DNA of 64,000 nt from Halospeciosus flavus (lineage in GTDB: Archaea > Halobacteriota > Halobacteria > Halobacteriales > Halobacteriaceae): NCBI RefSeq assembly GCF_029814175.1, contig NZ_CP122312.1, positions 1,860,001 through 1,924,000 on the forward strand, in the 5' to 3' direction. Below the pieces are notes generated by a model. The model was not told the DNA's origin and ran no database searches. It was given only the letters and a program-made list of their open reading frames with translations. This document shows positions 1 through 64,000 of the stretch, in pieces. Every line of letters starts with the position of its first letter. Position 1 is the stretch's first letter. The position numbers and the translations under genes are program-made.

Positions 1-1630
1 CCACGTCGCCGCCTTCACCGGGAAGAGCGAGAAACGCCTCCTCGGTGCAACCGTCGGTCTCACCGGTCCGACCGCGGGCGTCATCAACAACACGCCGGTC
101 GTCGCCGTCTTCATCCCGATGATCTCGGGAATCGCCGAGCGGGCGGGCCTCTCGCGCTCGACGTTCCTCCTCCCGCTCTCCTACGCCGCGATGCTCGGCG
201 GGACGCTCACGCTGGTCGGGACCTCCACGAACATCCTCGCGAGTGACCTCTCGCGGACGCTCCTCGACCACCCCATCGGGATGTTCGAGTTCACGCCGCT
301 GGGAATCGTCGTCTTCCTCGTCGGCGCGGCCTACCTCATGACCGTCGCACCCCACCTCGTCCCCGAGCGTGTCCCCGCGGCCGTCGACCTCACCGAGCGC
401 TTCGAGGTGCAGAACTACCTCGCCCGCGTGGGCGTCCCGGAGGGGTCCGACCTCGTCGGCCGACCGATCGACGAGACCCTCGCCGCCGACGTGGACGGAG
501 ACACGGACGTCCGGGTCGTCCAGATTCGGCGCGGCGAGGACGTGGTGCCCGTCCCTTCGCCCGAACGGACGGTCGAGGCTGGCGACGTCCTCGTCCTCCA
601 CGGCCACGCCGACGACGTCGACTCGTTCGTCGCGGCCGCCGGACTCCGGCGACGCTCGCGCGTCCGCGTCGACGAGGACGACCTCCACCACCCGGACGCC
701 GAGCGCGTCCTCGCGGAACTCGTCCTCACCGGTGGCTCCGAGTTCGTCGGCGAGACCCCCGCCGAGGCGCGCCTCCAGGAGTGGTACGACACGACCGTCC
801 TCGCGGTCCGGCGGGGCGACGAACTCTACCGGGCGAACGTCGACGACGTCCGCTTCGAGGCCGGCGACGTCCTCCTCGTCCAGACGACGCCCGACGCGCT
901 CGGCCGCCTCCGCGAGGGTGGCGACGCCATCGTCTCCGACGCGAGCGGCGGCGACCCGACCGAAGTCGTCGAGACGGCCGCAGAACGGGAGGCGAGTACG
1001 GCGGACGAGGAGACGGGCCGCGAGGGACTCCCGCCCCTCTCGCCGAAGACGCCGCTCGCGCTCGGCATCGTCGCCGGCGTCATCGGCGTGGCCGCGCTCG
1101 GCCTCCTCCCCATCGTCGTCGCGGCACTCGGTGGCGTCGTGTTGATGGTCGCGACCGGCTGTCTCACCACCTCGGAGGCCTACGACGCGGTGAGTTGGCG
1201 CGTCTTCTTCCTTCTCGCCGGCGTCCTCCCGCTCGGACTGGCGATGCGTGAGACCGGCGGCGCGGAGTTCCTCGCCGGCCTGCTCGTCTCCGGTGCGGAG
1301 TTCCTCCCCGCCGTCGCGCTGCTCGCGCTGTTCTACCTCCTCACGGGTCTACTCGCCAACGTCATCACGCCCGTCGCGAGCGTCGTGCTGATGATTCCCG
1401 TCGCCGTCGACACCGCCCAGCGCGTCGGTGCGGAGGCGTTCTCCTTCCTGTTGGCCGTGATGTTCGCGTCCAGTGCGGCGTTCATGACGCCCATCGGCTA
1501 CCAGACGAACCTGATGGTGTACGGTCCCGGGGGCTACACCTTCTCGGACTTCCTGCGGGTCGGCGCGCCCCTCCAACTCCTGTTGACCGCGGTGACCGCG
1601 CTCGGTATCGCGGCCATCTGGGGCGTGTAG
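1..1630 (+). CDS. SLC13/ArsB-type permease with two RCK-C domains, 5' truncated
   Basis: The frame is open from base 2, and the bases before the first ATG at 119 encode membrane sequence with the INNTPVV motif typical of divalent-anion (DASS/SLC13) permeases. The real start therefore lies outside the window. Hydrophobic segments flank a soluble middle part (about bases 400-920) holding two consecutive RCK-C/TrkA-C-like modules, each ending in a 'V.AGDVL.L' strand. The last roughly 180 residues are again membrane helices. The family exports or imports inorganic anions or dicarboxylates; RCK-C domains usually sense a nucleotide or ion. The substrate cannot be told from sequence. Confidence 0.85.
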   Translation, partial: HVAAFTGKSEKRLLGATVGLTGPTAGVINNTPVVAVFIPMISGIAERAGLSRSTFLLPLSYAAMLGGTLTLVGTSTNILASDLSRTLLDHPIGMFEFTPLGIVVFLVGAAYLMTVAPHLVPERVPAAVDLTERFEVQNYLARVGVPEGSDLVGRPIDETLAADVDGDTDVRVVQIRRGEDVVPVPSPERTVEAGDVLVLHGHADDVDSFVAAAGLRRRSRVRVDEDDLHHPDAERVLAELVLTGGSEFVGETPAEARLQEWYDTTVLAVRRGDELYRANVDDVRFEAGDVLLVQTTPDALGRLREGGDAIVSDASGGDPTEVVETAAEREASTADEETGREGLPPLSPKTPLALGIVAGVIGVAALGLLPIVVAALGGVVLMVATGCLTTSEAYDAVSWRVFFLLAGVLPLGLAMRETGGAEFLAGLLVSGAEFLPAVALLALFYLLTGLLANVITPVASVVLMIPVAVDTAQRVGAEAFSFLLAVMFASSAAFMTPIGYQTNLMVYGPGGYTFSDFLRVGAPLQLLLTAVTALGIAAIWGV

Positions 1631-1660
1631 CATTAAGGGGCCGGCACCCGCCCTTCCGGT

Positions 1661-2635
1661 ATGGTCGACTTCCTCGTCGTCGGGGCCACCCTGCTCTGTG
1701 TGCTCCTGCTGGGCGTCAGTGCCTTCTTCTCCAGCAGCGAGATCGCCGTCTTCTCGCTGCAACTCCACCGTATCGACTCGCTGGTCGAGACCGGCGACGC
1801 GCGGGCGCTCCGCCTCCGGGAACTCCGCGAGGACCCGACCCGTCTGCTCACCACCATCCTCGTCGGCAACAACGTCGTCAACGTCGCCTTCTCGACGGTC
1901 GTCGCGACGCTGTTCGCCGCGACGCTCCCACCCGGCCCAGCCATCGTCGTCGCCACCGTCGTCGCGAGCGTCCTCGTCCTCCTGTTCGGCGAGATCGCGC
2001 CGAAGGCCTACGGCGTGAGCAACGCCGAGACGTGGTCACTGTCCGTCGCGGGTCCCGTGACGACGCTCGAACGCGTCCTCTCCCCGCTCGTCTGGGCGTT
2101 CGAGGGCGCGGCCGGGGTCGTCACCCGCATCATCGGCGGCGAGGGGGCCGCCAAACCCTACGTCACCCGCGAGGAGATCCGCGCACTCCTCCGGACTGGT
2201 GCGCAGATCGGCGTCATCGACCCCGACGAACGCGAGATGGTCCAGACCGTCCTCGACCTCGAACAGGAGGCCGTCGAGGAACTGATGGTCCCCCGCGAGT
2301 CGGTCGTCACGGTCGCCGCCGACGCGTCGCCGGCCGAGGCGCGCGACGCCTGCCTCGACGCCGGCGTGAGCCACGTCGTGGTCGCCGAAGAGGGCGACGT
2401 CGTCGGCGTCGTATCCCGCGAGTCCGCCGGTCGCGCCACCCAGGAGTGGGAGACGCTCGACGCCGTGCTCGAAGACCCCTTCGTCGTCCGCGAGTCGTGG
2501 ACCGCCTACGAACTGCTGGAGGCGTTCCGCGAAGAGCGCGAAGCGTTCGCCGTCGTCGAGGACTCCGACGGCACGTTCGTCGGCGTCGCCTCGCGCGGCA
2601 CTATCGAAGAGGAAGTCCTCTGGCGCGGCCGATGA
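1661..2635 (+). CDS. CNNM/DUF21 transmembrane protein with CBS pair
   Basis: 324 residues. The N-terminal ~180 residues form a DUF21 (CNNM) domain: an opening helix, the 'FFSSSEIAVFS' stretch, and the 'LLTTILVGNNVVNVAFS' and 'LLFGEIAPKAYG' motifs. Two CBS-type modules follow, with 'VPRESVVTVAADASPAEA' opening the first. The domain order matches the HlyC/CorC family, linked to Mg2+/Co2+ or other cation efflux. No C-terminal CorC_HlyC domain is present, so this is the short archaeal form. The start follows a TTAA element 27 bases upstream, consistent with a leaderless mRNA. It follows the permease by 30 nt on the same strand. Confidence 0.85.
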   Translation: MVDFLVVGATLLCVLLLGVSAFFSSSEIAVFSLQLHRIDSLVETGDARALRLRELREDPTRLLTTILVGNNVVNVAFSTVVATLFAATLPPGPAIVVATVVASVLVLLFGEIAPKAYGVSNAETWSLSVAGPVTTLERVLSPLVWAFEGAAGVVTRIIGGEGAAKPYVTREEIRALLRTGAQIGVIDPDEREMVQTVLDLEQEAVEELMVPRESVVTVAADASPAEARDACLDAGVSHVVVAEEGDVVGVVSRESAGRATQEWETLDAVLEDPFVVRESWTAYELLEAFREEREAFAVVEDSDGTFVGVASRGTIEEEVLWRGR

Positions 2636-2728
2636 ACGCCGACAGGATGCGAACCGATTCTGCCGTCCCGACCCAACCCGACCGGGGGCCGCACAAGACA
2701 CTTGCCGGTCGCCGCTGGAACTGAACCT

Positions 2729-3304
2729 ATGCGTCCCCGATTCGACCGCCCGGCCGACGCGCTCGCCGCCCTCGGCGTCGTCCTCCTCCTCGCCGGTGTC
2801 GGCTTCGCCGCCACTCGCGGGTGGCGGTTCGGCGCGAAGACGGCCGTCGCCGGCGGCCTCGGCCTCGCGTACCTACTAACCGGCGTCACGGTCCGCGACT
2901 GTCCGGACGCGGCGTGTCGGCTTCGACGCGCGCTCGCGACAGTCCCCGTGCTGGGTGTCCTCGCCCTCGCCGCGATACTGGCCGGCGAGTACCTCGCGTA
3001 CGGCACGGTCACGCCGGACCGACACGCCGTCTCGACGGCCGCCGCGGCCGCGTTCCTCGCCTTCCCGATAGGTCTCGGCTACGTGGTCGGGTCGGTCGAT
3101 GGCGACGGCGACGGTGACGGCGTCCGGCGTCGCGCGCTCGGTCTCGCGGGTCTCTCCGGACTCGCCGGCGGCGTGCTCACGAGTAACTCGATACTCTACT
3201 TCGGCCGGAGTCCGTTCGACGACCTCGGAATCGGCGTGGCCGCCGGTCTCGTCCTCCCACTCCTCGGCGCGGTACCGGCCTACTTCCTCGCCCGCTCCGG
3301 CTAA
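2729..3304 (+). CDS. Multi-pass membrane protein, unknown function
   Basis: 191 residues with five or six predicted membrane segments and an AG-rich composition; no catalytic motif seen. I chose the ATG at 2729, because a TTG 27 bases upstream would add an unrelated nine-residue lead. It stands 93 nt after the CNNM gene. The 3' end faces the L15e gene, and the shared 147-nt gap carries the first copy of the 30-bp palindrome. Confidence 0.7.
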   Translation: MRPRFDRPADALAALGVVLLLAGVGFAATRGWRFGAKTAVAGGLGLAYLLTGVTVRDCPDAACRLRRALATVPVLGVLALAAILAGEYLAYGTVTPDRHAVSTAAAAAFLAFPIGLGYVVGSVDGDGDGDGVRRRALGLAGLSGLAGGVLTSNSILYFGRSPFDDLGIGVAAGLVLPLLGAVPAYFLARSG

Positions 3305-3325
3305 CCGACGAGGGCGCCGCCGACT

Positions 3326-3355
3326 CAGTTGAACAGTTGTACAATCGTTCAACTG
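3326..3355. repeat. 30-bp palindromic repeat, copy 1
   Basis: The arms CAGTTGAAC and GTTCAACTG are exact reverse complements. The centre holds the self-complementary octamer TTGTACAA, set off by AG on the left and TC on the right, the only break in full dyad symmetry. It is identical over 32 bp to copies at 27036 and 48390, and a further 4 bases on the left match copy 2. It lies 21 nt after the stop of the + gene and 96 nt before the L15e stop, between convergent 3' ends. Confidence 0.95.
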
Positions 3356-3451
3356 TTCTGGTCGGAGCACCGGAGCGAAACCGATTTGCGGAGCCGTCGC
3401 TGTTCGGTCGAAGCGTCGCGCGAAAAAGCGGTGTTCGGAGAGACGGTCGCG

Positions 3452-4039
3452 TTACTTCTTGCGGCGGCCGGCGTTGATGCTCGGGCGCGTGTGCTCGGTG
3501 CCCTTGCCCTTCTTCGTCTGGCCGCGGCCGCGCTGGCCGGCGGCGGTCAGCCCGCGGAACGCACGACCGTTCTGGTCCTCGGCACAGATCCAGTTGAGGT
3601 CGTCGTCGTTCTCGATGGCGGGGTGGTTCGGGTCGAGGAGGATCACCTCGAACCACTTCTGCGACCCGTCCTCACCGACCCAGTAGGAGTTGAGGACGCG
3701 GAGGTTGCGGTACTTCCGCGAGGAGCGCTCCTCGGCGATGCGCTGGAGGTTCTTCGAGCGGCTGATGCGGTTGACGCCCTGCCGCTTGGTGCGGCGGCCG
3801 GCCTTGTGGCGCACCTTCCGGGCGGTGCCCTTCCGCACACTCACGCGAGCGACGACGACGCCCTGCTTCGCCTTGTAGCCCTTCTCGCGGGCCTTGTCGA
3901 GGCGGGTCGGGCGCTCGACGCGCTCGATGGCGCCCTGCTTGCGCCACTCCTGCTTTCGTTGCCACTGCAGCTCGGCGAGTTTGCCGTCGCCGGGCTGCTT
4001 CCACGCGTCCTTGATGTGGGAGTAGAAGCTTCGTGCCAT
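3452..4039 (-). CDS. rpl15e: 50S ribosomal protein L15e
   Basis: 195 residues, the normal length for archaeal/eukaryotic L15e. The opening MARSFYSHIKDAWK, the basic middle rich in KR and R-x-x-R pairs, and the 'RGLTAAGQRGRG' and 'RPSINAGRRKK' C-terminus are characteristic. It is a structural protein of the large subunit and binds 23S rRNA. The protein is notably basic among otherwise acidic neighbours, as expected for an rRNA-binding protein. It appears monocistronic, with about 240 nt of non-coding DNA upstream. Confidence 0.97.
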   Translation of the reverse strand: MARSFYSHIKDAWKQPGDGKLAELQWQRKQEWRKQGAIERVERPTRLDKAREKGYKAKQGVVVARVSVRKGTARKVRHKAGRRTKRQGVNRISRSKNLQRIAEERSSRKYRNLRVLNSYWVGEDGSQKWFEVILLDPNHPAIENDDDLNWICAEDQNGRAFRGLTAAGQRGRGQTKKGKGTEHTRPSINAGRRKK

Positions 4040-4281
4040 TGTTGTACCGCGGGCGCTTGCGATTCAACCGGCCTGGCCGGTCACATGTCGTCCCGTTCCC
4101 TCTCGGGTCACGGGTGCCCGCTGGCGCCCGCAGGCCAGCGAGTTGTCGATTTTTCGCCCGCGCCGACTAAAAGGACTTCGAAACGACGGCCGGGTGGGCC
4201 CCTGCCTTCAAATCCCTCTCACCCTTTGCTGTCCGTACGAGTGGTGTCAGTGTTCGGTGGACGCAGGTGGGTGGGTGTCCC

Positions 4282-4428
4282 GTGAACCTCGTCCTCGCCG
4301 CCGCGTGCTTCGCCGCCGCGGGTGTGTTCGCACTGGCAGGGCGGACTGCGTCGCTCCCGCCGCCAGTCGCCCGGGTCGGAACCCTCGTCAGTTTCACGCT
4401 CGGGTTGTTCGCACTGCTCGCGAAGTAG
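4282..4428 (+). CDS. Small membrane protein, 48 aa
   Basis: A GTG-started frame of 48 residues that is mostly hydrophobic: about residues 2-20 and 28-46 form two membrane segments joined by a short basic/proline turn (RTASLPPPVARVG). It ends 6 nt before the 3' end of the opposing MOSC gene. Function unknown. The frame is clean and the composition convincing, but a protein this short cannot be confirmed without homologues. Confidence 0.5.
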   Translation: MNLVLAAACFAAAGVFALAGRTASLPPPVARVGTLVSFTLGLFALLAK

Positions 4429-4434
4429 TCCGAT

Positions 4435-5211
4435 TCACTCCACGAGCGAGACGGCGTCCCCGACCGAGACCCGTTCGGCCGTGTCCGTCGCGGGAACGTC
4501 CGCGATTAGCATCAACTGGTAGTAGTGGTCGAAGGCGTCGCGGTCGACCCACTCGGGGAGGGTCTCGCGACGTCGTTCGACGAACCGCTGGCGAAACGAC
4601 GGGTCGCGCTCACCGGTCTCGGGGTCGCGTTGCGGGACGACACACCGTCCGCAGGGTTCGACGCCCTCGAAACGAACGCCGTCGACCTCGAACGCCGGCG
4701 CGTCCGCACCGACGAATCGGTCCTCCCAGAACGGGTCGACGCCACCGACTTCGACGTTCGCGCGCATTCGTTTTCGGACGCTCTCGACCGTGAGGTCGAA
4801 CCAGTCGGCAACGGTCTCGACCGTCGCGGTGCTGATGACCGACGGTCCCGCGGATGGCCGGTCCGGGAAACCACCGAGCTCGGCCCGTCGAAGTGTCGCG
4901 TCGACGCCGAAGAAGTCGCCGAGCCACGTCTCCGCCGCCCCGCGTTCGTCCGTGCGAGTGAGGTCGAACGACCGGGTCTCGTTCTCCCCGTCGGCCGCGA
5001 CGGTCAACACGTCCGAATCGAGGTCGAAGTCGGTCCGGAGGTCGTGGACGCGATCCGTCCGCTTGCCGTTGACGAGGTCGCCCTCGGCGTCGACGACCTT
5101 GTACCGGCGGTCGCCCGCCAGCGTCCCCGTCTCCCTGATCCGGGCCGTCTCGACGCCGACGCCGTCCAGCGCTTTCACCGGGTAAACCGTCAACCGTTCG
5201 ACGTGGGCCAT
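4435..5211 (-). CDS. MOSC domain-containing protein
   Basis: About 258 residues from the ATG at 5211. The N-terminal beta-barrel begins 'VERLTVYPVKALDGVGVE', the usual opening of MOSC N-terminal domains (MOCOS/YcbX-like). The C-terminal MOSC core contains 'FEGVEPCGRCVVPQRDPETGE', whose Cys residues match the conserved Cys that binds molybdenum-cofactor sulfur in the family. Likely role: molybdopterin-dependent reductase or sulfur carrier. An upstream in-frame start at 5268 would add 19 low-quality residues and is rejected. Confidence 0.88.
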   Translation of the reverse strand: MAHVERLTVYPVKALDGVGVETARIRETGTLAGDRRYKVVDAEGDLVNGKRTDRVHDLRTDFDLDSDVLTVAADGENETRSFDLTRTDERGAAETWLGDFFGVDATLRRAELGGFPDRPSAGPSVISTATVETVADWFDLTVESVRKRMRANVEVGGVDPFWEDRFVGADAPAFEVDGVRFEGVEPCGRCVVPQRDPETGERDPSFRQRFVERRRETLPEWVDRDAFDHYYQLMLIADVPATDTAERVSVGDAVSLVE

Positions 5212-5267
5212 CGCCGCGGCGTACGCGGGCACCCGGCAAAAGCGTGGGGTTGGCGGCGTGGCCGGCA

Positions 5268-5294
5268 ATTCTGTATCGCGAAATGAAGTTTATC
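5268..5294 (+). repeat. Left half of an inverted repeat flanking rio2
   Basis: ATTCTGTATCGCG, seven variable bases, then GTTTATC. The same two blocks with the same 7-base gap occur reverse-complemented at 6323-6349. Of 27 positions, 22 agree. This copy sits in the gap between the MOSC gene start and the 3' end of rio2. Confidence 0.75.
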
Positions 5295-5373
5295 ACTCCA
5301 CAAGAACGGTACCGGACCGAATCGTCTCGAACGGCGAACGCGCAGGGGCACGGGCCGGAGAAGTGAGAGTGAG

Positions 5374-6276
5374 TCAGTACGCCTCGCTCGTCGTGAACTC
5401 GTCGGCGGCGACGGCGTCGGCGAGTGCCTCGACGTCCGGTTCGGGTGCCGTCTGCGGGTACTTCCGCTGGAAGTAGGAGACGATGTTCTCGACGTCGCGT
5501 CCCAGGAGTTCGCGAGCGTGTTCGTGTTCCGTCGGGACGGACTGCGGCCAGTCGAACAGCGTGATGCCCCCCTCCGAGACGAAGATATTGTACTCGCTGA
5601 TGTCGGCGTGGACGTAGCCCGCGTCGTAGGCGGTCGCGAGTTCCTCGAGGATCAGGTCGAGGACGCCGACGACCTGGCCCTCTTCGAGTTTCGCCCGGGA
5701 GAGTTCGACGCCGTCGATCTTCTCCATCACGATGGCGTGGCGGTTCTGGTCGACCGGTCGGGGGACCGAGACGTCGGGGTAGAGGCTTTCGAGGGCCTCG
5801 TACTCCCGTTCGGCGGCCTTCCGGGCGGTGTAGAACCACGAGATGTGGTCTTTCTCGCTGGTGTAGTCGCGCTCCTTCTGGACCTCGCGGAAGTTCGTGT
5901 ACCCCTCACGGTGGAACTTGAGGGCCATCGGCCGGTAGGACTGAACCTCGAAGACGTCGGACTCCTTGCCGACGCCGAGCGGCGCGCCGAACCCCTCGAC
6001 GGTCTCGCGCTCGGCGAACGCCTTCAACGCGAGGACGTCGTACCCCTCGAAGGTGAGGCGGTACCCCTCGTACTGGATGGTCTTGCGCTCGACGAGTTCG
6101 CGGTCCATCGTCTGGTCGATGCGGTACTCCACCTCCTCCTCGGTCAGCCGGGAGAACTCCGGAATCTTGCTCTTCGCGACCCACCGGCTGAACCGCATGC
6201 CGTGCTCGAGCCCCGAGAGGAGGTGGAAGTCCTCGGGTTCGAGTTCGGTCAGGTGACCGGCGACGTTCTGAACCAT
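5374..6276 (-). CDS. rio2: RIO2-family serine/threonine protein kinase/ATPase
   Basis: 300 residues. Residues 1-90 form the winged-helix domain specific to Rio2. The kinase core follows: glycine loop GVGKESDVFEV (about 101-111), ATP-binding Lys120 (MALKFHREG), catalytic Asp225 in HADISEYN with Asn230, and metal-binding Asp242 in LFDWPQ. All key residues are present, so the enzyme should be active. Rio2 acts in late maturation of the small ribosomal subunit. Its neighbours (L15e, MOSC) do not form an operon with it. The flanking inverted repeat at 5268 and 6323 is unusual. Confidence 0.95.
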   Translation of the reverse strand: MVQNVAGHLTELEPEDFHLLSGLEHGMRFSRWVAKSKIPEFSRLTEEEVEYRIDQTMDRELVERKTIQYEGYRLTFEGYDVLALKAFAERETVEGFGAPLGVGKESDVFEVQSYRPMALKFHREGYTNFREVQKERDYTSEKDHISWFYTARKAAEREYEALESLYPDVSVPRPVDQNRHAIVMEKIDGVELSRAKLEEGQVVGVLDLILEELATAYDAGYVHADISEYNIFVSEGGITLFDWPQSVPTEHEHARELLGRDVENIVSYFQRKYPQTAPEPDVEALADAVAADEFTTSEAY

Positions 6277-6322
6277 TTGCTCTCGATAGGGGCCGGCCGG
6301 ACAAAAGGCCCGCGGAGCGCTC

Positions 6323-6349
6323 GATAAACCCGATACCGCGATACAGAAT
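6323..6349 (-). repeat. Right half of the inverted repeat flanking rio2
   Basis: GATAAAC, seven bases, CGCGATACAGAAT on the + strand: the mirror of the block at 5268-5294. It lies 47-73 nt upstream of the rio2 start codon, in the rio2 promoter region. Confidence 0.75.
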
Positions 6350-6477
6350 CGTCCGGGCGCGACGAACCACCGGCTACCGGGCGAGCGGGACGAAGAGCGA
6401 CGTGTGGGCGGAGACGGAGCCGAAAACGGAGACGAACGACGAAGAGCGGACGAAAGCGGGGAGAACTGACGGGGCGG

Positions 6478-6816
6478 TCAGGACGCGAGTTCGCGGGCGG
6501 TGTCGGCGGCCTCCTCGAGTGGCTCGACGCAGGCCCAGCAGTGCTGGTCGTCCTCGTGCTCGCGACACTCCTCGGCGGCGGCCTCGAAGGCGTCGGCGGC
6601 GGCAGTCGCCACCGTCGCGCTCCGCGGGGACTCCCGGGCGAGGAGCTGGGCGAGCAACGAGGCGAGGTCCGCGGCGTCGCGACAGAGGCGGATACACTCG
6701 CCTTTGTCCTCTTCGACGGCGCACTCGGTCACACAGCGCTCGGTGACCCGGACGACCGCGTTACAGGAGTCGATACACGCTTCCTCCGTCGTGCCGAGGG
6801 ACACGGATTCCTGCAT
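6478..6816 (-). CDS. Cys-rich four-helix bundle protein (DUF326/Csp-like)
   Basis: 112 residues, almost wholly helical, with nine cysteines (14, 18, 28, 32, 41, 45, 84, 93, 96), mostly in C-x3-C or C-x2-C spacing on one face of predicted helices. This is the pattern of DUF326/four-helix bundle copper-binding proteins, in which Cys residues point into the bundle and hold Cu(I). Related bacterial Csp proteins store copper. No metal transporter or regulator is adjacent. A role in copper buffering is inferred from the Cys pattern alone. Confidence 0.7.
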   Translation of the reverse strand: MQESVSLGTTEEACIDSCNAVVRVTERCVTECAVEEDKGECIRLCRDAADLASLLAQLLARESPRSATVATAAADAFEAAAEECREHEDDQHCWACVEPLEEAADTARELAS

Positions 6817-6921
6817 ACACTCGAAGCCGCGTCCGGACAGCCGAAAAGTAGTGTGGCCGGACCCACGGGCAGTGGTGGCACGCCGAAATACAACGAACGT
6901 TGATTTATCTAAACTCTGGTG

Positions 6922-6930
6922 GATTTATAC
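6922..6930 (+). promoter_or_regulatory. TATA box of the thioesterase gene
   Basis: ATTTATAC-type element ending 23 nt before the ATG at 6954, in an AT-rich stretch that stands out from the GC-rich surroundings. The spacing predicts a leaderless or nearly leaderless transcript. Confidence 0.6.
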
Positions 6931-6953
6931 CGCCTCGGTGCCGTCTCTCGGTT

Positions 6954-7451
6954 ATGAGCGCCGACGCGGTCACGGAGGACCAGCAGACCGCAACGTTGCT
7001 GGAGTCCTACACGGAGATGCACGAGATTCTGATGCCCAACCACACGAACAACCTCGGGCGGGCGCTCGGGGGCGTCGTGCTCCACTGGATGGACATCTGC
7101 GCGGCCATCGCGGCCCGCCGCTTCGCCCGCGCGCAGGTGGTGACGGCGTCGATGGACCACGTCGACTTCCTCGGGGCCATCGACGTCGGCGACGTGGTGA
7201 ACGTCGAGGCGTTCGTCTTCGAGACGGGGCAGACGAGCATGGACCTGAAGGTGAACGTCTACGCCGAGCGACCCAGCGAGGGCGAGCGCCGGCGCACCGC
7301 CTCCTCGTACTTCACGTTCGTCGCCATCGGCGGGGACCAGGAACCGACCTCGGTGCCGGACGTCGTCTGTCCCACCGAGCACCAAGAGGAGATGCGCGAG
7401 CGGGCGCTACGGCGACGTCGCGAACGCCGCGAGCAGTTGGCGGCAGAGTAG
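6954..7451 (+). CDS. Acyl-CoA thioesterase, hotdog fold
   Basis: 165 residues. The hotdog motif region 'MPNHTNNLGRALGGVVLHWMD' is the YciA/ACOT7 signature, with Asn and Asp in catalytic positions; the 'VVTASMDHVDFLGAIDVGD' strand follows. It hydrolyses acyl-CoA thioesters in the cytoplasm. The C-terminus ends in a short basic helix (RALRRRRERREQ). The start at 6954 is set by the TATA box spacing; an upstream start at 6900 would lie before the promoter. Confidence 0.9.
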   Translation: MSADAVTEDQQTATLLESYTEMHEILMPNHTNNLGRALGGVVLHWMDICAAIAARRFARAQVVTASMDHVDFLGAIDVGDVVNVEAFVFETGQTSMDLKVNVYAERPSEGERRRTASSYFTFVAIGGDQEPTSVPDVVCPTEHQEEMRERALRRRRERREQLAAE

Positions 7452-7456
7452 GAGCG

Positions 7457-7882
7457 TCAGTTCTCGGGTTCGTTCGTGTACTGCTCGTAGAGCAGACTCC
7501 CGAGGTTCGACGCCTCGCGGACCTGCACGTCCTCGTTGGGTTCGGGCGTCTCGCTGACGACGCCGGCTTCTTCGAGTTCCTGGGCGCGCTGTTCGAGTTC
7601 CGACTGGACGTCCGTCAGGAGTTCGTCGGGGACGTCCTCGGCGCTCTCCGGCGAGTCGAGCGGTTCGGTCCGGACGACCTGCCACTCGCGGGCCGCCGGG
7701 TCGTAGTCGACGGCGCGGAGACCCGAGTCGGTGACGAGGACGAGACTCGTCACGAGCGTCGTGTCTCGCTCGGGGAAGAGGAAGGTGTTCACGGGGCGGA
7801 CGTCCACGAACGACCCGGAGGCGCCGAGGACGCGGACCTCCGCGTGGGAGAGCGGTCTTTTCGGGAGTGCGTCGACAGCCAT
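7457..7882 (-). CDS. Conserved hypothetical protein, 141 aa
   Basis: A soluble acidic protein. The N-terminal ~75 residues look beta-rich (VRVLGASGSFVDVRPVNTFLF, TSLVLVTDSGLRAVDYD), followed by a helical segment rich in Glu (about 85-110). I do not recognise the family. It converges on the thioesterase (5-nt gap), and its start is about 90 nt from the divergent lipoate-ligase-family gene. Confidence 0.65.
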   Translation of the reverse strand: MAVDALPKRPLSHAEVRVLGASGSFVDVRPVNTFLFPERDTTLVTSLVLVTDSGLRAVDYDPAAREWQVVRTEPLDSPESAEDVPDELLTDVQSELEQRAQELEEAGVVSETPEPNEDVQVREASNLGSLLYEQYTNEPEN

Positions 7883-7971
7883 ATCGGGACGTGGGGCGCG
7901 ACGGGCAAGGGGGCTACGGTCCAGTCCGGAACTCCGGAACCGCTTTCCCCCTCTGTGGGGAACGGAGGGCC

Positions 7972-8790
7972 ATGGACGTCGCGGAGCGCGAGTGGCGCCT
8001 GATTCGGGAGGAGACCTGGGACGGACCGATGAACATGGCCCTCGACGAGGTGGCGGCCCGCACCGCCGCTGCGGGGGGCCCGCGGACCGTTCGGCTCTAC
8101 CGCTGGGGTCCGAGTACGCTCTCGCTGGGCTACAATCAGGACCCCGAGACGGTCGCCTGGGAGTGGTGTGCGGAGAACGGCGTGACCGTCACCCGCCGCC
8201 CGACCGGCGGCGGCGGCATCTACCACGACTACACGGGCGACATCTCCTACTCGATAATCGGCCCGGCCGAGGAGTTCCCGAGCAAACTCCTCGACTGCTA
8301 CCACCTGCTCTGCGAACCGGTCCTCGACGCCTTCCACGCGATGGGCGTTGACGCCGACTACGTCGAGGGCGAAGTCGAGGAGATCTACCACCCGGCGTGC
8401 TACCTCCGCGCGCTCCACCCCGCCCACGACATGGTCGCCGGCGAGCGACGGCGGAAGATCGCGGGCAACGCCCAGTACCGCCAGCGCGAGGCCGTCATCC
8501 AGCACGGGTCGCTCTCCTACGCGCTCACGCCCGACCGCCACCTCGCCTGCTTCGACGGCCACGACGTGACGCCCGAGCGCTTCCGCGAGCGCGTCACCGC
8601 CATGGTCGAAGAGGCGGACGTCTCGCGGCCCGAGGCGGTCCGGACCGTCGAAGACGCCCTCGCGAACTGGTCCGACGCCGTCGTCGGCGAGTGGACCGAC
8701 GACGAACTCGCGCTGGCCCGAGAGTTAGCCGAGGAGAAGTACGCCAGCGAGGCGTGGACGCGCGACGGCGAGGACCCGACCACCGAGTAG
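7972..8790 (+). CDS. Lipoate-protein ligase A family protein (BPL/LPL fold)
   Basis: 272 residues. Motifs match the BPL_LplA_LipB fold: RRPTGGGGIYHDYTGDISYS (the RR.[ST]GGG..H loop that binds lipoyl/octanoyl-AMP) and 'KIAGNAQYRQREAVIQHGSL', containing the catalytic Lys of LplA/LipM enzymes. It would attach lipoate or octanoate to the E2 or H protein of 2-oxoacid dehydrogenase or glycine cleavage complexes. No acceptor protein gene is nearby. Ligase versus transferase cannot be decided from sequence. The ATG at 7972 gives a start that matches the family; an earlier frame start at 7867 overlaps the divergent gene. Confidence 0.88.
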   Translation: MDVAEREWRLIREETWDGPMNMALDEVAARTAAAGGPRTVRLYRWGPSTLSLGYNQDPETVAWEWCAENGVTVTRRPTGGGGIYHDYTGDISYSIIGPAEEFPSKLLDCYHLLCEPVLDAFHAMGVDADYVEGEVEEIYHPACYLRALHPAHDMVAGERRRKIAGNAQYRQREAVIQHGSLSYALTPDRHLACFDGHDVTPERFRERVTAMVEEADVSRPEAVRTVEDALANWSDAVVGEWTDDELALARELAEEKYASEAWTRDGEDPTTE

Positions 8791-8919
8791 TCACGCATCG
8801 TCGCGCGAAGCGGGACGTTCACCGCGAGCGGCGAGAGGGCGTCTCCTCGACGCGGCCATCCGGATAGACGAGCGCCGCGTTCCGAAGGCACTTTGGTCGC
8901 CACTCCCCTCCCGGTGGGT

Positions 8920-9795
8920 ATGCTCCGCGTAGGCGCACACGTCTCCATCTCCGGTTCCAAGGCGTCCCACGACGACGAGACGCCCCCGTACGGCAACATC
9001 GCCAACGCCGTCTGGCGCGAGGAACGCGTCGGCGGTAACTGCGGCCAGATCTTCACCCACTCCCCGCAGGTGTGGCAAGACCCGAACGTCGACGACGAGG
9101 AGGCCGAGCAGTTCCGCGAGGCCACCGCCGAGACCCTCGACGGCGGCCCCTGGGTCATCCACTCCTCCTACCTCGTGAACCTCTGTACCCCCAAGGACGA
9201 CCTCCGCGAGAAGTCCATCGACGCGATGCAGAAGGAGGTCGACGCCGCCGCCAAACTCGACATCCCCTACGTGAACGTCCACCTCGGCGCCCACACCGGC
9301 GCGGGCGTCGAGCGAGGCCTCGACAATGCCGCCTCCGCCCTCGACGAACTCGACATCCCCGAGGGTGTCACCGTCCTCGTCGAGTCCGACGCTGGGTCGG
9401 GGACGAAACTCGGCGGCGACTTCGAGCACCTCGCGGAGGTCCTCGCACGCTCCGAACAGGACCTCGACGTCTGCGTCGACACGGCCCACGCGTTCGCCGC
9501 GGGATACGACCTCTCGACGCCCGAGGGCGTCGACGACGCCGTCGCCGAGTTCGACGACGTCGTGGGACTGGAACACCTCCAGTGTATCCACCTCAACGAC
9601 TCGAAACACGAGTGCGACACCAACAAGGACGAACACGCCCACATCGGCGAGGGCTACATCGGCGAGGCGGGGATGGAGCGCATCGTCAACCACCCCGACC
9701 TCGCGGACCTGCCGTTCGTGCTCGAGACCCCTCACGAGGACGGCAAGGGGTTCGCGTGGAACGTCGAGAAGGTCCACGAACTGCGCGATTCGTAG
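8920..9795 (+). CDS. nfo: Endonuclease IV (apurinic/apyrimidinic endonuclease)
   Basis: 291 residues in a TIM-barrel. The metal ligands of the family are visible in order: VGAHVSISG at the start, [44 protein letters not shown] and LETPHE at the end. These form the three-zinc site that cleaves the backbone 5' of abasic sites in base excision repair. The start is the ATG at 8920, nine codons inside a longer open frame, because the family begins right before 'RVGAHVS'. Confidence 0.95.
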
Positions 9796-9922
9796 AATCG
9801 CGGGAACGAGAGCGGGGAGCACCGCGACCCGCGAACTCCGACGGGACCGACCGAGACGAACCGACTCGCCCGACCCGTCCGACCCACACGCCTTTTTGTC
9901 GACCCGTCCGTACGCCCGCCCA

Positions 9923-10720
9923 GTGCGACGCTTCTCCGCCGCCTACCTGAGCGAGACCCGCCGCGGAATGTGGGAGGACCGCGATCCACTCGAAGACCTC
10001 TCGCTCGCCGACCGCGAGCGCGTCCTCGACGTCGGCTGTGGAACGGGCGAACTCACCCGCGTCCTCCGCGAGGAGGCCGGCGAGGAGACAGAAATCGTCG
10101 GCCTCGACGCCGACACCGACCTCCTGGCTCACGTGGACGCGGCCGACCACCGCGTCGCCGGCGACGCGACCCGCCTCCCCTTCCCGGACGACTACTTCGA
10201 CCTCGTCGTCTGCCAGGCGTTACTCATCAACCTCCCCGACCCGGCGGCCGCCGTCGAGGAGTTCGCCCGCGTCTCCTCGGACCTCGTCTCGGCCATCGAA
10301 CCCGACAACAGCGCCGTCCTCGTGGAGTCGACCGTCGAGGCCGAGAGCCCACTCGCGCGGCGCGCCCGCGACGTCTACATCGAGGGCGTCGAGACGGACG
10401 TCACGCTCGGTGCGAGCGCCGTCGACGTCTTCGAGGAGGTCGGTCTCGACCACGTGCACAGTCGTCGCTACGAGTACACCCGGTCGGTCGAGCCACCCTA
10501 CAGCGGGGCCGCCGTCGAGGCCGCCCAGCAGAAAGCCACCGGTTCGCGACTCGACCAGCAGCGCCAGACCCTCCGGAAGGGCGGTCTCTCGGAGGTAGAA
10601 CTCGACGAACTCCGACAGCAGTGGCGCGAGATGGGTCGCGAAGTCGTCGAGCAGATGCAGGCCGGCGAGTACGCCCGCCAGTCGGTCACGCCTTTCTTCG
10701 TCACCGTCGGGCACGTCTGA
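9923..10720 (+). CDS. SAM-dependent class I methyltransferase
   Basis: 265 residues from a GTG. Motif I is 'VLDVGCGTGELTRVL', motif II 'IVGLDAD', then 'VAGDATRLPFPDDYFDLVVCQALLINLPDP', which fits a Methyltransf_11 domain. The C-terminal ~110 residues hold a helical region that could select the substrate; the substrate is unknown. The GTG follows a CTTTTTGTCG element by about 25 nt, consistent with leaderless initiation. The open frame runs far upstream, but that part is the +2 shadow of the nfo gene. Confidence 0.88.
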   Translation: MRRFSAAYLSETRRGMWEDRDPLEDLSLADRERVLDVGCGTGELTRVLREEAGEETEIVGLDADTDLLAHVDAADHRVAGDATRLPFPDDYFDLVVCQALLINLPDPAAAVEEFARVSSDLVSAIEPDNSAVLVESTVEAESPLARRARDVYIEGVETDVTLGASAVDVFEEVGLDHVHSRRYEYTRSVEPPYSGAAVEAAQQKATGSRLDQQRQTLRKGGLSEVELDELRQQWREMGREVVEQMQAGEYARQSVTPFFVTVGHV

Positions 10721-10741
10721 CGCCGGCCCACGGGTGACCGG

Positions 10742-11383
10742 TCAGACGACGTCTCCCCGGACGCTCGCGCCCTCCTGTCGCTCGCGATAGCGGCGAACCG
10801 CGTCGGCGGCCGTCTCTGCCTCTTCGTCGTCGAGGCCGAGCATTTCGAGCGATTCGGCGAGCGTCGGGAAGACGAGTTCCCCCGCCCGAAGTTTCTCGAA
10901 GGCGTCCTCGCTGCGCTGGCCGTCGACCCACAGGCAGACGCCCCGCGGGTCGAGCACCTGCTCGTAGTTCCCGCGGGCGCTGGCGCCTTCGAGGCGCTGG
11001 GTGACGTTGTGCTCGAAACCCGCGTTGCACACTTCGAGGTGGACTGGCTCACTCTCGGGGAGGAGGTGGGCGGCGAGACACTTCTCGGGGGCGACGTGGC
11101 CGCTCTCGCTCGCGCGGACGTACTCGGGGTGCTCGGCCGCCCACTCGCTGCGGACGGTCGACCCGACGCCCTGCACGCCGAGTTCGGCCGCCCAGTCGCG
11201 GTCGGTCTCCTCGTTCTGCATCAGGATGTCCTTCGTGAGGTAGACGTCGAGGCGCTCGACGGGGTCGAGTCCGAGTGCGGCGTCGCCGTACACCCACAGT
11301 TCGCGGACGGGGACGGGCATCGTCTCCCGTTCGACGGTGTCGACGATGGCTTCGAGGCGGTCGACGGCGGCGTCGCGGTCCAT
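10742..11383 (-). CDS. Conserved haloarchaeal protein, unknown function
   Basis: 213 residues. 'RELWVYGDAALGLDPVERLDVYLTKDIL' near the N-terminus resembles a short nucleotidyltransferase-like strand-turn (GDA..G...LDVYL), but I cannot confirm a full catalytic triad. The C-terminus is helical. I recognise it only as a conserved haloarchaeal type of sequence. The start at 11383 is chosen because a further upstream frame overlaps the neighbouring gene. It converges with the methyltransferase gene. Confidence 0.7.
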   Translation of the reverse strand: MDRDAAVDRLEAIVDTVERETMPVPVRELWVYGDAALGLDPVERLDVYLTKDILMQNEETDRDWAAELGVQGVGSTVRSEWAAEHPEYVRASESGHVAPEKCLAAHLLPESEPVHLEVCNAGFEHNVTQRLEGASARGNYEQVLDPRGVCLWVDGQRSEDAFEKLRAGELVFPTLAESLEMLGLDDEEAETAADAVRRYRERQEGASVRGDVV

Positions 11384-11436
11384 GAGTCGGGTGTCCGTTA
11401 CCGACGAGCGCGGATAACCGTTACTCGTCTGCACGC

Positions 11437-11658
11437 TCACTCGTACTCGCGGCGCTGGTCGCGCGCGCCGACGTCGCTCGTCCGACGGCGGAGGAACTCG
11501 CCGAACAGCAGCGCTGCGACGGCGAATCCGGCCCACGAAGGGACCTCGACCCCGAGCGTTCGGGCGATACCCACGAGACCACTCCCGACGAGGACGGCGA
11601 CGGCGAGTGCGGCGACGAGCACACGGAGGTCGCGGGACGGTCGTTTCACGTCGTACAC
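11437..11658 (-). CDS. Small two-helix membrane protein, 73 aa
   Basis: Starts GTG at 11658, about 20 nt after a GTTTTGCG element, the usual spacing for leaderless genes here. Two hydrophobic stretches (about residues 12-32 and 40-56) are followed by a charged tail FLRRRTSDVGARDQRR. Function unknown. A TTG start at 11676 is also possible but would overlap the promoter element. Confidence 0.6.
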   Translation of the reverse strand: MYDVKRPSRDLRVLVAALAVAVLVGSGLVGIARTLGVEVPSWAGFAVAALLFGEFLRRRTSDVGARDQRREYE

Positions 11659-11707
11659 TCGATGGCGCGCCCGCAAAACGGTTTCACCTCCACCACGGGG
11701 CGACGTC

Positions 11708-12109
11708 TCAGACCTCGCCCGGTCCGCGCGTTCGCTCGCCGTTCTCGAGATCGAGTGTCTGTTCGACGTCCTCGGCGTCGACGTCGGCGTCGGTCTGCTC
11801 GGGGTGGTGGCCCTTCACCTCGGCGACGAGCGCCTCCGCCGGGTAGTGGCCGTAGCGCTCGACGTCGGGGCGGTAGTAGACGACGCCGTCCGCCACGACG
11901 TCGAGGACGAGGTACTCCTCCGTCTCGCGGTCGGGGTCGTCGCGGAACCGGTAGAGTTCGTCGCCCGATTCGACGGCGATATCGTCGACGGTCAGCGACT
12001 CGTGCGTCCCTGGGAGCGGAAACCGCTCGGAGACAGCCGGTCGGGTGAGGAGAGCGCGAACGTGTAAACGCGTGTGGCCGAGGGATGTTCGGGAATCGAC
12101 TGCCGCCAC
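11708..12109 (-). CDS. Hypothetical acidic protein
   Basis: 133 residues from the GTG at 12109. The solid part begins around 'ERFPLPGTHESLTVDDIAVESGDELYRF' and contains 'YLVLDVVADGVVYYRPDVERYGHYP', a beta-rich small domain; the C-terminus is very acidic. The N-terminal 25 residues look poor, so the true start is uncertain. The alternative start at 12154 would overlap the upstream Tat-protein gene by 25 nt. Function unknown. Confidence 0.5.
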   Translation of the reverse strand: MAAVDSRTSLGHTRLHVRALLTRPAVSERFPLPGTHESLTVDDIAVESGDELYRFRDDPDRETEEYLVLDVVADGVVYYRPDVERYGHYPAEALVAEVKGHHPEQTDADVDAEDVEQTLDLENGERTRGPGEV

Positions 12110-12129
12110 TCTGGTAGATGGGTGGGCTG

Positions 12130-13068
12130 TCAGTAGCGCACGACGTCGGCCCACGTCCCGCGGAGCCGGTCGTCGATTTCCAGTCCCAGGCCACGTTCTG
12201 GCGGGGGTGCCGTCGCGTCCCCGTAGTCGCCGAACTCGGTCTCGATACGGTACCGATACTGGCGCTCCTCCCTCGCCGATTCGTCGGCGTCGTAATTCGT
12301 GAGACGCGTCGCCGCCCGCTCTTCGACGATGCGGCGGAGGAGCCCTGTCTCACGGTCGAACGTCACCTCGATACGGCATCCGTCGTCGAGAGAGACGACG
12401 TCCGGCAGCGGCGGTACCTGTGCGTAGGCGTCGAGGTCGGTGAGACCGAACGTGACTGTCTCGTCGTCGTGTCCGACTTCCGTCCACGCTGCACGGTGCT
12501 CGTGGACGTGCGGCGGTATCGACAGCAGTCGCGAGTGGAAGTCGATGTACACGTCGTCGACGCCGGCCAGTGCGCTGTCACTCAGCCGTGGGCGGTCGTT
12601 CGGTCCCTCCGGGACGGGTGCGTGTCGATCCAGCGCGTGGACCCCATCCGAGAGGTAGACCACGTACGACGCGGGTGGGCCACCCTGGGCAGTCACTTCG
12701 TGACGGTGCTGGAGCGCCTGGAACGTTCCGAGCGTCGCCCCCGGAGCACCGGCAGGAATCCGGTGCGTCGTGTAGTAGAGCCACGTTCGCCGCCGAGATG
12801 GCTGGTGGAGGAACCGGTGGTGTTCCGCCCGGTAGGGGGTCTCTCCCGAACCGTCACGGAGCACCTCGACGGTGATGTCCGCCCGGTGGTCCAGTACCAG
12901 GAGGCGGTTCGCAGCCTCGACGACACGCTCGTTCGTCGGTCGGTCCGCCGACACCGTCGAGTTCGGACTGTATGGCCGAAGGTCAGACGTTCTGAGCCAG
13001 CCGACACCCGCCCCAACAGCCGCCACGGCGCCGAGTCCGGCGAGAACCTCGCGTCTGCTGCGGTTCAC
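12130..13068 (-). CDS. Tat-exported protein, unknown function
   Basis: 312 residues from a GTG. The N-terminus SRREVLAGLGAVAAVGAGVG carries a twin-arginine motif and hydrophobic core, so it is exported folded. No lipobox cysteine is seen. The mature part is beta-rich with repeated 'VTFDRETGLLRRI'-like strands, reminiscent of outer-surface lipocalin-like folds (LolA/LppX type), but this is only an impression. The GTGA at its start overlaps the TGA of the lipoprotein gene 13065-13460, so the two are translationally coupled. Confidence 0.7.
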   Translation of the reverse strand: MNRSRREVLAGLGAVAAVGAGVGWLRTSDLRPYSPNSTVSADRPTNERVVEAANRLLVLDHRADITVEVLRDGSGETPYRAEHHRFLHQPSRRRTWLYYTTHRIPAGAPGATLGTFQALQHRHEVTAQGGPPASYVVYLSDGVHALDRHAPVPEGPNDRPRLSDSALAGVDDVYIDFHSRLLSIPPHVHEHRAAWTEVGHDDETVTFGLTDLDAYAQVPPLPDVVSLDDGCRIEVTFDRETGLLRRIVEERAATRLTNYDADESAREERQYRYRIETEFGDYGDATAPPPERGLGLEIDDRLRGTWADVVRY

Positions 13069-13460
13069 GAACCGTCACCTCCGTCGAACGACCACCTGTC
13101 GAGGACGCCGGCCACCCCGGGGTGCCGCGATTCCCAGACGACGCGTACGCGTCCGACCTCTGGCGCCGGAACGACGATCGACGCGCCGGGTTCCAGCGGA
13201 AACTCGGCCACGGCGTCGTCACCGCCGACCCACTCCACGTGCTCGCCGGGGTCGGGGAAGACGACGACTCGGTGGGTGTACTCGTCGGTGAGGACGTTCC
13301 CTCGCTCGAACGTCACGCGATACGCCGACCGGCCGGAGAGCCACTCGAAGTCCGCGAGGAAGTTCGGCGGGCCGCGCGGTCGACTGGGCGTCTCGACGCC
13401 CGACCCCCCGCAGCCAGCGAGCACGACCGGGACGAGCGACAGGACGGAACGTCGGTTCAC
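13065..13460 (-). CDS. Putative lipoprotein, 131 aa
   Basis: From GTG 13460: NRRSVLSLVPVVLAGCGGSG, a signal peptide ending in a lipobox (LAGC). The mature ~110 residues are beta-rich with a 'VVFPDPGEHVEWVGGDDAVAEFPLEPGASI' core. First gene of a two-gene unit with the Tat protein downstream (4-nt overlap). A paired lipoprotein and exported protein suggests a surface complex, but no function is known to me. Confidence 0.65.
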   Translation of the reverse strand: MNRRSVLSLVPVVLAGCGGSGVETPSRPRGPPNFLADFEWLSGRSAYRVTFERGNVLTDEYTHRVVVFPDPGEHVEWVGGDDAVAEFPLEPGASIVVPAPEVGRVRVVWESRHPGVAGVLDRWSFDGGDGS

Positions 13461-13540
13461 GACTCTGCCCTCGGGTCCATACCTGTTACCTATCTGGCAC
13501 TGTAGAAATACACAACGGCCAACTGTCCGGTCCGCCTGCC

Positions 13541-13897
13541 TCACACGTCGCCTCGCTCGAACGTCGCGTTCGCCACCAGACGCTGACCGACGACGAGGAC
13601 GCCGTAGAGGGCCAACCCCCAGAGGAGCGCCCCGAATCCCGTGAGTGGTTCGGCAGTGATGGCGGCGAACGTGAGGTACATCGGAACCGTCACCACGGCC
13701 GGGACGATCACCGAGTGCAACCCCTTGGCGTAGCCGACGAGTCCGACGAAGATCATCCAACCGCCGGTCGCCAGCAGAGGAGTCCGGGAGGAACGCAACA
13801 CGGCGACGGCCGCGAGCACCACTCCGACGGCGAGGAACGGGAGGAGTGGATTCGGCGGTTCTTCCGTCGACGTGTCCACGTGGCAGAGAACGGACAT
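13541..13897 (-). CDS. Membrane protein, unknown function
   Basis: 118 residues from ATG 13897 with three or four hydrophobic segments (PLLPFLAVGVVLAAVAVL, WMIFVGLVGYAKG, VIVPAVVTVPMYLTFAA, ALLWGLALYGVLVVG). The frame stays open 90 nt further up into the ncsA gene on the other strand; the ATG at 13897 avoids this. Divergent from ncsA with a 67-nt gap. Confidence 0.65.
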   Translation of the reverse strand: MSVLCHVDTSTEEPPNPLLPFLAVGVVLAAVAVLRSSRTPLLATGGWMIFVGLVGYAKGLHSVIVPAVVTVPMYLTFAAITAEPLTGFGALLWGLALYGVLVVGQRLVANATFERGDV

Positions 13898-13964
13898 CTC
13901 ACGAAAGTAGTTGCTGGCCGGACGCGAAACGGTGAAACGGCCGCGCACGTAATTCGGACACGAG

Positions 13965-14945
13965 ATGGAGTGCACCAAGTGCGACAAGGACGCGGTGATG
14001 CACGCGGCCTACTCGGGGAACTACCTCTGTGAGACACACTTCCTCCGGTCGGTCGAGCGCCGCGTCCGCCGTCGCGTCCGGGAGGACGACCTCCTGCCGG
14101 AGACGGCGACGCCCGAGGACCCCGAGACGTGGGTCGTCGGTCTCTCCGGTGGGAAGGACTCGGTCGTCCTGACCGACATCCTCCAGGACACGTTCGCGGA
14201 GGACCCCCGCGTCGAGATGGTCGCACTCACCATCCACGAGGGCATCGAGGGCTACCGCGACGAGAGCCTCGACGCCTGCGTCGACCTCGTCGAGGACCTC
14301 GGCCTCCGCCACGAGGTGGTGGCCTACGCCGACGAGTTCGATCTGGAGATGGACGACGTCGCCGAGCAGGACCCCGAGAACATGGCGCCCTGCGCCTACT
14401 GCGGAGTGTTCCGCCGCGATATCCTCTCGCGCTACGCCGAGGAGTTGGGTGCGGACAAACTCCTCACGGGCCACAACCTCGACGACGAGGCCGAGACCGC
14501 GCTCATGAACGTCCTCGAAGGGAACGTCGAGCAGATGGCCAAACACTTCGACGCCTCCATCGGCGCCTTCGACGAACGCCAGGACGTCGAGGGGATGATT
14601 CCGCGCGCGAAACCGCTCCGCGACGTCCCCGAGAAGGAGGTGGCCCTCTACGCCCAACTGCGAGAACTCCCCGTCCACATGGCGGAGTGCCCCCACGCCA
14701 GCGAATCCTTCCGAGGGACGCTCCAGGACCTCCTGCTCGACCTCGAAGAACACCACCCCGGCACCCGCCACTCCATTATGGCGGGCTACGAGGAGTTCGC
14801 CGCGCTCGCCGCCGAGAAGTACCGCGGCGACGCGGACGACGACGCGGAGTCGGTCGGCGAGTGCTCGGAGTGTGGCGCGCCGACGACGCGCGAGGTGTGT
14901 CGGAAGTGCTACCTCGTCGACGCCGTCCACGCGGCCGAACCCTGA
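13965..14945 (+). CDS. ncsA: tRNA 2-thiouridine synthesis protein NcsA (TtuA/Ncs6 family)
   Basis: 326 residues. N-terminal zinc finger (CTKC ... C..H, residues 3-26), PP-loop SGGKDS for ATP adenylation (about 60), conserved CAYCG at about 142 and 'GHNLDDEAET', and a C-terminal zinc finger (CSECG ... CRKC). This is the full TtuA/NcsA layout. The enzyme activates tRNA uridine-34 for thiolation using a ubiquitin-like sulfur carrier (SAMP2 in Haloferax). As I recall, ncsA lies next to ftsZ2 in Haloferax volcanii too, and here the two genes are convergent neighbours. Confidence 0.93.
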   Translation: MECTKCDKDAVMHAAYSGNYLCETHFLRSVERRVRRRVREDDLLPETATPEDPETWVVGLSGGKDSVVLTDILQDTFAEDPRVEMVALTIHEGIEGYRDESLDACVDLVEDLGLRHEVVAYADEFDLEMDDVAEQDPENMAPCAYCGVFRRDILSRYAEELGADKLLTGHNLDDEAETALMNVLEGNVEQMAKHFDASIGAFDERQDVEGMIPRAKPLRDVPEKEVALYAQLRELPVHMAECPHASESFRGTLQDLLLDLEEHHPGTRHSIMAGYEEFAALAAEKYRGDADDDAESVGECSECGAPTTREVCRKCYLVDAVHAAEP

Positions 14946-15025
14946 CCACGAGCGACGAGTCGGTGTCCGCGAACGCCGTCGCTCGGCGGCGAGCGGGCGA
15001 GAGAATGTGAGTTCGGGAGCCGACG

Positions 15026-16258
15026 TTAGCGGATGACGTCGAGACCGTTGTTCTTCTCGAGTTCGTCCTGCCCGCCGTCCGAGGTGGCGCTCTCCCACTC
15101 GGAGCCGGAGCCAGTGTGGGAACTCGAACCGGTGTTCGAGGAGCCCTTCACCTCGTCGGAACTCCCGGCGCGGCTACTGGCGTCGGCGTCGACTTCCTGC
15201 AGTTCCTGGCGGGACTTGTCCGCCTGTTTCTGCGTACTCGGGCCGAGCACCTGCGCGCTCTGGACGCCGGTCATGATGGCCATGACGCGGACCTTGCCCT
15301 TGTAGTTCTCCTGGATCCGGGCGCCCCAGATGACGTTCGCGGAGGCGTCGAGGCGCTCGGTGATGTTGTCCGCGATGCCCTCGGCCTCTTTGAGCGTGAG
15401 GTCCGGGCCACCCGTGATGTGGACGAGCCCACCGCTCGCACCACGGTAGTCGACGTCGAGGAGCGGGTGGTTCATCGCGTCCTTCACCACTTCGTCGGTC
15501 TTGTTCTTGTCCTGGGTCTCGCCGACCAACATCACCGCCACGCCGCCCTGGTTCATGATGGCGGTCATGTCGGCGTAGTCGAGGTTGATGAGCGACGGCT
15601 GGGTGATGGTCTCGGAGATTCCCTTGACCGTCTCGGCGATGATCTGGTCCATCACCGAGAACGCCTTGCCGATCGGGAGGTTCGGGACGTAGTCGAGCAG
15701 GCGGTTGTTGTCGAGGACGATGATGGAGTCCGCTTCGTTGCGGAGCTTCTCGAGGCCCTCTTCGGCCTTCACCGTGCGGGCGCGCTCGACGTTGAACGGC
15801 GTCGAAACCATGCCCACGACGATGGCGCCCTGTTCTTTGGCGATCTTCGAGACGACCGGCGCGGCGCCGGTACCCGTCCCGCCGCCCATCCCGGCGGTGA
15901 CGAAGACGAGGTCCGCGTCGCCGAGGACCTCCTTGATCGTGCCCTGGGCCATCTCGGTGGCACGCTCACCCATCGAGGGGTCGCCACCGGCACCGAGGCC
16001 GTTCGTCAGGGACTTCCCGACGAGGATCTTCGTGTCGGCCTCGATCATCTTGAGGTGCTGCTTGTCCGTGTTGATAGCCACGGTGTCGGCGCCCTCGACG
16101 CCGATGTTGTACAGGCGATTGACGGTGTTGTTCCCGGCACCGCCAGCACCGACGATGACGATACGCGGGTCGCCGAACTCGTCTCCGTCCGAGCTGGCGT
16201 CCATCTCACGCTGTTCCTGTTCGGCGTTCTCGAGGGCGTCGTTGACGATATCCTGCAT
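15026..16258 (-). CDS. ftsZ2: Cell-division tubulin homologue FtsZ2
   Basis: 410 residues. The GTPase signature GGGTGTG, the N-terminal '[14 protein letters not shown]' loop and the T7 loop region 'NLDYADM' are intact. The opening [20 protein letters not shown] and the C-terminal peptide NNGLDVIR match the FtsZ2 clade rather than FtsZ1. A ~65-residue Ser/Gly/Asp-rich linker precedes the tail. In Haloferax, FtsZ2 drives constriction after FtsZ1 sets the ring. It is the second gene of an operon, starting 3 nt after the cdrS stop, so cdrS and ftsZ2 share the palindrome-rich promoter at 16436-16620. Confidence 0.96.
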
Positions 16259-16261
16259 TGT

Positions 16262-16435
16262 CTACACCTTGGCCCAGTTCTTGGCGCCGGAGTTGTTCGA
16301 TTCGTGCTGTTCGTCGAGCATCTCGCGGACGGCGGAACGGATGGCCTCGCTGCGGTTCGGGAACTTGCCCGAATCGACCATCTGTTCGACTTCCTCGATC
16401 TGCTGCTTCGGAATTCGGAGTGTCACACGCTCCAT
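16262..16435 (-). CDS. cdrS: CdrS, short ribbon-helix-helix regulator of cell division
   Basis: 57 residues, nearly all one RHH (Arc/MetJ/CopG) domain: the beta strand [12 protein letters not shown], helix [11 protein letters not shown], turn [19 protein letters not shown] proteins of this size bind DNA as dimers through the strand. Its place directly upstream of ftsZ2 (3-nt gap) is that of CdrS, which in Halobacterium and Haloferax activates ftsZ2 and division genes (established in those species). It is shorter than most gene-finding cut-offs, so it is easily missed. Confidence 0.93.
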
Positions 16436-16492
16436 GTTTGTGTATTCCCCTTGGGTCGCGCGACGGGACGGCCCGAGCCGTGAGCCGTCGAT

Positions 16493-16566
16493 GTCTTACG
16501 TGCGAGCGGATTCGGGCGGTAAGTCACCGCCATCACGCGTTTCGCACGTAAGACGACCGTCTTACG
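16493..16566. promoter_or_regulatory. Interlocking GTCTTACG palindromes in the cdrS-ftsZ2 promoter
   Basis: GTCTTACGTGCGA (16493-16505) has an exact reverse complement at 16542-16554. The second block's CGTAAGAC (16547-16554) forms another perfect dyad with GTCTTACG at 16559-16566 across a 4-base spacer. The three half-sites lie 58-131 nt upstream of the cdrS start, in the gap between cdrS and the CdrL-like gene. The size and symmetry fit an operator for a dimeric RHH protein such as CdrL or CdrS. Binding is inferred. Confidence 0.75.
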
Positions 16567-16623
16567 CGTTCATACAGACATGGTTTCAACGTAAATAGTT
16601 AATGGCTGTGTAAACGTCCGAGC

Positions 16624-17157
16624 CTATCTGTCCAACACGTCGGCCGACGGTGTCCGACGACCGCAGTGTGGACAGAACATCCAGTCCGGGCTGAGCTCGA
16701 CGCCACAGTCGCAGTGGACGCCCTCGGTGACGTCCTCGCCGCAGTTGGGACAGTACGCGTGGTCCGCGTCGACGGACTCACCGCACTGCGCGCAGGTCCG
16801 CTCGGGGTCTCGGTCGGGGGCGGACCGGTCAGACGCGTGACGGGGTGGTGCGTCGCGGACCGACCGACGCCGCGGCGCCGGTCCCGACGGCGCCGCGCGG
16901 GCGTCTTCGAGTTCGACGTTCACGTTGACCTCCCGAGCACCGAGGTCGTCGAGGCGTGCCTCGACGAGTTCGTCCACCCGTCGCTCGACGAGGTCGTCGA
17001 GCGTCTCGTCGGCGTTCGACGCGCGCTCGTTCCGGGGTGCCGACCGCCCGTCGAGGTACTCGCGGAGCGCCTCGCGCATCACCTCGCTCTTCGAGGCGTC
17101 GAGTGACTCGACGCGCTCGACGAGGTCCGCATCGGCCCGGAACGTAATTTTTCTCAT
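16624..17157 (-). CDS. CdrL-like RHH protein with tandem zinc ribbons
   Basis: 177 residues. Residues 1-40 form an RHH DNA-binding domain (RKITFRADADLVERVESLDASKSEVMREALREYL). A helical Glu/Arg-rich linker and a Pro/Arg-rich segment follow. The C-terminal ~55 residues carry two zinc ribbons: CAQCGES...YCPNCG and CDCGVE...FCPHCG. Length, domains and place next to cdrS-ftsZ2 fit the 'long' partner CdrL named with CdrS. It probably binds the palindromes just downstream at 16493-16566 and sets cdrS-ftsZ2 expression. The name is from synteny recall, not a search. Confidence 0.8.
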   Translation of the reverse strand: MRKITFRADADLVERVESLDASKSEVMREALREYLDGRSAPRNERASNADETLDDLVERRVDELVEARLDDLGAREVNVNVELEDARAAPSGPAPRRRSVRDAPPRHASDRSAPDRDPERTCAQCGESVDADHAYCPNCGEDVTEGVHCDCGVELSPDWMFCPHCGRRTPSADVLDR

Positions 17158-17262
17158 CGCGCTTCTGGAAAGGAACTATGACACCACACCCATATGAATG
17201 TATGCCCTCGTGTCGGACACGTGTCTGCCAACCTGTCACGATCGGCTGCCGAATGGCAACCC

Positions 17263-17268
17263 TTAAAT
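17263..17268 (+). promoter_or_regulatory. TATA box of tRNA-Tyr
   Basis: TTAAAT hexamer within a short AT stretch, ending 28 nt before the first base of the tRNA. Confidence 0.6.
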
Positions 17269-17296
17269 CCAGACGACCGATTACGTAGTTGTGTAA

Positions 17297-17370
17297 CCGG
17301 CCTTAGCTCAGCCTGGTAGAGCAGCCGACTGTAGATCGGCTTGCCCCCCGTTCAAATCGGGGAGGCCGGA
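17297..17370 (+). tRNA. tRNA-Tyr (GTA anticodon)
   Basis: A 74-nt cloverleaf without intron or encoded CCA. The acceptor arms CCGGCCT and AGGCCGG pair fully, with discriminator A. D-stem GCTC/GAGC; anticodon stem GCCGA/TCGGC with loop CTGTAGA (anticodon GTA); T-stem CCCCG/CGGGG with loop TTCAAAT. The first pair is C1-G72, the identity element of archaeal tRNA-Tyr. Confidence 0.97.
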
Positions 17371-17404
17371 CTTCTCCTTCGAACTAAGTCAGCAGTGACG
17401 GGAC

Positions 17405-17527
17405 TCAGCGGAGCGCCCAGACCGCCGCCGAGCAGGCCATCACGGCGAAGCCGAGCACGAACGTTCCCGGCACCGGTGTGACGAAGAGCAGTGCGCCGAC
17501 GAGGAACGCCATCGTTTCTGTGCGCAT
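17405..17527 (-). CDS. Very small membrane protein, 40 aa
   Basis: ATG at 17527; about residues 6-38 are hydrophobic with a central VPG turn (MAFLVGALLFVTPVPG, then FVLGFAVMACSAAVWAL). A helical hairpin is likely. It ends 34 nt from the 3' end of the tRNA, on the opposite strand. Function unknown; the clean frame and composition support a real gene. Confidence 0.5.
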   Translation of the reverse strand: MRTETMAFLVGALLFVTPVPGTFVLGFAVMACSAAVWALR

Positions 17528-17679
17528 AGTGGAATACAGTCCTCCCGCACAGAAACGGCTTGTGGGGCCGTGGGCCGGCACGTCCGCCGCGTCGACTGAC
17601 GAATTCTCCCGGTACGGACGAAAATTAAACAGTTACCTTTCCAAAGCATTATGCAGTATCGGAGTAAATCACGACCCTG

Positions 17680-18171
17680 GTGATACTGTACAGCGGAACC
17701 GGCCACGTCGACACCGTGGCCGCGGCGTTCCCGGGGGAGGACGTCGTCACCATCGACACTATCGACGAACTCCGCGACGCACTCGACGGGGCAGACCGAG
17801 CAGTGTTCGTCGTCGACCCGGAGACGATCGACACGGAAGCCGTCGAGGAAGTTCGACAGACGACCGACCGCACCGTCCCGACGGTCCTCCTCTCGGACGA
17901 CCCCGAGGGGGTCGACCTCGACTTCGACGCCGTCGCCGGTGACGACCCGAACGCGGACGAGATTCGGACCGCAGTCGAACGCGCCCGCCGCGTTGCGGCC
18001 TACCGCGAGTCCGTCGACGAACTCTACGACTACTCGCGGCAACACACGACCGGCGAGTTCAACACGGCACTCCTCGACACCCGTCGCGAGGCCGACCAGC
18101 GCTTCGCGGACCTCCCGCCGCTCGACAGCGTCACGATCGACGTGCTGCTCCGGGAGCGAGACCGGCAGTGA
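17680..18171 (+). CDS. Receiver-like domain protein, unknown function
   Basis: 163 residues from GTG 17680. The first ~110 residues alternate strands and helices as in response-regulator receivers (ILYSGTG, VVTIDTIDELRDAL, AVFVVDPE, VPTVLLSDDP), but the usual phosphoacceptor Asp cannot be placed with confidence. The C-terminus (AYRESVDELYDYSRQHTTGEF..) is helical and recalls the post-receiver helix of haloarchaeal HalX-type regulators. It stands 58 nt upstream of minD2 on the same strand, although minD2 has its own TATA box. Confidence 0.6.
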   Translation: MILYSGTGHVDTVAAAFPGEDVVTIDTIDELRDALDGADRAVFVVDPETIDTEAVEEVRQTTDRTVPTVLLSDDPEGVDLDFDAVAGDDPNADEIRTAVERARRVAAYRESVDELYDYSRQHTTGEFNTALLDTRREADQRFADLPPLDSVTIDVLLRERDRQ

Positions 18172-18199
18172 GGATTCGGCAGTCGATTCGTCACCGAGG

Positions 18200-18205
18200 T
18201 TTATA
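18200..18205 (+). promoter_or_regulatory. TATA box of the minD2 operon
   Basis: TTTATA ending 24 nt before the ATG at 18230, inside GC-rich flanks; the spacing fits a leaderless start. Confidence 0.6.
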
Positions 18206-18229
18206 CCCGAGGACGCGGGAGAGGGAGTG

Positions 18230-19003
18230 ATGGTCGAAGCGTTCGCCGTCGCCAGCGGTAAGGGCGGGACCGGGAAGACGACGAGCACGCTCGCCCTCGG
18301 GATGGCGCTCGCCGAGGAGCACGACGTGACCGTCGTCGACGCCGACACCGGGATGGCGAACCTCCTCTTCCACGCGGGCCTCGCCGACGTCGAGACGACG
18401 CTCCACGACCTGCTCGCCGACGGGAGCGACCGCCCGGCGTCGGACGCCGTCTACGAACGGTTCGGCATGAAGGTCGTCCCCTGCGGGACGAGCCTCGACG
18501 CCTTTCGCGAGTCCGACCCCGAGCGACTTCGCGACGTCGTCGCCGACCTCGCCGCCGACACCGACGTCCTCCTCCTCGACTCGCCGGCCACGCTCGCCAG
18601 TCGGAGCGCCGTCCTTCCGGTCGTCCTCGCCGACCGCGTCGTCCTCGTCACCCAGCCGACGATCCCGGCCCTCTCGGACGCGATGAAGGTTCAGGAGTAC
18701 GCCACGGCCTACGGAACCGGCGTGGCGGGCGTCCTGTTCAACAAGGTCCGCGACGAGGGCGGCGTGGAGCGCGTCGCCACCCAGGCCGAGCGGTACTTCG
18801 AAGGACCGACGCTCGGGGCGGTCCCCGCGGACGAGGCGGCACGGACGGCCCGACGAGCGGGAGAACCGCTCCTCGCACACGCACCGGACAGCGCGGCGGC
18901 CCGCGCCTACCGAGCGGCGGCGGCGTCGCTCGACGTCGCGACCGGGCCGGCGACCGGGGTCGCGGAGCGCTTCCGGAGCGCCGTCGTTCCCGACGGGCCA
19001 TGA
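18230..19003 (+). CDS. minD2: MinD/ParA-family ATPase, MinD2-like
   Basis: 257 residues with the deviant Walker A KGGTGKTT (signature Lys at the start), the Walker A' VVDADTGMANL and the 'LLLDSPATL' Walker B. It lacks an obvious C-terminal amphipathic membrane-targeting helix. In Haloferax, MinD2 shapes cells and positions archaella and chemosensory arrays; I recall it lying a few genes from ftsZ2 and overlapping its downstream gene by 4 nt, the same layout as here. The open frame continues upstream of 18230 only as a shadow of the receiver-like gene. Confidence 0.82.
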   Translation: MVEAFAVASGKGGTGKTTSTLALGMALAEEHDVTVVDADTGMANLLFHAGLADVETTLHDLLADGSDRPASDAVYERFGMKVVPCGTSLDAFRESDPERLRDVVADLAADTDVLLLDSPATLASRSAVLPVVLADRVVLVTQPTIPALSDAMKVQEYATAYGTGVAGVLFNKVRDEGGVERVATQAERYFEGPTLGAVPADEAARTARRAGEPLLAHAPDSAAARAYRAAAASLDVATGPATGVAERFRSAVVPDGP

Positions 19004-19584
19004 GCGCGACCGGCGACCTCGTCTTCTCACGGGTCCTCCCCGACGTCGGGACCGCACTCACGCTGGCGCTCGACCGGACGTTCACCGGACGGGCGGAGGT
19101 CACGCCACAGTCCTCCCTCCTGCTCGACGGCGACGGTGACGGCGTCGCGACGGTCGCCTTCGACGCGGGCGTCCCGACCCACGTCCGACACGACGACGGA
19201 CGGAACGGTCCCGACGCCGTCGCCGCACTCGCCGTCGCCGGTCCCTCCCTGGTCGAGTTGTACGAGACGACGGGGGACGCGTCACTCGGGACGGCGTGTC
19301 GGGTCGCAGCCACGACACCCGCCACGAACCTGGCCGACGAGGCACTAGTCGAGCGGACGCGCGCGGCCGCACCCGACGACACGGGCACACGAGAGAACGA
19401 CGCCAGCGACGACGGTCTCGCCGCGGTCGAAGCCTTCCTCGCGGACGGCGACGCCATCGCGGAACTCCAGACGCGCGCACGGGAGGAGGCGGAGCGCCGC
19501 GCCGCAGAGTGGGGGTTCGACGCGGGAGCGCAGGCCGACACGGACGCCGCGACCGGCCCAGAACCCCCGTCCGACCCAGGCTAG
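19000..19584 (+). CDS. MinD2-linked conserved protein
   Basis: 194 residues; its ATG overlaps the minD2 stop (ATGA), so it is co-translated with minD2. The N-terminal half is beta-rich with an odd 'LLLDGDGDGVATVAFDAGVPTHVRHDDG' strand pair and reads like a small ligand or effector domain. The C-terminal third is helical (AELQTRAREEAERRAAEWGF). By position it corresponds to the uncharacterised partner gene of minD2 in Haloferax. Function unknown; a role as MinD2 adaptor is inference. Confidence 0.72.
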   Translation: MSATGDLVFSRVLPDVGTALTLALDRTFTGRAEVTPQSSLLLDGDGDGVATVAFDAGVPTHVRHDDGRNGPDAVAALAVAGPSLVELYETTGDASLGTACRVAATTPATNLADEALVERTRAAAPDDTGTRENDASDDGLAAVEAFLADGDAIAELQTRAREEAERRAAEWGFDAGAQADTDAATGPEPPSDPG

Positions 19585-19614
19585 GCTTTTGTCGCGCCCG
19601 TTCGATTCCCCCGC

Positions 19615-20859
19615 ATGGTCTCCCGACGTTCCTTCCTCCAGGCGGCCGGACTCGCGGCGGTCGGGTCGGCCACCGCCCTCGCCGGTTGTTCGTCCTCCTG
19701 TCCCGACAGCGGGGCGCCGACGCCGTCGACCGTCCTCACGCCCGACTCGACGCCCGTCGCGGCCGACCTCGGCGTCACCACCGACTGGCCGACGTTCCAC
19801 CACGACGCCGCGAACACGGGGTACGCCACCGACGCGACGCCCCCGAGCGACCCCGCACTCTCCTGGCGTGCGGCGGTCCCGTCCGACGGCCGGCCGAGCG
19901 CACCGGTCGTCGCGAACGGGGCGGTGTACGTCCGCGACGGTGTCGGCGGCCTCCACGCGCTCGACGTGACCGACGGGACCGAGCGGTGGACCGTCGAGAC
20001 GACGCGCGCGCCCGAGACCTGGTTCGCGGGCGGCGGGTCCCCGACGGCGCACGGCGGTCACGTCTTCGTGGCGGGCCGGGACGGCGTCTTCGCCGTCGAC
20101 GCGGCCGACGGAACGGTCGCGTGGTCAGACTCGTTGGCTGCGACCGACTCCGCCGTCGTCGCCGGCGGGTCGGTCTTCGTCCCCACCGACGGCGCGCTCG
20201 CCGCGTACGACGCCGCGACCGGAGAACGCCGCTGGCGAGTGTCGGACTTCGACGGGCCGGTCTCCCGCCCGGCAGTCGCCGCCGGGACGGTGTTCGCCGT
20301 CGGCAGCGACCTCGTCGCACTAGCCAGCGCGGACGGGGTGGAGCAGTGGCGCAGGACGGTCGGCGCGTCGCCCACCGACCTGGGCTTCCCGGTCGTCGCC
20401 GACGGGTCGGTCTTCGTCGGCACCTACGAGGGGTTGGTCGCCTACGCCCCGGAATCGGGCGAGGTCCAGTGGCGGTTCGAGCGCGGGTCGGGCCGGGGGT
20501 TCACGCCACCGGTCGTGACACCCGAGTCGCTCTACACCGTCGAGCAACCGGGAGAGGGGCCGGCCGCAGTGTACGCGCTCGACCCGGACACGGGTGAGCC
20601 TCGACCGCGCTGGTGCTCGTGGATCGGCGAGGGAGCGGTCGGCGCGGCGACCGACGACCGGGTGTTCGCCGAGGTGCCCGCACCCGACGAGGCGGACGTC
20701 TCGGGGCGCGAGGTCCAGACGTTCCGCTCGGACACCGGCGCGGCGACGTGGCAGTTCCGCGCGTCCGAGTGGGTCGGTGCACCGGCCGTCGTCGACGGGG
20801 CAGTCGTCTTCACGACCGGCCGAGGCGACGTCTGCGCGGTCGGGGGTGACCAACAGTGA
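19615..20859 (+). CDS. Tat lipoprotein with PQQ-type beta-propeller
   Basis: 414 residues. Signal SRRSFLQAAGLAAVGSATALAGC holds a twin-arginine motif and a lipobox. The mature protein has repeated blades with 'G.VFV..DG.L.AYDAATGERRW' sequences (PQQ_2/PQQ_3 repeats). Such archaeal propellers usually lack bound PQQ and act as scaffolds or as BamB-like proteins, so no enzyme activity is claimed. The ATG follows a CTTTTG element by about 25 nt. The stop overlaps the next gene. Confidence 0.85.
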   Translation: MVSRRSFLQAAGLAAVGSATALAGCSSSCPDSGAPTPSTVLTPDSTPVAADLGVTTDWPTFHHDAANTGYATDATPPSDPALSWRAAVPSDGRPSAPVVANGAVYVRDGVGGLHALDVTDGTERWTVETTRAPETWFAGGGSPTAHGGHVFVAGRDGVFAVDAADGTVAWSDSLAATDSAVVAGGSVFVPTDGALAAYDAATGERRWRVSDFDGPVSRPAVAAGTVFAVGSDLVALASADGVEQWRRTVGASPTDLGFPVVADGSVFVGTYEGLVAYAPESGEVQWRFERGSGRGFTPPVVTPESLYTVEQPGEGPAAVYALDPDTGEPRPRWCSWIGEGAVGAATDDRVFAEVPAPDEADVSGREVQTFRSDTGAATWQFRASEWVGAPAVVDGAVVFTTGRGDVCAVGGDQQ

Positions 20860-21518
20860 GCGACGGCCCGGCCGCCGACCGACGACGCGACGACCGACTG
20901 CCCGGTGCCGACCGAACCGCCCTGCTCGGTGCCGCGGCGGTCCTCGGGAGCCTCTGTCTCGTCGTGTCGGCGGGCGGCGAGGCCCTCTTCCCGGTGCCGG
21001 ACTCCTACCAGTTCGATCCCGCGCTCACGAGTCCCCAGTTCGTCCGCGAACGCGTCCTCCCGCTCGTCACGTTCGCGGGCGCCGGCGGACACCTCGCCGG
21101 CCTCCTCGGGGCCAGACGCCGCGACCGCGAGGGGGCGGGCCTCGGATGGGTCGCGGGGTGGTGGCTGACGGCGACCGGTCTCGTCGCCGTCGGGGCGGCG
21201 ACGGCGGCGATGGCCCTGCTCGGGCCGGCGGGGGTGAGCGCGGCCGTCCTCCTCGAACTCGGTCTCGCGCTGGGCTACCTCCTCGCACTCGTCCTCGTTG
21301 GCGTCGGAATCACGGTCTTCGGCGTGGCCGTCTTCCGGCGGGCGACGAGTTCGCTCGAACGCGTCGCGGGCGCGCTCTTCCTCCTGACGCCGGTCGCGCT
21401 GGCCGCGTGGTACGTCGTCGACCTCGGCCGCCTCGGGTGGGTCACCGGTCTCCCCTACCCACTCGGGTGGGCCGCCCTCGGCGTCGACCTCTGGCGTCGG
21501 CCCGCGGACGCGGAGTAA
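20856..21518 (+). CDS. DUF998-like membrane protein
   Basis: 220 residues from a GTG that overlaps the TGA of the propeller gene (GTGA), so the pair is co-translated. Six or so membrane segments; after the first comes an extracellular loop with 'FPVPDSYQFDPALTSPQFVRE'. DUF998-like assignment rests on helix layout only. It may anchor or serve the upstream lipoprotein. Confidence 0.65.
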   Translation: MSDGPAADRRRDDRLPGADRTALLGAAAVLGSLCLVVSAGGEALFPVPDSYQFDPALTSPQFVRERVLPLVTFAGAGGHLAGLLGARRRDREGAGLGWVAGWWLTATGLVAVGAATAAMALLGPAGVSAAVLLELGLALGYLLALVLVGVGITVFGVAVFRRATSSLERVAGALFLLTPVALAAWYVVDLGRLGWVTGLPYPLGWAALGVDLWRRPADAE

Positions 21519-21548
21519 GCTTTTGGCGCAGCCGTTAGATTCCGGACT

Positions 21549-22856
21549 ATGAGTTCTCGTCGCTCGTTCCTCCGCGCGGTCGGTCTCGCCGGCGTCGGCG
21601 GACTCGCTGGACTCGCCGGCTGTCAGACACCGGACGGGCAGTCGACGACCCGGACGTCGGCCGACGTGCACGCGGTCGCCGCCGAGCGCCTCGCCTCCGG
21701 GTTCGTCTCGCCCGTCGACGTCCGCGCTCCGGCCGGAACCGATGCCCTGTACGTCGCCGACCAACCCGGCCGCGTCTACAACGTCGACCCGGAGGGCGGC
21801 CAGGCCGTCGCCCTCGATCTCCGCGACGCCGTCGTCGACGTCTCGGGGTACGACGAGCGGGGCCTGCTCGGACTGGCGTTCCACCCCGACTTCCCCGACG
21901 ACCCGCGGGCGTACGTCCGCTACAGCGCGCCGCGCCGGTCGGGGACACCGACGAACTACAGCCACACGTTCGTCCTCGCCGAGTTCCGGGTTGAGGGCGG
22001 AGCGTTCGTCCGCGACTCGGAGCGGACGCTCCTGGAGATTCCCGAACCGCAGTCGAACCACAACGGCGGCGACCTCGCGTTCGGCCCCGAGGGACACCTC
22101 TACGTCGCAATCGGCGACGGCGGCGGTGGCGGCGACGCGGGGACCGGGCACGTCACCGACTGGTACGAGCGCGTGCCCGGCGGCAACGGCCAGAACGTCG
22201 AGGCGAACCTGCTGGGGAGCGTCCTCCGTCTCGACGTGGACTCCCGGACCGATGGAGCCCCGTACGGAATTCCGGCCGACAACCCACTCGTCGGGCGCGC
22301 GGGCCTCGACGAACACTACGCGTGGGGGTTCCGGAACCCCTGGCGACTCTCCGTCGACTCGGCGTTCGGTCTCCTCGTCGCCGACGTCGGGCAGAGCCGC
22401 TACGAAGAGGTCGACCAGGTCGTGCGCGGCGGCAACTACGGCTGGAACGTCCGCGAGGGGACGCACTGCTACGGCGTCGACGGCGGGTGCCCGAGCGAGA
22501 CGCCCGACGGCGACCCGCTCCGCCCGCCCGTCGTCGAGTACCCTCACTCCGGTCCGGAGCCGAGCGGCATCGCCGTCGTCGGCGGCTACGTCTACCGCGG
22601 CGACGCACTCGACGGCCTGCGCGAGCGGTACGTCTTCGCCGACTGGCGGGCCGAGGGGAGTCTGTTCGTCGCGGACCCGACGGCCGACACGCAGTCGGAC
22701 CGCTGGCCCGTCTCGGCCGTCCCCGTCGCCGGGGAGTTCGCCCCGTACGTCCTCTCGTTCGGCGAAGACCGCGCCGGTGAACTGCTCGTCTGTACGAGTC
22801 AGAACGCTCGCGTCACGGGGACGAGCGGGGCGCTCTGTCGACTCGTCCCGGGCTGA
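21549..22856 (+). CDS. PQQ-dependent sugar dehydrogenase-type Tat lipoprotein
   Basis: 435 residues: Tat signal SSRRSFLRAVGLAGVGGLAGLAGC with lipobox, then a six-bladed GSDH (glucose/sorbosone dehydrogenase, Hhip-type) propeller. Marker segments: 'DERGLLGLAFHPDFPDD', 'NHNGGDLAFGPEGHLYVAIGDG' (catalytic His region), 'YAWGFRNPWRLSVD' and 'NYGWNVREGTHCY'. These match aldose sugar dehydrogenases that oxidise sugars with PQQ outside the membrane. Whether this cell makes PQQ is not visible here. Own CTTTTGG promoter element before the ATG. Confidence 0.9.
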   Translation: MSSRRSFLRAVGLAGVGGLAGLAGCQTPDGQSTTRTSADVHAVAAERLASGFVSPVDVRAPAGTDALYVADQPGRVYNVDPEGGQAVALDLRDAVVDVSGYDERGLLGLAFHPDFPDDPRAYVRYSAPRRSGTPTNYSHTFVLAEFRVEGGAFVRDSERTLLEIPEPQSNHNGGDLAFGPEGHLYVAIGDGGGGGDAGTGHVTDWYERVPGGNGQNVEANLLGSVLRLDVDSRTDGAPYGIPADNPLVGRAGLDEHYAWGFRNPWRLSVDSAFGLLVADVGQSRYEEVDQVVRGGNYGWNVREGTHCYGVDGGCPSETPDGDPLRPPVVEYPHSGPEPSGIAVVGGYVYRGDALDGLRERYVFADWRAEGSLFVADPTADTQSDRWPVSAVPVAGEFAPYVLSFGEDRAGELLVCTSQNARVTGTSGALCRLVPG

Positions 22857-22860
22857 TCGG

Positions 22861-23847
22861 TCAGGATTGAATCTGCTCTTCGGGGGGCACGAACGATCCG
22901 ACCGAGACAGTGTAGAGCGTGACCGTCGCGACCCGGAGCAACGAGACGATCAGGATGGCGAGGGGCGCGAAGACGACGGCCGTCACCGCGGTGGCGATCC
23001 AGGGAAGCCACGCCGCGGGAACCGTCGCCGAGGCGCCGGGGACGTACACCTGCCCGAACCAGTAGGTGACGAGGACGGCCGCGAGACCGGTGTAGACGAG
23101 TCGACGTGAGAGACGAGCGAGGTCTTGCTGGATAGCGAGCGTCTTGAAGAACTGTCTGACGGTCGCGACCGCCTTCAGGAGTTCGAGGACGTCGTCGAGG
23201 GCGACCGTCGCACCCGCGGGGAGCGCGTCACCGTGGGCGTTCTGGATGGCTCGTGCGGTGTCGAGATAGTCGGCGTACTCCGTCCCGAGCGTGACGAACA
23301 GGACGTCGAACGTGCTGTTGCTGCCCTCGGCGTCGCTCAAGTGGTCGGCGTACGCCACGAGATCGGACGTGAATGCGTCGACATCGGTGTCGACGTCGAC
23401 CGCCGCGTCGGCGACTTCGCGTTCGAGCGTGGCGGTTCGTTCTTCGAGCGATTCAGCGACTAACCCGAGGAAGGCGCCGGGGTCGTTCGGACTGGTGTCG
23501 ACGTCGGCGACGTCCTCGACTGTTCGCCGGAAGTCGAGGCTGCCCTCCAGTCGGTCGGTGAGGTCGGAGGGCGTTCCGAACACTCGCGAGAGGATGAGTT
23601 GGTTGATGGAGAGTGCGACGGTGACCAGCGAGAGGAGTCCGCTGAGGAGTCCGCTCGCCAGTTCCGTCGCGAGGGTACTTCCGGGACCGAGGTAGATCAC
23701 CCCCACGGTGACGAGGACGCCGGTTACGACCGCCGCTCCGCCCGTCACGATAGTGGCGATTGCCGCCCGTGAGCCGGTGAGCAACACCCACCGCTTCACC
23801 GGGTTCGACAACTCCCCCTTCGCCACGTCCGAAGGCGTGTCCCCCAT
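22861..23847 (-). CDS. Membrane protein with large central helical domain
   Basis: 328 residues. Two membrane segments near the N-terminus (about 23-55 and 65-85) and two near the C-terminus (about 245-265 and 280-310) flank a ~150-residue soluble, mostly helical part rich in Glu and Asp. I do not recognise the family. It converges with the sugar dehydrogenase gene with a 4-nt gap. Confidence 0.7.
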   Translation of the reverse strand: MGDTPSDVAKGELSNPVKRWVLLTGSRAAIATIVTGGAAVVTGVLVTVGVIYLGPGSTLATELASGLLSGLLSLVTVALSINQLILSRVFGTPSDLTDRLEGSLDFRRTVEDVADVDTSPNDPGAFLGLVAESLEERTATLEREVADAAVDVDTDVDAFTSDLVAYADHLSDAEGSNSTFDVLFVTLGTEYADYLDTARAIQNAHGDALPAGATVALDDVLELLKAVATVRQFFKTLAIQQDLARLSRRLVYTGLAAVLVTYWFGQVYVPGASATVPAAWLPWIATAVTAVVFAPLAILIVSLLRVATVTLYTVSVGSFVPPEEQIQS

Positions 23848-23976
23848 CTCTGGGGCGTCTGTTCGGGTAGCCGTCTGAAGGGAGTGGCGGCCAGCGCACC
23901 GTGACGTCCCTCGGTGTGCGAGGCCACGGTCACCCCGTTTGGCCCGTCGAGACTGGGCGTGTCGGCGGCAGCGCCG

Positions 23977-25053
23977 CTAAGCAGGGTTGGCACGTCGAAC
24001 CCGACGTTCGAGGCGCTCGGCGTGTTCGAGACGGAGGCGGCGGGCCGCCTCGGCGTCGAGTCGGTCGACACTGTCGAGGTCGTGTGTAACCGGGTCGTAG
24101 GCGTCCACGTCGAAACCCATCCGGTCGAGGTAGTCCCGGAGCGCTCGCGAGTCGAGACCGTCACGAATCGCGGCGTCGACGTACTCCGTGACGGTGTCGA
24201 ACGGCGGGACGACGACTTCGTCTTCCGTGAGTCGGCCGCGCTCGCCGATACGCACGTCGGCGTCACGGAGGTGTTCGACGACCGTCGCGAGGTGGTCGGC
24301 GAGGCGGACGACCTGACTCGGGAGCGTGGTGTCCGGCGAGCGCCACTCGACGGTCGAGAACTCCGAGCGGAGTTGGACCGGCGTCCAGACGGCGCTCTCC
24401 GGCCCGAAGTTGTCCTCGACGTCGTCGCGGTCGACTCCCGCCTCGACCGCCGCGGCCCGGAACTCTTCGTAACTCCGTTCGAGTCGGTCCCGCCACTCGT
24501 CGACGTCGTCGGTGTAGGGCCACAACCGTCCCTGCCGGGGGACGTCGTCGTACGCCATCCGGCGGTAGAGCTCCGAGCGTGCGCCGGCTGCCAACCGCCG
24601 CCCGCGGAAGTACGGCGAGGAGTTGGTGAGCGCCAGCGCCGGGTCGAGAGCCGTCAGGACGTTCAACTGGTCGATCGCCAGCCCAGGCTGTTGCTCGACG
24701 TGGACGTGCGTCCCCGCGCAGTGACGGACGTACTCGAAGTCGTCGCCGACGACGTGCGTCTGAATCCGGGTCCGGTCGCTCGGTCGGTCGCGTATCTCGG
24801 CGTCACCCACGGGTGTCGCGAGTGGGACGAGTCCTCTGTCGAGTTCGTCGGCGCGCCGGAGGACGCGACCGACGCGCTCGAACAGTTCGCGTCGCAGTTC
24901 GGCCGTCGTCTCACAAGGGGTCGTCTTGATCTCGAGGAGTGGCTCGACGAACTCCCGCTCGACGCCCGGGGACGCGTCGACGAGTGACCCCGGTTCGGTC
25001 AACCGCCCCTCCCCGTCGACGACCCAGTACTCGACTTCGATGCTCCGCCGCAC
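23977..25053 (-). CDS. gshA: Glutamate-cysteine ligase family 2 (GshA-type)
   Basis: 358 residues from GTG 25053. The start 'RRSIEVEYWVVDGEGRL' holds the catalytic Glu pattern (E.E) of GCS2; 'EFVEPLLEIKTTPC', 'GTHVHVEQQPGL' and 'NSSPYFRGRRLAAGARSELYR' are family motifs, and 'STVEWRSPDTTLPSQVVRLAD' is the substrate region. The enzyme makes gamma-glutamylcysteine, the main low-molecular thiol of haloarchaea. The open frame continues 68 codons upstream, but that stretch includes AT-rich promoter-like DNA and unrelated residues. Confidence 0.9.
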   Translation of the reverse strand: MRRSIEVEYWVVDGEGRLTEPGSLVDASPGVEREFVEPLLEIKTTPCETTAELRRELFERVGRVLRRADELDRGLVPLATPVGDAEIRDRPSDRTRIQTHVVGDDFEYVRHCAGTHVHVEQQPGLAIDQLNVLTALDPALALTNSSPYFRGRRLAAGARSELYRRMAYDDVPRQGRLWPYTDDVDEWRDRLERSYEEFRAAAVEAGVDRDDVEDNFGPESAVWTPVQLRSEFSTVEWRSPDTTLPSQVVRLADHLATVVEHLRDADVRIGERGRLTEDEVVVPPFDTVTEYVDAAIRDGLDSRALRDYLDRMGFDVDAYDPVTHDLDSVDRLDAEAARRLRLEHAERLERRVRRANPA

Positions 25054-25255
25054 CGGTTCTGATTCGTGTGCTGACAAGGTTCTCTGTGCGATTGCTGCGA
25101 CGTGCAGTCGGTCACCCGGTGCCCCCGGCGATTCGTGTGTTACAGTATGACACAATTCGGTTCTGGAGGCAGTTACAAGAATCTTTCGTGGCCGGCAATT
25201 CGCCTGTGTACTCGTTCGACGAGAGGTGTACTCGGCGAGGGTGAGACCCTCTAGC

Positions 25256-25261
25256 ATAAAT
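25256..25261 (+). promoter_or_regulatory. TATA box of the tail-tube-like gene
   Basis: ATAAAT ending 25 nt before the ATG at 25287; the surrounding ~25 bases are unusually AT-rich. This shows the gene has its own promoter. Confidence 0.6.
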
Positions 25262-25286
25262 CTGCGGACTACGTAGAGAGTACACT

Positions 25287-25979
25287 ATGCCGAGGTTCCC
25301 GGTCAACACCCATCGCCGTGCGTCGTACAAGCAGTCCTCGTTCGCGGTGAAGTGGGACGGTGCGTACATCGAGGGGGTGTACCGGGTGAGCGGACTCACG
25401 CGCACGACGGACGTCGTCGCCGAACGCGGCGGGACGGGCGGTGCGGTCCCGACGTCGTCGCCCGGCCTGACGAACTACGACCCCATCGTCCTCGAACGGG
25501 GACGGACGCACGACGACGCCTTCGAGTCCTGGGCGAACCAGGTGTACGACCGTGGCCGCGCCGAGGCCGACGCCCCGACGTCGCTCGGGGACTACGAGAA
25601 GGACGTCGTCGTCGAGTTAGGGAACGCGGCCGGACAGGTCGTGATGGCGTTCCGGGTCTACCGGGCGTGGACGTCGTCGTACACCGCTCTCTCGGAACTC
25701 GACGCGAGCGAGTCGGGTCTCGCCGTCGAGCGGCTAGTCCTCCAACACGCCGGGTGGGAGCGCGACCGTGCCGTCTCCGAGCCGTCGGAACCGACTTTCG
25801 ACGACGTGGAGCAGTCGTCCGCCCCGGTCGACGGCGACGAGACGACCGGTGGTCCTGCGTTCGACCCGCAACTCGCACGCGACGCGACCCGGTGGCGCGC
25901 GACGCCCTGGGTCGTCGACCGCTGGCGCGTGCAGGACCACGACGGGGACGGGTCCGCGGACGCCGCCGGGAAGCACTGA
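25287..25979 (+). CDS. Orphan phage-tail/eCIS tube protein (gp19 family)
   Basis: 230 residues. Residues ~15-155 match the T4 gp19-like tube family of contractile injection systems: '[31 protein letters not shown]', '[27 protein letters not shown]' and '[22 protein letters not shown]' in the known order. In phage tails and eCIS particles such proteins stack as hexamers to form the inner tube. The last ~70 residues (from [10 protein letters not shown]) are an acidic linker plus a Trp/Arg-rich tail, not part of the usual fold. No sheath, baseplate, spike or ATPase gene is near; the neighbours are gshA and an esterase. Family assignment is from motif memory. Confidence 0.82.
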
Positions 25980-26074
25980 TTCGCGACGACCGCCACACAC
26001 GATTCGCCACGGTCCGACACCGTCGGACCTGCCGGCACGCACACCTTTTTGGGCGCTGTCAGGTACCACAGCAC

Positions 26075-27028
26075 ATGGCAGACGAACCGAGCGCGGACGT
26101 CCAGGCGCTCCTCGCCCAACTCGACGCGATAGACGGCCCGGAACTCCACGAACTCGACCCGCAGGAGGCCCGCGAACTCGACGCACTCCGGCCGGACAGC
26201 GACCCCGACGCGGCGGTCGGTACGGTCACGGACCGGACGATTCCCGGCCCGGCGGGTGCGCTCCCGATTCGCGTGTACACGCCCACGAGCGAGGGACCAC
26301 ACCCCGTCGTCGTCTTCTTCCACGGGGGTGGCTTCGTCATCGGTGACCTCGACAGCCACGACGCGCCGTGTCGAATCCTCGCGGACGCCGCCGACGCGGT
26401 CGTCGTCTCGGTCGACTACCGTCTCGCACCCGAACACCCCTTCCCCGCACCCGTCGAGGATGCCTACGCCGCCACCGAGTGGGTGGCCGACAACGCCGAC
26501 GCACTCGACGCCGACGTGGACGCGACCCGCCTCGCCGTCGCCGGCGACTCCGCGGGCGGCAACCTCGCGGCCGTCGTCGCGATGGCGGCCCGCGACCGGG
26601 ACGGACCCGCCATCGGTCACCAGGCGCTCTTCTACCCCGTCGTCGACTTCCGCAGAGACGCGACGTACCCCTCGATAGCGGAGAACGCCGAGGGGTACTT
26701 CCTCACCGCCGCGGACATGGACTACTTCGAGGGCCACTACGTCGACTCGTGGGTCCACGCGAGCAACCCCTACCTCTCGCCGCTCCTCGCGTCGGACCAC
26801 ACCGATCTCCCGCCCGCGAGCGTCGTGACCTGCGGGTTCGACCCGCTCCGCGACGAGGGTGCGGCCTACGCCGACGCGCTCGCCGACGCCGGCACGCCCG
26901 TCGCACACCACCACTTCGACGACCTCGTCCACGGCGTCGTCAACATGGTCGCCGAACCGATGGACGTCGCCGGCGGACACGACGTGCTCGACACGGTCGC
27001 CGCCGACCTCCGGGACGCCCTCCACTGA
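26075..27028 (+). CDS. Alpha/beta hydrolase, HSL-type esterase (copy 1)
   Basis: 317 residues. HGGGF oxyanion motif (about residue 85), nucleophile Ser in GDSAGG (about 155), Asp in '[10 protein letters not shown]' and His in '[11 protein letters not shown]' near the C-terminus complete the hormone-sensitive lipase (family IV) triad. It hydrolyses short acyl esters. A paralogue lies at 33657. The ATG at 26075 follows a CTTTTTGGG element. The stop is 7 nt before the second palindrome copy. Confidence 0.92.
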
Positions 27029-27035
27029 CGCGACT

Positions 27036-27065
27036 CAGTTGAACAGTTGTACAATCGTTCAACTG
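27036..27065. repeat. 30-bp palindromic repeat, copy 2
   Basis: Same sequence and orientation as copy 1, including the 4 bases before the 32-bp core. The minus-strand gene reads into it: the TGA stop of the 27059-27658 gene is formed by bases 27059-27061 inside the repeat. It therefore lies between, and overlaps, convergent 3' ends. Confidence 0.95.
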
Positions 27066-27658
27066 TCTTCGACCGGCCCAGTGTCGCCGTCGGTGTCGGC
27101 CTCGCGGAGCGCGTCGGCGAGACGCGACCCGTCGGGGACGGCCTGGCGGAACGCGGCCGACCCGAGTTCGACGTCGCCGTTGACCGAGAGGAACCCCAGG
27201 CGCTCGGGGTCGTCGAGGTTCGTGAGGAAGGCGACTTTCCTCGCGGCGGGGACGCCGTCGACGTCGGCCGACGGGTCGACGGAGGCGTAGAGCGAGGCGT
27301 GTTCGGCGACGTGTTCGACGCACTTCGTCGTGGGCGCGAACAGGAGGAGGAAGTAGGCGCCCGGGCCGTCGCGGGCGAGTTTCGTCCGGAGCGAGTGGGC
27401 GTCGTCCTGGTAGAAGTAGCGCTCCATCTTGCGGTACTGCCGGAGAATCTCGTTCGCGCCGGTGACGTGGCGGATGGCCGCGTCGGCCTTCAACTCGACG
27501 AGGTAGTCGACCGGGGCGGGCGAGCGGACGCGCGCGTACACGTCGACCGACCCACGGTTGCCGTAGTGGTCGTACGGCTCTTCGAGGTGGACGGTCGCCC
27601 GCTCGTAGGCGGCGTCGAAGTGTTCGACGACGGGCGTCGCCAGGTCGTCCTCGCGCAC
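27059..27658 (-). CDS. PD-(D/E)XK nuclease-like protein, unknown function
   Basis: 199 residues from GTG 27658, which lies about 24 nt after a CCTTTGTG element. 'GSVDVYARV...VDYLVELKADAAIRHV' shows the D-x(n)-ExK arrangement of PD-(D/E)XK nucleases (Asp near 35, ELK near 50), followed by a helix 'GANEILRQYRKMERYFY'. The rest is an alpha/beta domain. Activity and role are inferred from this motif only. The stop codon comes from the palindrome repeat. Confidence 0.6.
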   Translation of the reverse strand: MREDDLATPVVEHFDAAYERATVHLEEPYDHYGNRGSVDVYARVRSPAPVDYLVELKADAAIRHVTGANEILRQYRKMERYFYQDDAHSLRTKLARDGPGAYFLLLFAPTTKCVEHVAEHASLYASVDPSADVDGVPAARKVAFLTNLDDPERLGFLSVNGDVELGSAAFRQAVPDGSRLADALREADTDGDTGPVEDS

Positions 27659-27968
27659 GTATCGAGAGGGGGCGTCGGCGCACAAAGGCGTCGCGGTCCG
27701 GTCGCGACCCCGCCGCGGTCCGGCCGTCACCGGGTCGCGGTCCGGTCGTGGTCCGGTCGCCGCCCACCACCGTCCGACGTCGAAACGATCGGACGAGACG
27801 CCTCGATAAATCGTCTCGCACTATCTGCGTCGTTCGTGAAACGTCCCCGGTCCGTCCGTGAAACGTGTCTCGACCCGTGAAAGGTGCTTAATCCCGGCGA
27901 AAGCGAGGCAACGCTCTCCCCGTTATATGGGGGCTCCGCCCCTCCAGTCGAGTGCGAGGTGCCCCCTG
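27659..27968. other. 310-bp non-coding region with repeated half-sites
   Basis: No gene seen. It contains the inverted pair CGAGACG...CGTCTCG around a GATAAAT sequence (about 27793-27819), three GTGAAACGT-type direct repeats (27836-27885), and a GTTATATGGGGGC segment near 27920 that could be the TATA box of the following + gene. Confidence 0.6.
27836..27885 (+). repeat. Three GTGAAACGT-type direct repeats
   Basis: GTGAAACGT at 27836 and 27858 and GTGAAAGGT at 27877, spaced 22 and 19 nt (about two helical turns). They lie 85-130 nt before the ATG at 27969, an operator-like arrangement. Confidence 0.6.
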
Positions 27969-28214
27969 ATGTCCACGTCCACCCACCTTCCCACGTCCCC
28001 GGAGGAGTTGTCCGCCGAGAGCCACGACGTCGCCGCGTTCGTCGCCCGCCCACTGCGTGCCCTCGGGTTCTGGACGGCCGTCGTCCTCCCGTTCCTCACG
28101 GTCGTCCTCCTGACCCTCGGCGTCCTGACCATCCCGCTGACGCTCGCCGCCCTCCTGCTCGTCGAACCCGCCGCGCTGGTCGCCGGCCGCGACTACGGAC
28201 GCGACGACGAGTGA
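27969..28214 (+). CDS. Small membrane protein, 81 aa
   Basis: A polar 25-residue N-terminus is followed by one or two hydrophobic segments (ALGFWTAVVLPFLTVVLLTLGVLTIPLTLAALLLVEPAAL overall, about residues 31-70). A short charged tail GRDYGRDDE ends it. Function unknown. Its long upstream region with repeated half-sites suggests regulated expression. Confidence 0.6.
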   Translation: MSTSTHLPTSPEELSAESHDVAAFVARPLRALGFWTAVVLPFLTVVLLTLGVLTIPLTLAALLLVEPAALVAGRDYGRDDE

Positions 28215-28274
28215 GCCGTCGTTCGAAATTGCGTCAGTACGTACCTTTTCGGTCGCCTGACTCGCACGTCCAGT

Positions 28275-30533
<2,259 letters not shown>

Positions 30534-30557
30534 GAGAACGGAGGCGGAGAGCGTGCG

Positions 30558-32006
30558 CTACTCCGCCGAACTGAGCGGCGAACTGATGTCTTCGAGCGCC
30601 TCCTGCTCGGCGTCGACGCCGAACTTCCAGCCGACGACGGCGGCGACGAGCATGAGCGCGGCGGCGAAGACGTAACCGGCGAACAGCATCGTCCGAGAGC
30701 CGGTTCCGATGATCCGGCCGAAGATGGCGGGGGCGACGACGCCGCCGACGCCCGTCCCGATGGCGTAGAAGACGGCGATGGCCTGGGCGCGCGTCTCCAG
30801 CGGGAACACCTCGCTCGCGGTGAGGTAGGCTGAACTCGCGGCCGGCGAGGCGAAGAAGAAGATGACCGACCAGAGGACGGTCATCGCGACGGCTGAGAGC
30901 AGGTGGTTGATGAACAGGAAGCCGGTGACCGTGAGGAGGATTCCCGAGATGCCGTACGTCGCGGCGATCATCGGACGGCGGCCGACGGTGTCGAACCACC
31001 GACCGAGCAGGACGGCGCCGACGAAGTTACCGGCCGCGAACGGGATGAGGTAGAGACCCGTCTCGCCCGAGGGAATCCCGTAGTACTGCTTCAGGATGAG
31101 ACCGTAGGTGAAGAAGATAGCGTTGTAGAGGAACGCCTGCGTGACGATGAGCGTGAAGCAGAGCACCGCCCGCCGAGGGTACTCGCGGAACATCGTCCGG
31201 GCGATGGTCCGCAGCGGGATGCTCCCGATGGGGGCGATGGAGATGGCCTTCTCGTCGGCCGGTTCTTCGAGGTCGACGCCGGTCTGCTCTTCGACCTCGG
31301 CCTCGATGTTCGAGACGATTTCCTCGGCCTCCTCCTCGCGCCCGTGGACCATCAGCCAGCGGGGGCTCTCCGGGACGAAGCGCCGGAGGAAGAGGACGAA
31401 CAGGGCGAGGACGGCGCCCGTCGCGAAGACGAGTCGCCACCCCATCCCCTGGAACGCCGAGGTGAGGAACTGCTTGTTGAGGAAGAAGACGGTCATCGCG
31501 GAGGCGAGCGCCGCGCCGATCCAGTAGCTCCCGCTGATGGCGAGGTCGGCGTGGCCGCGCGCCCGGGCCGGGATGAGTTCGTCGATGGCGGAGTAGATGG
31601 CGGAGTACTCGCCGCCGATGCCCATCCCGGTGATGAGCCGGAAGAACGCGAAGCTCCAGAAGCTCCACGACAGCGCGGTCAACCCGACGCCGAGGAAGTA
31701 GAGCGTGAGGGTCGCGAAGAACAACTTCTTGCGACCGTATTTGTCGGTGAGCCGACCGAACACGAGCGCGCCGGCGACGGCCCCGACCAGGTAGACGGAG
31801 GCGGCGAGACCGACCTGCCCGCTCGTGAGGCCGAGCGTCGAGGGTTCGGTCAGCGCCGCGGCGAGCGCGCCGACGAGGGTCACTTCCATCCCGTCGAGCA
31901 GCCACGTCACGCCCAGCGCGAGGATGACCTTCCAGTGCCAGCGCGACCACGGCAGTCGGTCCATGCGCGCGGGGATCTTCGTCTCGTAGACGTCGTCGCC
32001 GCTCAT
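30558..32006 (-). CDS. MFS transporter, sugar/metabolite:H+ symporter type
   Basis: 482 residues with 12 predicted membrane helices. The A-like motif 'GRLTDKYGRKKLF' after helix 2 and its equivalent 'GRWFDTVGRRPM' after helix 8 mark the MFS fold; 'PESPRWLMVHGREEEAEEI' before the central loop is typical of the sugar porter/metabolite-H+ branch. 'GMGIGGEYSAIYSAIDELIPARARG' is typical of the AAHS/MHS-type. The substrate is not known. Convergent with maeB. Confidence 0.9.
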   Translation of the reverse strand: MSGDDVYETKIPARMDRLPWSRWHWKVILALGVTWLLDGMEVTLVGALAAALTEPSTLGLTSGQVGLAASVYLVGAVAGALVFGRLTDKYGRKKLFFATLTLYFLGVGLTALSWSFWSFAFFRLITGMGIGGEYSAIYSAIDELIPARARGHADLAISGSYWIGAALASAMTVFFLNKQFLTSAFQGMGWRLVFATGAVLALFVLFLRRFVPESPRWLMVHGREEEAEEIVSNIEAEVEEQTGVDLEEPADEKAISIAPIGSIPLRTIARTMFREYPRRAVLCFTLIVTQAFLYNAIFFTYGLILKQYYGIPSGETGLYLIPFAAGNFVGAVLLGRWFDTVGRRPMIAATYGISGILLTVTGFLFINHLLSAVAMTVLWSVIFFFASPAASSAYLTASEVFPLETRAQAIAVFYAIGTGVGGVVAPAIFGRIIGTGSRTMLFAGYVFAAALMLVAAVVGWKFGVDAEQEALEDISSPLSSAE

Positions 32007-32150
32007 AACGCCACCACACCACCTGGCGAGACAACTTTCGAGTTACGACACATCGTATCAGGGTTGAGAATACTCCCCGTAATGAATGAATTGTTTTACA
32101 ACGGCTGTTGTGAGAAAATCACACGGGAACAGGCCACGAGGACGACCGGG

Positions 32151-33416
32151 CTACGTCACGCTGCCGTCGTGGGGTTCGACCGACTCGTAGGCGCGCGACG
32201 TCGCGACGTCGTGGAGTGCCTCGACGACGTCGTAGACGTCCTCGAATCCGGTGTAGATCGGGGCCGGGCAGATTCGGACGACGTTCGGCGGGCGGAAGTC
32301 ACCGACGACGCCTCGCTCGGAGAGCGCCTCGGTGATCCGATAGGCTTCGGGGTGCTCGACGGCGACGTGGCCGCCGCGGCGGTCGGGGTCGCGGGGCGTG
32401 CCGACGGCGAAGTCGTCGTCGAGTCGGTCCTCGACGAGCGTGACGAGGTAGTCGGTGAGGGCGAGCGACTTCTCCCGAATCGCCTCGATACTGGCCTCGT
32501 GGACGACGTCGAGACTCCCCTCCAACGGCGCAGCCGCGAGAATTGGAACGGTGCCGATCTGCCACGCACCGGCCGACGCGGCGGGCGTGTAGGTGTCTCG
32601 GAGTTCGAACTGCGTCTCCTTCTCGTGGCCCCACCACCCGGCGAGTGCGGGCGTCCGCTCGTGGTGGCGCTCGTGGACGTAGAGACCAGCGATCGCCCCG
32701 GGACCGGCGTTCAGGTACTTGTAGCTACACCAGACCGCGAAGTCCACGCCGAGTTCGTGGAGGTCGTGCGGGACGACGCCGACCGAGTGTGCGAGGTCGA
32801 ACCCGACGAAGGCGTCGTGGGCGTGGGCCGCCGCGGTGACGTGTTCGAGGTCGATGAGTTGACCGCTCCGGTAGAGCACCGACGGGAGGAAGACGAGGTC
32901 GACGTCGTCGGTGAGCGCCGCTTCGACCGCGGCCTCGTCGATGGTCCGGCCGTCCTCGCTCTCGACGACGACGGTGTGGTCGTCCGGGTCGTAGCCGCGG
33001 TTCCGGAGTTGTGCGCGGACGGCGTAGGTGTCCGTGGGGAAGTTGAGTTCGTCGAGCAGGATTAGGGGGTCGTCGAGTCGGTCGAGGAACGTCCCGACGA
33101 GCGTGTGGATGTTGACGGTCGTGCTGTTGGCGGCGACGACCTCGTGTTCCCGCGCACCGACGAGAGGGGCGAGACGCTCCCCGAGGAACTCGCCGTAGTG
33201 GAACCACGGCGGGTCGCCGTCGGTCCACCCGCGGATACCGAGCGTGCGCCACTCCTCGACGACGCGGTCGAGCGCCCGTTCGGCGTCGGTCGAGATGGGA
33301 CCGAGGGAGTTGCCGTCGACGTAGTAGTCGTCGGGGATGTCGAATCGGTCGCGAAACTCCCGGAGTGGGTCGGCGGCGTCGCGTTCGCGTGAACCCTCGC
33401 GTGTCGTGTCGGGCAT
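32151..33416 (-). CDS. kynU: Kynureninase
   Basis: 421 residues, PLP fold type I. The family signature 'DFAVWCSYKYLNAGPGAIAGLYVHERH' contains the Schiff-base Lys. The opening '.YVDGNSLGPISTDAERALDRVVEEW' and 'GWWGHEKETQFELRDTYTPAASAGAWQIGTVPILAAAPLEGSL' are kynureninase-specific. It cleaves kynurenine to anthranilate and alanine. No tryptophan dioxygenase or formamidase gene is in the window. Next to the MFS transporter on the same strand (144 nt away), which could import a related substrate; that link is only inference. Confidence 0.94.
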   Translation of the reverse strand: MPDTTREGSRERDAADPLREFRDRFDIPDDYYVDGNSLGPISTDAERALDRVVEEWRTLGIRGWTDGDPPWFHYGEFLGERLAPLVGAREHEVVAANSTTVNIHTLVGTFLDRLDDPLILLDELNFPTDTYAVRAQLRNRGYDPDDHTVVVESEDGRTIDEAAVEAALTDDVDLVFLPSVLYRSGQLIDLEHVTAAAHAHDAFVGFDLAHSVGVVPHDLHELGVDFAVWCSYKYLNAGPGAIAGLYVHERHHERTPALAGWWGHEKETQFELRDTYTPAASAGAWQIGTVPILAAAPLEGSLDVVHEASIEAIREKSLALTDYLVTLVEDRLDDDFAVGTPRDPDRRGGHVAVEHPEAYRITEALSERGVVGDFRPPNVVRICPAPIYTGFEDVYDVVEALHDVATSRAYESVEPHDGSVT

Positions 33417-33494
33417 CGGTGAGTCTTGGCGGGCGGACTACATACTGTGTGTGGAAGGGGAGGGTCTAAGTGACAGCTGCCCGAACAGACTAGT

Positions 33495-33608
33495 GTGAGC
33501 TTCAGACGCACGCTCGAGGTTCTCGTCGTACTGTTCGCCGTCGCGATGGCGGTCCACTACGCACTGTTCGGACGACTCCCGGTCGGGAAGCCCGCACTCC
33601 TCGACTGA
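33495..33608 (+). CDS. Very small membrane protein, 37 aa
   Basis: GTG start; a charged N-terminus SFRRTLE, then one hydrophobic helix (about residues 9-24) and a Leu/Pro tail. Located between divergent kynU and the esterase, 48 nt ahead of the esterase. Function unknown; only modestly supported. Confidence 0.4.
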   Translation: MSFRRTLEVLVVLFAVAMAVHYALFGRLPVGKPALLD

Positions 33609-33656
33609 GTCTCCCGCTCCGCGTAGCTATTTGTCGGCCGCCGTCATCCCGCCGGT

Positions 33657-34589
33657 ATGACCGAACTCGACCCCGACGTCGCCGCCGTCGTCGATGAACT
33701 CGACCGACTGGGGATTCCGGAGTGGCACGCGATGAGCGTCGAGAGCGCCCGCCGCGTCGAAGACGAGGTGTTCTCGGCCGAGGACGTCCGCGAGGTCTCG
33801 CTCGTCCGGGACCTCGCGTTCGACGGCCCCGACGGCGAGGTTCCCGTCCGGGTGTACCGCGACGTCGACGCGCCCGCACCCGTCCTCGTCTTCTACCACG
33901 GGGGCGGGTGGACCCTCGGCACGCTCGACTCGGTGGGCGCCATCTGCCGGGAACTCGCCACTCGCTCGGGGTGTGTCGTCGTCTCGATCGACTACCGACT
34001 CGCGCCCGAACACCCCTTCCCCGCGCCGCTCGACGACGCCTACGCCGCGCTGGAGTGGGTGGCCGACAACGCCGCCGCGCTCGGTGGGACGGACGTCCTC
34101 GCCGTCGGCGGGACGAGCGCGGGCGGGAACCTCGACGCCGCGGTCGCGCTCCGTGCCCGCGACGCGGACGGTCCCGACGTCGACCACCAGACACTGCTCT
34201 ACCCCATCACCGACCACGCCTTCGACACCGACTCCTACCGGGAGAACGCCGACGGGCCGCTCCTCACCCGCGCGGACATGACGTGGTTCTGGGAGCAGTA
34301 CCTCCGGAGTCCCGTCGACGCCGCGAACCCCTACGCGAGCGTGGTGCGCGCCCCCGACCTCTCGGGACTCCCCGAGGCGACCGTCGTCACCGCGGGGTTC
34401 GACCCGCTCCGCGACGACGGCCGTGCGTACGCCGAGCGCCTCGACGACGCCGGTACGCCCGTCGAACACCACCACTATCCGTCGATGGCCCACGGCTTCC
34501 TGAGCCTCACCGACGAGGTGGCACGGGCGGACGAGGCGATGGAACGTGTCGCGGCACGGCTTCCGAGCGGGCGAGCAGGCAGAGAGTAG
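33657..34589 (+). CDS. Alpha/beta hydrolase, HSL-type esterase (copy 2)
   Basis: 310 residues. HGGGW oxyanion motif, nucleophile Ser in GGTSAGG, Asp in 'AGFDPLRDDG', His in 'YPSMAHGFLSL'. It is clearly a paralogue of the protein at 26075: similar segments include '[13 protein letters not shown].(D/E)DAYAA' and 'PLLTRADM'-like stretches. Here the nucleophile elbow is G-T-S-A-G rather than G-D-S-A-G, so substrate range may differ. The ATG follows a CTATTTG element 25 nt upstream. Confidence 0.92.
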   Translation: MTELDPDVAAVVDELDRLGIPEWHAMSVESARRVEDEVFSAEDVREVSLVRDLAFDGPDGEVPVRVYRDVDAPAPVLVFYHGGGWTLGTLDSVGAICRELATRSGCVVVSIDYRLAPEHPFPAPLDDAYAALEWVADNAAALGGTDVLAVGGTSAGGNLDAAVALRARDADGPDVDHQTLLYPITDHAFDTDSYRENADGPLLTRADMTWFWEQYLRSPVDAANPYASVVRAPDLSGLPEATVVTAGFDPLRDDGRAYAERLDDAGTPVEHHHYPSMAHGFLSLTDEVARADEAMERVAARLPSGRAGRE

Positions 34590-34632
34590 CGGCGAGACGG
34601 AGTCCGCTATCCCTCGACTCGCTTCCCTCGTC

Positions 34633-35343
34633 TCACCACCGCCGGACGACCACCGTGAGACGCGTCGTCCCCGCGGGCGCCACGACGCGGACGTCGAACG
34701 CGGCGGCGAGGACGTGCGTCTGTCCGGCCCGGTTCTGGACGACGACGCCGTCGATAGCCTGACACCCACCGAAGCGCCGGCCCTCGCCGCGCGGGCAGTG
34801 TGCTCGACGCCACGCGACCGCGGTCGACTCGTTGCGCTCGACCCGGATGGCCGTTCCGTCGTCCAGCGAGGCGGTCCGAAGTCCGTCGAGGTGTGGGTCG
34901 AGTGCCGTCCGGAACGCGTCGACGCGTTCGAAGAGCGCGAACGGCGTCAGCGCACCGAGGCAGCGCTGCTCGCAGAGCACGGCGTAGCCGAGACGGCGCC
35001 GGCCGGCCCGGGAGCGGTCGGTCAGGCGAGCGACGACGCGACGGTGTTTCTCTGAGAGACCCGTACGCGCCCGTTCGACGGTCCCTTCACGGGTGACCGG
35101 CGGCGAGGCGTGTGCGTCCGCGAAGTAGTCGGCGACGCGCCCGGCGGCGGCCCGGTCGGCGACACTCACCGGTGGTTCGCGCACGTCGTAACGGACGCCG
35201 TCGCCGTCGGTCCGGAGCGTCACGACGACGTCGGGGAGGACCTCGTACTGCTGGCGGACGTCGGGTGCGTACCACGCGTCGGCGTCGCCGGGTGGGACCG
35301 GCGGGGGAATCGCCGGCGGCTCGGCGACGGGGGAGTCGGACAT
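34633..35343 (-). CDS. Hypothetical protein, 236 aa
   Basis: From ATG 35343. Pro-rich N-terminus (PPAIPPPVPPGDAD), then a domain with 'YEVLPDVVVTLRTDGDGVRYDVREPPVSVADR' strands and a helical middle containing three cysteines, and an Arg-rich end. TTTAAC sits about 24-30 nt upstream, consistent with a promoter. I do not recognise the family. Its start is divergent from the large repeat protein. Confidence 0.65.
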   Translation of the reverse strand: MSDSPVAEPPAIPPPVPPGDADAWYAPDVRQQYEVLPDVVVTLRTDGDGVRYDVREPPVSVADRAAAGRVADYFADAHASPPVTREGTVERARTGLSEKHRRVVARLTDRSRAGRRRLGYAVLCEQRCLGALTPFALFERVDAFRTALDPHLDGLRTASLDDGTAIRVERNESTAVAWRRAHCPRGEGRRFGGCQAIDGVVVQNRAGQTHVLAAAFDVRVVAPAGTTRLTVVVRRW

Positions 35344-35445
35344 TACACCGACTGCTTCGCAATCGTAGTTAAACACTCGGCGCGAGTCAGCCGTCGATTC
35401 AGACGGCCGTTGGACTTTCGGGGGGTTGTTTCGAACACACACACG

Positions 35446-37986
35446 ATGACCGAACACCACATTCCGAAGGGTGTGAGCCTCGACACCCTCCAGGAGATAC
35501 TCGCCGGGTGGGCCGAAGTGGGGGCCGGCGAGGAGCCACGATACACCTCCGACGTCGAGGAGGTGACGAGTGTCTCCGACGTGGTCGGTCGCCAGACCCG
35601 CTTCCTGGAGGAACTCGGCATCCTCGAACCGCACCGGCAGAAACACCGACTGACGGACGCCGGCGAGGACCTCGCGAACGCGCTGGTCGAGGGCGACGAC
35701 GAGCGCGCGGCGGAGCGAGCACGCGACCTCCTCGTGGACTGGGACCTCACCGAGGACGTCCGCGGCGTCGTCGAGGGGAACCCGACCGCGGAGGAGGACC
35801 TCGTCCCCATCGTCGCGGACCTCGCCGAGCAGGACCTCGACGCCGCCCGCGTCGAACCGGGAATCACGACGCTCCTCGACCTCTACGAGTGGGCCGGTCT
35901 CCTCGAACGCGACGCGGAGGGACGCTATCGCCTCCCCGAGACCGAGACTGAAGAAGAGGCCGAAGCCGAGGCCGAAGAAGAGGAGACCGAGACGACCGGC
36001 GAGGCCGTTGACGAGACGACCGCGACGGCCGCCGAGGCTGTTTCCGGGACCACCGAAGCGGCCGAACGGGCGCAGGAGACAGCCGAGAAGGCCGCCGTCG
36101 CCGCCGAGTCGACGGCGGAACGGGGAACCGAGACGGGTGGAGAGACGACCGGAGAGACCAGCGAGCCAGCGCGAACGATGACCGAGGAACCGACCGAAGC
36201 GGCCGAGACGATAGAACAGACCATCGAAGAGGTGGCCGAGCAGACCGTCGCCGAGACGGCCAGCGAGGCGGCCCGCGAGGCCGCCGAAGAGGTGGCCAAA
36301 GAGACGGCGGCGACCGTGGCGGACGAGGTGGCCGAACAGACCGCGTCGGAAACCGCCGAGTCGGTCGCGACGGTGGCCGCCGAGCGCGTCGCCGAAGGGA
36401 CTGCGTCGGAGACCGCAGAACGGGTCGCCGAAGACGTCTCCGACGAGGTGCAGTCGGCCGCGGAGACCGCCCAGGACGCCGCGGAGACGGCGCGCTCGGT
36501 GGCCGAGTCGGTCGACACCGAGACGATCGAAGAGACGGCGACGGAGGCAGCGACCGAGGCGGCACGAGAGACGGCGGAGTCGGTCGCCCGCGAAACCGCC
36601 GAGCAGGCGGCCGAACGGACTGCCCGCGACGTCGCACGGGAGACCGCAGAACAGGTCGCCCAGGAGACGGCACGTGACGTCGCCGAATCTGCGGCGGAGG
36701 ACGTCGCTCGCGAGGCGGCGGCCGACGCGGCCGAGACGGCCGCTCGCGAGACCGCCGAGCAGGTCGCCCAGGAGACGGCACAGGAGACCGCCGAGGAGAC
36801 GGCGGAGTCGGTCGCCCGAGCGGCGGTCGGTGACGTCGAGCAGGCGGCCGAACGCGCCGCGGAAGCCGCCGAGGCCATCGAAGACGTCGTCTCAGCGGTC
36901 GAGCAGAGCGTCGCCGTGCCGTCGACCGAGACGGCCGAGGGCGCCGCCGAAGTGGCCGAACCCTCGTCGTCGACTACCGAAGCGTCTGCCGACGAGGAGG
37001 AGGCGGCGCCGACGTCGGCCGTAGAGCAGACCGAGGAGGTGCTCTCCGAGGCCGCCAACGGGACAAGCGCCGACGTGGAGCGAGCGGCCGAGGAGGCCAC
37101 CCGCGAACTGCTGGCGGACGAGGGTGCAGTCGAGATTAGCTTCGGTGACGACTCCGGCGTCGAGATCCGGATCGACGAAGAGTCCGGCGTGGAGGTCCAC
37201 CTCGAAGACGGCGTGGACCTCGAAGACGTCGACCTGCCGGAGGGTATCCAGGTCGAGACGAGCGACGAACCGCTCGAAACCGACGGCGGCGAGGACCTCG
37301 TCCCCGACGGGGGAGACGCCGAAAGTACTGGAAGCGACGGAAACGGCGGTGGAGTCGTCGAACTCGCCGAAGACGACGAGACCATCCACATCGACGTCGA
37401 CGCCGGTCCCGGCGTCACCATCTCCGTCGGCGAAGAAGAGGAAGAAGCCGAGGAAGCCGAAGGTGAAACAGGAGCGGCCGGAGAGACCGAGGAAGAGGGC
37501 GAGGAAACCGCCGAGGAGGGCGAAGTCAAAGGTGAGGAAGAAACTGAAGGCGGAGAAGCCACCGAGGAGACCGAAACCGAGGCCGAAGAATCGGCCGAGG
37601 AGGAGAGCGAGTCGGCGGCCGAAGAGACCGAGTCTGCGGAGTCCGAGGCCGAAGAGACCGCGGAGGCGGCCGAGGAGAGTGCCGGCGAAGTGACAGCGGC
37701 ACCCGGCGAACTCGAAGGTCTCGAAGATGTCCAGGAACTCGTGGCCGAAGTCGCGGAAGCCGCCGCCGAAGCACGAGAGGCCGCCGAGACGGCGAAAGAG
37801 GCCGCAAAGGAGGCCCAAGCCGCGGCACAGCAGGCCGCGGAGGGTGGCGCCGCCGCCGCGAGTTCCGAACCGGCGACGCAACCGCACGCACTCTCACTCG
37901 ACGTCGACCTCGACGCCGACTCCGAGGATCTGGAGGCGCTCGTTCGCGGCATCCGGCGCGGGCTGACGCCCGAGGACGACGACTGA
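35446..37986 (+). CDS. Winged-helix protein with long LEA-like Ala/Glu repeats
   Basis: 846 residues. About 1-165: two consecutive winged-helix-like units (SLDTLQEILAGWAEVG.. RQTRFLEELGILE.. and the second ending DLYEWAGLLERDAEGRYRLPE). About 186-495: an almost unbroken Ala/Glu/Thr/Arg helix-forming tract of degenerate 11-residue repeats such as ARETAEQVAQE and TARDVAESAAE, like group-3 LEA proteins. About 557-660: a beta-rich acidic block. About 662-750: Glu-dominated tract. End: another Ala-rich helix and an acidic tail. No signal peptide, so it is cytoplasmic. A DNA-binding head with a long amphipathic tail could be a nucleoid or stress protein; that is inference. Confidence 0.75.
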   Translation: MTEHHIPKGVSLDTLQEILAGWAEVGAGEEPRYTSDVEEVTSVSDVVGRQTRFLEELGILEPHRQKHRLTDAGEDLANALVEGDDERAAERARDLLVDWDLTEDVRGVVEGNPTAEEDLVPIVADLAEQDLDAARVEPGITTLLDLYEWAGLLERDAEGRYRLPETETEEEAEAEAEEEETETTGEAVDETTATAAEAVSGTTEAAERAQETAEKAAVAAESTAERGTETGGETTGETSEPARTMTEEPTEAAETIEQTIEEVAEQTVAETASEAAREAAEEVAKETAATVADEVAEQTASETAESVATVAAERVAEGTASETAERVAEDVSDEVQSAAETAQDAAETARSVAESVDTETIEETATEAATEAARETAESVARETAEQAAERTARDVARETAEQVAQETARDVAESAAEDVAREAAADAAETAARETAEQVAQETAQETAEETAESVARAAVGDVEQAAERAAEAAEAIEDVVSAVEQSVAVPSTETAEGAAEVAEPSSSTTEASADEEEAAPTSAVEQTEEVLSEAANGTSADVERAAEEATRELLADEGAVEISFGDDSGVEIRIDEESGVEVHLEDGVDLEDVDLPEGIQVETSDEPLETDGGEDLVPDGGDAESTGSDGNGGGVVELAEDDETIHIDVDAGPGVTISVGEEEEEAEEAEGETGAAGETEEEGEETAEEGEVKGEEETEGGEATEETETEAEESAEEESESAAEETESAESEAEETAEAAEESAGEVTAAPGELEGLEDVQELVAEVAEAAAEAREAAETAKEAAKEAQAAAQQAAEGGAAAASSEPATQPHALSLDVDLDADSEDLEALVRGIRRGLTPEDDD

Positions 37987-38016
37987 GCCCCGTAGGCCAC
38001 CTGGGCCACCCCCGTG

Positions 38017-38032
38017 TTTAGGCTCGCCGAAA
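38017..38032. promoter_or_regulatory. Upstream DtxR/Idr-type palindrome (imperfect)
   Basis: TTTAGGC-TC-GCCGAAA: 7-bp arms with one mismatch. It lies 35 nt upstream of the better palindrome at 38052 and shares its TTTAGG half. Confidence 0.55.
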
Positions 38033-38043
38033 ACCGGAAGCGA

Positions 38044-38067
38044 CTTATTTATTTAGGTGGGCCTAAA
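38044..38067 (+). promoter_or_regulatory. TATA box overlapping an iron-type operator
   Basis: TTATTTATTTA runs straight into TTTAGG-TGGG-CCTAAA (38052-38067), a 6-bp dyad ending 3 nt before the ATG at 38071. It resembles TTAGG-type boxes bound by DtxR/Idr repressors in haloarchaea. Repression by iron is inferred from this and from the iron-transport-type product. Confidence 0.65.
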
Positions 38068-38070
38068 GGC

Positions 38071-39291
38071 ATGGACGACACCAGCGACCACTGGACGCCG
38101 ACGCGGCGGGATTACCTGCGAGGAAGCGCGATGCTCGTCGGTGGCGGGTTGCTCGCCGGCTGTACCGGCGGATCGAGCGGTGAGAACGCGATGGCCGACG
38201 ACGGGACGACCGCGTCGACGACGACCACGGCGGACTCCTCCTACACGGTCTCGATGGCGCCCGTCGGTGAGGTCTCCTTCGACCGCGTGCCGGAGAGCGT
38301 CTTCACCGTCTTCCCCCAGTACGCGGACATGGCGGTCGCGCTCGGCCACGGTGACGCCGTCGACACCGTCTACGTCCCGAAGATGTCGGGGACGACGATG
38401 AACCACTACTACCACCACCTCGACGGCGTCTCCTTCGACTGGGAAGGTCTCCAGGACCCGTTGGCCGACGGAATCACCAGAGAGGAGGTGTACGAACTCG
38501 GGAGCGACGTCCACTTCGTCGACCCCGCGTACGTCACCACACAGGACGGGTGGAACCGTTCCGACGTCGAGGAAGTCGCCTCGACCGTCGGTCCGTGGTT
38601 CGGGAACTTCTACAGCGGAACACACGCGACGGCGCCCGAAGCGTACCGAGACGACTACCAGTACTACTCGCTCTGGGAGTTGTTCGGGAAGGTCGCGCAG
38701 GTCTTCCAGGAGACCGAGCGCTACCGGCAACTCGAAGCGGTCCACGCCGACCTCCTCGAGACGATTCGCGAGGGACTCCCGCCCGCGGAGGAGCGACCGA
38801 CGGCGGTCCGCGTCACGATGGCCCCGAAACGCGACGTGTTCTACACCTACCACCTCAACGAACCAGGGTACTGGCTGGCGGACACCCGGCCGCTCGGCGC
38901 GACCGACGCCTTCGCCGCGAAGGACTGGTCGAACCTGTGGGGAACGGTCGACTTCGAGACGATGCTGGAGGCCGACCCGGACGTCATCCTCAACCTCTGG
39001 GGACTCACGCCGTACGCCAGCACGGCGACGACCCGCGAACGACTTCAGGACCACCCGGTCGGCAGCCAGTTGACCGCCGTACAGAACGACCGTGTCTACC
39101 CGGCGGGGATGCGCTACCAGGGACCGCTCATGAACCTCTTCCAACTCGAGATGGGCGCGAAACAACTCTACCCCGAACAGTTCGGCGCGTGGCCCGGGTA
39201 CACTGACGGCGAACCGTACCCCGACATTCCCACCGAGGAGCAACTCTTCGACCGCCAGCGCGTCGCGGCCATCGTCGCCGGCGACCGCTGA
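38071..39291 (+). CDS. ABC-type iron/cobalamin substrate-binding lipoprotein
   Basis: 406 residues. Tat signal 'TRRDYLRGSAMLVGGGLLAGC' with lipobox, a Ser/Thr linker, then a class III (TroA/PeriBP-2) binding fold: 'FTVFPQYADMAVALGHGDAVDTVYVP' at the start of the first lobe, a long spine helix, and 'EADPDVILNLWGLTPYAS' in the second lobe. It should bind ferric siderophore, heme or cobalamin and hand it to an ABC permease. No permease or ATPase gene is adjacent, so partners must be elsewhere. Confidence 0.88.
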   Translation: MDDTSDHWTPTRRDYLRGSAMLVGGGLLAGCTGGSSGENAMADDGTTASTTTTADSSYTVSMAPVGEVSFDRVPESVFTVFPQYADMAVALGHGDAVDTVYVPKMSGTTMNHYYHHLDGVSFDWEGLQDPLADGITREEVYELGSDVHFVDPAYVTTQDGWNRSDVEEVASTVGPWFGNFYSGTHATAPEAYRDDYQYYSLWELFGKVAQVFQETERYRQLEAVHADLLETIREGLPPAEERPTAVRVTMAPKRDVFYTYHLNEPGYWLADTRPLGATDAFAAKDWSNLWGTVDFETMLEADPDVILNLWGLTPYASTATTRERLQDHPVGSQLTAVQNDRVYPAGMRYQGPLMNLFQLEMGAKQLYPEQFGAWPGYTDGEPYPDIPTEEQLFDRQRVAAIVAGDR

Positions 39292-39504
39292 GGGTGCCCG
39301 TTCGACCACCGAGTTTCGCAAACTGAACAACGGCGGGGGCTTTACCTTCACGACTACAAGAGAGGGAGACGGGTCGCGCGACCTGCTGCAGCACTCCCCC
39401 CAACCTCCCCCCTTTCCCCTTCCCCGACGCGCTGGGCGTGCACGGGGAACTCTTCGTCCGACACTACGTCGGTCCTCCCGTTTTCCCCTCTCCCTCTCGC
39501 GTCG

Positions 39505-39807
39505 TCAGTACTGTGCCAGCGCGTAGAACATCACGACGAGTCCGGAGGCGATGAGCAGACTCTCGACGGTCTGGAGGGCGAGGAGTTCGCGGCCGTTCAG
39601 GTCGTTCCACCCGCGGATACCGACCTCGTAGACCAACTCGAGGACCGACCCGATCGTGATGAGCGCGAAGCCGACGGCGGCGCTCCGGAGTGGCTGTCGG
39701 CGGTAGCGCCGGTACGCGCGGTAGCTGAGCGCCGTCAGGACGCTCCCCGCGACGAACAGGATCGCATTCACGACGAGCAGTGCCCAGAGTTCCGGTGGTT
39801 CAGACAC
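39505..39807 (-). CDS. Small membrane protein paired with HTH regulator
   Basis: 100 residues from GTG 39807, with three hydrophobic segments (residues 8-26, 43-60, 80-97) and a basic loop YRAYRRYRRQPLR after the first. The gene follows the regulator gene by 6 nt in one operon. Short three-helix proteins next to winged-helix regulators recur in haloarchaea, where a membrane partner may modulate the regulator. Function unproven. Confidence 0.7.
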   Translation of the reverse strand: MSEPPELWALLVVNAILFVAGSVLTALSYRAYRRYRRQPLRSAAVGFALITIGSVLELVYEVGIRGWNDLNGRELLALQTVESLLIASGLVVMFYALAQY

Positions 39808-39813
39808 GTGAGG

Positions 39814-40218
39814 TCACCCGGCGTCCGGTGAGCCGGTTGGGTCGTCGTCCGCACCGGTCTCTCGCCCGCTCTCCCGTTCGAGGTCGGCCCACAGTCGGGA
39901 GAGCGAGTCCGCGTAGTCCGTCGTGAAGTCGAAATCGACCGAGAGCGCGCCGTCGTCGAGGTGGAGGTGGACGGCCGAGACGACGGTCTCGAAGCGTCGG
40001 TGGTGGTGGCCGTCGTCCGCGATGGCGGTGTGTTCTTCGATCAGGTCGAACTCCTGGAGTGCATCGAGTCGGCGGTACACCGTCGGCGTCGAGACGCCGC
40101 AGTGGTCGGCTAACTCGTTCGCGGACACCGGCCGCTCGCTGGCGAGGACCAGTATCTCGCGGGCGACCTCGGAACCGAGGACGTCGAAGACGTTCTCGGC
40201 GCGCCACTCCTTACTCAC
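39814..40218 (-). CDS. ArsR-like winged-helix transcription regulator
   Basis: 134 residues from GTG 40218. Helix-turn-helix: 'NVFDVLGSEVAREILVLASERPVSANELADHCGVSTPTVYRRLDALQEFDLIEEH', then a beta hairpin with an HHHRRFE run that could bind metal or DNA backbone, then a C-terminal helix. An earlier GTG at 40251 is possible. The start at 40218 overlaps the TGA of a 23-codon upstream frame (40215-40286) whose ATG has proper promoter spacing. Confidence 0.82.
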   Translation of the reverse strand: MSKEWRAENVFDVLGSEVAREILVLASERPVSANELADHCGVSTPTVYRRLDALQEFDLIEEHTAIADDGHHHRRFETVVSAVHLHLDDGALSVDFDFTTDYADSLSRLWADLERESGRETGADDDPTGSPDAG

Positions 40219-40286
40219 GCGACCGACCCCGACGTCCGCGAGCGGTTCCACCGAGAGTCGTCACTCCGCTGCGGTTTCTGAGACAT
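40215..40286 (-). CDS. Possible 23-aa leader ORF coupled to the HTH gene
   Basis: An ATG at 40286 lies 24 nt after a CTTTTA element, the usual leaderless spacing in this window. It opens a 23-codon frame rich in Ser and Arg whose TGA overlaps the GTG of the regulator (GTGA). This would couple regulator translation to the leader. It could equally be a chance frame in a 5' UTR. Confidence 0.3.
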   Translation of the reverse strand: MSQKPQRSDDSRWNRSRTSGSVA

Positions 40287-40404
40287 AACCGACGCTAATC
40301 GTCCGACGGGTAAAAGCTTCTCTCACCGCCGGCCACGAGCCACGTTCGCGGACGGTCACCACCGAGCCGTCAGGCCAAAGAGTGGGGACGGCCAAATCGG
40401 GGCC

Positions 40405-42459
40405 ATGCACGGGTCGTCGCTCCGCCGCCGCGAATTGCTAACGCTCCTCGGCGGCGGTACGGCCGCAGGACTCGCGGGCTGTGCAGGCGTCCTCCCGGGT
40501 GGAGAGCAGTCGTCCGGTCCGACCGAACCGGTCGGCGACGACCGCGCCCGGCGACTCGCCGAACAGTTCGCACCCACACTCTACTTCGACGCCGCGGAGA
40601 CGTGGTTCCCGACCGACCCCCGGCCGTACGCCAGCGAGCAGGACGGCGAGCGCGTCGTCACGGGGTTCGACGCCGTCGACGGCTACCTCCGAGACTACGA
40701 AGCACAGGGCGGTGCGCCCCCGAACCCGACGGTGTTCTACAACGCTCGGACGTACCCCGACACCACCCTCTCGGTCGTCCAGTTCTGGAGTTACTCGGCG
40801 TTCGACCAGTTCACCACCAACTTCCACTGGCACGACTGGGAGGTGCTCCACGTCTTCGTCGACGACCGGAGCGGCGCCGCCCAGTTGTACGTCGCGAGCG
40901 CTCACGCGCGGAAAGTCCCGAACAACGAGTTCCTCGACCCGCAGACCGAACCGCGCGTCCTCGCGGAACTCGGCTCGCACTCCAGCGGCGTCTCGCTGAA
41001 CGCGGAGGCGGCGAGTTTCCAGCGCTTCTCGCTCGGGTCGCTCTCGGCGGACGTGACCAACGACAGCATCGACGCGGTGGAGGCGCTGACCGACTTCCCG
41101 GTGGCCTACGGACTGCCACGCGACGAGGGGTACCGCCTCCCCTACGTGGTGCCGGAACTCGACGGCAAGCCGGTGTACGACCACCCCGAGATTCCGCACT
41201 TCGAGCGCGAGCACCTCGCGCCGCCCGAGTTGACTGTCCGCTCGTTCGCCGACCTCGCGACGCCGCCGACGGACCTCCCGCCCCGCGAGACCGGCGTCAC
41301 CCTCGGACCCGAAGGGGGCGAGACCGAGACCGACCACACGTACTCTCTCGCCCCGACCACGGCCGTCGAGGACATCTCGGCGTTCACCGGCCCACAGTTG
41401 AGTTTCGAGTTCGCGATTCCGAAGTTCGCCGAGAACGCCGTCGCCTCGCACCTCACGACCACGGCCGCGCCGTGGACCCAACCGCGCTACCGCGACCCGC
41501 TGGCGGACGTCACCGACTCCAGACACCGCGCGGCGCTGGCCGACCGCTACGGGCTCTCGCCGGGTGGGCTCGGGACTCAAATCGTCGGCGTCCTCAGGGA
41601 CGTCGTCCCGAACGGGGATGCACCGGACGGCGAGGGCGTGACGACGACCGACCCCACCGTCGAGAGCGTCGCCCTCGTCGAGAGCGACCCCGTCGCCGTC
41701 CCCTCGTTCGGTGGCGTCGTCGTCGCTCGGGGCCTCCCCGCGGGCGAGCACCGCCTGACCGTCAACACGGCCGGGAAAGCCCCCTACGCCGAGCGCGTCC
41801 GCGTGAACGGGGACAACGGCGAGACGGCGACCGCCGGCCCGGACGGCCACGTGGGGCTGGTCGCTAACCGGGACGCGACCAAACTCCGGGTCGACCCGAC
41901 GACGGTCGACGCGGACCTCCGTGAGTTCTCCGTGGCCGACGACTTCGGCGGCGAACTCTACCGGACTCACCTCGACGGGACGGACGCCGTCTACGTGCAT
42001 CGCGGCGGCGCCTACACCGCCGAAGTCGTCGACGCGGACGGCGCGGTCGGCGCGTTCCGGTTCAACCACGACCTCGCGTCGGACCGGCCGGCGACCGTCG
42101 AGCGCCCGCGGACCGGGAAGGCCTCGTTGGCGTCGTTCCTCGCGGACATCTCGGCCGGGACGCGACGGACGGTCCAGCAGTCCGCGGCGGACGGTGTCGC
42201 ACCGGGAGTCCGCGGTCTCCTGACCGCACTCGACGCCGTCCGCGAAGCGGCCGAGCGCGCGGCGGAGCGTGCGTCGGCGGGCGACGCGAAGGGTGCGAAC
42301 GCCAGACTCCGTGCAGTTCAGACCCGCCTCTCGAAGGTGCGGGACGCCCTGGCGACCGTCCGCGGGGCGATGCCGAACGGGACGTCGCGGGCGGCGGAGA
42401 AGCGACTCTCACAGGCCGAGCGTCGGACCAAGCAGGCGCTCGCGGCCGAGAAACTCTGA
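40405..42459 (+). CDS. Large Tat lipoprotein, Vps62/NPP1-like front domain
   Basis: 684 residues. Signal 'RRRELLTLLGGGTAAGLAGC' with lipobox. The mature front (about 45-330) begins 'RRLAEQFAPTLYFDAAETWFPTDP' and contains 'NFHWHDWEVLHVFVDD', which recalls Vps62/necrosis-inducing folds with a His-Asp-Trp-Glu cluster; this is a weak match. A beta-rich part follows ('VVVARGLPAGEHRLTVNTAGKAPY', carboxypeptidase-regulatory-like). The last ~110 residues are Ala/Arg helices. Surface exposed; no enzyme activity claimed. Confidence 0.72.
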   Translation: MHGSSLRRRELLTLLGGGTAAGLAGCAGVLPGGEQSSGPTEPVGDDRARRLAEQFAPTLYFDAAETWFPTDPRPYASEQDGERVVTGFDAVDGYLRDYEAQGGAPPNPTVFYNARTYPDTTLSVVQFWSYSAFDQFTTNFHWHDWEVLHVFVDDRSGAAQLYVASAHARKVPNNEFLDPQTEPRVLAELGSHSSGVSLNAEAASFQRFSLGSLSADVTNDSIDAVEALTDFPVAYGLPRDEGYRLPYVVPELDGKPVYDHPEIPHFEREHLAPPELTVRSFADLATPPTDLPPRETGVTLGPEGGETETDHTYSLAPTTAVEDISAFTGPQLSFEFAIPKFAENAVASHLTTTAAPWTQPRYRDPLADVTDSRHRAALADRYGLSPGGLGTQIVGVLRDVVPNGDAPDGEGVTTTDPTVESVALVESDPVAVPSFGGVVVARGLPAGEHRLTVNTAGKAPYAERVRVNGDNGETATAGPDGHVGLVANRDATKLRVDPTTVDADLREFSVADDFGGELYRTHLDGTDAVYVHRGGAYTAEVVDADGAVGAFRFNHDLASDRPATVERPRTGKASLASFLADISAGTRRTVQQSAADGVAPGVRGLLTALDAVREAAERAAERASAGDAKGANARLRAVQTRLSKVRDALATVRGAMPNGTSRAAEKRLSQAERRTKQALAAEKL

Positions 42460-42510
42460 GTCCCGGTTCGCCCAAGCGTTTTCCGCCTCGCGACCACACC
42501 ACCGACCAGC

Positions 42511-42633
42511 ATGTCCTCGAGGCAGTACGAGCAGTGCGCGATCTGTGGGTGGACCGGCGAGCGAAGTGACCTCGACGGCCGTGACGGCGCGTTCCACTGT
42601 CCGGCCTGCGACGAACCACTCGTAGTCGAATAG
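42511..42633 (+). CDS. Small zinc-ribbon protein, 40 aa
   Basis: SSRQYEQCAICGWTGERSDL, then AFHCPACDEPLVVE: two CxxC knuckles 20 residues apart form one zinc ribbon. Such minimal ribbons (30-60 aa) are common in haloarchaea and often affect motility, biofilm or stress when deleted. Position downstream of the Tat lipoprotein gene, 51 nt away with its own CGTTTTCC element. Confidence 0.7.
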   Translation: MSSRQYEQCAICGWTGERSDLDGRDGAFHCPACDEPLVVE

Positions 42634-42764
42634 GCGCACCGCGAGTCGTGTCAGAGAGGTAACGTGACGGGTGGCCATCAACACTTTTCAGCGGGCCTTC
42701 GAAGGTTTTGCCGGAGTACCGGATAGCCAGCGAATCGACTACAGACGCGACTCTCCCAAGCCAC

Positions 42765-44747
42765 ATGGCACGGCAAACACAACTCAGGAGCGCCATCCTC
42801 GCGGCGCTACTGGTACTGTCAGTTTTCGCAGGAAGTATCGCATTCGCCGGTTCGGCCGCAGCGGTGCAGGCCGACGGCAGCAGCATCGACACCGACCCGG
42901 CGGACCCCAACGAGACGGCCACGCACAAGGTCGTCCTCGAACTCACGGGTAACGAGGGTGGGAACGCTCTCTCGGACATCTACGTGAACTACTCGGTGGA
43001 CCCCGCGTACAACGGGTCCGTCGCGAACGTCACGAAAGAGGACGTTCTCCGCGTCGGCGTCGACGTCGACGAGTCCGGCGACATCGACCAGCAGGCGAAG
43101 GACCTGAAGCGCGTCCTCCACCCACACAACGGGACGCTCGTCTTCGACTTCGGCGGCGACACGAGCCTCAAAGACAACGAGTCGGTCATCGTCGTCTTCA
43201 ACAACACGACGAACCCGACGACCGGCGAGTACAACGTCTCGGTCGACGTCAACACCGGGAGCAAGTTCGACCCGGTGAACACGACGCTCAAAGTCGGCCC
43301 GAACGTCACCGACTACGAGACGAACGAGACCGAGGTGACGGGCTACGAACCGGCGTCGGACCACGACGAGATCATCGACTCCGCGCCGCCGAACCCGGGA
43401 CAGACGGCGACTCACCACGTCGCCATCGCCACCTCCTCGAACGAGGTGGGTAACTCCCTCTCCGACATCCAGGTGAACTACCACGCCGACGGGAGTTTCG
43501 ACGGCTCCGTCCAGGACGTCGGCATCGAGGACGTGAAGAAAGTCGGCTTCGACATCGACGGTGACGGCGACATCGACGTCTCCACGATGGACGACCTGAA
43601 GTCCGTCACGACGACGAACGTCGGCGAGACCGTCACCTTCGACTTCGGCGGGAACTACGGTATCAAGGACGACTACGGCGTCATCGTCGTCTACTCGGAC
43701 GTCCAGAACCCGACGTCGCCGGGCAACTACACCGTCCAAGCCGACATCAACGTCCAGTCGACGAAGAACCCCCGTACGGGGTCGCTCGTCCTCGCGAACT
43801 ACACGTTCCGTAACCTCACACTCCACAACTACACCGCGCTCAACGCGACGTACAACAACACGACAGTCCTGAACAGCACGTGGAACAACACGACCATCGT
43901 CAACTCCACGTTCACGAACGTCACGCAGAACCGGACGGTCTGGACCAACGTGACGGTCCAGAACGCGACGCTGAACAACACCACGTTCTACAACACGACC
44001 TGGCGGAACGTCTCCGTCGTCAACGAGACGTGGTGTAACCAGACCTGGCAGAACGTCACCGTCACGAACACGACGTGGGCCAACGGCACCGCGTGCAACG
44101 TGACGTGGACCGACTCCACACTCCGGAACGCGACGTGGAACAACACCACCATCTACAACACGTCGCTGGTGAACGTCACGTGGCAGAACACCTCCGTCGT
44201 GAACTCGACGTTGGTGAACACCACGTGGAACAACACGACGGTCTGGAACACGACGCTCAACAACACGACCGTCGTGAACTCGACGTTGGTGAACACCACG
44301 TGGAACAACACCACGACGACGAACGTAACCGTGACCAACGCGACGCTGACGAACGTCACGTTCCAGAACGTCACGCTGTCGAACGTGACGATATCGAACG
44401 TCACCTGGACCAACGTGACCATCACGAACGAGACCTGGGAGAACACGTCCGTGACGAACGCCACGTGGTCGAACGCCACGCTGGCGAACGGGACGTGGGA
44501 GAACACCTCGTTCTACGAGTTCGACCTGACCGACACGACGTTCGAGAACGTGACGTTCGACGACTCGGACGTCCGTGACGTCACCTTCGAGGACACGTCG
44601 CTCGACGAAATCGCGCACGACCGCTCGCGTCTCGAGAACTTCACCGTCGACGACGAGGACCTCGACGACGGCGTCGTCGACGACGAGAAGATCAAGAAGG
44701 AGAAGAAGTACATCAAGAAGACGAACAACGGCGACGGCAACAGCTAA
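42765..44747 (+). CDS. Secreted protein with sequon-bearing pentapeptide-repeat beta-helix
   Basis: 660 residues. A Sec signal peptide (residues 1-34, MARQTQLRSAILAALLVLSV...AAAVQA). Two related domains follow at about 42-165 and 185-335, both with 'DPADPN/PPNPGQ.TATH', 'LSDI.VNY', a D.DGD-type loop and 'FDFGG...KD..GVIVV'. Residues 345-614 are 54 consecutive pentapeptide units in strict register, of the form N-x-T-hydrophobic-x; 46 of the first 48 begin with an N-x-T/S sequon. Units 49-54 shift to canonical DxTF./DVTFE pentapeptides. The tail is Asp/Lys-rich; no PGF-CTERM anchor is seen. A right-handed quadrilateral beta-helix with an Asn ladder is predicted. Confidence 0.85.
   Translation: MARQTQLRSAILAALLVLSVFAGSIAFAGSAAAVQADGSSIDTDPADPNETATHKVVLELTGNEGGNALSDIYVNYSVDPAYNGSVANVTKEDVLRVGVDVDESGDIDQQAKDLKRVLHPHNGTLVFDFGGDTSLKDNESVIVVFNNTTNPTTGEYNVSVDVNTGSKFDPVNTTLKVGPNVTDYETNETEVTGYEPASDHDEIIDSAPPNPGQTATHHVAIATSSNEVGNSLSDIQVNYHADGSFDGSVQDVGIEDVKKVGFDIDGDGDIDVSTMDDLKSVTTTNVGETVTFDFGGNYGIKDDYGVIVVYSDVQNPTSPGNYTVQADINVQSTKNPRTGSLVLANYTFRNLTLHNYTALNATYNNTTVLNSTWNNTTIVNSTFTNVTQNRTVWTNVTVQNATLNNTTFYNTTWRNVSVVNETWCNQTWQNVTVTNTTWANGTACNVTWTDSTLRNATWNNTTIYNTSLVNVTWQNTSVVNSTLVNTTWNNTTVWNTTLNNTTVVNSTLVNTTWNNTTTTNVTVTNATLTNVTFQNVTLSNVTISNVTWTNVTITNETWENTSVTNATWSNATLANGTWENTSFYEFDLTDTTFENVTFDDSDVRDVTFEDTSLDEIAHDRSRLENFTVDDEDLDDGVVDDEKIKKEKKYIKKTNNGDGNS
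43797..44606 (+). repeat. 54 pentapeptide-coding units (15-bp period)
   Basis: Each 15-bp unit encodes N-x-T/S followed by a hydrophobic and a variable residue. At DNA level the units differ by many synonymous changes and only a few blocks (for example around 44205-44315) recur nearly exactly, so the array is old or under selection for protein rather than freshly duplicated DNA. Confidence 0.9.
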
Positions 44748-44810
44748 CGCGCTCGCCGATTCCGCAGTCCTCTTTTCTTCGGTGCAGTTGGTCGAGTAGC
44801 GACCGTCCGG

Positions 44811-46304
44811 TCAGGACGTCCAGTACGAGGGCGTCAGCAGGACGAGCACCGGGACGATTTCGATACGGCCGACCCACATCAGCACGGTGAGGGCGGCCTT
44901 CGTCGTGGCCGGGAGTCCCTCGTACGTGCCGTAGGGACCCGCGATTCCGAAGGCCGGTCCGACGTTGAAGAAGGTCGCGGCGGCGATGGACATCGCCTCG
45001 AACTCCGAGAGCGCGAGTCCGACGCGCGCCGCGTCGGCGGCCACGAGCGCCGCGGTGAACGCGAAGAAGAGGAGACTGACGAGCGTGTAGCCGTACACGT
45101 CCGCGAGCGTCTCCTCGTCGACGACGTCACCGTTGAGTCGGACCGGGCGGACGAGTTCGGGGCGGATCGACCGGAAGAGGTCGCGGCGGAACCCCTTGAG
45201 GACGACCAGCCAGCGGACCACCTTGATTGAGCAGGTCGTACTGCCGGCCATCCCCCCGAGGAAGAGACAGGCGAACAGGAGGTGACGGGCGAGCGGCGGC
45301 CAGGTGTTGTAGTCGACGCTCGCGTACCCCGTCGTCGTCACGATGGAGGCGACCTGGAAGGCGGCGTGGCGGAGCGTCTCCGGGGTGGTCGCGAAGAGAC
45401 CGCCGACGACCAGCGAACCGGTGACGCCGACCGTGAACACGCCGAGGAGGACGAGGTAGAAGTGGAACTCGTCGCTCCGCCAGAGCGCCTCGACCTCTCC
45501 GCCGAGCACCTCGTAGAGCAGGACGAAACTCGTCGCACCGACGATCATGAACAGCGTCGTCGCCCACTGGACCGCCCCGGAGAAGGCGCCGAGACTCTCC
45601 GGTCGTGGGGAGAACCCCGCCGTCGAGACGGTCGTCAGGGCGTGGGCGACGGCGTCGAACGGGGTCATCACGGGGGCGAGTCCGACGACGTGGAGTCCGT
45701 AGAGGACGGCGACGTTGAGCGCCGTGAGTGCGATGTAAAGGAGCCAGAGGAGCCGGGCCGTCTCCCGGATGTGCGGGGTGAGTCGGCGGACGTCCTGGAG
45801 TTGGGACTCGCCCTCCATCAACTGGGCGCCGTTGACGCCGAGTCGGGCGAGGACGGCCGTCGCGAGCACGAGGATGCCGAGCCCGCCGAGCCACTGCAGG
45901 ATCTGCCGCCACAGCAAGATGGCGCGACTGTGAACGGAGAAGTCGAGCAACACCGTCGCGCCCGTCGTCGTCACGCCGCTCATGCTCTCGAAGAGCGCGT
46001 TGACCGGGTGTGCGACGGCGCCCTCGCCCGCGACGACGAACGGAACGGCGCCGACCAGGGCGACCACGAGCCACGCCAGCGATACCATCAAGAACGCCTC
46101 GCGTCGACCGATGTCCCCGCCCGCCCGGAGTCGTTCGAGCGCGAGTCCGCTCGCCCCGGTGAGGACCAGCGGGAGCAAGAAGGGCGCGACCGGCGTCCCG
46201 TCGAAGACGGCCAGAACGAGCGGTGCGAGCAGCGGGACGACGAGCCACTTCAGTACGGTCCCGACTTCGCCGACGCTCGTCCGCCAGTCGACTCTGACCT
46301 CCAT
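44811..46304 (-). CDS. trkH: TrkH-family potassium uptake membrane protein
   Basis: 497 residues. Four membrane-pore-membrane repeats are discernible; 'FESMSGVTTTGATVL', 'HALTTVSTAGFSPRPESLG', 'VASIVTTTGYASVDYNTWP' and 'FFNVGPAFGIAGP' are the pore loops with filter glycines, and 'LQWLGGLGILVLATAVL' is a conserved family segment. It imports K+, central to salt-in osmoadaptation. No TrkA (RCK) partner gene is adjacent. The start at 46304 is chosen over 46385 since the extra 27 residues are out of family. Confidence 0.92.
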   Translation of the reverse strand: MEVRVDWRTSVGEVGTVLKWLVVPLLAPLVLAVFDGTPVAPFLLPLVLTGASGLALERLRAGGDIGRREAFLMVSLAWLVVALVGAVPFVVAGEGAVAHPVNALFESMSGVTTTGATVLLDFSVHSRAILLWRQILQWLGGLGILVLATAVLARLGVNGAQLMEGESQLQDVRRLTPHIRETARLLWLLYIALTALNVAVLYGLHVVGLAPVMTPFDAVAHALTTVSTAGFSPRPESLGAFSGAVQWATTLFMIVGATSFVLLYEVLGGEVEALWRSDEFHFYLVLLGVFTVGVTGSLVVGGLFATTPETLRHAAFQVASIVTTTGYASVDYNTWPPLARHLLFACLFLGGMAGSTTCSIKVVRWLVVLKGFRRDLFRSIRPELVRPVRLNGDVVDEETLADVYGYTLVSLLFFAFTAALVAADAARVGLALSEFEAMSIAAATFFNVGPAFGIAGPYGTYEGLPATTKAALTVLMWVGRIEIVPVLVLLTPSYWTS

Positions 46305-46435
46305 CGTCGGGTATCGACTCGGCCTACCGCCGCCGAGCGTAAAGTGACACCGACTACGTGTGGGTGTCACGAGTCGAACAGCCACGTCGGGACGAAAAAA
46401 AGAACCGGGTGTGAGTGTGAGCGCGAGCGGAGCGG

Positions 46436-47074
46436 TTACTCGTCCGAGGAGGACTCCGTGTCCTCCTGCTCGTCTTTCACTTCGTCCTCGTCGTCTTCGC
46501 TCGCGGCGTCACTGTCTTCGTTCTCGTCACCTTCCTGCTCGGTCTCGTCTTCGGACTCGTCGGTCTCTTCGTCCTGCTTCTCGTCCTCTTCAGCCTCGTC
46601 TTCGTCCTTCTCTTCACGCTCCTCGTCGGGGCGCTCGTACTCGACCTTCTCCTCGACGAGCGTCAGCGTGCCGTCGTGGCGTTCGTACGTCAGTTCGCCC
46701 TCGACGTGGTCACCCTCGAACGTGACTTCGAGTTCGTCCACGTCCTCGTGGGTGACGTTGCGGACGTCGACCGAGACCGTCCCGTTCGCGCCGGTGGTTC
46801 CGACCTTCTCACCGTTCACGGAGACGGTCAGGTTCGCGACGCCGCTCCCGTCCGCGTCGGTGACGGTGAGCGTCGCCGTCCCGTTCTCGTAGGTCACGAC
46901 CGCGTCCACGTTCGCGGGCGCGGCGGTCGCGTTCGCGGCCGTCGACCCGTTCGTGGTCGACTCGTTCGTCGGCGAGGCGGAGGCAGCGGGGCCGATGCCG
47001 CCCGAGGCGGCGACGGCACCGCCCATCGACAGCAGTACGACCAGTCCGGCGGCGAGTAGTTTCGTGGTGTCCAT
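46436..47074 (-). CDS. Secreted protein with Asp/Glu-rich C-terminal tail
   Basis: 212 residues: Sec signal (MDTTKLLAAGLVVLLSMGGAVAA), an Asn/Thr-rich linker with several sequons (NESTTNGSTAANAT), a small Ig-like or carboxypeptidase-regulatory-like beta domain (about 60-140: TATLTVTDADGSGVANLTVSVNGEKVGTTGANGTVSVDVRNV), and a tail of about 70 residues that is almost all Glu/Asp. The tail could bind divalent cations or stay soluble at high salt. No anchor seen. Function unknown. Confidence 0.72.
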   Translation of the reverse strand: MDTTKLLAAGLVVLLSMGGAVAASGGIGPAASASPTNESTTNGSTAANATAAPANVDAVVTYENGTATLTVTDADGSGVANLTVSVNGEKVGTTGANGTVSVDVRNVTHEDVDELEVTFEGDHVEGELTYERHDGTLTLVEEKVEYERPDEEREEKDEDEAEEDEKQDEETDESEDETEQEGDENEDSDAASEDDEDEVKDEQEDTESSSDE

Positions 47075-47227
47075 CGTTGCACTCGGTAGAACGGTCCAGA
47101 CCCACTTCAACCAGGACGACCGTGTCCGTCGATTTCGGTCGATTAAGCCGAGTTAAACGGTAGTGAACGGTCCCGCCACGGCGTCGACCGGAGCAAACGA
47201 TATGTACCCGTGGCGTGACACGACACC

Positions 47228-48370
47228 GTGACCGTGATCGACCCGTCGGGCGCCGAGCGCGTCCGCCGACGCTTCGAACAGCACCTCGACGTGGGACTCC
47301 ACCACGGCGCGCAACTCGCCGTCTACCGCGGGGACGAGCGACTCCTCGACCTCGCCGGCGGCGTGACCGGGTACGACGGCGAGGCGACGACGAGCGACCG
47401 GAAACACCTCCTCTTCTCCTGTACCAAGCCGCTCGCGGCCGCGGCGCTCCACCACCTCGTCGACGCGGGCAACCTCGCCTACGACGACCGCGTGGTCGAC
47501 CACTGGACCGAGTTCGCCGCCGACGGCACCGCGAAGGCCGAGACGACTGTCCGCCACGTCCTGAGCCACCAGGCGGGGTTGGCCACGACGGCCCTCGACG
47601 CGAACCCCGACGCCTGGACCGACTGGGACGCGTCCGTCGAGTACCTCGAAGACGCCGACCCCGCACACGACCCGGGCGACGATGTCGCCTACCACTCGCT
47701 CTCCTTCGGGTACCTCGTCGGCGAACTCGTCCGACGGGCGAGCGGGCAGTCGGTCGGTGCGTACGCCCGCGAGCACGTCTTCGACCCGTTGGGGATGGAC
47801 GACACCTACATCGGCCTCCCCGACTCCGAACCCGACGACGTGGCCACGCTCGTCGGCTTCGACCCGTTCGACCGCTGTCGCTCGCCCGACGCCGGTCTCG
47901 CCACCGGCCCGCACGAGGCGGCCGCGCTCTTCAACGAGGAGTCGGTCCACCGCGCCGAGATTCCGGCCGCCGCGGGCGTCGGGACGGCCCGCGACCTCGC
48001 GCGCTTCTACGCGACGTGGGCGAACGGCGGTGCCTTCGACGGCCAGCAGTTCGTCTCCGAAGCCACCGCGTCGGCCGCCGTCGACGTCCAGGCCGAGACC
48101 GAGTCCGACGGAAAACTCGACGTCCCCCGGCGCTACGGACTCGGGTTCGTCCGTGCCGGCCCGGTCACCGCGAACTTCGGCGCCGCCGCTCCCTCGCGGG
48201 TGTTCGGCCACGGCGGCCTCGGCAGCAGCGTCGCGTGGGCCGACCCGGAGACCGGTCTCGCCTTCGCCTACGTGACGAACGGGGTCCGCGACAGCTACGA
48301 ACACGCCGCGCGCGTGAACCAACTCGGCGACGCCGTCAGAGCGGCGTTCGACGGGGAGACCGAGAGCTGA
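47228..48370 (+). CDS. Serine hydrolase, beta-lactamase class C family
   Basis: 380 residues from GTG. Nucleophile motif S-C-T-K (in LLFSCTKPLAAAALHHLV), Tyr motif 'YHSLSFGYLVGELVRR' (Y-x-S variant of Y-x-N), and a C-terminal 'FGHGGLGSS' (H-G-G replaces K-T-G). This set points to an esterase/DD-peptidase-like hydrolase (EstB type), not an antibiotic-degrading beta-lactamase. No signal peptide, so it is cytoplasmic. The stop lies 19 nt before palindrome copy 3. Confidence 0.9.
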   Translation: MTVIDPSGAERVRRRFEQHLDVGLHHGAQLAVYRGDERLLDLAGGVTGYDGEATTSDRKHLLFSCTKPLAAAALHHLVDAGNLAYDDRVVDHWTEFAADGTAKAETTVRHVLSHQAGLATTALDANPDAWTDWDASVEYLEDADPAHDPGDDVAYHSLSFGYLVGELVRRASGQSVGAYAREHVFDPLGMDDTYIGLPDSEPDDVATLVGFDPFDRCRSPDAGLATGPHEAAALFNEESVHRAEIPAAAGVGTARDLARFYATWANGGAFDGQQFVSEATASAAVDVQAETESDGKLDVPRRYGLGFVRAGPVTANFGAAAPSRVFGHGGLGSSVAWADPETGLAFAYVTNGVRDSYEHAARVNQLGDAVRAAFDGETES

Positions 48371-48389
48371 GAGCGCCGACCCACTAGGT

Positions 48390-48419
48390 CAGTTGAACAG
48401 TTGTACAATCGTTCAACTG
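48390..48419. repeat. 30-bp palindromic repeat, copy 3
   Basis: Identical to copies 1 and 2 over the 30-bp core plus one base on each side, same orientation. It lies between the stop of the serine hydrolase (+) and the stop of the HNH gene (-), only 8 nt from the latter. Confidence 0.95.
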
Positions 48420-48427
48420 TTCGGCGC

Positions 48428-49099
48428 TCACCACCAGTCGAGTCGTCGGTTGTGACGGTCGAGGTAGTCCGAGGCGACGTCGACCTCGACTCGCTCGTCG
48501 GCACGTTCGACGAGCGTCCGCCGGAGGACGTCGCTCTCCGTCTCGAAGTCGGGGTCGAGTTGGAGTCGGTAGTCGGTGTCGAGGGTGAAGAGTCCCGCGT
48601 CGAAGGCCGCGTGGTGGGTCCGACTCAGCGGGAGGACGTTCCGCGGGTCGGTCCGGTGGTCGGGGAAGCCGCTCCACGGGAGGACGTGCGCGACGTCGAG
48701 GAGGCGGTCGTGGTCGACGCCCGATACCGGACACCGGTGTCCGTAGCGGTCGAGAACGTGCGCGCGGAACGCGGCCGGAATCGAGCGGGCACCGACGACC
48801 GTCTCGTACTCGGCGGCGGTGTAGTCCGGTGTGACCTCGTCCACGTCGGCGGCCCGGTCGGTCCCGAGGTCACGGATGCGGTAGCGCCCGGCGTCGTCGA
48901 GAAAGTCGACCTCGCCGCGGTCGCGGAGTTGCTGGAGGACCTGTCGAACCTTCGCGTCGACGTGATCGTTGTCCGGGAACTCCGCGACGAACACCGCGCG
49001 CGACTGGTCGAGGAAGTCGCCGAGTTCGACGACGTCGCTCCCGGTCTGTTCCTCGAAGCGTGCGAGTTCCCGCCTGACCACCCGGCGCCAGCGCGACAT
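48428..49099 (-). CDS. HNH endonuclease with N-terminal winged helix
   Basis: 223 residues. Residues 1-75 look like the winged-helix module found in Dam-replacing-type restriction proteins (FLDQSRAVFVAEFPDNDHVDAKVRQVLQQLRDRGEVDFLDDAGRYRI). The C-terminal HNH domain contains 'RCPVSGVDHDRLLDVAHVLPWSGFPDHRTDPRNVLPLSRTHHAAFDAGLF' (A-H-x-x-P..N-x-x-x-L..H-H-x-x-F-D). A standalone restriction-like nuclease is likely; no methyltransferase is adjacent. The role in host or defence is unproven. Confidence 0.85.
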   Translation of the reverse strand: MSRWRRVVRRELARFEEQTGSDVVELGDFLDQSRAVFVAEFPDNDHVDAKVRQVLQQLRDRGEVDFLDDAGRYRIRDLGTDRAADVDEVTPDYTAAEYETVVGARSIPAAFRAHVLDRYGHRCPVSGVDHDRLLDVAHVLPWSGFPDHRTDPRNVLPLSRTHHAAFDAGLFTLDTDYRLQLDPDFETESDVLRRTLVERADERVEVDVASDYLDRHNRRLDWW

Positions 49100-49150
49100 G
49101 CCCCGGCGTAGGCGATCAGTCGATCAAAAGGTTTCGCCGCGTGGGGGTGT

Positions 49151-49807
49151 TCAGTAACCGAGCGTCTCCTCGACGAGGACGACCGTGGTGCGGCCCTCGG
49201 TGCCCTCCTGGCGGTAGACGAGTTCCTTCGCGGGGTAGCTCTCGACGCCGTAGGCGTCCTGTGCGCGCTCGTTCTCGAAGGGGTACGCGAACTCGTGGAG
49301 GCGCTCGCGGGCGGTCTCGACGTCCTCGACGACCTTGTTGACGCCCGCGACGACGAGGAGGTGCTTCGCGGCGAACGGGTACGCGCCGACGCGACTGCCC
49401 GAGAGGTCCGCGGCGACGAGCGCGCCCGTCCGCGCGATGGCGTTCGCGCTCCCGAGGAAGTAGTCGGCGGTCTGGGCCTCGCGACGGGCGTCGGCCCGCG
49501 CCTGGTCGTCGTCGATGCTGAAGACCTTCCCGTAGAGGTTCTCCCAGTCGTGGTCGCCCTCGTTCAGGTACTCCATGAAGCCGATCTCTTCGAGCGTCGT
49601 CGAGTGACCGTTCATCACCGAGGACTCCGCGGGAATTTCGTCCTGCAGGAACGCCAGGGCCGCCTCGGCGTCCTCGACGACCTCGACCTCGAAGCCGCTG
49701 TCCTCGAGGTTCTCGACCGTCTCCTCGAGTTCGTCTCGGCTCGGGTGCTCGTCCCAGGACTCGTCTACGTCGACCTCGTCGATGTAATCGGACTTCTGCT
49801 GGCTCAC
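49151..49807 (-). CDS. LUD domain protein (LutC/YkgG-like)
   Basis: 218 residues from GTG 49807. Sequence 'EIPAESSVMNGHSTTLEEIGFMEYL', 'ADYFLGSANAIARTGALVAADLSGSRVGAYPFAAKHLLVVAGVNKVVEDVETARERL' is the LUD core (NxxxG...TGT-like; here ARTGALV). LUD proteins act in lactate oxidation complexes or bind quinone/NAD-like ligands. No LutA/LutB genes lie next to it. An upstream start at 49885 would add 26 residues of poor quality. GTG 49807 gives 'SQQKSDYIDEVDV'. Confidence 0.85.
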   Translation of the reverse strand: MSQQKSDYIDEVDVDESWDEHPSRDELEETVENLEDSGFEVEVVEDAEAALAFLQDEIPAESSVMNGHSTTLEEIGFMEYLNEGDHDWENLYGKVFSIDDDQARADARREAQTADYFLGSANAIARTGALVAADLSGSRVGAYPFAAKHLLVVAGVNKVVEDVETARERLHEFAYPFENERAQDAYGVESYPAKELVYRQEGTEGRTTVVLVEETLGY

Positions 49808-49952
49808 GTCGGAGAAGAGAGGGGAAACGTAGAAGAGACTGCGGGCAGCGGCGAGTCGTGCCCGAGCGAGTGACGTCGACGTCACCCGGTTACACTCGCG
49901 TCACCGGTGGTGGTCGGCGACGCTCGCCGTCGCGAGGAGGCGACGACGTTTC

Positions 49953-50003
49953 CGAGATTCTCGCTCCCTCCGGTCGCTCCCGCTCGCCTTCCCGAGATTC
50001 TCG
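49953..50003. repeat. Two CGAGATTCTCG palindromes
   Basis: The 11-bp palindrome occurs at 49953-49963 and 49993-50003, spaced 40 nt, in the 229-nt gap between the LUD gene start and the uvrA stop, with a degenerate third near 50030. Related CGAGATTC/GAATCTCG arms form the hairpin at 63554-63589. Likely a dispersed haloarchaeal intergenic repeat or a terminator of uvrA. Confidence 0.55.
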
Positions 50004-50036
50004 ACGGCTCACGATGTTCGCCGTCTCCGAATCTCG

Positions 50037-53012
50037 TTAGTCGTCCTGCGTCGGCGCCGCCTTCCGCTCCTCGTCGGCGGCGGGCTTCTCCCGGTCGCTC
50101 CGTGGACCGTCGAGGTCCACTTTCGGGAGTTTGTCGCGGAGGTAGTGACCCGTGTAGGACCCCTCCGTTCGGGCGACTTCCTCGGGCGTGCCGGTCGCGA
50201 CGACCTGGCCACCCTTCTCGCCGCCCTCGGGACCGAGGTCGACGACGTGGTCGGCGTTCTTCACGAGGTCGAGTTCGTGCTCGATGACGACCACGGAATT
50301 CCCTCTATCCGTGAGGCGCTGGAGGACGTCGATGAGTTTACGCTCGTCCTCGTGGTGGAGCCCCGTGGTCGGCTCATCGAGCAGGTAGAGGGTTTCGCCG
50401 GTCGACTTCTTCCCCAACTCCTCGGCGAGTTTCACGCGCTGGGCCTCCCCGCCCGAGAGGGTGGTGGAGGGCTGACCGAGGCGCATGTAGTCGAGACCGA
50501 CGTCCTTCAAGAGTTTGAGGCGGCGGCTGAGTCGCGTGTCGGCCTCGAAGAACTCGTAGGCCTCCTCGACGGACATGTCGAGGACGTCCGCGATGGTCTC
50601 GCCCTTGAACGTGACGTCGAGCGTCTCGTCGTTGTAGCGGGCGCCGCCACACTCCTCACAGGGGACCTGCACGTCCGAGAGGAAGTTCATCTCGATGGTG
50701 ACGGTCCCCTGCCCGCCACACTCCTCACAGCGGCCGCCCTTCACGTTGAAGGAGAAACGACCCTTGTCGTAGCCGCGCTGTTGGGCGAGTTTCGTCTGCG
50801 CGAACTTCTCGCGGACGTAGTCGAAGACGCCGGTGTAGGTCGCGGGGTTCGAACGCGGCGTCCGACCGATGGGCGACTGGTCGATGAGGCGGACCTTCTC
50901 GACGTGCTGGATGCCCTCGATGCCGTCGTGCTCGCCGGGGTCGACGGACGTGTTGTCGTTCATCGAGCGCGCGAGACCCTTGTAGAGGATTTCGTGCATC
51001 AGGGTCGACTTGCCGGACCCCGAGACACCCGTGATGGCGGTGAACGCGCCCACCGGGACGTCCACGTCGACGTCCTTCAGGTTGTGCTGGCGGGCGCCGC
51101 GAATGGTGATAGCGTCCTCCCACTCGCGGCGCTCCTCGGGAACGGGAATCTGCTTGCGGCCGGCGAGGTAGTCGCCGGTGATGGAGTCCTCGTTCGCCAT
51201 GATCTCCTCGACGTCGCCCTGCGCGACGACCTCGCCGCCGTGGCGACCCGGACCGGGACCCATGTCGACGACGGTGTCGGCACGGCGCATCGTCTCCTCG
51301 TCGTGCTCGACGACCACCAGGGTGTTACCGAGGTCGCGGAGTTCCTCCAAGGTATTGAGGAGGCGGTCGTTGTCGCGCTGGTGGAGACCGATAGAGGGTT
51401 CGTCGAGGACGTAGAGGACGCCTACGAGCCCCGAGCCGATCTGCGTGGCGAGGCGGATACGCTGGCTCTCGCCACCGGAGAGGGTGGAGGCCTCGCGGTC
51501 GAGCGTGAGGTAGTCGAGACCGACTTCCTCCATGAAGCCGAGGCGGGCGCGAATCTCCTTGAGAATCTCCTCGGCGATTTTGCGCTCCCGGTCGGACATG
51601 CCCTCCTCGACGCCCTCGAAGTGCTCGCGGGCGTCGCCGATGGACATGCGGTTGACCTCGGTGATGGCCGTGCCGTCGACGAGGACGGCCCGCGACTCGG
51701 GCTTGAGGCGAGTGCCGTCACACGCCGGACACGTCGTCACGGACATGTAGTCCTCGATGTGCTCGCGCGTGGAGTCCGAATCCGTCTCGACGTAGCGGCG
51801 TTCGAGGTTCGGGACGACGCCTTCGAAGGGTTTCTCCTTCCGGCGGGTACCGTTCTTCGTCTGCCGCTTGAAGACTACTTCCTCGTCCGTGCCGTAGAGG
51901 AACGCCTGCTGGACGTCCTCGTCGAGGTCTTCGAACGGCGTCGAGAGCGAGACGTCGAAGTGCGCGGCGACGGAATCCAGGCGCGTCTTGTAGTACGAGC
52001 GGTTGTAGCTCCACGGTTCGAAGACGTGCTTGAGCGCCTTCGACTCGTCCTGGACGACGAGGTCCTCGCTGACCTCCTTCGTCTCGCCGATACCCTCACA
52101 CTCGGGACAGGCCCCGTGCGGGGAGTTGAACGAGAAGCTGCGCGTCTCGATCTCGGAGATGTCGATGCCGCAGTGGACGCAGGCGAGCTCCTCGGACATC
52201 TCGACGACGAGGCGGCCGTCGCCCTCGCCGGCCAGGTCGCCGGTCGAGCGGGTCTCGCTGCCGAGCGAGGCGTCGAGGTCTTCGGGCGGGTTCGGGAGGA
52301 TGACCTTCAGGACGCCGTCGGCCTCGTCGAGGGCGGTCTCGACGGAGTCGGTGATGCGCGAACGCGCGTCCTCGCTCACCTTCACGCGGTCGACGACGAC
52401 GTCGACGGTGTGGTCGTAGTTCTCGTCGAGGTCCGGTTTCTCCGTCGCGAGGTCGTACTCCTCGCCGTCGACCTCGACGCGGGAGTAGCCCTCGGCGAGG
52501 AGGTCGTCGAAGCGGTCTTCGAAGGCACCCTTCTGGTCGCGGACGACCGGCGCGGCGATCTTGGCCTTCGTCCCCTCGGGGAGTTCGAGGACGCGTCGGA
52601 CCATCTGCTGGGCCGACTGCTCGCCGACCTCCCGACCGCACTCGGGGCAGTGGGGGTCGCCGACGCGGGCGTACAGCAGGCGGAGGTAGTCGTGGAGTTC
52701 CGTGACCGTCCCGACGGTCGAACGGGGGTTGTTCGCGGCGTTCTTCTGGTCGATGGAGATGGCCGGCGAGAGTCCCTCGACGGCCTCGACCTGCGGTTTG
52801 TCCATCTGCCCGAGGAAGTTTCGGGCGTAGGCGGACAGCGACTCGATGTACCGTCGCTGGCCCTCGGCGTAGATCGTCTCGAAGGCCAACGAGGACTTCC
52901 CCGACCCGGAGAGTCCGGTGACGACGTTGAACTGCTCGCGGGGAATCTTCACGTCGAGGTCCTTGAGGTTGTGTTCCTCGGCGCCTCGGACCTCGATGTA
53001 GTCCTCACTCAT
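50037..53012 (-). CDS. uvrA: UvrABC excision nuclease subunit A
   Basis: 991 residues. Two ABC ATPase units: Walker [10 protein letters not shown] near residue 33 and GVSGSGKST near 645, signatures LSGGESQR and LSGGEAQR. Zinc modules CVHCGIDIS...CPECEG and CEECGGQGT...CEECGGARY are intact, and the UvrB-binding region lies between. It scans DNA for bulky lesions and loads UvrB in nucleotide excision repair. Haloarchaea carry the bacterial-type Uvr set, long thought to be acquired by transfer. uvrB and uvrC are not in the window. The ATG at 53012 starts [15 protein letters not shown], as in the family. Confidence 0.97.
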
Positions 53013-53125
53013 TCTGTACCAGATTACGCGCGAGGGGGTGAAGGTTTGTCGGTCCGGGAAGAAAATCTCCCGTCTCACGAAGCCGGCCGCACACTTTTAT
53101 CGGGTGACGGCCCGACTCCACACCC

Positions 53126-53713
53126 ATGAGCGACGACGGGACCGACGGCGAGTACGACATCGCGGGCATCGAACTCACCGGCGACCGCTACGAGGTGCGA
53201 CAGTCGTTGATTCGCAACAAGTACGCCGTCCGCGACGCCGCGGGCGACGTCGTCCTCCGCGGGAAACAGAAGATGTTCAAACTGAAGGAGGAGTTCCCGT
53301 TCGTCGACGGCGAAGGGAACGACGTCTTCACCGTGAAGGCCGGCGGCATGCTCGACGTCGCGGGTAACTACGCCATCCGCGACACGACCGGCGAGGAGGT
53401 CGTCGTCCTCGACGAGGACTACTCGCTGTTCGCGGAGAACTGGACCGTCCGGGACCCCGACACCGGCGAGGCGCTCGCGACCATTCGCTCGACGAGCAAA
53501 CTCGTCGAGGTGCTCAGACACTTCGTCGGCGCGGTCGGACTCGTCCCCTACAAGTACGAGATCCTCGACGCCGAGGGCGACCACGTGGGCCACATCTCCG
53601 GGCAGTTCTCCCTCCGCGATACGTACACCGTGACCATCGACGACGCCTCGGACGTACCGAAGGAGGCCGTCGTCGCCGCGGCCGTCGTGCTGGACGCCCT
53701 CCGAGGGGGCTAA
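53126..53713 (+). CDS. LURP-one/tubby-C-like protein
   Basis: 195 residues. Repeating beta strands: 'YEVRQSLIRNKYAVRDAAGDVVLRGKQKMFKLKEEFPF', 'NYAIRDTTGEEVVVLDEDYSLFAENWTVRDPDTGEALATI', 'YEILDAEGDHVGHISGQFSLRDTYTVTIDD' and a final hydrophobic helix. This is the LURP-one-related/Scramblase-like beta-barrel with its central helix. Such proteins are lipid- or phosphoinositide-associated in eukaryotes; in archaea the role is unknown. A CACTTTTATCG element precedes the ATG. Divergent from uvrA (113 nt). Confidence 0.8.
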   Translation: MSDDGTDGEYDIAGIELTGDRYEVRQSLIRNKYAVRDAAGDVVLRGKQKMFKLKEEFPFVDGEGNDVFTVKAGGMLDVAGNYAIRDTTGEEVVVLDEDYSLFAENWTVRDPDTGEALATIRSTSKLVEVLRHFVGAVGLVPYKYEILDAEGDHVGHISGQFSLRDTYTVTIDDASDVPKEAVVAAAVVLDALRGG

Positions 53714-54184
53714 TCACTCCGCGACGTCGGCCACCTCGGCGTCGGCGAGGTCGCGCAGGCGCTCGGGGTCGACCGGGAACACCGAGGAGGGCGTGCCGGC
53801 GGCCGCCCAGACGGTGTCGTAGTCGAGGAGCGTCTCGTCCATCAGCACCCGGACGTCGGTCTCGTGGCAGATGGGCGGGACGCCGCCGATACTCCACCCG
53901 GTCGCCTTCTTCACGAGGTCGGCGTCGGCCATCGAGGCACGCTCCGCGTCGAGGCGGTTGGCCACCTTCTCGGTGTCGACGCGGTTCGCACCGCTCGTGA
54001 CGACGACCACCGGTCGGCCATCGACGTCCAAGACGATGGAGGAGGCGATCTGTCCCACGTCGCAGCCGACGGCGTCGGCGGCGTCCGCGGCGGTCTTGGT
54101 GCCTTCGGGGAACTCGGTGACGTCGGGCGAGAAGCCGTAGCGCTCCTCGGCCCGTTCGACGAACGTCTTCGCGCGCTGGTGCAT
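53714..54184 (-). CDS. YbaK/ProX-type aminoacyl-tRNA deacylase
   Basis: 156 residues from ATG 54184, full length for the family. 'TKTAADAADAVGCDVGQIASSIVLDVDGRPVVVVTSGANRVD' and 'AERASMADADLVKKATGWSIGGVPPI' are YbaK/PrdX signatures, with the catalytic Lys region replaced by 'SSIV' as in many archaeal PrdX-like proteins. It removes mischarged amino acids from tRNA. The longer open frame upstream is a shadow of the SDR gene. Its stop abuts the LURP gene stop. Confidence 0.88.
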   Translation of the reverse strand: MHQRAKTFVERAEERYGFSPDVTEFPEGTKTAADAADAVGCDVGQIASSIVLDVDGRPVVVVTSGANRVDTEKVANRLDAERASMADADLVKKATGWSIGGVPPICHETDVRVLMDETLLDYDTVWAAAGTPSSVFPVDPERLRDLADAEVADVAE

Positions 54185-54221
54185 CGACGGGAAGTGACGA
54201 GTGCGGGACGAAAAGCGTTTC

Positions 54222-54959
54222 TCAGACGTCCTCGGGGAGCCACCCGCCGTCGACCTCGACGTTCTCGCCGCTGACGTAGTCGCTGCCCTCGTCGCAGAAG
54301 AAGCGGACGACCTGTGCGATGTCGGCGAAGGTGGCCCACCGCCCCCGCGGTGCGTGTTCGGGGAACTCGTCGGAGTTCTCGACGACGTACGGAGAGACGG
54401 CGTTGACGGTGATGCCGTCTTCCTGCGTGTCGGCAGCGAGCATCCGGGTGAACATGAGGACGCCCTGCTTGGCGACGAAGTAGGGGAAGTTCTTCGGGTC
54501 GACCAGCCCCTTCTCGGCGGAGGCGTACCCCACGTTGACGATACGACCGTACCCGGAGTCGCGCATCGCCGGAAGAGCCCGCTTCGAACAGAGGAAGGTC
54601 CCGGTGAGATTCGTGTGGAGGACGCGGTTCCACTCCTCGATGGAGAGGTCCGACCAGTGGTGGGGCGCGAAGTCCCCGACGTTGTTGACGAGGACGTCGA
54701 CGCTCCCGAGGTCGGTCTCGACCTGCTCGAAGAGCGCGTCGACCGAGTCGGGGTCGGTGACGTCGCCCTGGACGGCAGTCGCGTCGACGCCGCGTTCCTC
54801 GGCCTCCTCGGCGGTGGCGTGCGCTTCTGCCTCGCTGGAGTAGTAGTGCACGGCGACGTCAGCGCCGCAGTCGGCCAGCGAGCGGAGGACACCGCGGCCG
54901 AGTCCCTTCGAGCTCCCGGTCACGAGGACGGTCCGTCCGGAGAGGTCTGGTTCGAGCAC
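54222..54959 (-). CDS. Short-chain dehydrogenase/reductase
   Basis: 245 residues from GTG 54959, which lies 24 nt after a TATA element shared in a divergent promoter. NAD(P) loop TGSSKGLGRG, 'NNVGD', catalytic Ser in 'NVGYASAEKG', and Y-x-x-x-K as YFVAKQ. 'EGSDYVSGENVEVDGGWLPED' is the usual SDR ending. Substrate unknown; FabG-like. A TTG two codons earlier is a possible alternative start. Confidence 0.92.
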   Translation of the reverse strand: MLEPDLSGRTVLVTGSSKGLGRGVLRSLADCGADVAVHYYSSEAEAHATAEEAEERGVDATAVQGDVTDPDSVDALFEQVETDLGSVDVLVNNVGDFAPHHWSDLSIEEWNRVLHTNLTGTFLCSKRALPAMRDSGYGRIVNVGYASAEKGLVDPKNFPYFVAKQGVLMFTRMLAADTQEDGITVNAVSPYVVENSDEFPEHAPRGRWATFADIAQVVRFFCDEGSDYVSGENVEVDGGWLPEDV

Positions 54960-54983
54960 GGGCAAAGAAAACTCGTGGGCGAG

Positions 54984-54995
54984 TATAGGTTTAAG
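54984..54995. promoter_or_regulatory. Overlapping divergent promoters of the SDR and uspA
   Basis: TATA at 54984 serves the leftward SDR (24 nt to GTG 54959) and TTTAA at 54990 serves the rightward uspA (25 nt to ATG 55020). The two TATA boxes are only about 6 nt apart. Confidence 0.55.
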
Positions 54996-55019
54996 GGGTT
55001 TCGGGGAGACCGGCCGAAC

Positions 55020-55469
55020 ATGGCGCTCGAAACTGTTCTACTCGCAGTCGGACCTAGCGACAACGAACGCGCGGAGCAACTCGCCCGGACACTCGTCGAC
55101 ATCGCCGGACCGGCCGACGCGAAAGCCGTCCTCGCGCACGTCTTCACGGACGACGAGTTCGAGTCGACGCTCAAGAGCCTCGGCGTCGACGAACCCAGCG
55201 ACGTCACGCCCGACGAAGTCGCCCGTCGACACGCGACCATCCGGACCATCTCGCGGCGTATCGACGCCGAGGGACTCGACTACGAGGTTCGCGGCGCGAT
55301 CGGCCCGCACGGCGAGGAAATCGTCGACCTCGCGACCGAGATCGACGCCGACCTCGTCATCGTCGGCGGCCGCAAGCGCTCGCCGACCGGGAAGGCCGTC
55401 TTCGGGTCGACCGCCCAGGAGGTCATGCTGTCGGCGCCCTGCCCGGTGACGTTCGTCCGCGGCGAGTAG
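55020..55469 (+). CDS. Universal stress protein UspA family
   Basis: 149 residues, single Usp domain. 'TVLLAVGPSDNERAEQLARTLVDIA' at the start and 'DADLVIVGGRKRSPTGKAVFGSTAQEVMLSAPCPVTFVRG' at the end contain the ATP-binding G-x2-G-x9-G-S/T pattern (GGRKRSPTGKAVFGST). Cytoplasmic, stress response; one of many paralogues usual in haloarchaea. Divergent from the SDR with overlapping promoters. Confidence 0.92.
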   Translation: MALETVLLAVGPSDNERAEQLARTLVDIAGPADAKAVLAHVFTDDEFESTLKSLGVDEPSDVTPDEVARRHATIRTISRRIDAEGLDYEVRGAIGPHGEEIVDLATEIDADLVIVGGRKRSPTGKAVFGSTAQEVMLSAPCPVTFVRGE

Positions 55470-55530
55470 GGAGCGGGACTAACTCGAATCTGTGTAGTTA
55501 AGTGCGGGCGGAACCGCGTTTCTGGTGAGA

Positions 55531-56499
55531 ATGGCCTACTACGCGGGTGTCGACCTCGGCGCGACGAACCTCCGCGCGGCCGTCGCCGACGAGGAGGGGA
55601 CGATTCTCGGCATCGAGCGGCGCCCGACGCCGCGGGGGCCGACCGGTATCGCCGTCACCGAAGCCGTCCTCGACGCACTCCGGACGGCCGCCGCCACCGC
55701 CGGCGTCGACCCCACCGACGTCCGGGCGGTCGGGGTAGGGAGTATCGGCCCACTCGACCTCGCGGAGGGCGCCGTCGACTCCCCGGCGAACCTCCCGGAC
55801 ACCATCGACTGGATCCCGCTCGTCGGCCCTATCCGCGAACTCGTCGACTCCCGCGAGGTGTACCTCCACAACGACACCGCCGCGGGCGTCATCGGCGAGC
55901 GCTTCCACAGTGACCGCAACCCCGACGACATGGTGTACCTGACCATCTCCTCGGGAATCGGCGCGGGCGTCACCGTCGACGGGAACGTCCTCGCGGGGTG
56001 GGACGGCAACGCGGGCGAAGTCGGCCACTACGTCGTCGACCCGCAGGGCCGCCGAACGTGTGGCTGTGGCCGCGAGGGCCACTGGGAGGCGTACTGCTCG
56101 GGCGACAACATCCCGGGGTACGCCCGCCTCCTCGCCGAGGACCACGACGGCGACACCGCCCTCCCGGTCGACGACCCCGACTTCTCCGCGGCCGACGTCT
56201 TCGAACACGCCGAGGACGACGACCTCGCCGGCCACGTCGTCGACCAACTCGCCTACTGGAACGCGATGGGCGTCACCAACCTCGTCCAGTCGTTCGCACC
56301 GCTCGTCGTCTACGTCGGCGGCGCCGTCGCGCTCAACAACCCCGAGCGCGTCGTCGACCCCATCCGCGAGCAACTCGACGAGATAGTCTTCAACAACGTC
56401 CCCGACGTCCAACTCACCGAACTCGGTGACGACGTCGTCATCGAGGGCGCCATCGCCAGCGCGCTCACCGGCGGAACCGGCGACCGCGCGAAACTCTGA
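55531..56499 (+). CDS. ROK-family sugar kinase (glucokinase-like)
   Basis: 322 residues. N-terminal phosphate loop GVDLGATNLRAA, second phosphate region 'LTISSGIGAGVTVDGN', catalytic 'NDTAAG' Asp region, and the ROK zinc motif GH..VDPQGRRTCGCGREGHWEAYCSG (Cys cluster plus His). It phosphorylates glucose or a related sugar with ATP. A GTG two codons upstream (55525) is possible. No other sugar-catabolic gene adjoins it. Confidence 0.9.
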   Translation: MAYYAGVDLGATNLRAAVADEEGTILGIERRPTPRGPTGIAVTEAVLDALRTAAATAGVDPTDVRAVGVGSIGPLDLAEGAVDSPANLPDTIDWIPLVGPIRELVDSREVYLHNDTAAGVIGERFHSDRNPDDMVYLTISSGIGAGVTVDGNVLAGWDGNAGEVGHYVVDPQGRRTCGCGREGHWEAYCSGDNIPGYARLLAEDHDGDTALPVDDPDFSAADVFEHAEDDDLAGHVVDQLAYWNAMGVTNLVQSFAPLVVYVGGAVALNNPERVVDPIREQLDEIVFNNVPDVQLTELGDDVVIEGAIASALTGGTGDRAKL

Positions 56500-56545
56500 A
56501 TCGGCGACGACCGCCTTTTTGGTCGCCGCGTCCGTCCCCTCGCCA

Positions 56546-57916
56546 ATGCGTCTCTCACGCCGCACAGCCCTCCGCTCGTTCGGCGGTCTCGCCGCCCTCT
56601 CGACGCTCCCCGCGGCCGCCCGCGCTCACCCCGGCGACTCCACGGACGGCAACGACAGCGCCGACGGGACGACCCACGCCGACGGTCTCGCCCCCCGCGG
56701 TTCGCTCGCCGTCGAGGGAACGACCGACGCCGTCGTCTCGGAGAACACCGTCTACGTTGCCGCCTCCGACGGATTCGCCGTCGTCGACGTGGCCGACCCC
56801 GCGAACCCGACGCTCCTCGCCGAGCGCCGCGGTCTCCTGAGCGACCGCGAGAACGGCCCGCTCCAGCAGGTGTACGACACGACCGTCGACGGCGACCGCC
56901 TGCTCGTCGCCGGCCCGGCCCACCCGCCGAGCGGCGACGCGTTGATGGGTGCGGCCCTCTACGACGTGGCCGACCCCGCGAACCCGACGCTCCTGCGCTT
57001 CCACGAGACCGACTACCCGGTCCACAACTGCTTCCTGCGGGAGGGCGTCGCCTACCTCACCGGCAACGACGGCGCGCGGAACCCGCTCGTCCTCGTGGAC
57101 GTCTCGCAGGACGCGACGCCGGAACTCGCCCGCTGGTCGGTCGTCGACGCGAACGAGGCGTGGCGCGACGTCCCCTCGGCACTACGGGTCGTCCACGACG
57201 TGACCGTCGACGACGGCGTCGCCACCCTCTCCTACTGGGACGCGGGGACGTGGCTGCTGGACGTCTCGGACCCGGCGAACCCCCGACCGCTCGGTCACAC
57301 GAGCCACTACGAACCGTCGGAACTCACACCGACCGGAAATTCGGAGGTGTTCCAACTCCCCGGCAACGCCCACTACGCCCAGCGCCGCGACGGCCTCCTC
57401 GTCGTCGGTCGCGAGGCGTGGGACGTCGACCAGAACGACTCCCGGGACGGCGGTCCGGGCGGTATCGACCTCTACGACGCCGCCGACCCGGAGCACGTCA
57501 CTCACCTCGCGTCCATCTCGGCCCCGCCCACCTCCGACCCGACCTACGGCGGCGTCTGGACGACCGCGCACAACTTCGACGTCGTCGGTCCCCGCCTCTA
57601 CACGTCGTGGTACCAGGGCGGCGTGAAGGTGTACGATATCTCCGACCCCGCGGCCCCCGAGGAACTCGGTCACTTCCGCGACTCCTCGCAGTTCGCCTTC
57701 TGGACCGCCCAGCGCGCCGACGCCTGCACCGTCGCGACGTCCTGGCACGGCCCCTCGGGCGACCTCGCGGCCGGCGTCTACACCTTCCCGACGCTGGAGC
57801 GGACGACGACGCGACCGGCCACGAGCGACGGGCCGGTCCCCGGATTCGGCGTCGGGACGGCGCTCGCGGGACTCGGCGCGGGCGCGGCGGCGAAGTGGTG
57901 GCGCGGACGCGAGTGA
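56546..57916 (+). CDS. Tat-exported LVIVD-repeat protein
   Basis: 456 residues. Signal 'RLSRRTALRSFGGLAALSTLPAAARA' carries the twin arginines, without lipobox. The mature part contains successive LVIVD-like blades: 'GFAVVDVADPANPTLLAE', 'ALYDVADPANPTLLRF', 'TWLLDVSDPANPRPLGH', 'IDLYDAADPEHVTHLA', 'VKVYDISDPAAPEELGH': a beta-propeller. The C-terminus ends with a Gly/Ala helix and RGRE, possibly a membrane anchor (PGF-CTERM-like arrangement: P-G-F-G-V then helix then Arg). Cell-surface function unknown. Confidence 0.88.
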   Translation: MRLSRRTALRSFGGLAALSTLPAAARAHPGDSTDGNDSADGTTHADGLAPRGSLAVEGTTDAVVSENTVYVAASDGFAVVDVADPANPTLLAERRGLLSDRENGPLQQVYDTTVDGDRLLVAGPAHPPSGDALMGAALYDVADPANPTLLRFHETDYPVHNCFLREGVAYLTGNDGARNPLVLVDVSQDATPELARWSVVDANEAWRDVPSALRVVHDVTVDDGVATLSYWDAGTWLLDVSDPANPRPLGHTSHYEPSELTPTGNSEVFQLPGNAHYAQRRDGLLVVGREAWDVDQNDSRDGGPGGIDLYDAADPEHVTHLASISAPPTSDPTYGGVWTTAHNFDVVGPRLYTSWYQGGVKVYDISDPAAPEELGHFRDSSQFAFWTAQRADACTVATSWHGPSGDLAAGVYTFPTLERTTTRPATSDGPVPGFGVGTALAGLGAGAAAKWWRGRE

Positions 57917-57994
57917 ATACGGCCGTATCTGTGTCAATCATTCACTAGCGACACAATCCGAACCTTTCCATACGTCGAGGTGCAACGTCCAGTC

Positions 57995-58387
57995 ATGAGC
58001 GAGGCCGACACCGGGGGCGACGGCGGCGAGGGCGACGGCGAGGACCTCCAGAGCCGCGTCGAGACGTGGCTGACCGGGCAGATGCCCATCATCCAGATGC
58101 ACGGCGGGACGAGCGCCGTCCGGACGGCCGACCCCGACACCGGCGAGGTCGTCGTCGAACTCGGCGGCGCCTGCTCCGGATGCGGAATCAGCCCGCGGAC
58201 CGCCCAGCGCATCAAGGTGGACCTCGCCCAAGAGTTCGACGTCGTCGAGGACGTCGTCGTCCGCTTCTCCGACGGGAGCGACAGCGACTGGAACGACGGG
58301 CAGGCCGAGAGCTACATGGGCATCGACCGCAACGAGGGCGGTCGCGGCGGTCGCGGCGAGGGGAGTCCGAGTTCCGACCACTTCTGA
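57995..58387 (+). CDS. NifU C-terminal-like Fe-S scaffold protein
   Basis: 130 residues. After a Gly/Asp-rich N-terminus comes the NifU-C (Nfu) domain: '[52 protein letters not shown]'. Cys60 and Cys63 form the C-x-x-C that holds a [4Fe-4S] cluster at a dimer interface. The C-terminus has a low-complexity GGRGGRGEG tail, unusual for the family. It carries clusters to target proteins. Confidence 0.9.
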
Positions 58388-58428
58388 CGAAAAACGCTTT
58401 TGTCACTGTACTTCCTCTCGGCGCGGTA

Positions 58429-59091
58429 GTGAGTCTCGTAGGCGTCTTCACCGTCCCTGGCGCGCAGTTTCCGCTGACGCAGGTCCTCGGTGCCGTGCCG
58501 AACGCGCGCGTCGAGATCGACCGCGTCGCCGGCGACAGCCACGAGTCGGACGAATCGGACGAGTCGTCTCCCGCGGAGGCGGTCTTCGTCTTCTGGGCCG
58601 AGGCCGACAGTCCCGACGCACTCGACGACTTCGAGACCTACCTCCGCCACGAGGCGCGAACGCTCGACCTGACCTGCCTGGACAGCGTCGACAACCAGCG
58701 ACTCTACCGACTCCGCTGGCGGGTCGGCGACGACGACCTCGTCGCACCGCTGGTCGAACTCCCCGGTGAGTTCCTCTCCGGCGTCGGGACGGCCGACGCC
58801 TGCCGACTCGTCGTCCGCTTCCCCGAAGAAGCGGCGTACGAGGAGTTCGTCGAGTGGTGCGAACGCCACAACGTCCCCATCGAGGAGGCGAGACGGTACA
58901 CCTCCGAGTCGATCCAGGACCTCGAAGCCGAGGGCCGCGCCGACTTCCTCTCGGCCCTCTTCGAGGTGGGCGTCCTCGACGAGAACGCCACACTGGAGGA
59001 CCTGGCGACGGCTCTCGGCGTCCCGGCCGAGTCGCTGCCGGCCGGACTCGACGCGCTCTACCAGGAGGTCGCGGCAGAACTGAGCAAGTGA
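58429..59091 (+). CDS. HTH-10 (bacterio-opsin activator-like) family protein
   Basis: 220 residues from GTG. The front is a Bat-type beta/alpha domain (VGVFTVPGAQFPLTQVLGAVPNARVEIDRV..). The C-terminus 'SIQDLEAEGRADFLSALFEVGVLDENATLEDLATALGVPAESLPAGLDALYQEV' fits an HTH-10-like helix-turn-helix, though degenerate: the usual 'LT..Q...L..A...GYF..PR' motif is not seen. So DNA binding is uncertain. It follows the NifU-like gene by 41 nt with a CTTTTGTCAC promoter element. Confidence 0.72.
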   Translation: MSLVGVFTVPGAQFPLTQVLGAVPNARVEIDRVAGDSHESDESDESSPAEAVFVFWAEADSPDALDDFETYLRHEARTLDLTCLDSVDNQRLYRLRWRVGDDDLVAPLVELPGEFLSGVGTADACRLVVRFPEEAAYEEFVEWCERHNVPIEEARRYTSESIQDLEAEGRADFLSALFEVGVLDENATLEDLATALGVPAESLPAGLDALYQEVAAELSK

Positions 59092-59134
59092 GGAGAGTGA
59101 GCGTGCGAGGCACGCCGCGCACGAGACGTAGTCG

Positions 59135-60562
59135 CTACTCGCCGACGTGCTCGGCGATACGGTCGGCGACGCCGGTCGCCTTCTCCGCGAGTGCGTCCGA
59201 GACGTTCCCCGCCTCGACCGACGCCGCGAGTTCGTCCCGGTCGACCACCTCGACCGTCCCGTCGGAGTGTTTCACGACGTCGACGTGGAGGTCGACGTAG
59301 CGAACCTCGTCGGGGAAGAGTTCGAGCGGCGTGTTCACGTTGATGTACGTCCCCTTCGTCTCGCCGTCCTCGCTCTTGTAGACCGTCGGGTACCACCACC
59401 GGCCCTCGCGGAAGCGGGTCGTGGCGACGTCGCCGCGCTCGCGCTCGACGCCGAGGGCGTCGTAGGTGCCGCCGGGGCTCATCTCCCGGCGGACCGTGAC
59501 GGTGCCCGTCTCGCGGTCGCAGTCGACGACCTCCCCGCGGCCGATGGTGATGAGGCGGCCGTCCGGCTTGCCGTGACCGATGGCGACCAAGTCGTCCTCG
59601 GCGGGACCGAACGCGTCGGAGACGGCGTCGAAGGGGAACTCCTCGACGCTGCCGCTGACGCCCTCGACGAAGTCGACGGCCGTACTCGCGGCGCGGTGGG
59701 CGGCCTTGATGCGGTGGTGGCCGGTCATCGTCGCGGTGACGGTCCGGCGGGCGCCGTCGAGTGAGAACCGGGAGTCGCGGCCGAACCACGCCCAGACGAC
59801 GCAGTCGGGGGCGGCGACGCGGGAGGGGGCGTGGTCCTCGGGGGCGGGCGCGCCGTCGAGCGCCTCGTCGAGTTCGCTCGCGCGCGTGACCGCGTGTTCG
59901 AGCACGGTGTTCAGCAGGTCCATGCTCGCGCCCTCGGCGGCGTGCTCCCAGCGGACCGCCCACTCGTCGGGGACGTCGACGGGGAGCATCTCGGTGGTCC
60001 GGACGAGTTCGTGCTCGGCCGTGCCGTCGGGCGTCCCCGCGACGAGGGCGTCCCGTCCGTGGACGAGTGTGGCGACGCCGCCGAACACCCGGCGGCCGGG
60101 GAGGACGGTCGGGCGCTCGTCGCCCCAGATCGGTTCGGGGTCGTGCACCTGCACGCGCAGGCGGTCACCCTCGTCGACGTAGCCGTCGACGGCGTCGAAC
60201 GGGAGGTACCCCTCGCGGTCGTCGGAGAGAGCGACGATGGCCCCGCCGCCGGCCGTCCGCTCGACGACGGCGTTGAAGACGGCGCCACGAGGCGCCCGGT
60301 CCGGCCAGGTCAGCGTGTCGAGACCCGTCTCCGCGACGACGTCGAGGGCCGACTCGACGGCCTCGGGGGGGCCGGCGAGTCCGATTCCCTGCCGGTCGGG
60401 CGTCGTCTCGACGGCGACGTCGGCGACCCCGTCGGCGAACTCGTGGTCGAAACGCTCGCGGATGGGGTCGGAGGGTTGGACGACGTCGAAGCCGTCCTCG
60501 TCGAGGAACGTCGCGGTGAACGCCGTCGTGTAGATGCCGCGGACCCGGACGTTCGTGGTCAT
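59135..60562 (-). CDS. FAU-1/RNase E-G-like RNA-binding protein (DUF402)
   Basis: 475 residues. N-terminal domain, then an S1-like module 'GAVFNAVVERTAGGGAIVALSDDREGYLPFDAVDGYVDEGDRLRVQVHD', a middle alpha/beta part, and a C-terminal DUF402 domain ('GRWWYPTVYKSEDGETKGTYINVNTPLELFPDEVRYVDLHVDVVKHSDGTVEVVDRDEL'). This is the archaeal FAU-1 layout, shown in Pyrococcus to bind AU-rich RNA and act in 5S rRNA processing. It overlaps the stop of the upstream gene by 4 nt. Confidence 0.9.
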   Translation of the reverse strand: MTTNVRVRGIYTTAFTATFLDEDGFDVVQPSDPIRERFDHEFADGVADVAVETTPDRQGIGLAGPPEAVESALDVVAETGLDTLTWPDRAPRGAVFNAVVERTAGGGAIVALSDDREGYLPFDAVDGYVDEGDRLRVQVHDPEPIWGDERPTVLPGRRVFGGVATLVHGRDALVAGTPDGTAEHELVRTTEMLPVDVPDEWAVRWEHAAEGASMDLLNTVLEHAVTRASELDEALDGAPAPEDHAPSRVAAPDCVVWAWFGRDSRFSLDGARRTVTATMTGHHRIKAAHRAASTAVDFVEGVSGSVEEFPFDAVSDAFGPAEDDLVAIGHGKPDGRLITIGRGEVVDCDRETGTVTVRREMSPGGTYDALGVERERGDVATTRFREGRWWYPTVYKSEDGETKGTYINVNTPLELFPDEVRYVDLHVDVVKHSDGTVEVVDRDELAASVEAGNVSDALAEKATGVADRIAEHVGE

Positions 60563-60954
60563 AAGGCCTCGCGGTCGGTCGAGAAGCGCACTCGGTCGTG
60601 GACGGTCGGCCCGAGCGAGAGTTCGACGAGCGGCGGTTCCTCTCCGCTCTCCTCGTCACGGAGGACGCGCCCGCCCTCGACGTAGACGCCCCACGTGTCG
60701 AAGCGGAGGTACCCACGGATGTCCTCGGAGTGGGTGAACAGGTCGACGTAGTCGACGGTGTGCTCGGGGAACTCCTCGCTGGAGTGAGTGCGGTCCATGT
60801 CGGAGTAGACGGTGTCGACGCCGTCGAAGAACGACTCGATGCGGTCGGCCTCGTCGCGGGCCTCCTCGGCGACTTCGTCCTCGATCTGCCGGATGGTGTC
60901 CCGGTCGAGACCAGCATCGCGTAGTTTGGCGCGGACGCGCTGGTCGAACAACAT
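60559..60954 (-). CDS. Conserved haloarchaeal protein coupled to FAU-1
   Basis: 131 residues: helical N-terminus (FDQRVRAKLRDAGLDRDTIRQIEDEVAEEARDEAD), then a beta-rich segment 'DIRGYLRFDTWGVYVEGGRVLRDEES...PPLVELSLGPTVHDRVRF'. The stop overlaps the FAU-1 ATG, which implies co-translation. Function unknown; the coupling suggests a link with RNA metabolism. Confidence 0.72.
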   Translation of the reverse strand: MLFDQRVRAKLRDAGLDRDTIRQIEDEVAEEARDEADRIESFFDGVDTVYSDMDRTHSSEEFPEHTVDYVDLFTHSEDIRGYLRFDTWGVYVEGGRVLRDEESGEEPPLVELSLGPTVHDRVRFSTDREAL

Positions 60955-61085
60955 GGACGGTGGTTCGGGTGGGAGGGTTTTGAGCGTGCCGGGACCGTCC
61001 GACGACGCCTCCCCAGTGGTCCATACGGTCCGGTCGCTCCCGCGGGTCGACTCGGAACGGTCGACGGGCGTCGAAAAAACTCGGC

Positions 61086-61229
61086 TCAGTCGTCGGCGGG
61101 CGTCGGCTCACCGGAGTCGGCGTCGGCGTCGACCCCACTCTCGGCGGCGAGGGGGTCCTCCTCGGCCGACTCGTCCTCGGCGGGCGGCGCGGTGTACATC
61201 ATCCCTCGACTGGTGCTGTATCGTGTCAT
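61086..61229 (-). CDS. Small acidic protein, 47 aa
   Basis: ATG 61229, with CTTAAGG about 31 nt upstream as a promoter. Sequence TRYSTSRGMMYTAPPAEDE, followed by an acidic low-complexity end. Function unknown; the N-terminal 17 residues do not look random, but support is limited. Confidence 0.45.
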   Translation of the reverse strand: MTRYSTSRGMMYTAPPAEDESAEEDPLAAESGVDADADSGEPTPADD

Positions 61230-61530
61230 CGTGTGACACTGCTCGGTCGCGAGCGACCTTAAGCGGCGCGGGCTAGGAACATTATTGCGTATAAGGATTA
61301 TCGGGATAGTCAAATATACTCGGAAAAGTCGACCAAAGAGGAATCCACTTTCGGGATATTTGCGTGTCACTCCCCTTCTGTCCACTTTCCTCACGCGTTC
61401 GGCCAGTCGAGGCGGTCCAGATCTCCCGCACCGGCGAGGAACCACGACGCGCGTCGCGACTACCCTGTGTCGGCGTAGGCGGGGCCTGTGGGCGATAAGT
61501 ACTATCAACAGGGTCCGAGTACACGGCTTC
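61230..61530. other. 301-bp divergent intergenic region with AT-rich island
   Basis: No gene supported. Bases about 61278-61350 are strongly AT-rich (GCGTATAAGGATTATCG, CAAATATACTCGG) within 68-70% GC surroundings. GATAAGTACTATC at about 61494-61506 is a likely TATA region for the PrsW gene. The island may be a regulatory or bent-DNA segment. Confidence 0.55.
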
Positions 61531-62628
61531 ATGGACGAGAAACGCGACCCGATACAGAAGGTCGCAGGGGAGGGCCAGGACCTCTACGACGTCGCGACGT
61601 GGGACGAGCGAACCGGACTCGACCGCTTCTCGACGTCACTCTACGGTGTGCTGAAGACGAGCGCCCGGTGGTTCGTCGTCCTCCTCGCGTTCGTGATCCT
61701 CGCGGCACAGTTCCTCTTGACCGGACTCGCCACGGTGAAGAACCCGATTCTCGGCGTCTACGTCCTCCTGTCGGTCGTTCCGGCGCTCGGGTTGGCCATC
61801 TACGTCTGGAAAGTAGACGTAACGATGAAAGAACCACTCCCGTTGCTCGTCGTCACGTTCGTCCTCGGCATCCTGTTCGCCGGGTTCGCGGCCATCGTCA
61901 ACACCATCATGCAGGGCTTCTTCACCTACATCCCGGTCGTCGGGATGGTGCTGTTCTTCTTCCTCGTGGTCGGTCCCATCGAGGAGACCGTGAAGTGGGC
62001 GGCGATCCGCCTCTACGCGTTCCGGAGCGACAAGTTCGACGCCGTCGTCGACGGCGCGGTGTACGGCGCCGTCGCCGGCCTCGGCTTCGCGACCATCGAG
62101 AACACCATCTACATCGCCCGCCCGTACCTCCAGGCCGCGGCGGCCGGCGGCGCGACCGACCCACTCCAAGTCGCTCTCCAGACCGCGCTCGTCCGCGGGT
62201 TCGCCGGACCGGGTCACGTCATCTACTCGGCGTTCGCCGGCTACTACCTCGGTCTCGCGAAGTTCAACCCCGAGAACCGCGGCCCCATCGTCGTCAAGGG
62301 CCTCGTCATCGCCGTCTTCATCCACGGTCTCTACAACTCCGTCGTGAGCAATCTCGGGACGCTGACCGCGTTCCTCGGACTCGGCGGGGTCTCCTACGGT
62401 ATCGTCTTCATCGGCTTCGTCATCGTCTACGACGGGACGTTCCTCTACATCCTCTACCGGAAACTCGCACGCTACCGGAAGACGTTCCGCGACCTCGGCG
62501 CACACGAAGCCTACGAGGGGGAGACGACCCTCGAAGAGGACGCCGTCGACGAGGGCGACGCCGACCCGACCGTCGCCGACGAACCCATCGAGGTCGTCGA
62601 GCGCGTCGACGACGAGAAGAATCAGTAG
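61531..62628 (+). CDS. PrsW-family intramembrane metalloprotease
   Basis: 365 residues. N-terminal cytosolic ~40 residues, then eight or so membrane helices. Family motifs: 'PIEETVKWAAIR' (EExxK), 'GLGFATIENTIYIA' (E-N), 'GPGHVIYSAFAGYYLG' (His) and 'VFIHGLYNS' (His): the expected Glu/His active site of the CAAX-like protease superfamily. In Bacillus, PrsW cleaves an anti-sigma factor; the archaeal substrate is unknown. Acidic C-terminal tail. Confidence 0.92.
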   Translation: MDEKRDPIQKVAGEGQDLYDVATWDERTGLDRFSTSLYGVLKTSARWFVVLLAFVILAAQFLLTGLATVKNPILGVYVLLSVVPALGLAIYVWKVDVTMKEPLPLLVVTFVLGILFAGFAAIVNTIMQGFFTYIPVVGMVLFFFLVVGPIEETVKWAAIRLYAFRSDKFDAVVDGAVYGAVAGLGFATIENTIYIARPYLQAAAAGGATDPLQVALQTALVRGFAGPGHVIYSAFAGYYLGLAKFNPENRGPIVVKGLVIAVFIHGLYNSVVSNLGTLTAFLGLGGVSYGIVFIGFVIVYDGTFLYILYRKLARYRKTFRDLGAHEAYEGETTLEEDAVDEGDADPTVADEPIEVVERVDDEKNQ

Positions 62629-63218
62629 GTCGAGAGCCGTTCGACGTACTTCGCGACGACGTCGACCTCGACGTTGACCGCGTCACCTTCTTCGAGACGG
62701 CCGAGCGTCGTCTCCTCGTACGTGGTCGGGATGATGGCGACGTCGAACTCGCCGTGCTCGCCGGCGTCGTCGTCCACCGCGGCGACGGTCAGACTCACGC
62801 CGTCGAGGGTGATCGACCCCTTCTGTGCGACGTACTGCTCGTGGCCCGCGGGGAGCGCGAAGGTGAACCGCCAGTCCTCGCCGACCTGCTCGATGGCCAC
62901 GACCTCGGTCGTCGTGTCGACGTGCCCCTGGACGATGTGGCCGTCCATGCGGTCGGACGGTTGGAGCGCACGTTCGAGGTCGACGACGTCGCCCGCTTCG
63001 AGGGAGTCGAGGGTCGTCTTGGCCAGCGTCTCCTCGGCCGTGAACGCCTCGAACCAGTCCTCACCGAAGGCCTCGACGGTGAGACAGACGCCGTCGACGG
63101 CGACGCTCTGTCCGTGTTCGAACGCCCACGCGGGCGTCGAGAACCGGATGCGTTTGCCCCCCTCGTCGGCCGTCACCTGCGTCACGTCGCCTACGCCCTC
63201 GACGATTCCCGTGAACAT
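62622..63218 (-). CDS. ribE: Riboflavin synthase, alpha (RibE/RibC) type
   Basis: 198 residues with two lumazine-binding repeats: 'MFTGIVEGVGDV' opens the first (the universal start of the enzyme) and 'MDGHIVQGHVDTTTEVVAIE' the second. It makes riboflavin from two 6,7-dimethyl-8-ribityllumazines. This is the bacterial/eukaryotic-type enzyme; many other archaea use an unrelated RibC. Stop overlaps the end of the PrsW gene by 7 nt. Confidence 0.95.
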   Translation of the reverse strand: MFTGIVEGVGDVTQVTADEGGKRIRFSTPAWAFEHGQSVAVDGVCLTVEAFGEDWFEAFTAEETLAKTTLDSLEAGDVVDLERALQPSDRMDGHIVQGHVDTTTEVVAIEQVGEDWRFTFALPAGHEQYVAQKGSITLDGVSLTVAAVDDDAGEHGEFDVAIIPTTYEETTLGRLEEGDAVNVEVDVVAKYVERLSTY

Positions 63219-63310
63219 CTATGCTTCCAGATTCGGGTAGCGTCACGAAAGCGTTACGAAACGGGCGTGCGGAGTGGAGGGCTTTTGCCGGTCGACCGCC
63301 TAGAGCGCCC

Positions 63311-63553
63311 ATGGGCATCATCGACACCATCACGTTCGCGGGGACGCTCGCGCTCGCGGCGCCGCTCATCGTCTTCGGCGCCCAGCGCGCCCTCGCGGGC
63401 GACGCGCTCGGTTTCGCGTTCCTGGCCATCGCGGCCCTGATGCTCGCCGCCGAGCGCTACCTGGTGACGCCGAGCGACCTCCTGGGGAAGCCCTTCCAGG
63501 CAGTCGCCGGCGTCGTCGCGAAGGACCCCGAGACGGACGCCGACGAGGAGTGA
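63311..63553 (+). CDS. Small membrane protein, 80 aa
   Basis: Two hydrophobic stretches (residues 6-28 and 34-47), then 'AERYLVTPSDLLGKPFQAVAGVVAKDPETDADEE'. The LVTPSDLLG motif recurs in short haloarchaeal membrane proteins in my memory. GCTTTTGCC about 25 nt before the ATG fits the local promoter type. Function unknown. Confidence 0.65.
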   Translation: MGIIDTITFAGTLALAAPLIVFGAQRALAGDALGFAFLAIAALMLAAERYLVTPSDLLGKPFQAVAGVVAKDPETDADEE

Positions 63554-63589
63554 CGAGATTCGGAACGAGCGAAGCGAGTGAGAATCTCG
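63554..63589. terminator. Hairpin repeat between convergent genes
   Basis: CGAGATTC (63554-63561) and GAATCTCG (63582-63589) form an 8-bp stem around a 20-nt loop that contains the common haloarchaeal intergenic word CGAGCGAAGCGAG. It starts within 1 nt of the stop of the + gene and faces the 3' end of the HTH gene. It could end transcription from either side. Confidence 0.5.
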
Positions 63590-63636
63590 GGGACGCGAAC
63601 GGGGGGACGACCCGCGAGCGCCGGGAGTCGCCGGCC

Positions 63637-64000
63637 TCACCCGTCGTACATCGCCGACCCGTCGGTGACGTCCGTCCCGACGGTGTTCCCGAGGAGCGTG
63701 GCGACGCCACGCCGGATACGCTCGGAGGCGGCCTGCCGCGAGACGTCCAGTTCGGCGGCGACGTCGTCGAGTTCGACCGTCCGCGGCACCGCGAAGTACC
63801 CCACGTCGGCCGCACACTGCAGCGCTTCGAGTTGCTTCTCCGAGAGTCCGTAACTCCCGTCGGGGAGCGTCGTCCCACCCCGGTAGAGTCGCCGAACCGA
63901 GACGGACGCGCCCGCCTCGCGGCAGATGTCGAGGTACTCGCTCACGGCGTCGCGGTCGGGGAAGCGGATGCGCGCCTCGATGCCCTCGACGGTTGCCGTG
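63637..64000 (-). CDS. HTH-10 (Bat-type) transcription regulator, N-terminal part cut by window
   Basis: The frame is open to the window edge and coding (…VEGIEARIRFPDRDAVSEYLDICREAG). The C-terminal helix-turn-helix is complete and canonical: 'GLSEKQLEALQCAADVGYFAVPRTVELDDVAAELDVSRQAASERIRRGVATLLGNTV'. This is the HTH_10 signature of bacterio-opsin activator-like regulators. The sensor domains lie outside the window. Confidence 0.9.
   Translation of the reverse strand, partial: TATVEGIEARIRFPDRDAVSEYLDICREAGASVSVRRLYRGGTTLPDGSYGLSEKQLEALQCAADVGYFAVPRTVELDDVAAELDVSRQAASERIRRGVATLLGNTVGTDVTDGSAMYDG

What the first reader, a model, noticed from the sequence alone, without database searches (positions are those of the whole stretch)
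43797..44606. Pentapeptide-repeat beta-helix carrying an N-glycosylation sequon in nearly every rung face
Seen: 54 five-residue units in unbroken register; 46 of the first 48 start with N-x-T/S, and position 4 is hydrophobic (W, L, V, F, I). Established: pentapeptide repeats fold as a right-handed quadrilateral beta-helix with four units per coil, and haloarchaeal AglB glycosylates N-x-S/T on exported proteins; this protein has a Sec signal. Inference: the Asn residues would stack in four surface columns, giving a needle that could be glycosylated at dozens of evenly spaced points or could form an uncharged Asn/Thr ladder. This is the opposite of the acidic surface most haloarchaeal proteins use, and like ice-binding or adhesin helices. 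I know of no described protein with this design.
Basis: partly seen in the sequence, partly recalled or inferred. Interest (0 to 1): 0.88.

Follow-up and report, generated by a model that had tools for sequence, protein, structure and literature searches.

The report
Sequon-studded beta-helix on haloarchaeal surface protein
A salt-loving archaeon encodes an exported rod-shaped protein whose beta-helix carries a sugar-attachment signal in almost every five-residue unit; dense sugar coats on beta-helices are known in bacteria, but this arrangement on a pentapeptide-repeat rod appears to be new and has not been shown to be glycosylated.

Summary
The gene (42765-44747, +, 660 aa) has a haloarchaeal surface-glycoprotein signal, two related surface domains and a 54-unit array N-x-[S/T]-hydrophobic-x. 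46 of the first 48 units begin with a sequon; another sequon survives a one-residue register slip. Shuffling never gave more than 12 such units (20,000 trials). AlphaFold2 predicts a confident beta-helix; Foldseek matches include pentapeptide-repeat proteins. In 25 other haloarchaeal pentapeptide proteins only 2.5% of units carry a sequon in this register. Asn and Thr are conserved although third bases of the Thr codons vary as much as in the free columns. The first N-terminal domain is also sequon-rich (12 in 159 aa). A full-length AglB is encoded. Best reading: a secreted rod selected as a dense AglB substrate. Glycosylation, occupancy and function are not shown; an unmodified Asn/Thr ladder is the main rival. 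'No described protein with this design' is too strong: the SV2 luminal domain is an N-glycosylated pentapeptide helix, and the adhesin EtpA is a beta-helix with about 61 N-glycans. The array is an orphan: no comparable one was found in 394 haloarchaeal genomes, phages, plasmids or a truncated scan of 84,980 species.

The parts
42765..44747 (+). whole gene, 660 aa, exported surface protein
   Evidence: ORF from ATG, GC3 0.93; domains
42780..42866 (+). haloarchaeal surface-glycoprotein signal peptide (aa 6-34)
   Evidence: NCBIfam TIGR04207, E 4.9e-10
42876..43352 (+). surface domain copy 1 (aa 38-196), 12 sequons
   Evidence: 45% identical to copy 2; homologues across haloarchaea; sequon density 7.5 per 100 aa against a mean of 1.9 in 33 homologous domains
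43353..43796 (+). surface domain copy 2 (aa 197-344), 1 sequon
   Evidence: AlphaFold2 model low confidence (pLDDT 49), mostly beta
43797..44516 (+). 48 pentads N-x-[ST]-hydrophobic-x (aa 345-584), 46 with an in-register sequon
   Evidence: Pfam PF13599 and PF23894; AlphaFold2
44517..44606 (+). six terminal acidic pentads (aa 585-614), Asn mostly replaced by Asp, Thr/Ser mostly kept
44607..44744 (+). short predicted helix (aa 613-622) and low-confidence acidic/lysine-rich tail; no PGF-CTERM found

Best explanation
An exported haloarchaeal surface protein: Sec signal, two surface domains, then a pentapeptide-repeat right-handed beta-helix of about 13.5 coils (some 65 A, from the usual rise of about 4.8 A per coil). 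Each unit puts a hydrophobic residue (often Trp) and a small residue into the core, Thr/Ser outward on the strand and Asn at the turn, so that sequons run along the four corners. The array is maintained as a dense substrate for AglB, giving a stiff, sugar-coated rod on or outside the S-layer. The glycans would make up for the missing acidic residues and act as spacer, shield or adhesive. Shown: gene, signal, repeat, predicted fold, AglB gene, selective conservation of both sequon positions. Inferred: glycosylation, occupancy (probably partial), location and function.
For: Fold: Pfam, AlphaFold2 and Foldseek. Sequon rule beyond the fold's needs: 25 haloarchaeal pentapeptide proteins (1,569 units) have Asn at i+2 in 10%, S/T at i-1 in 30%, both as a sequon in 2.5%; 30 other archaeal pentapeptide proteins (629 units) have the sequon in 3%; here 47 of 54. 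Constraint: among the first 48 units the third base of the column-3 codon differs in 53% of pairs, as in the free columns (51-55%), but its first and second bases in only 23% and 4%, against 74% and 73% in column 5; i+1, the other outward strand position, is free (3.47 bits against 0.85 for i-1). All five departures from Thr in units 1-48, apart from the slip, are Ser. The sequon is kept across the register slip. Domain 1, not a pentapeptide helix, has 12 sequons in 159 aa, near the top of 33 homologues. AglB: TIGR04154, 910 bits. The N-terminal domain occurs in PGF-CTERM, pilin-like and S-layer-type proteins. Precedent for neighbouring N-glycans on successive beta-helix strands: EtpA.
Against: No glycoproteomic data. 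Corner Asn of successive coils would be about 4.8 A apart; EtpA carries mainly single hexoses, whereas AglB adds oligosaccharides, so full occupancy is unlikely. In units without Asn, S/T is still mostly kept (4 of 7), which suggests a structural part in the Thr preference. Domain 2 has one sequon only. No close relative exists to test conservation between species. No membrane or PGF-CTERM anchor was found.
Confidence: 0.58

Rival explanations
1. An unmodified Asn/Thr ladder: Asn is selected as turn residue and Thr as beta-strand surface residue, giving a neutral, stiff rod that binds a surface, mineral or polysaccharide; sequons are a by-product.
For: Asn at the turn and Thr on the strand fit the predicted fold; where Asn is replaced, mostly by Asp in the last units, S/T is mostly kept; the pentapeptide fold tolerates Asn at i+2 (10-24% in controls).
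Against: Control pentapeptide helices show no such restriction of i-1 and i+2; every non-Thr in the main array is Ser apart from the slip, and the sequon survives the slip; domain 1, not a pentapeptide helix, is also sequon-rich; AglB is present.
Confidence: 0.3
2. Recent neutral expansion of one N-x-T seed by DNA duplication, with no selection for sequons.
For: Internal DNA repeats of 15, 30 and 75 bp at 67-85% matches.
Against: The free columns differ in 80-90% of unit pairs and third bases in 51-55%, while Asn and Thr are kept: the units have diverged far beyond a recent copy.
Confidence: 0.06
3. Not a functional surface protein: never made, or cytosolic.
For: Orphan array; no C-terminal anchor found.
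Against: Strong signal hit, GC3 0.93, intact 660-codon frame, conserved N-terminal domains of surface proteins.
Confidence: 0.06

Closest known systems
Pentapeptide-repeat proteins (PF13599/PF00805; HetL, Qnr, MfpA, AlbG)
   Same: five-residue period, small residue at i-2, hydrophobic at i, predicted beta-helix; Foldseek E 5e-9 to 6e-7
   Different: exported; Asn at i+2 in 87% and S/T at i-1 in 94% of units against 10% and 30% in haloarchaeal controls; Trp in the core 28% against 1%
Synaptic vesicle glycoprotein 2 luminal domain (LD_SV2, PF23894)
   Same: same register with Asn corners, extracytoplasmic, N-glycosylated pentapeptide helix; Pfam E 7.6e-15; best PDB sequence hit E 1.3e-4; PMC8145042
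   Different: about five coils against 13.5 and few sequons; the model also matches ordinary archaeal pentapeptide proteins without sequons, so the hit shows register, not kinship
EtpA and HMW1 adhesins
   Same: long beta-helix with dozens of N-x-S/T sites; EtpA has 96 sequons and about 61 N-glycans, with glycans in contact on successive strands
   Different: three-sided helix, two-partner secretion, HMW1C-like hexose transferase instead of AglB; sequons not once per unit
Secreted haloarchaeal proteins with short N-x-T pentads (genus g17; G069)
   Same: exported, same N-x-[ST]-hydrophobic-x register (NLTVVNASFENVTLTNVTIRNATV; NRTVENVTIENLTVENLTVENVTVQNLTVENLSV)
   Different: 5-8 units only, no long helix; not shown to be homologous

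Membership tests
[quoted passage not shown]
   54 units; PF13599 71 bits over cut-off 38; PF13576 over cut-off; PF00805 below its cut-off
Pentapeptide-repeat superfamily | right-handed quadrilateral beta-helix, four units per coil | tested here: inconclusive
   AlphaFold2: three-residue strand every five residues, high pLDDT; Foldseek hits to pentapeptide structures, best such target TM 0.68 (HetL); handedness and coil number not read from coordinates; core size alternates between neighbouring units (volume correlation -0.44, p 0.002; -0.36, p 0.011 after correcting the slip)
SV2 luminal domain | specific match to LD_SV2 and SV2 transporter context | tested here: not met
   LD_SV2 over cut-off but it also matches many archaeal pentapeptide proteins; no transporter part (full-length SV2 model 18 bits, cut-off 637)
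EtpA/HMW1-type two-partner adhesins | N-terminal TPS domain | tested here: not met
   no such Pfam match in aa 1-344
Haloarchaeal surface glycoproteins | TIGR04207 signal | tested here: met
   E 4.9e-10, 38.9 bits over cut-off 24.6
Haloarchaeal surface glycoproteins | C-terminal PGF-CTERM anchor | tested here: not met
   no match; tail has no hydrophobic segment
AglB N-glycoproteins | glycan on N-x-S/T sites | not testable with these tools
   AglB gene present; no mass spectrometry

The most novel reading that the evidence does not exclude
A protein fold turned into a regular glycan scaffold: a pentapeptide beta-helix that displays AglB glycans in ordered columns along its corners, replacing the acidic protein surface usual in haloarchaea by an acidic sugar coat.
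Probability: 0.4. Interest if true: 0.82.

Novelty: new variant of a known kind. Interest (0 to 1): 0.62.

Why it matters
If glycosylated, it would be an exceptionally dense natural N-glycan array: 55 sequons in 270 residues, against 19 confirmed sites in the most glycosylated protein reported for Haloferax volcanii (PMC8241124). Its rungs would be evenly spaced, which makes questions about how close two N-glycans can sit, and whether sugars can replace acidic residues for salt tolerance, directly testable. If it is not glycosylated, a long neutral Asn/Thr ladder that stays soluble at high salt would itself be unusual.

Tried and rejected
DNA-pattern scans of viral contigs gave mostly microsatellites and canonical NL[ST]GA pentapeptide arrays with Asn in another register. 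The search for related loci in genome contigs: none. Plasmids and phages: no tblastn match, though the low-complexity filter may hide such a repeat. Kinship with SV2 rejected because its model matches ordinary archaeal pentapeptide proteins. A fold for the N-terminal domain could not be had (pLDDT 49). Coil periodicity from residue identity at lag 4: no signal.

Full report
Observation. The ORF 42765-44747 (+) encodes 660 aa. From aa 345 it reads as 54 units of five residues; 46 of the first 48 and 47 of all 54 begin with N-x-[S/T]. Shuffling the same residues gave a mean of 5.9 and at most 12 such units in 20,000 trials. At aa 385-394 two units have four and six residues; the sequon is kept there at N389, so the slip moves the sequon rather than destroying it. 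The six last units are acidic and mostly have Asp in place of Asn.

What it is. Pfam finds Pentapeptide_4 (E 8e-20) and LD_SV2 (E 7.6e-15), both over their cut-offs. AlphaFold2 without an alignment predicts a three-residue strand every five residues, with block means of pLDDT of 88-97 over aa 369-578 and lower values at both ends of the array. Foldseek returns pentapeptide proteins (6FLS, HetL, AlbG, Qnr, MfpA) among other beta-helices. Mapping the strands on the sequence, Thr, the hydrophobic residue and the next residue form the strand; Asn and the residue after it form the turn. 28% of the core positions are Trp, against 1% in 25 other haloarchaeal pentapeptide proteins. Core residues of neighbouring units alternate in size (volume correlation -0.44, p 0.002; -0.36, p 0.011 when the slip is corrected for), as expected if they pack against each other.

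Export. The N-terminus matches TIGR04207. Two copies of a 45% identical domain follow. The signal-plus-domain region has matches in 158 of 394 haloarchaeal genomes searched, though part of those matches cover only the signal and the first residues; domain relatives sit in proteins with PGF-CTERM anchors, in pilin-like proteins and in an S-layer-type protein. No PGF-CTERM or membrane segment was found in this protein, so its attachment is unknown.

Is the sequon selected? In 1,569 units of 25 haloarchaeal pentapeptide proteins, Asn stands at i+2 in 10%, S/T at i-1 in 30%, and both as a sequon in 2.5%. In 629 units of 30 other archaeal proteins the sequon frequency is 3%. The third base of the Thr codon differs in 53% of pairs among the first 48 units, as in the free columns, while its first two bases are conserved. 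The Asn codon is always AAC, so it says nothing about synonymous change. The other outward position, i+1, is free. Domain 1, which is not a pentapeptide helix, has 12 sequons in 159 aa; the mean of 33 homologous domains is 1.9 per 100 aa. A full-length AglB (910 bits) and a weaker second match are in the genome. Together this favours selection for sequons over two separate structural preferences. Against it, S/T is mostly kept even in units without Asn (4 of 7), and domain 2 has one sequon only.

How it would work (inference). The rod would have about 13.5 coils, some 65 A. Corner Asn of successive coils would be about 4.8 A apart, so full occupancy with oligosaccharides is unlikely. EtpA, a bacterial beta-helix adhesin, shows that single N-hexoses can sit on successive strands and touch each other (PMC11463764). 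The Haloferax volcanii AglB glycan contains uronic acids (PMC8241124), so a sugar coat could supply the negative charge that the array lacks (5 D/E in 240 aa). The function could be spacer, shield or adhesion; nothing here decides between them.

How unusual. No other of 394 haloarchaeal genomes has a comparable array: a five-unit pattern occurs 22 times in this genome, all ten listed matches lying in this gene, and 1-6 times in 22 others, mostly Gly-rich linkers or simple repeats. Short N-x-T-hydrophobic pentads in the same register occur in secreted proteins of genus g17 and as a linker in G069. Literature searches for pentapeptide repeats with haloarchaea or archaeal N-glycosylation gave no paper that, by title and abstract, describes such a protein.

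Verdict. A real, exported, orphan pentapeptide-repeat beta-helix with an extreme sequon density. It is a new variant of a known fold; the glycan-rod reading is the best supported but untested.

Noticed in passing
L388, L389, L391, L392, L401, L410 (genus g17) and L034: Secreted proteins of roughly 240-290 aa with short N-x-[ST]-hydrophobic-x pentads, most with 10-19 sequons; a possible small family.
   Followed up: partly
L429 (G069:C1:2399281-2399381): Surface protein of at least 880 aa with linkers such as NRTVENVTIENLTVENLTVENVTVQNLTVENLSV and ENVTEDNVTEDNVT.
   Followed up: partly
L398 (G074:C1:178000-181000, - strand): A protein resembling cytochrome oxidase subunit II with an inserted sequon-bearing pentad-like stretch; identity judged by eye only.
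   Followed up: no
window 46436-47074 (-): Another apparently exported, very acidic protein (30% D/E) with 7 sequons, close to the gene.
   Followed up: no
window 36633-36856: 108-bp tandem repeat inside a long acidic ORF (35110-37986).
   Followed up: no
G000:C1:2131284-2133281: A second, weaker match to the AglB model (138 bits, below the cut-off) besides the full-length one.
   Followed up: no
G355:C207: Open frame of 5,441 aa with many pentapeptide-repeat matches.
   Followed up: no
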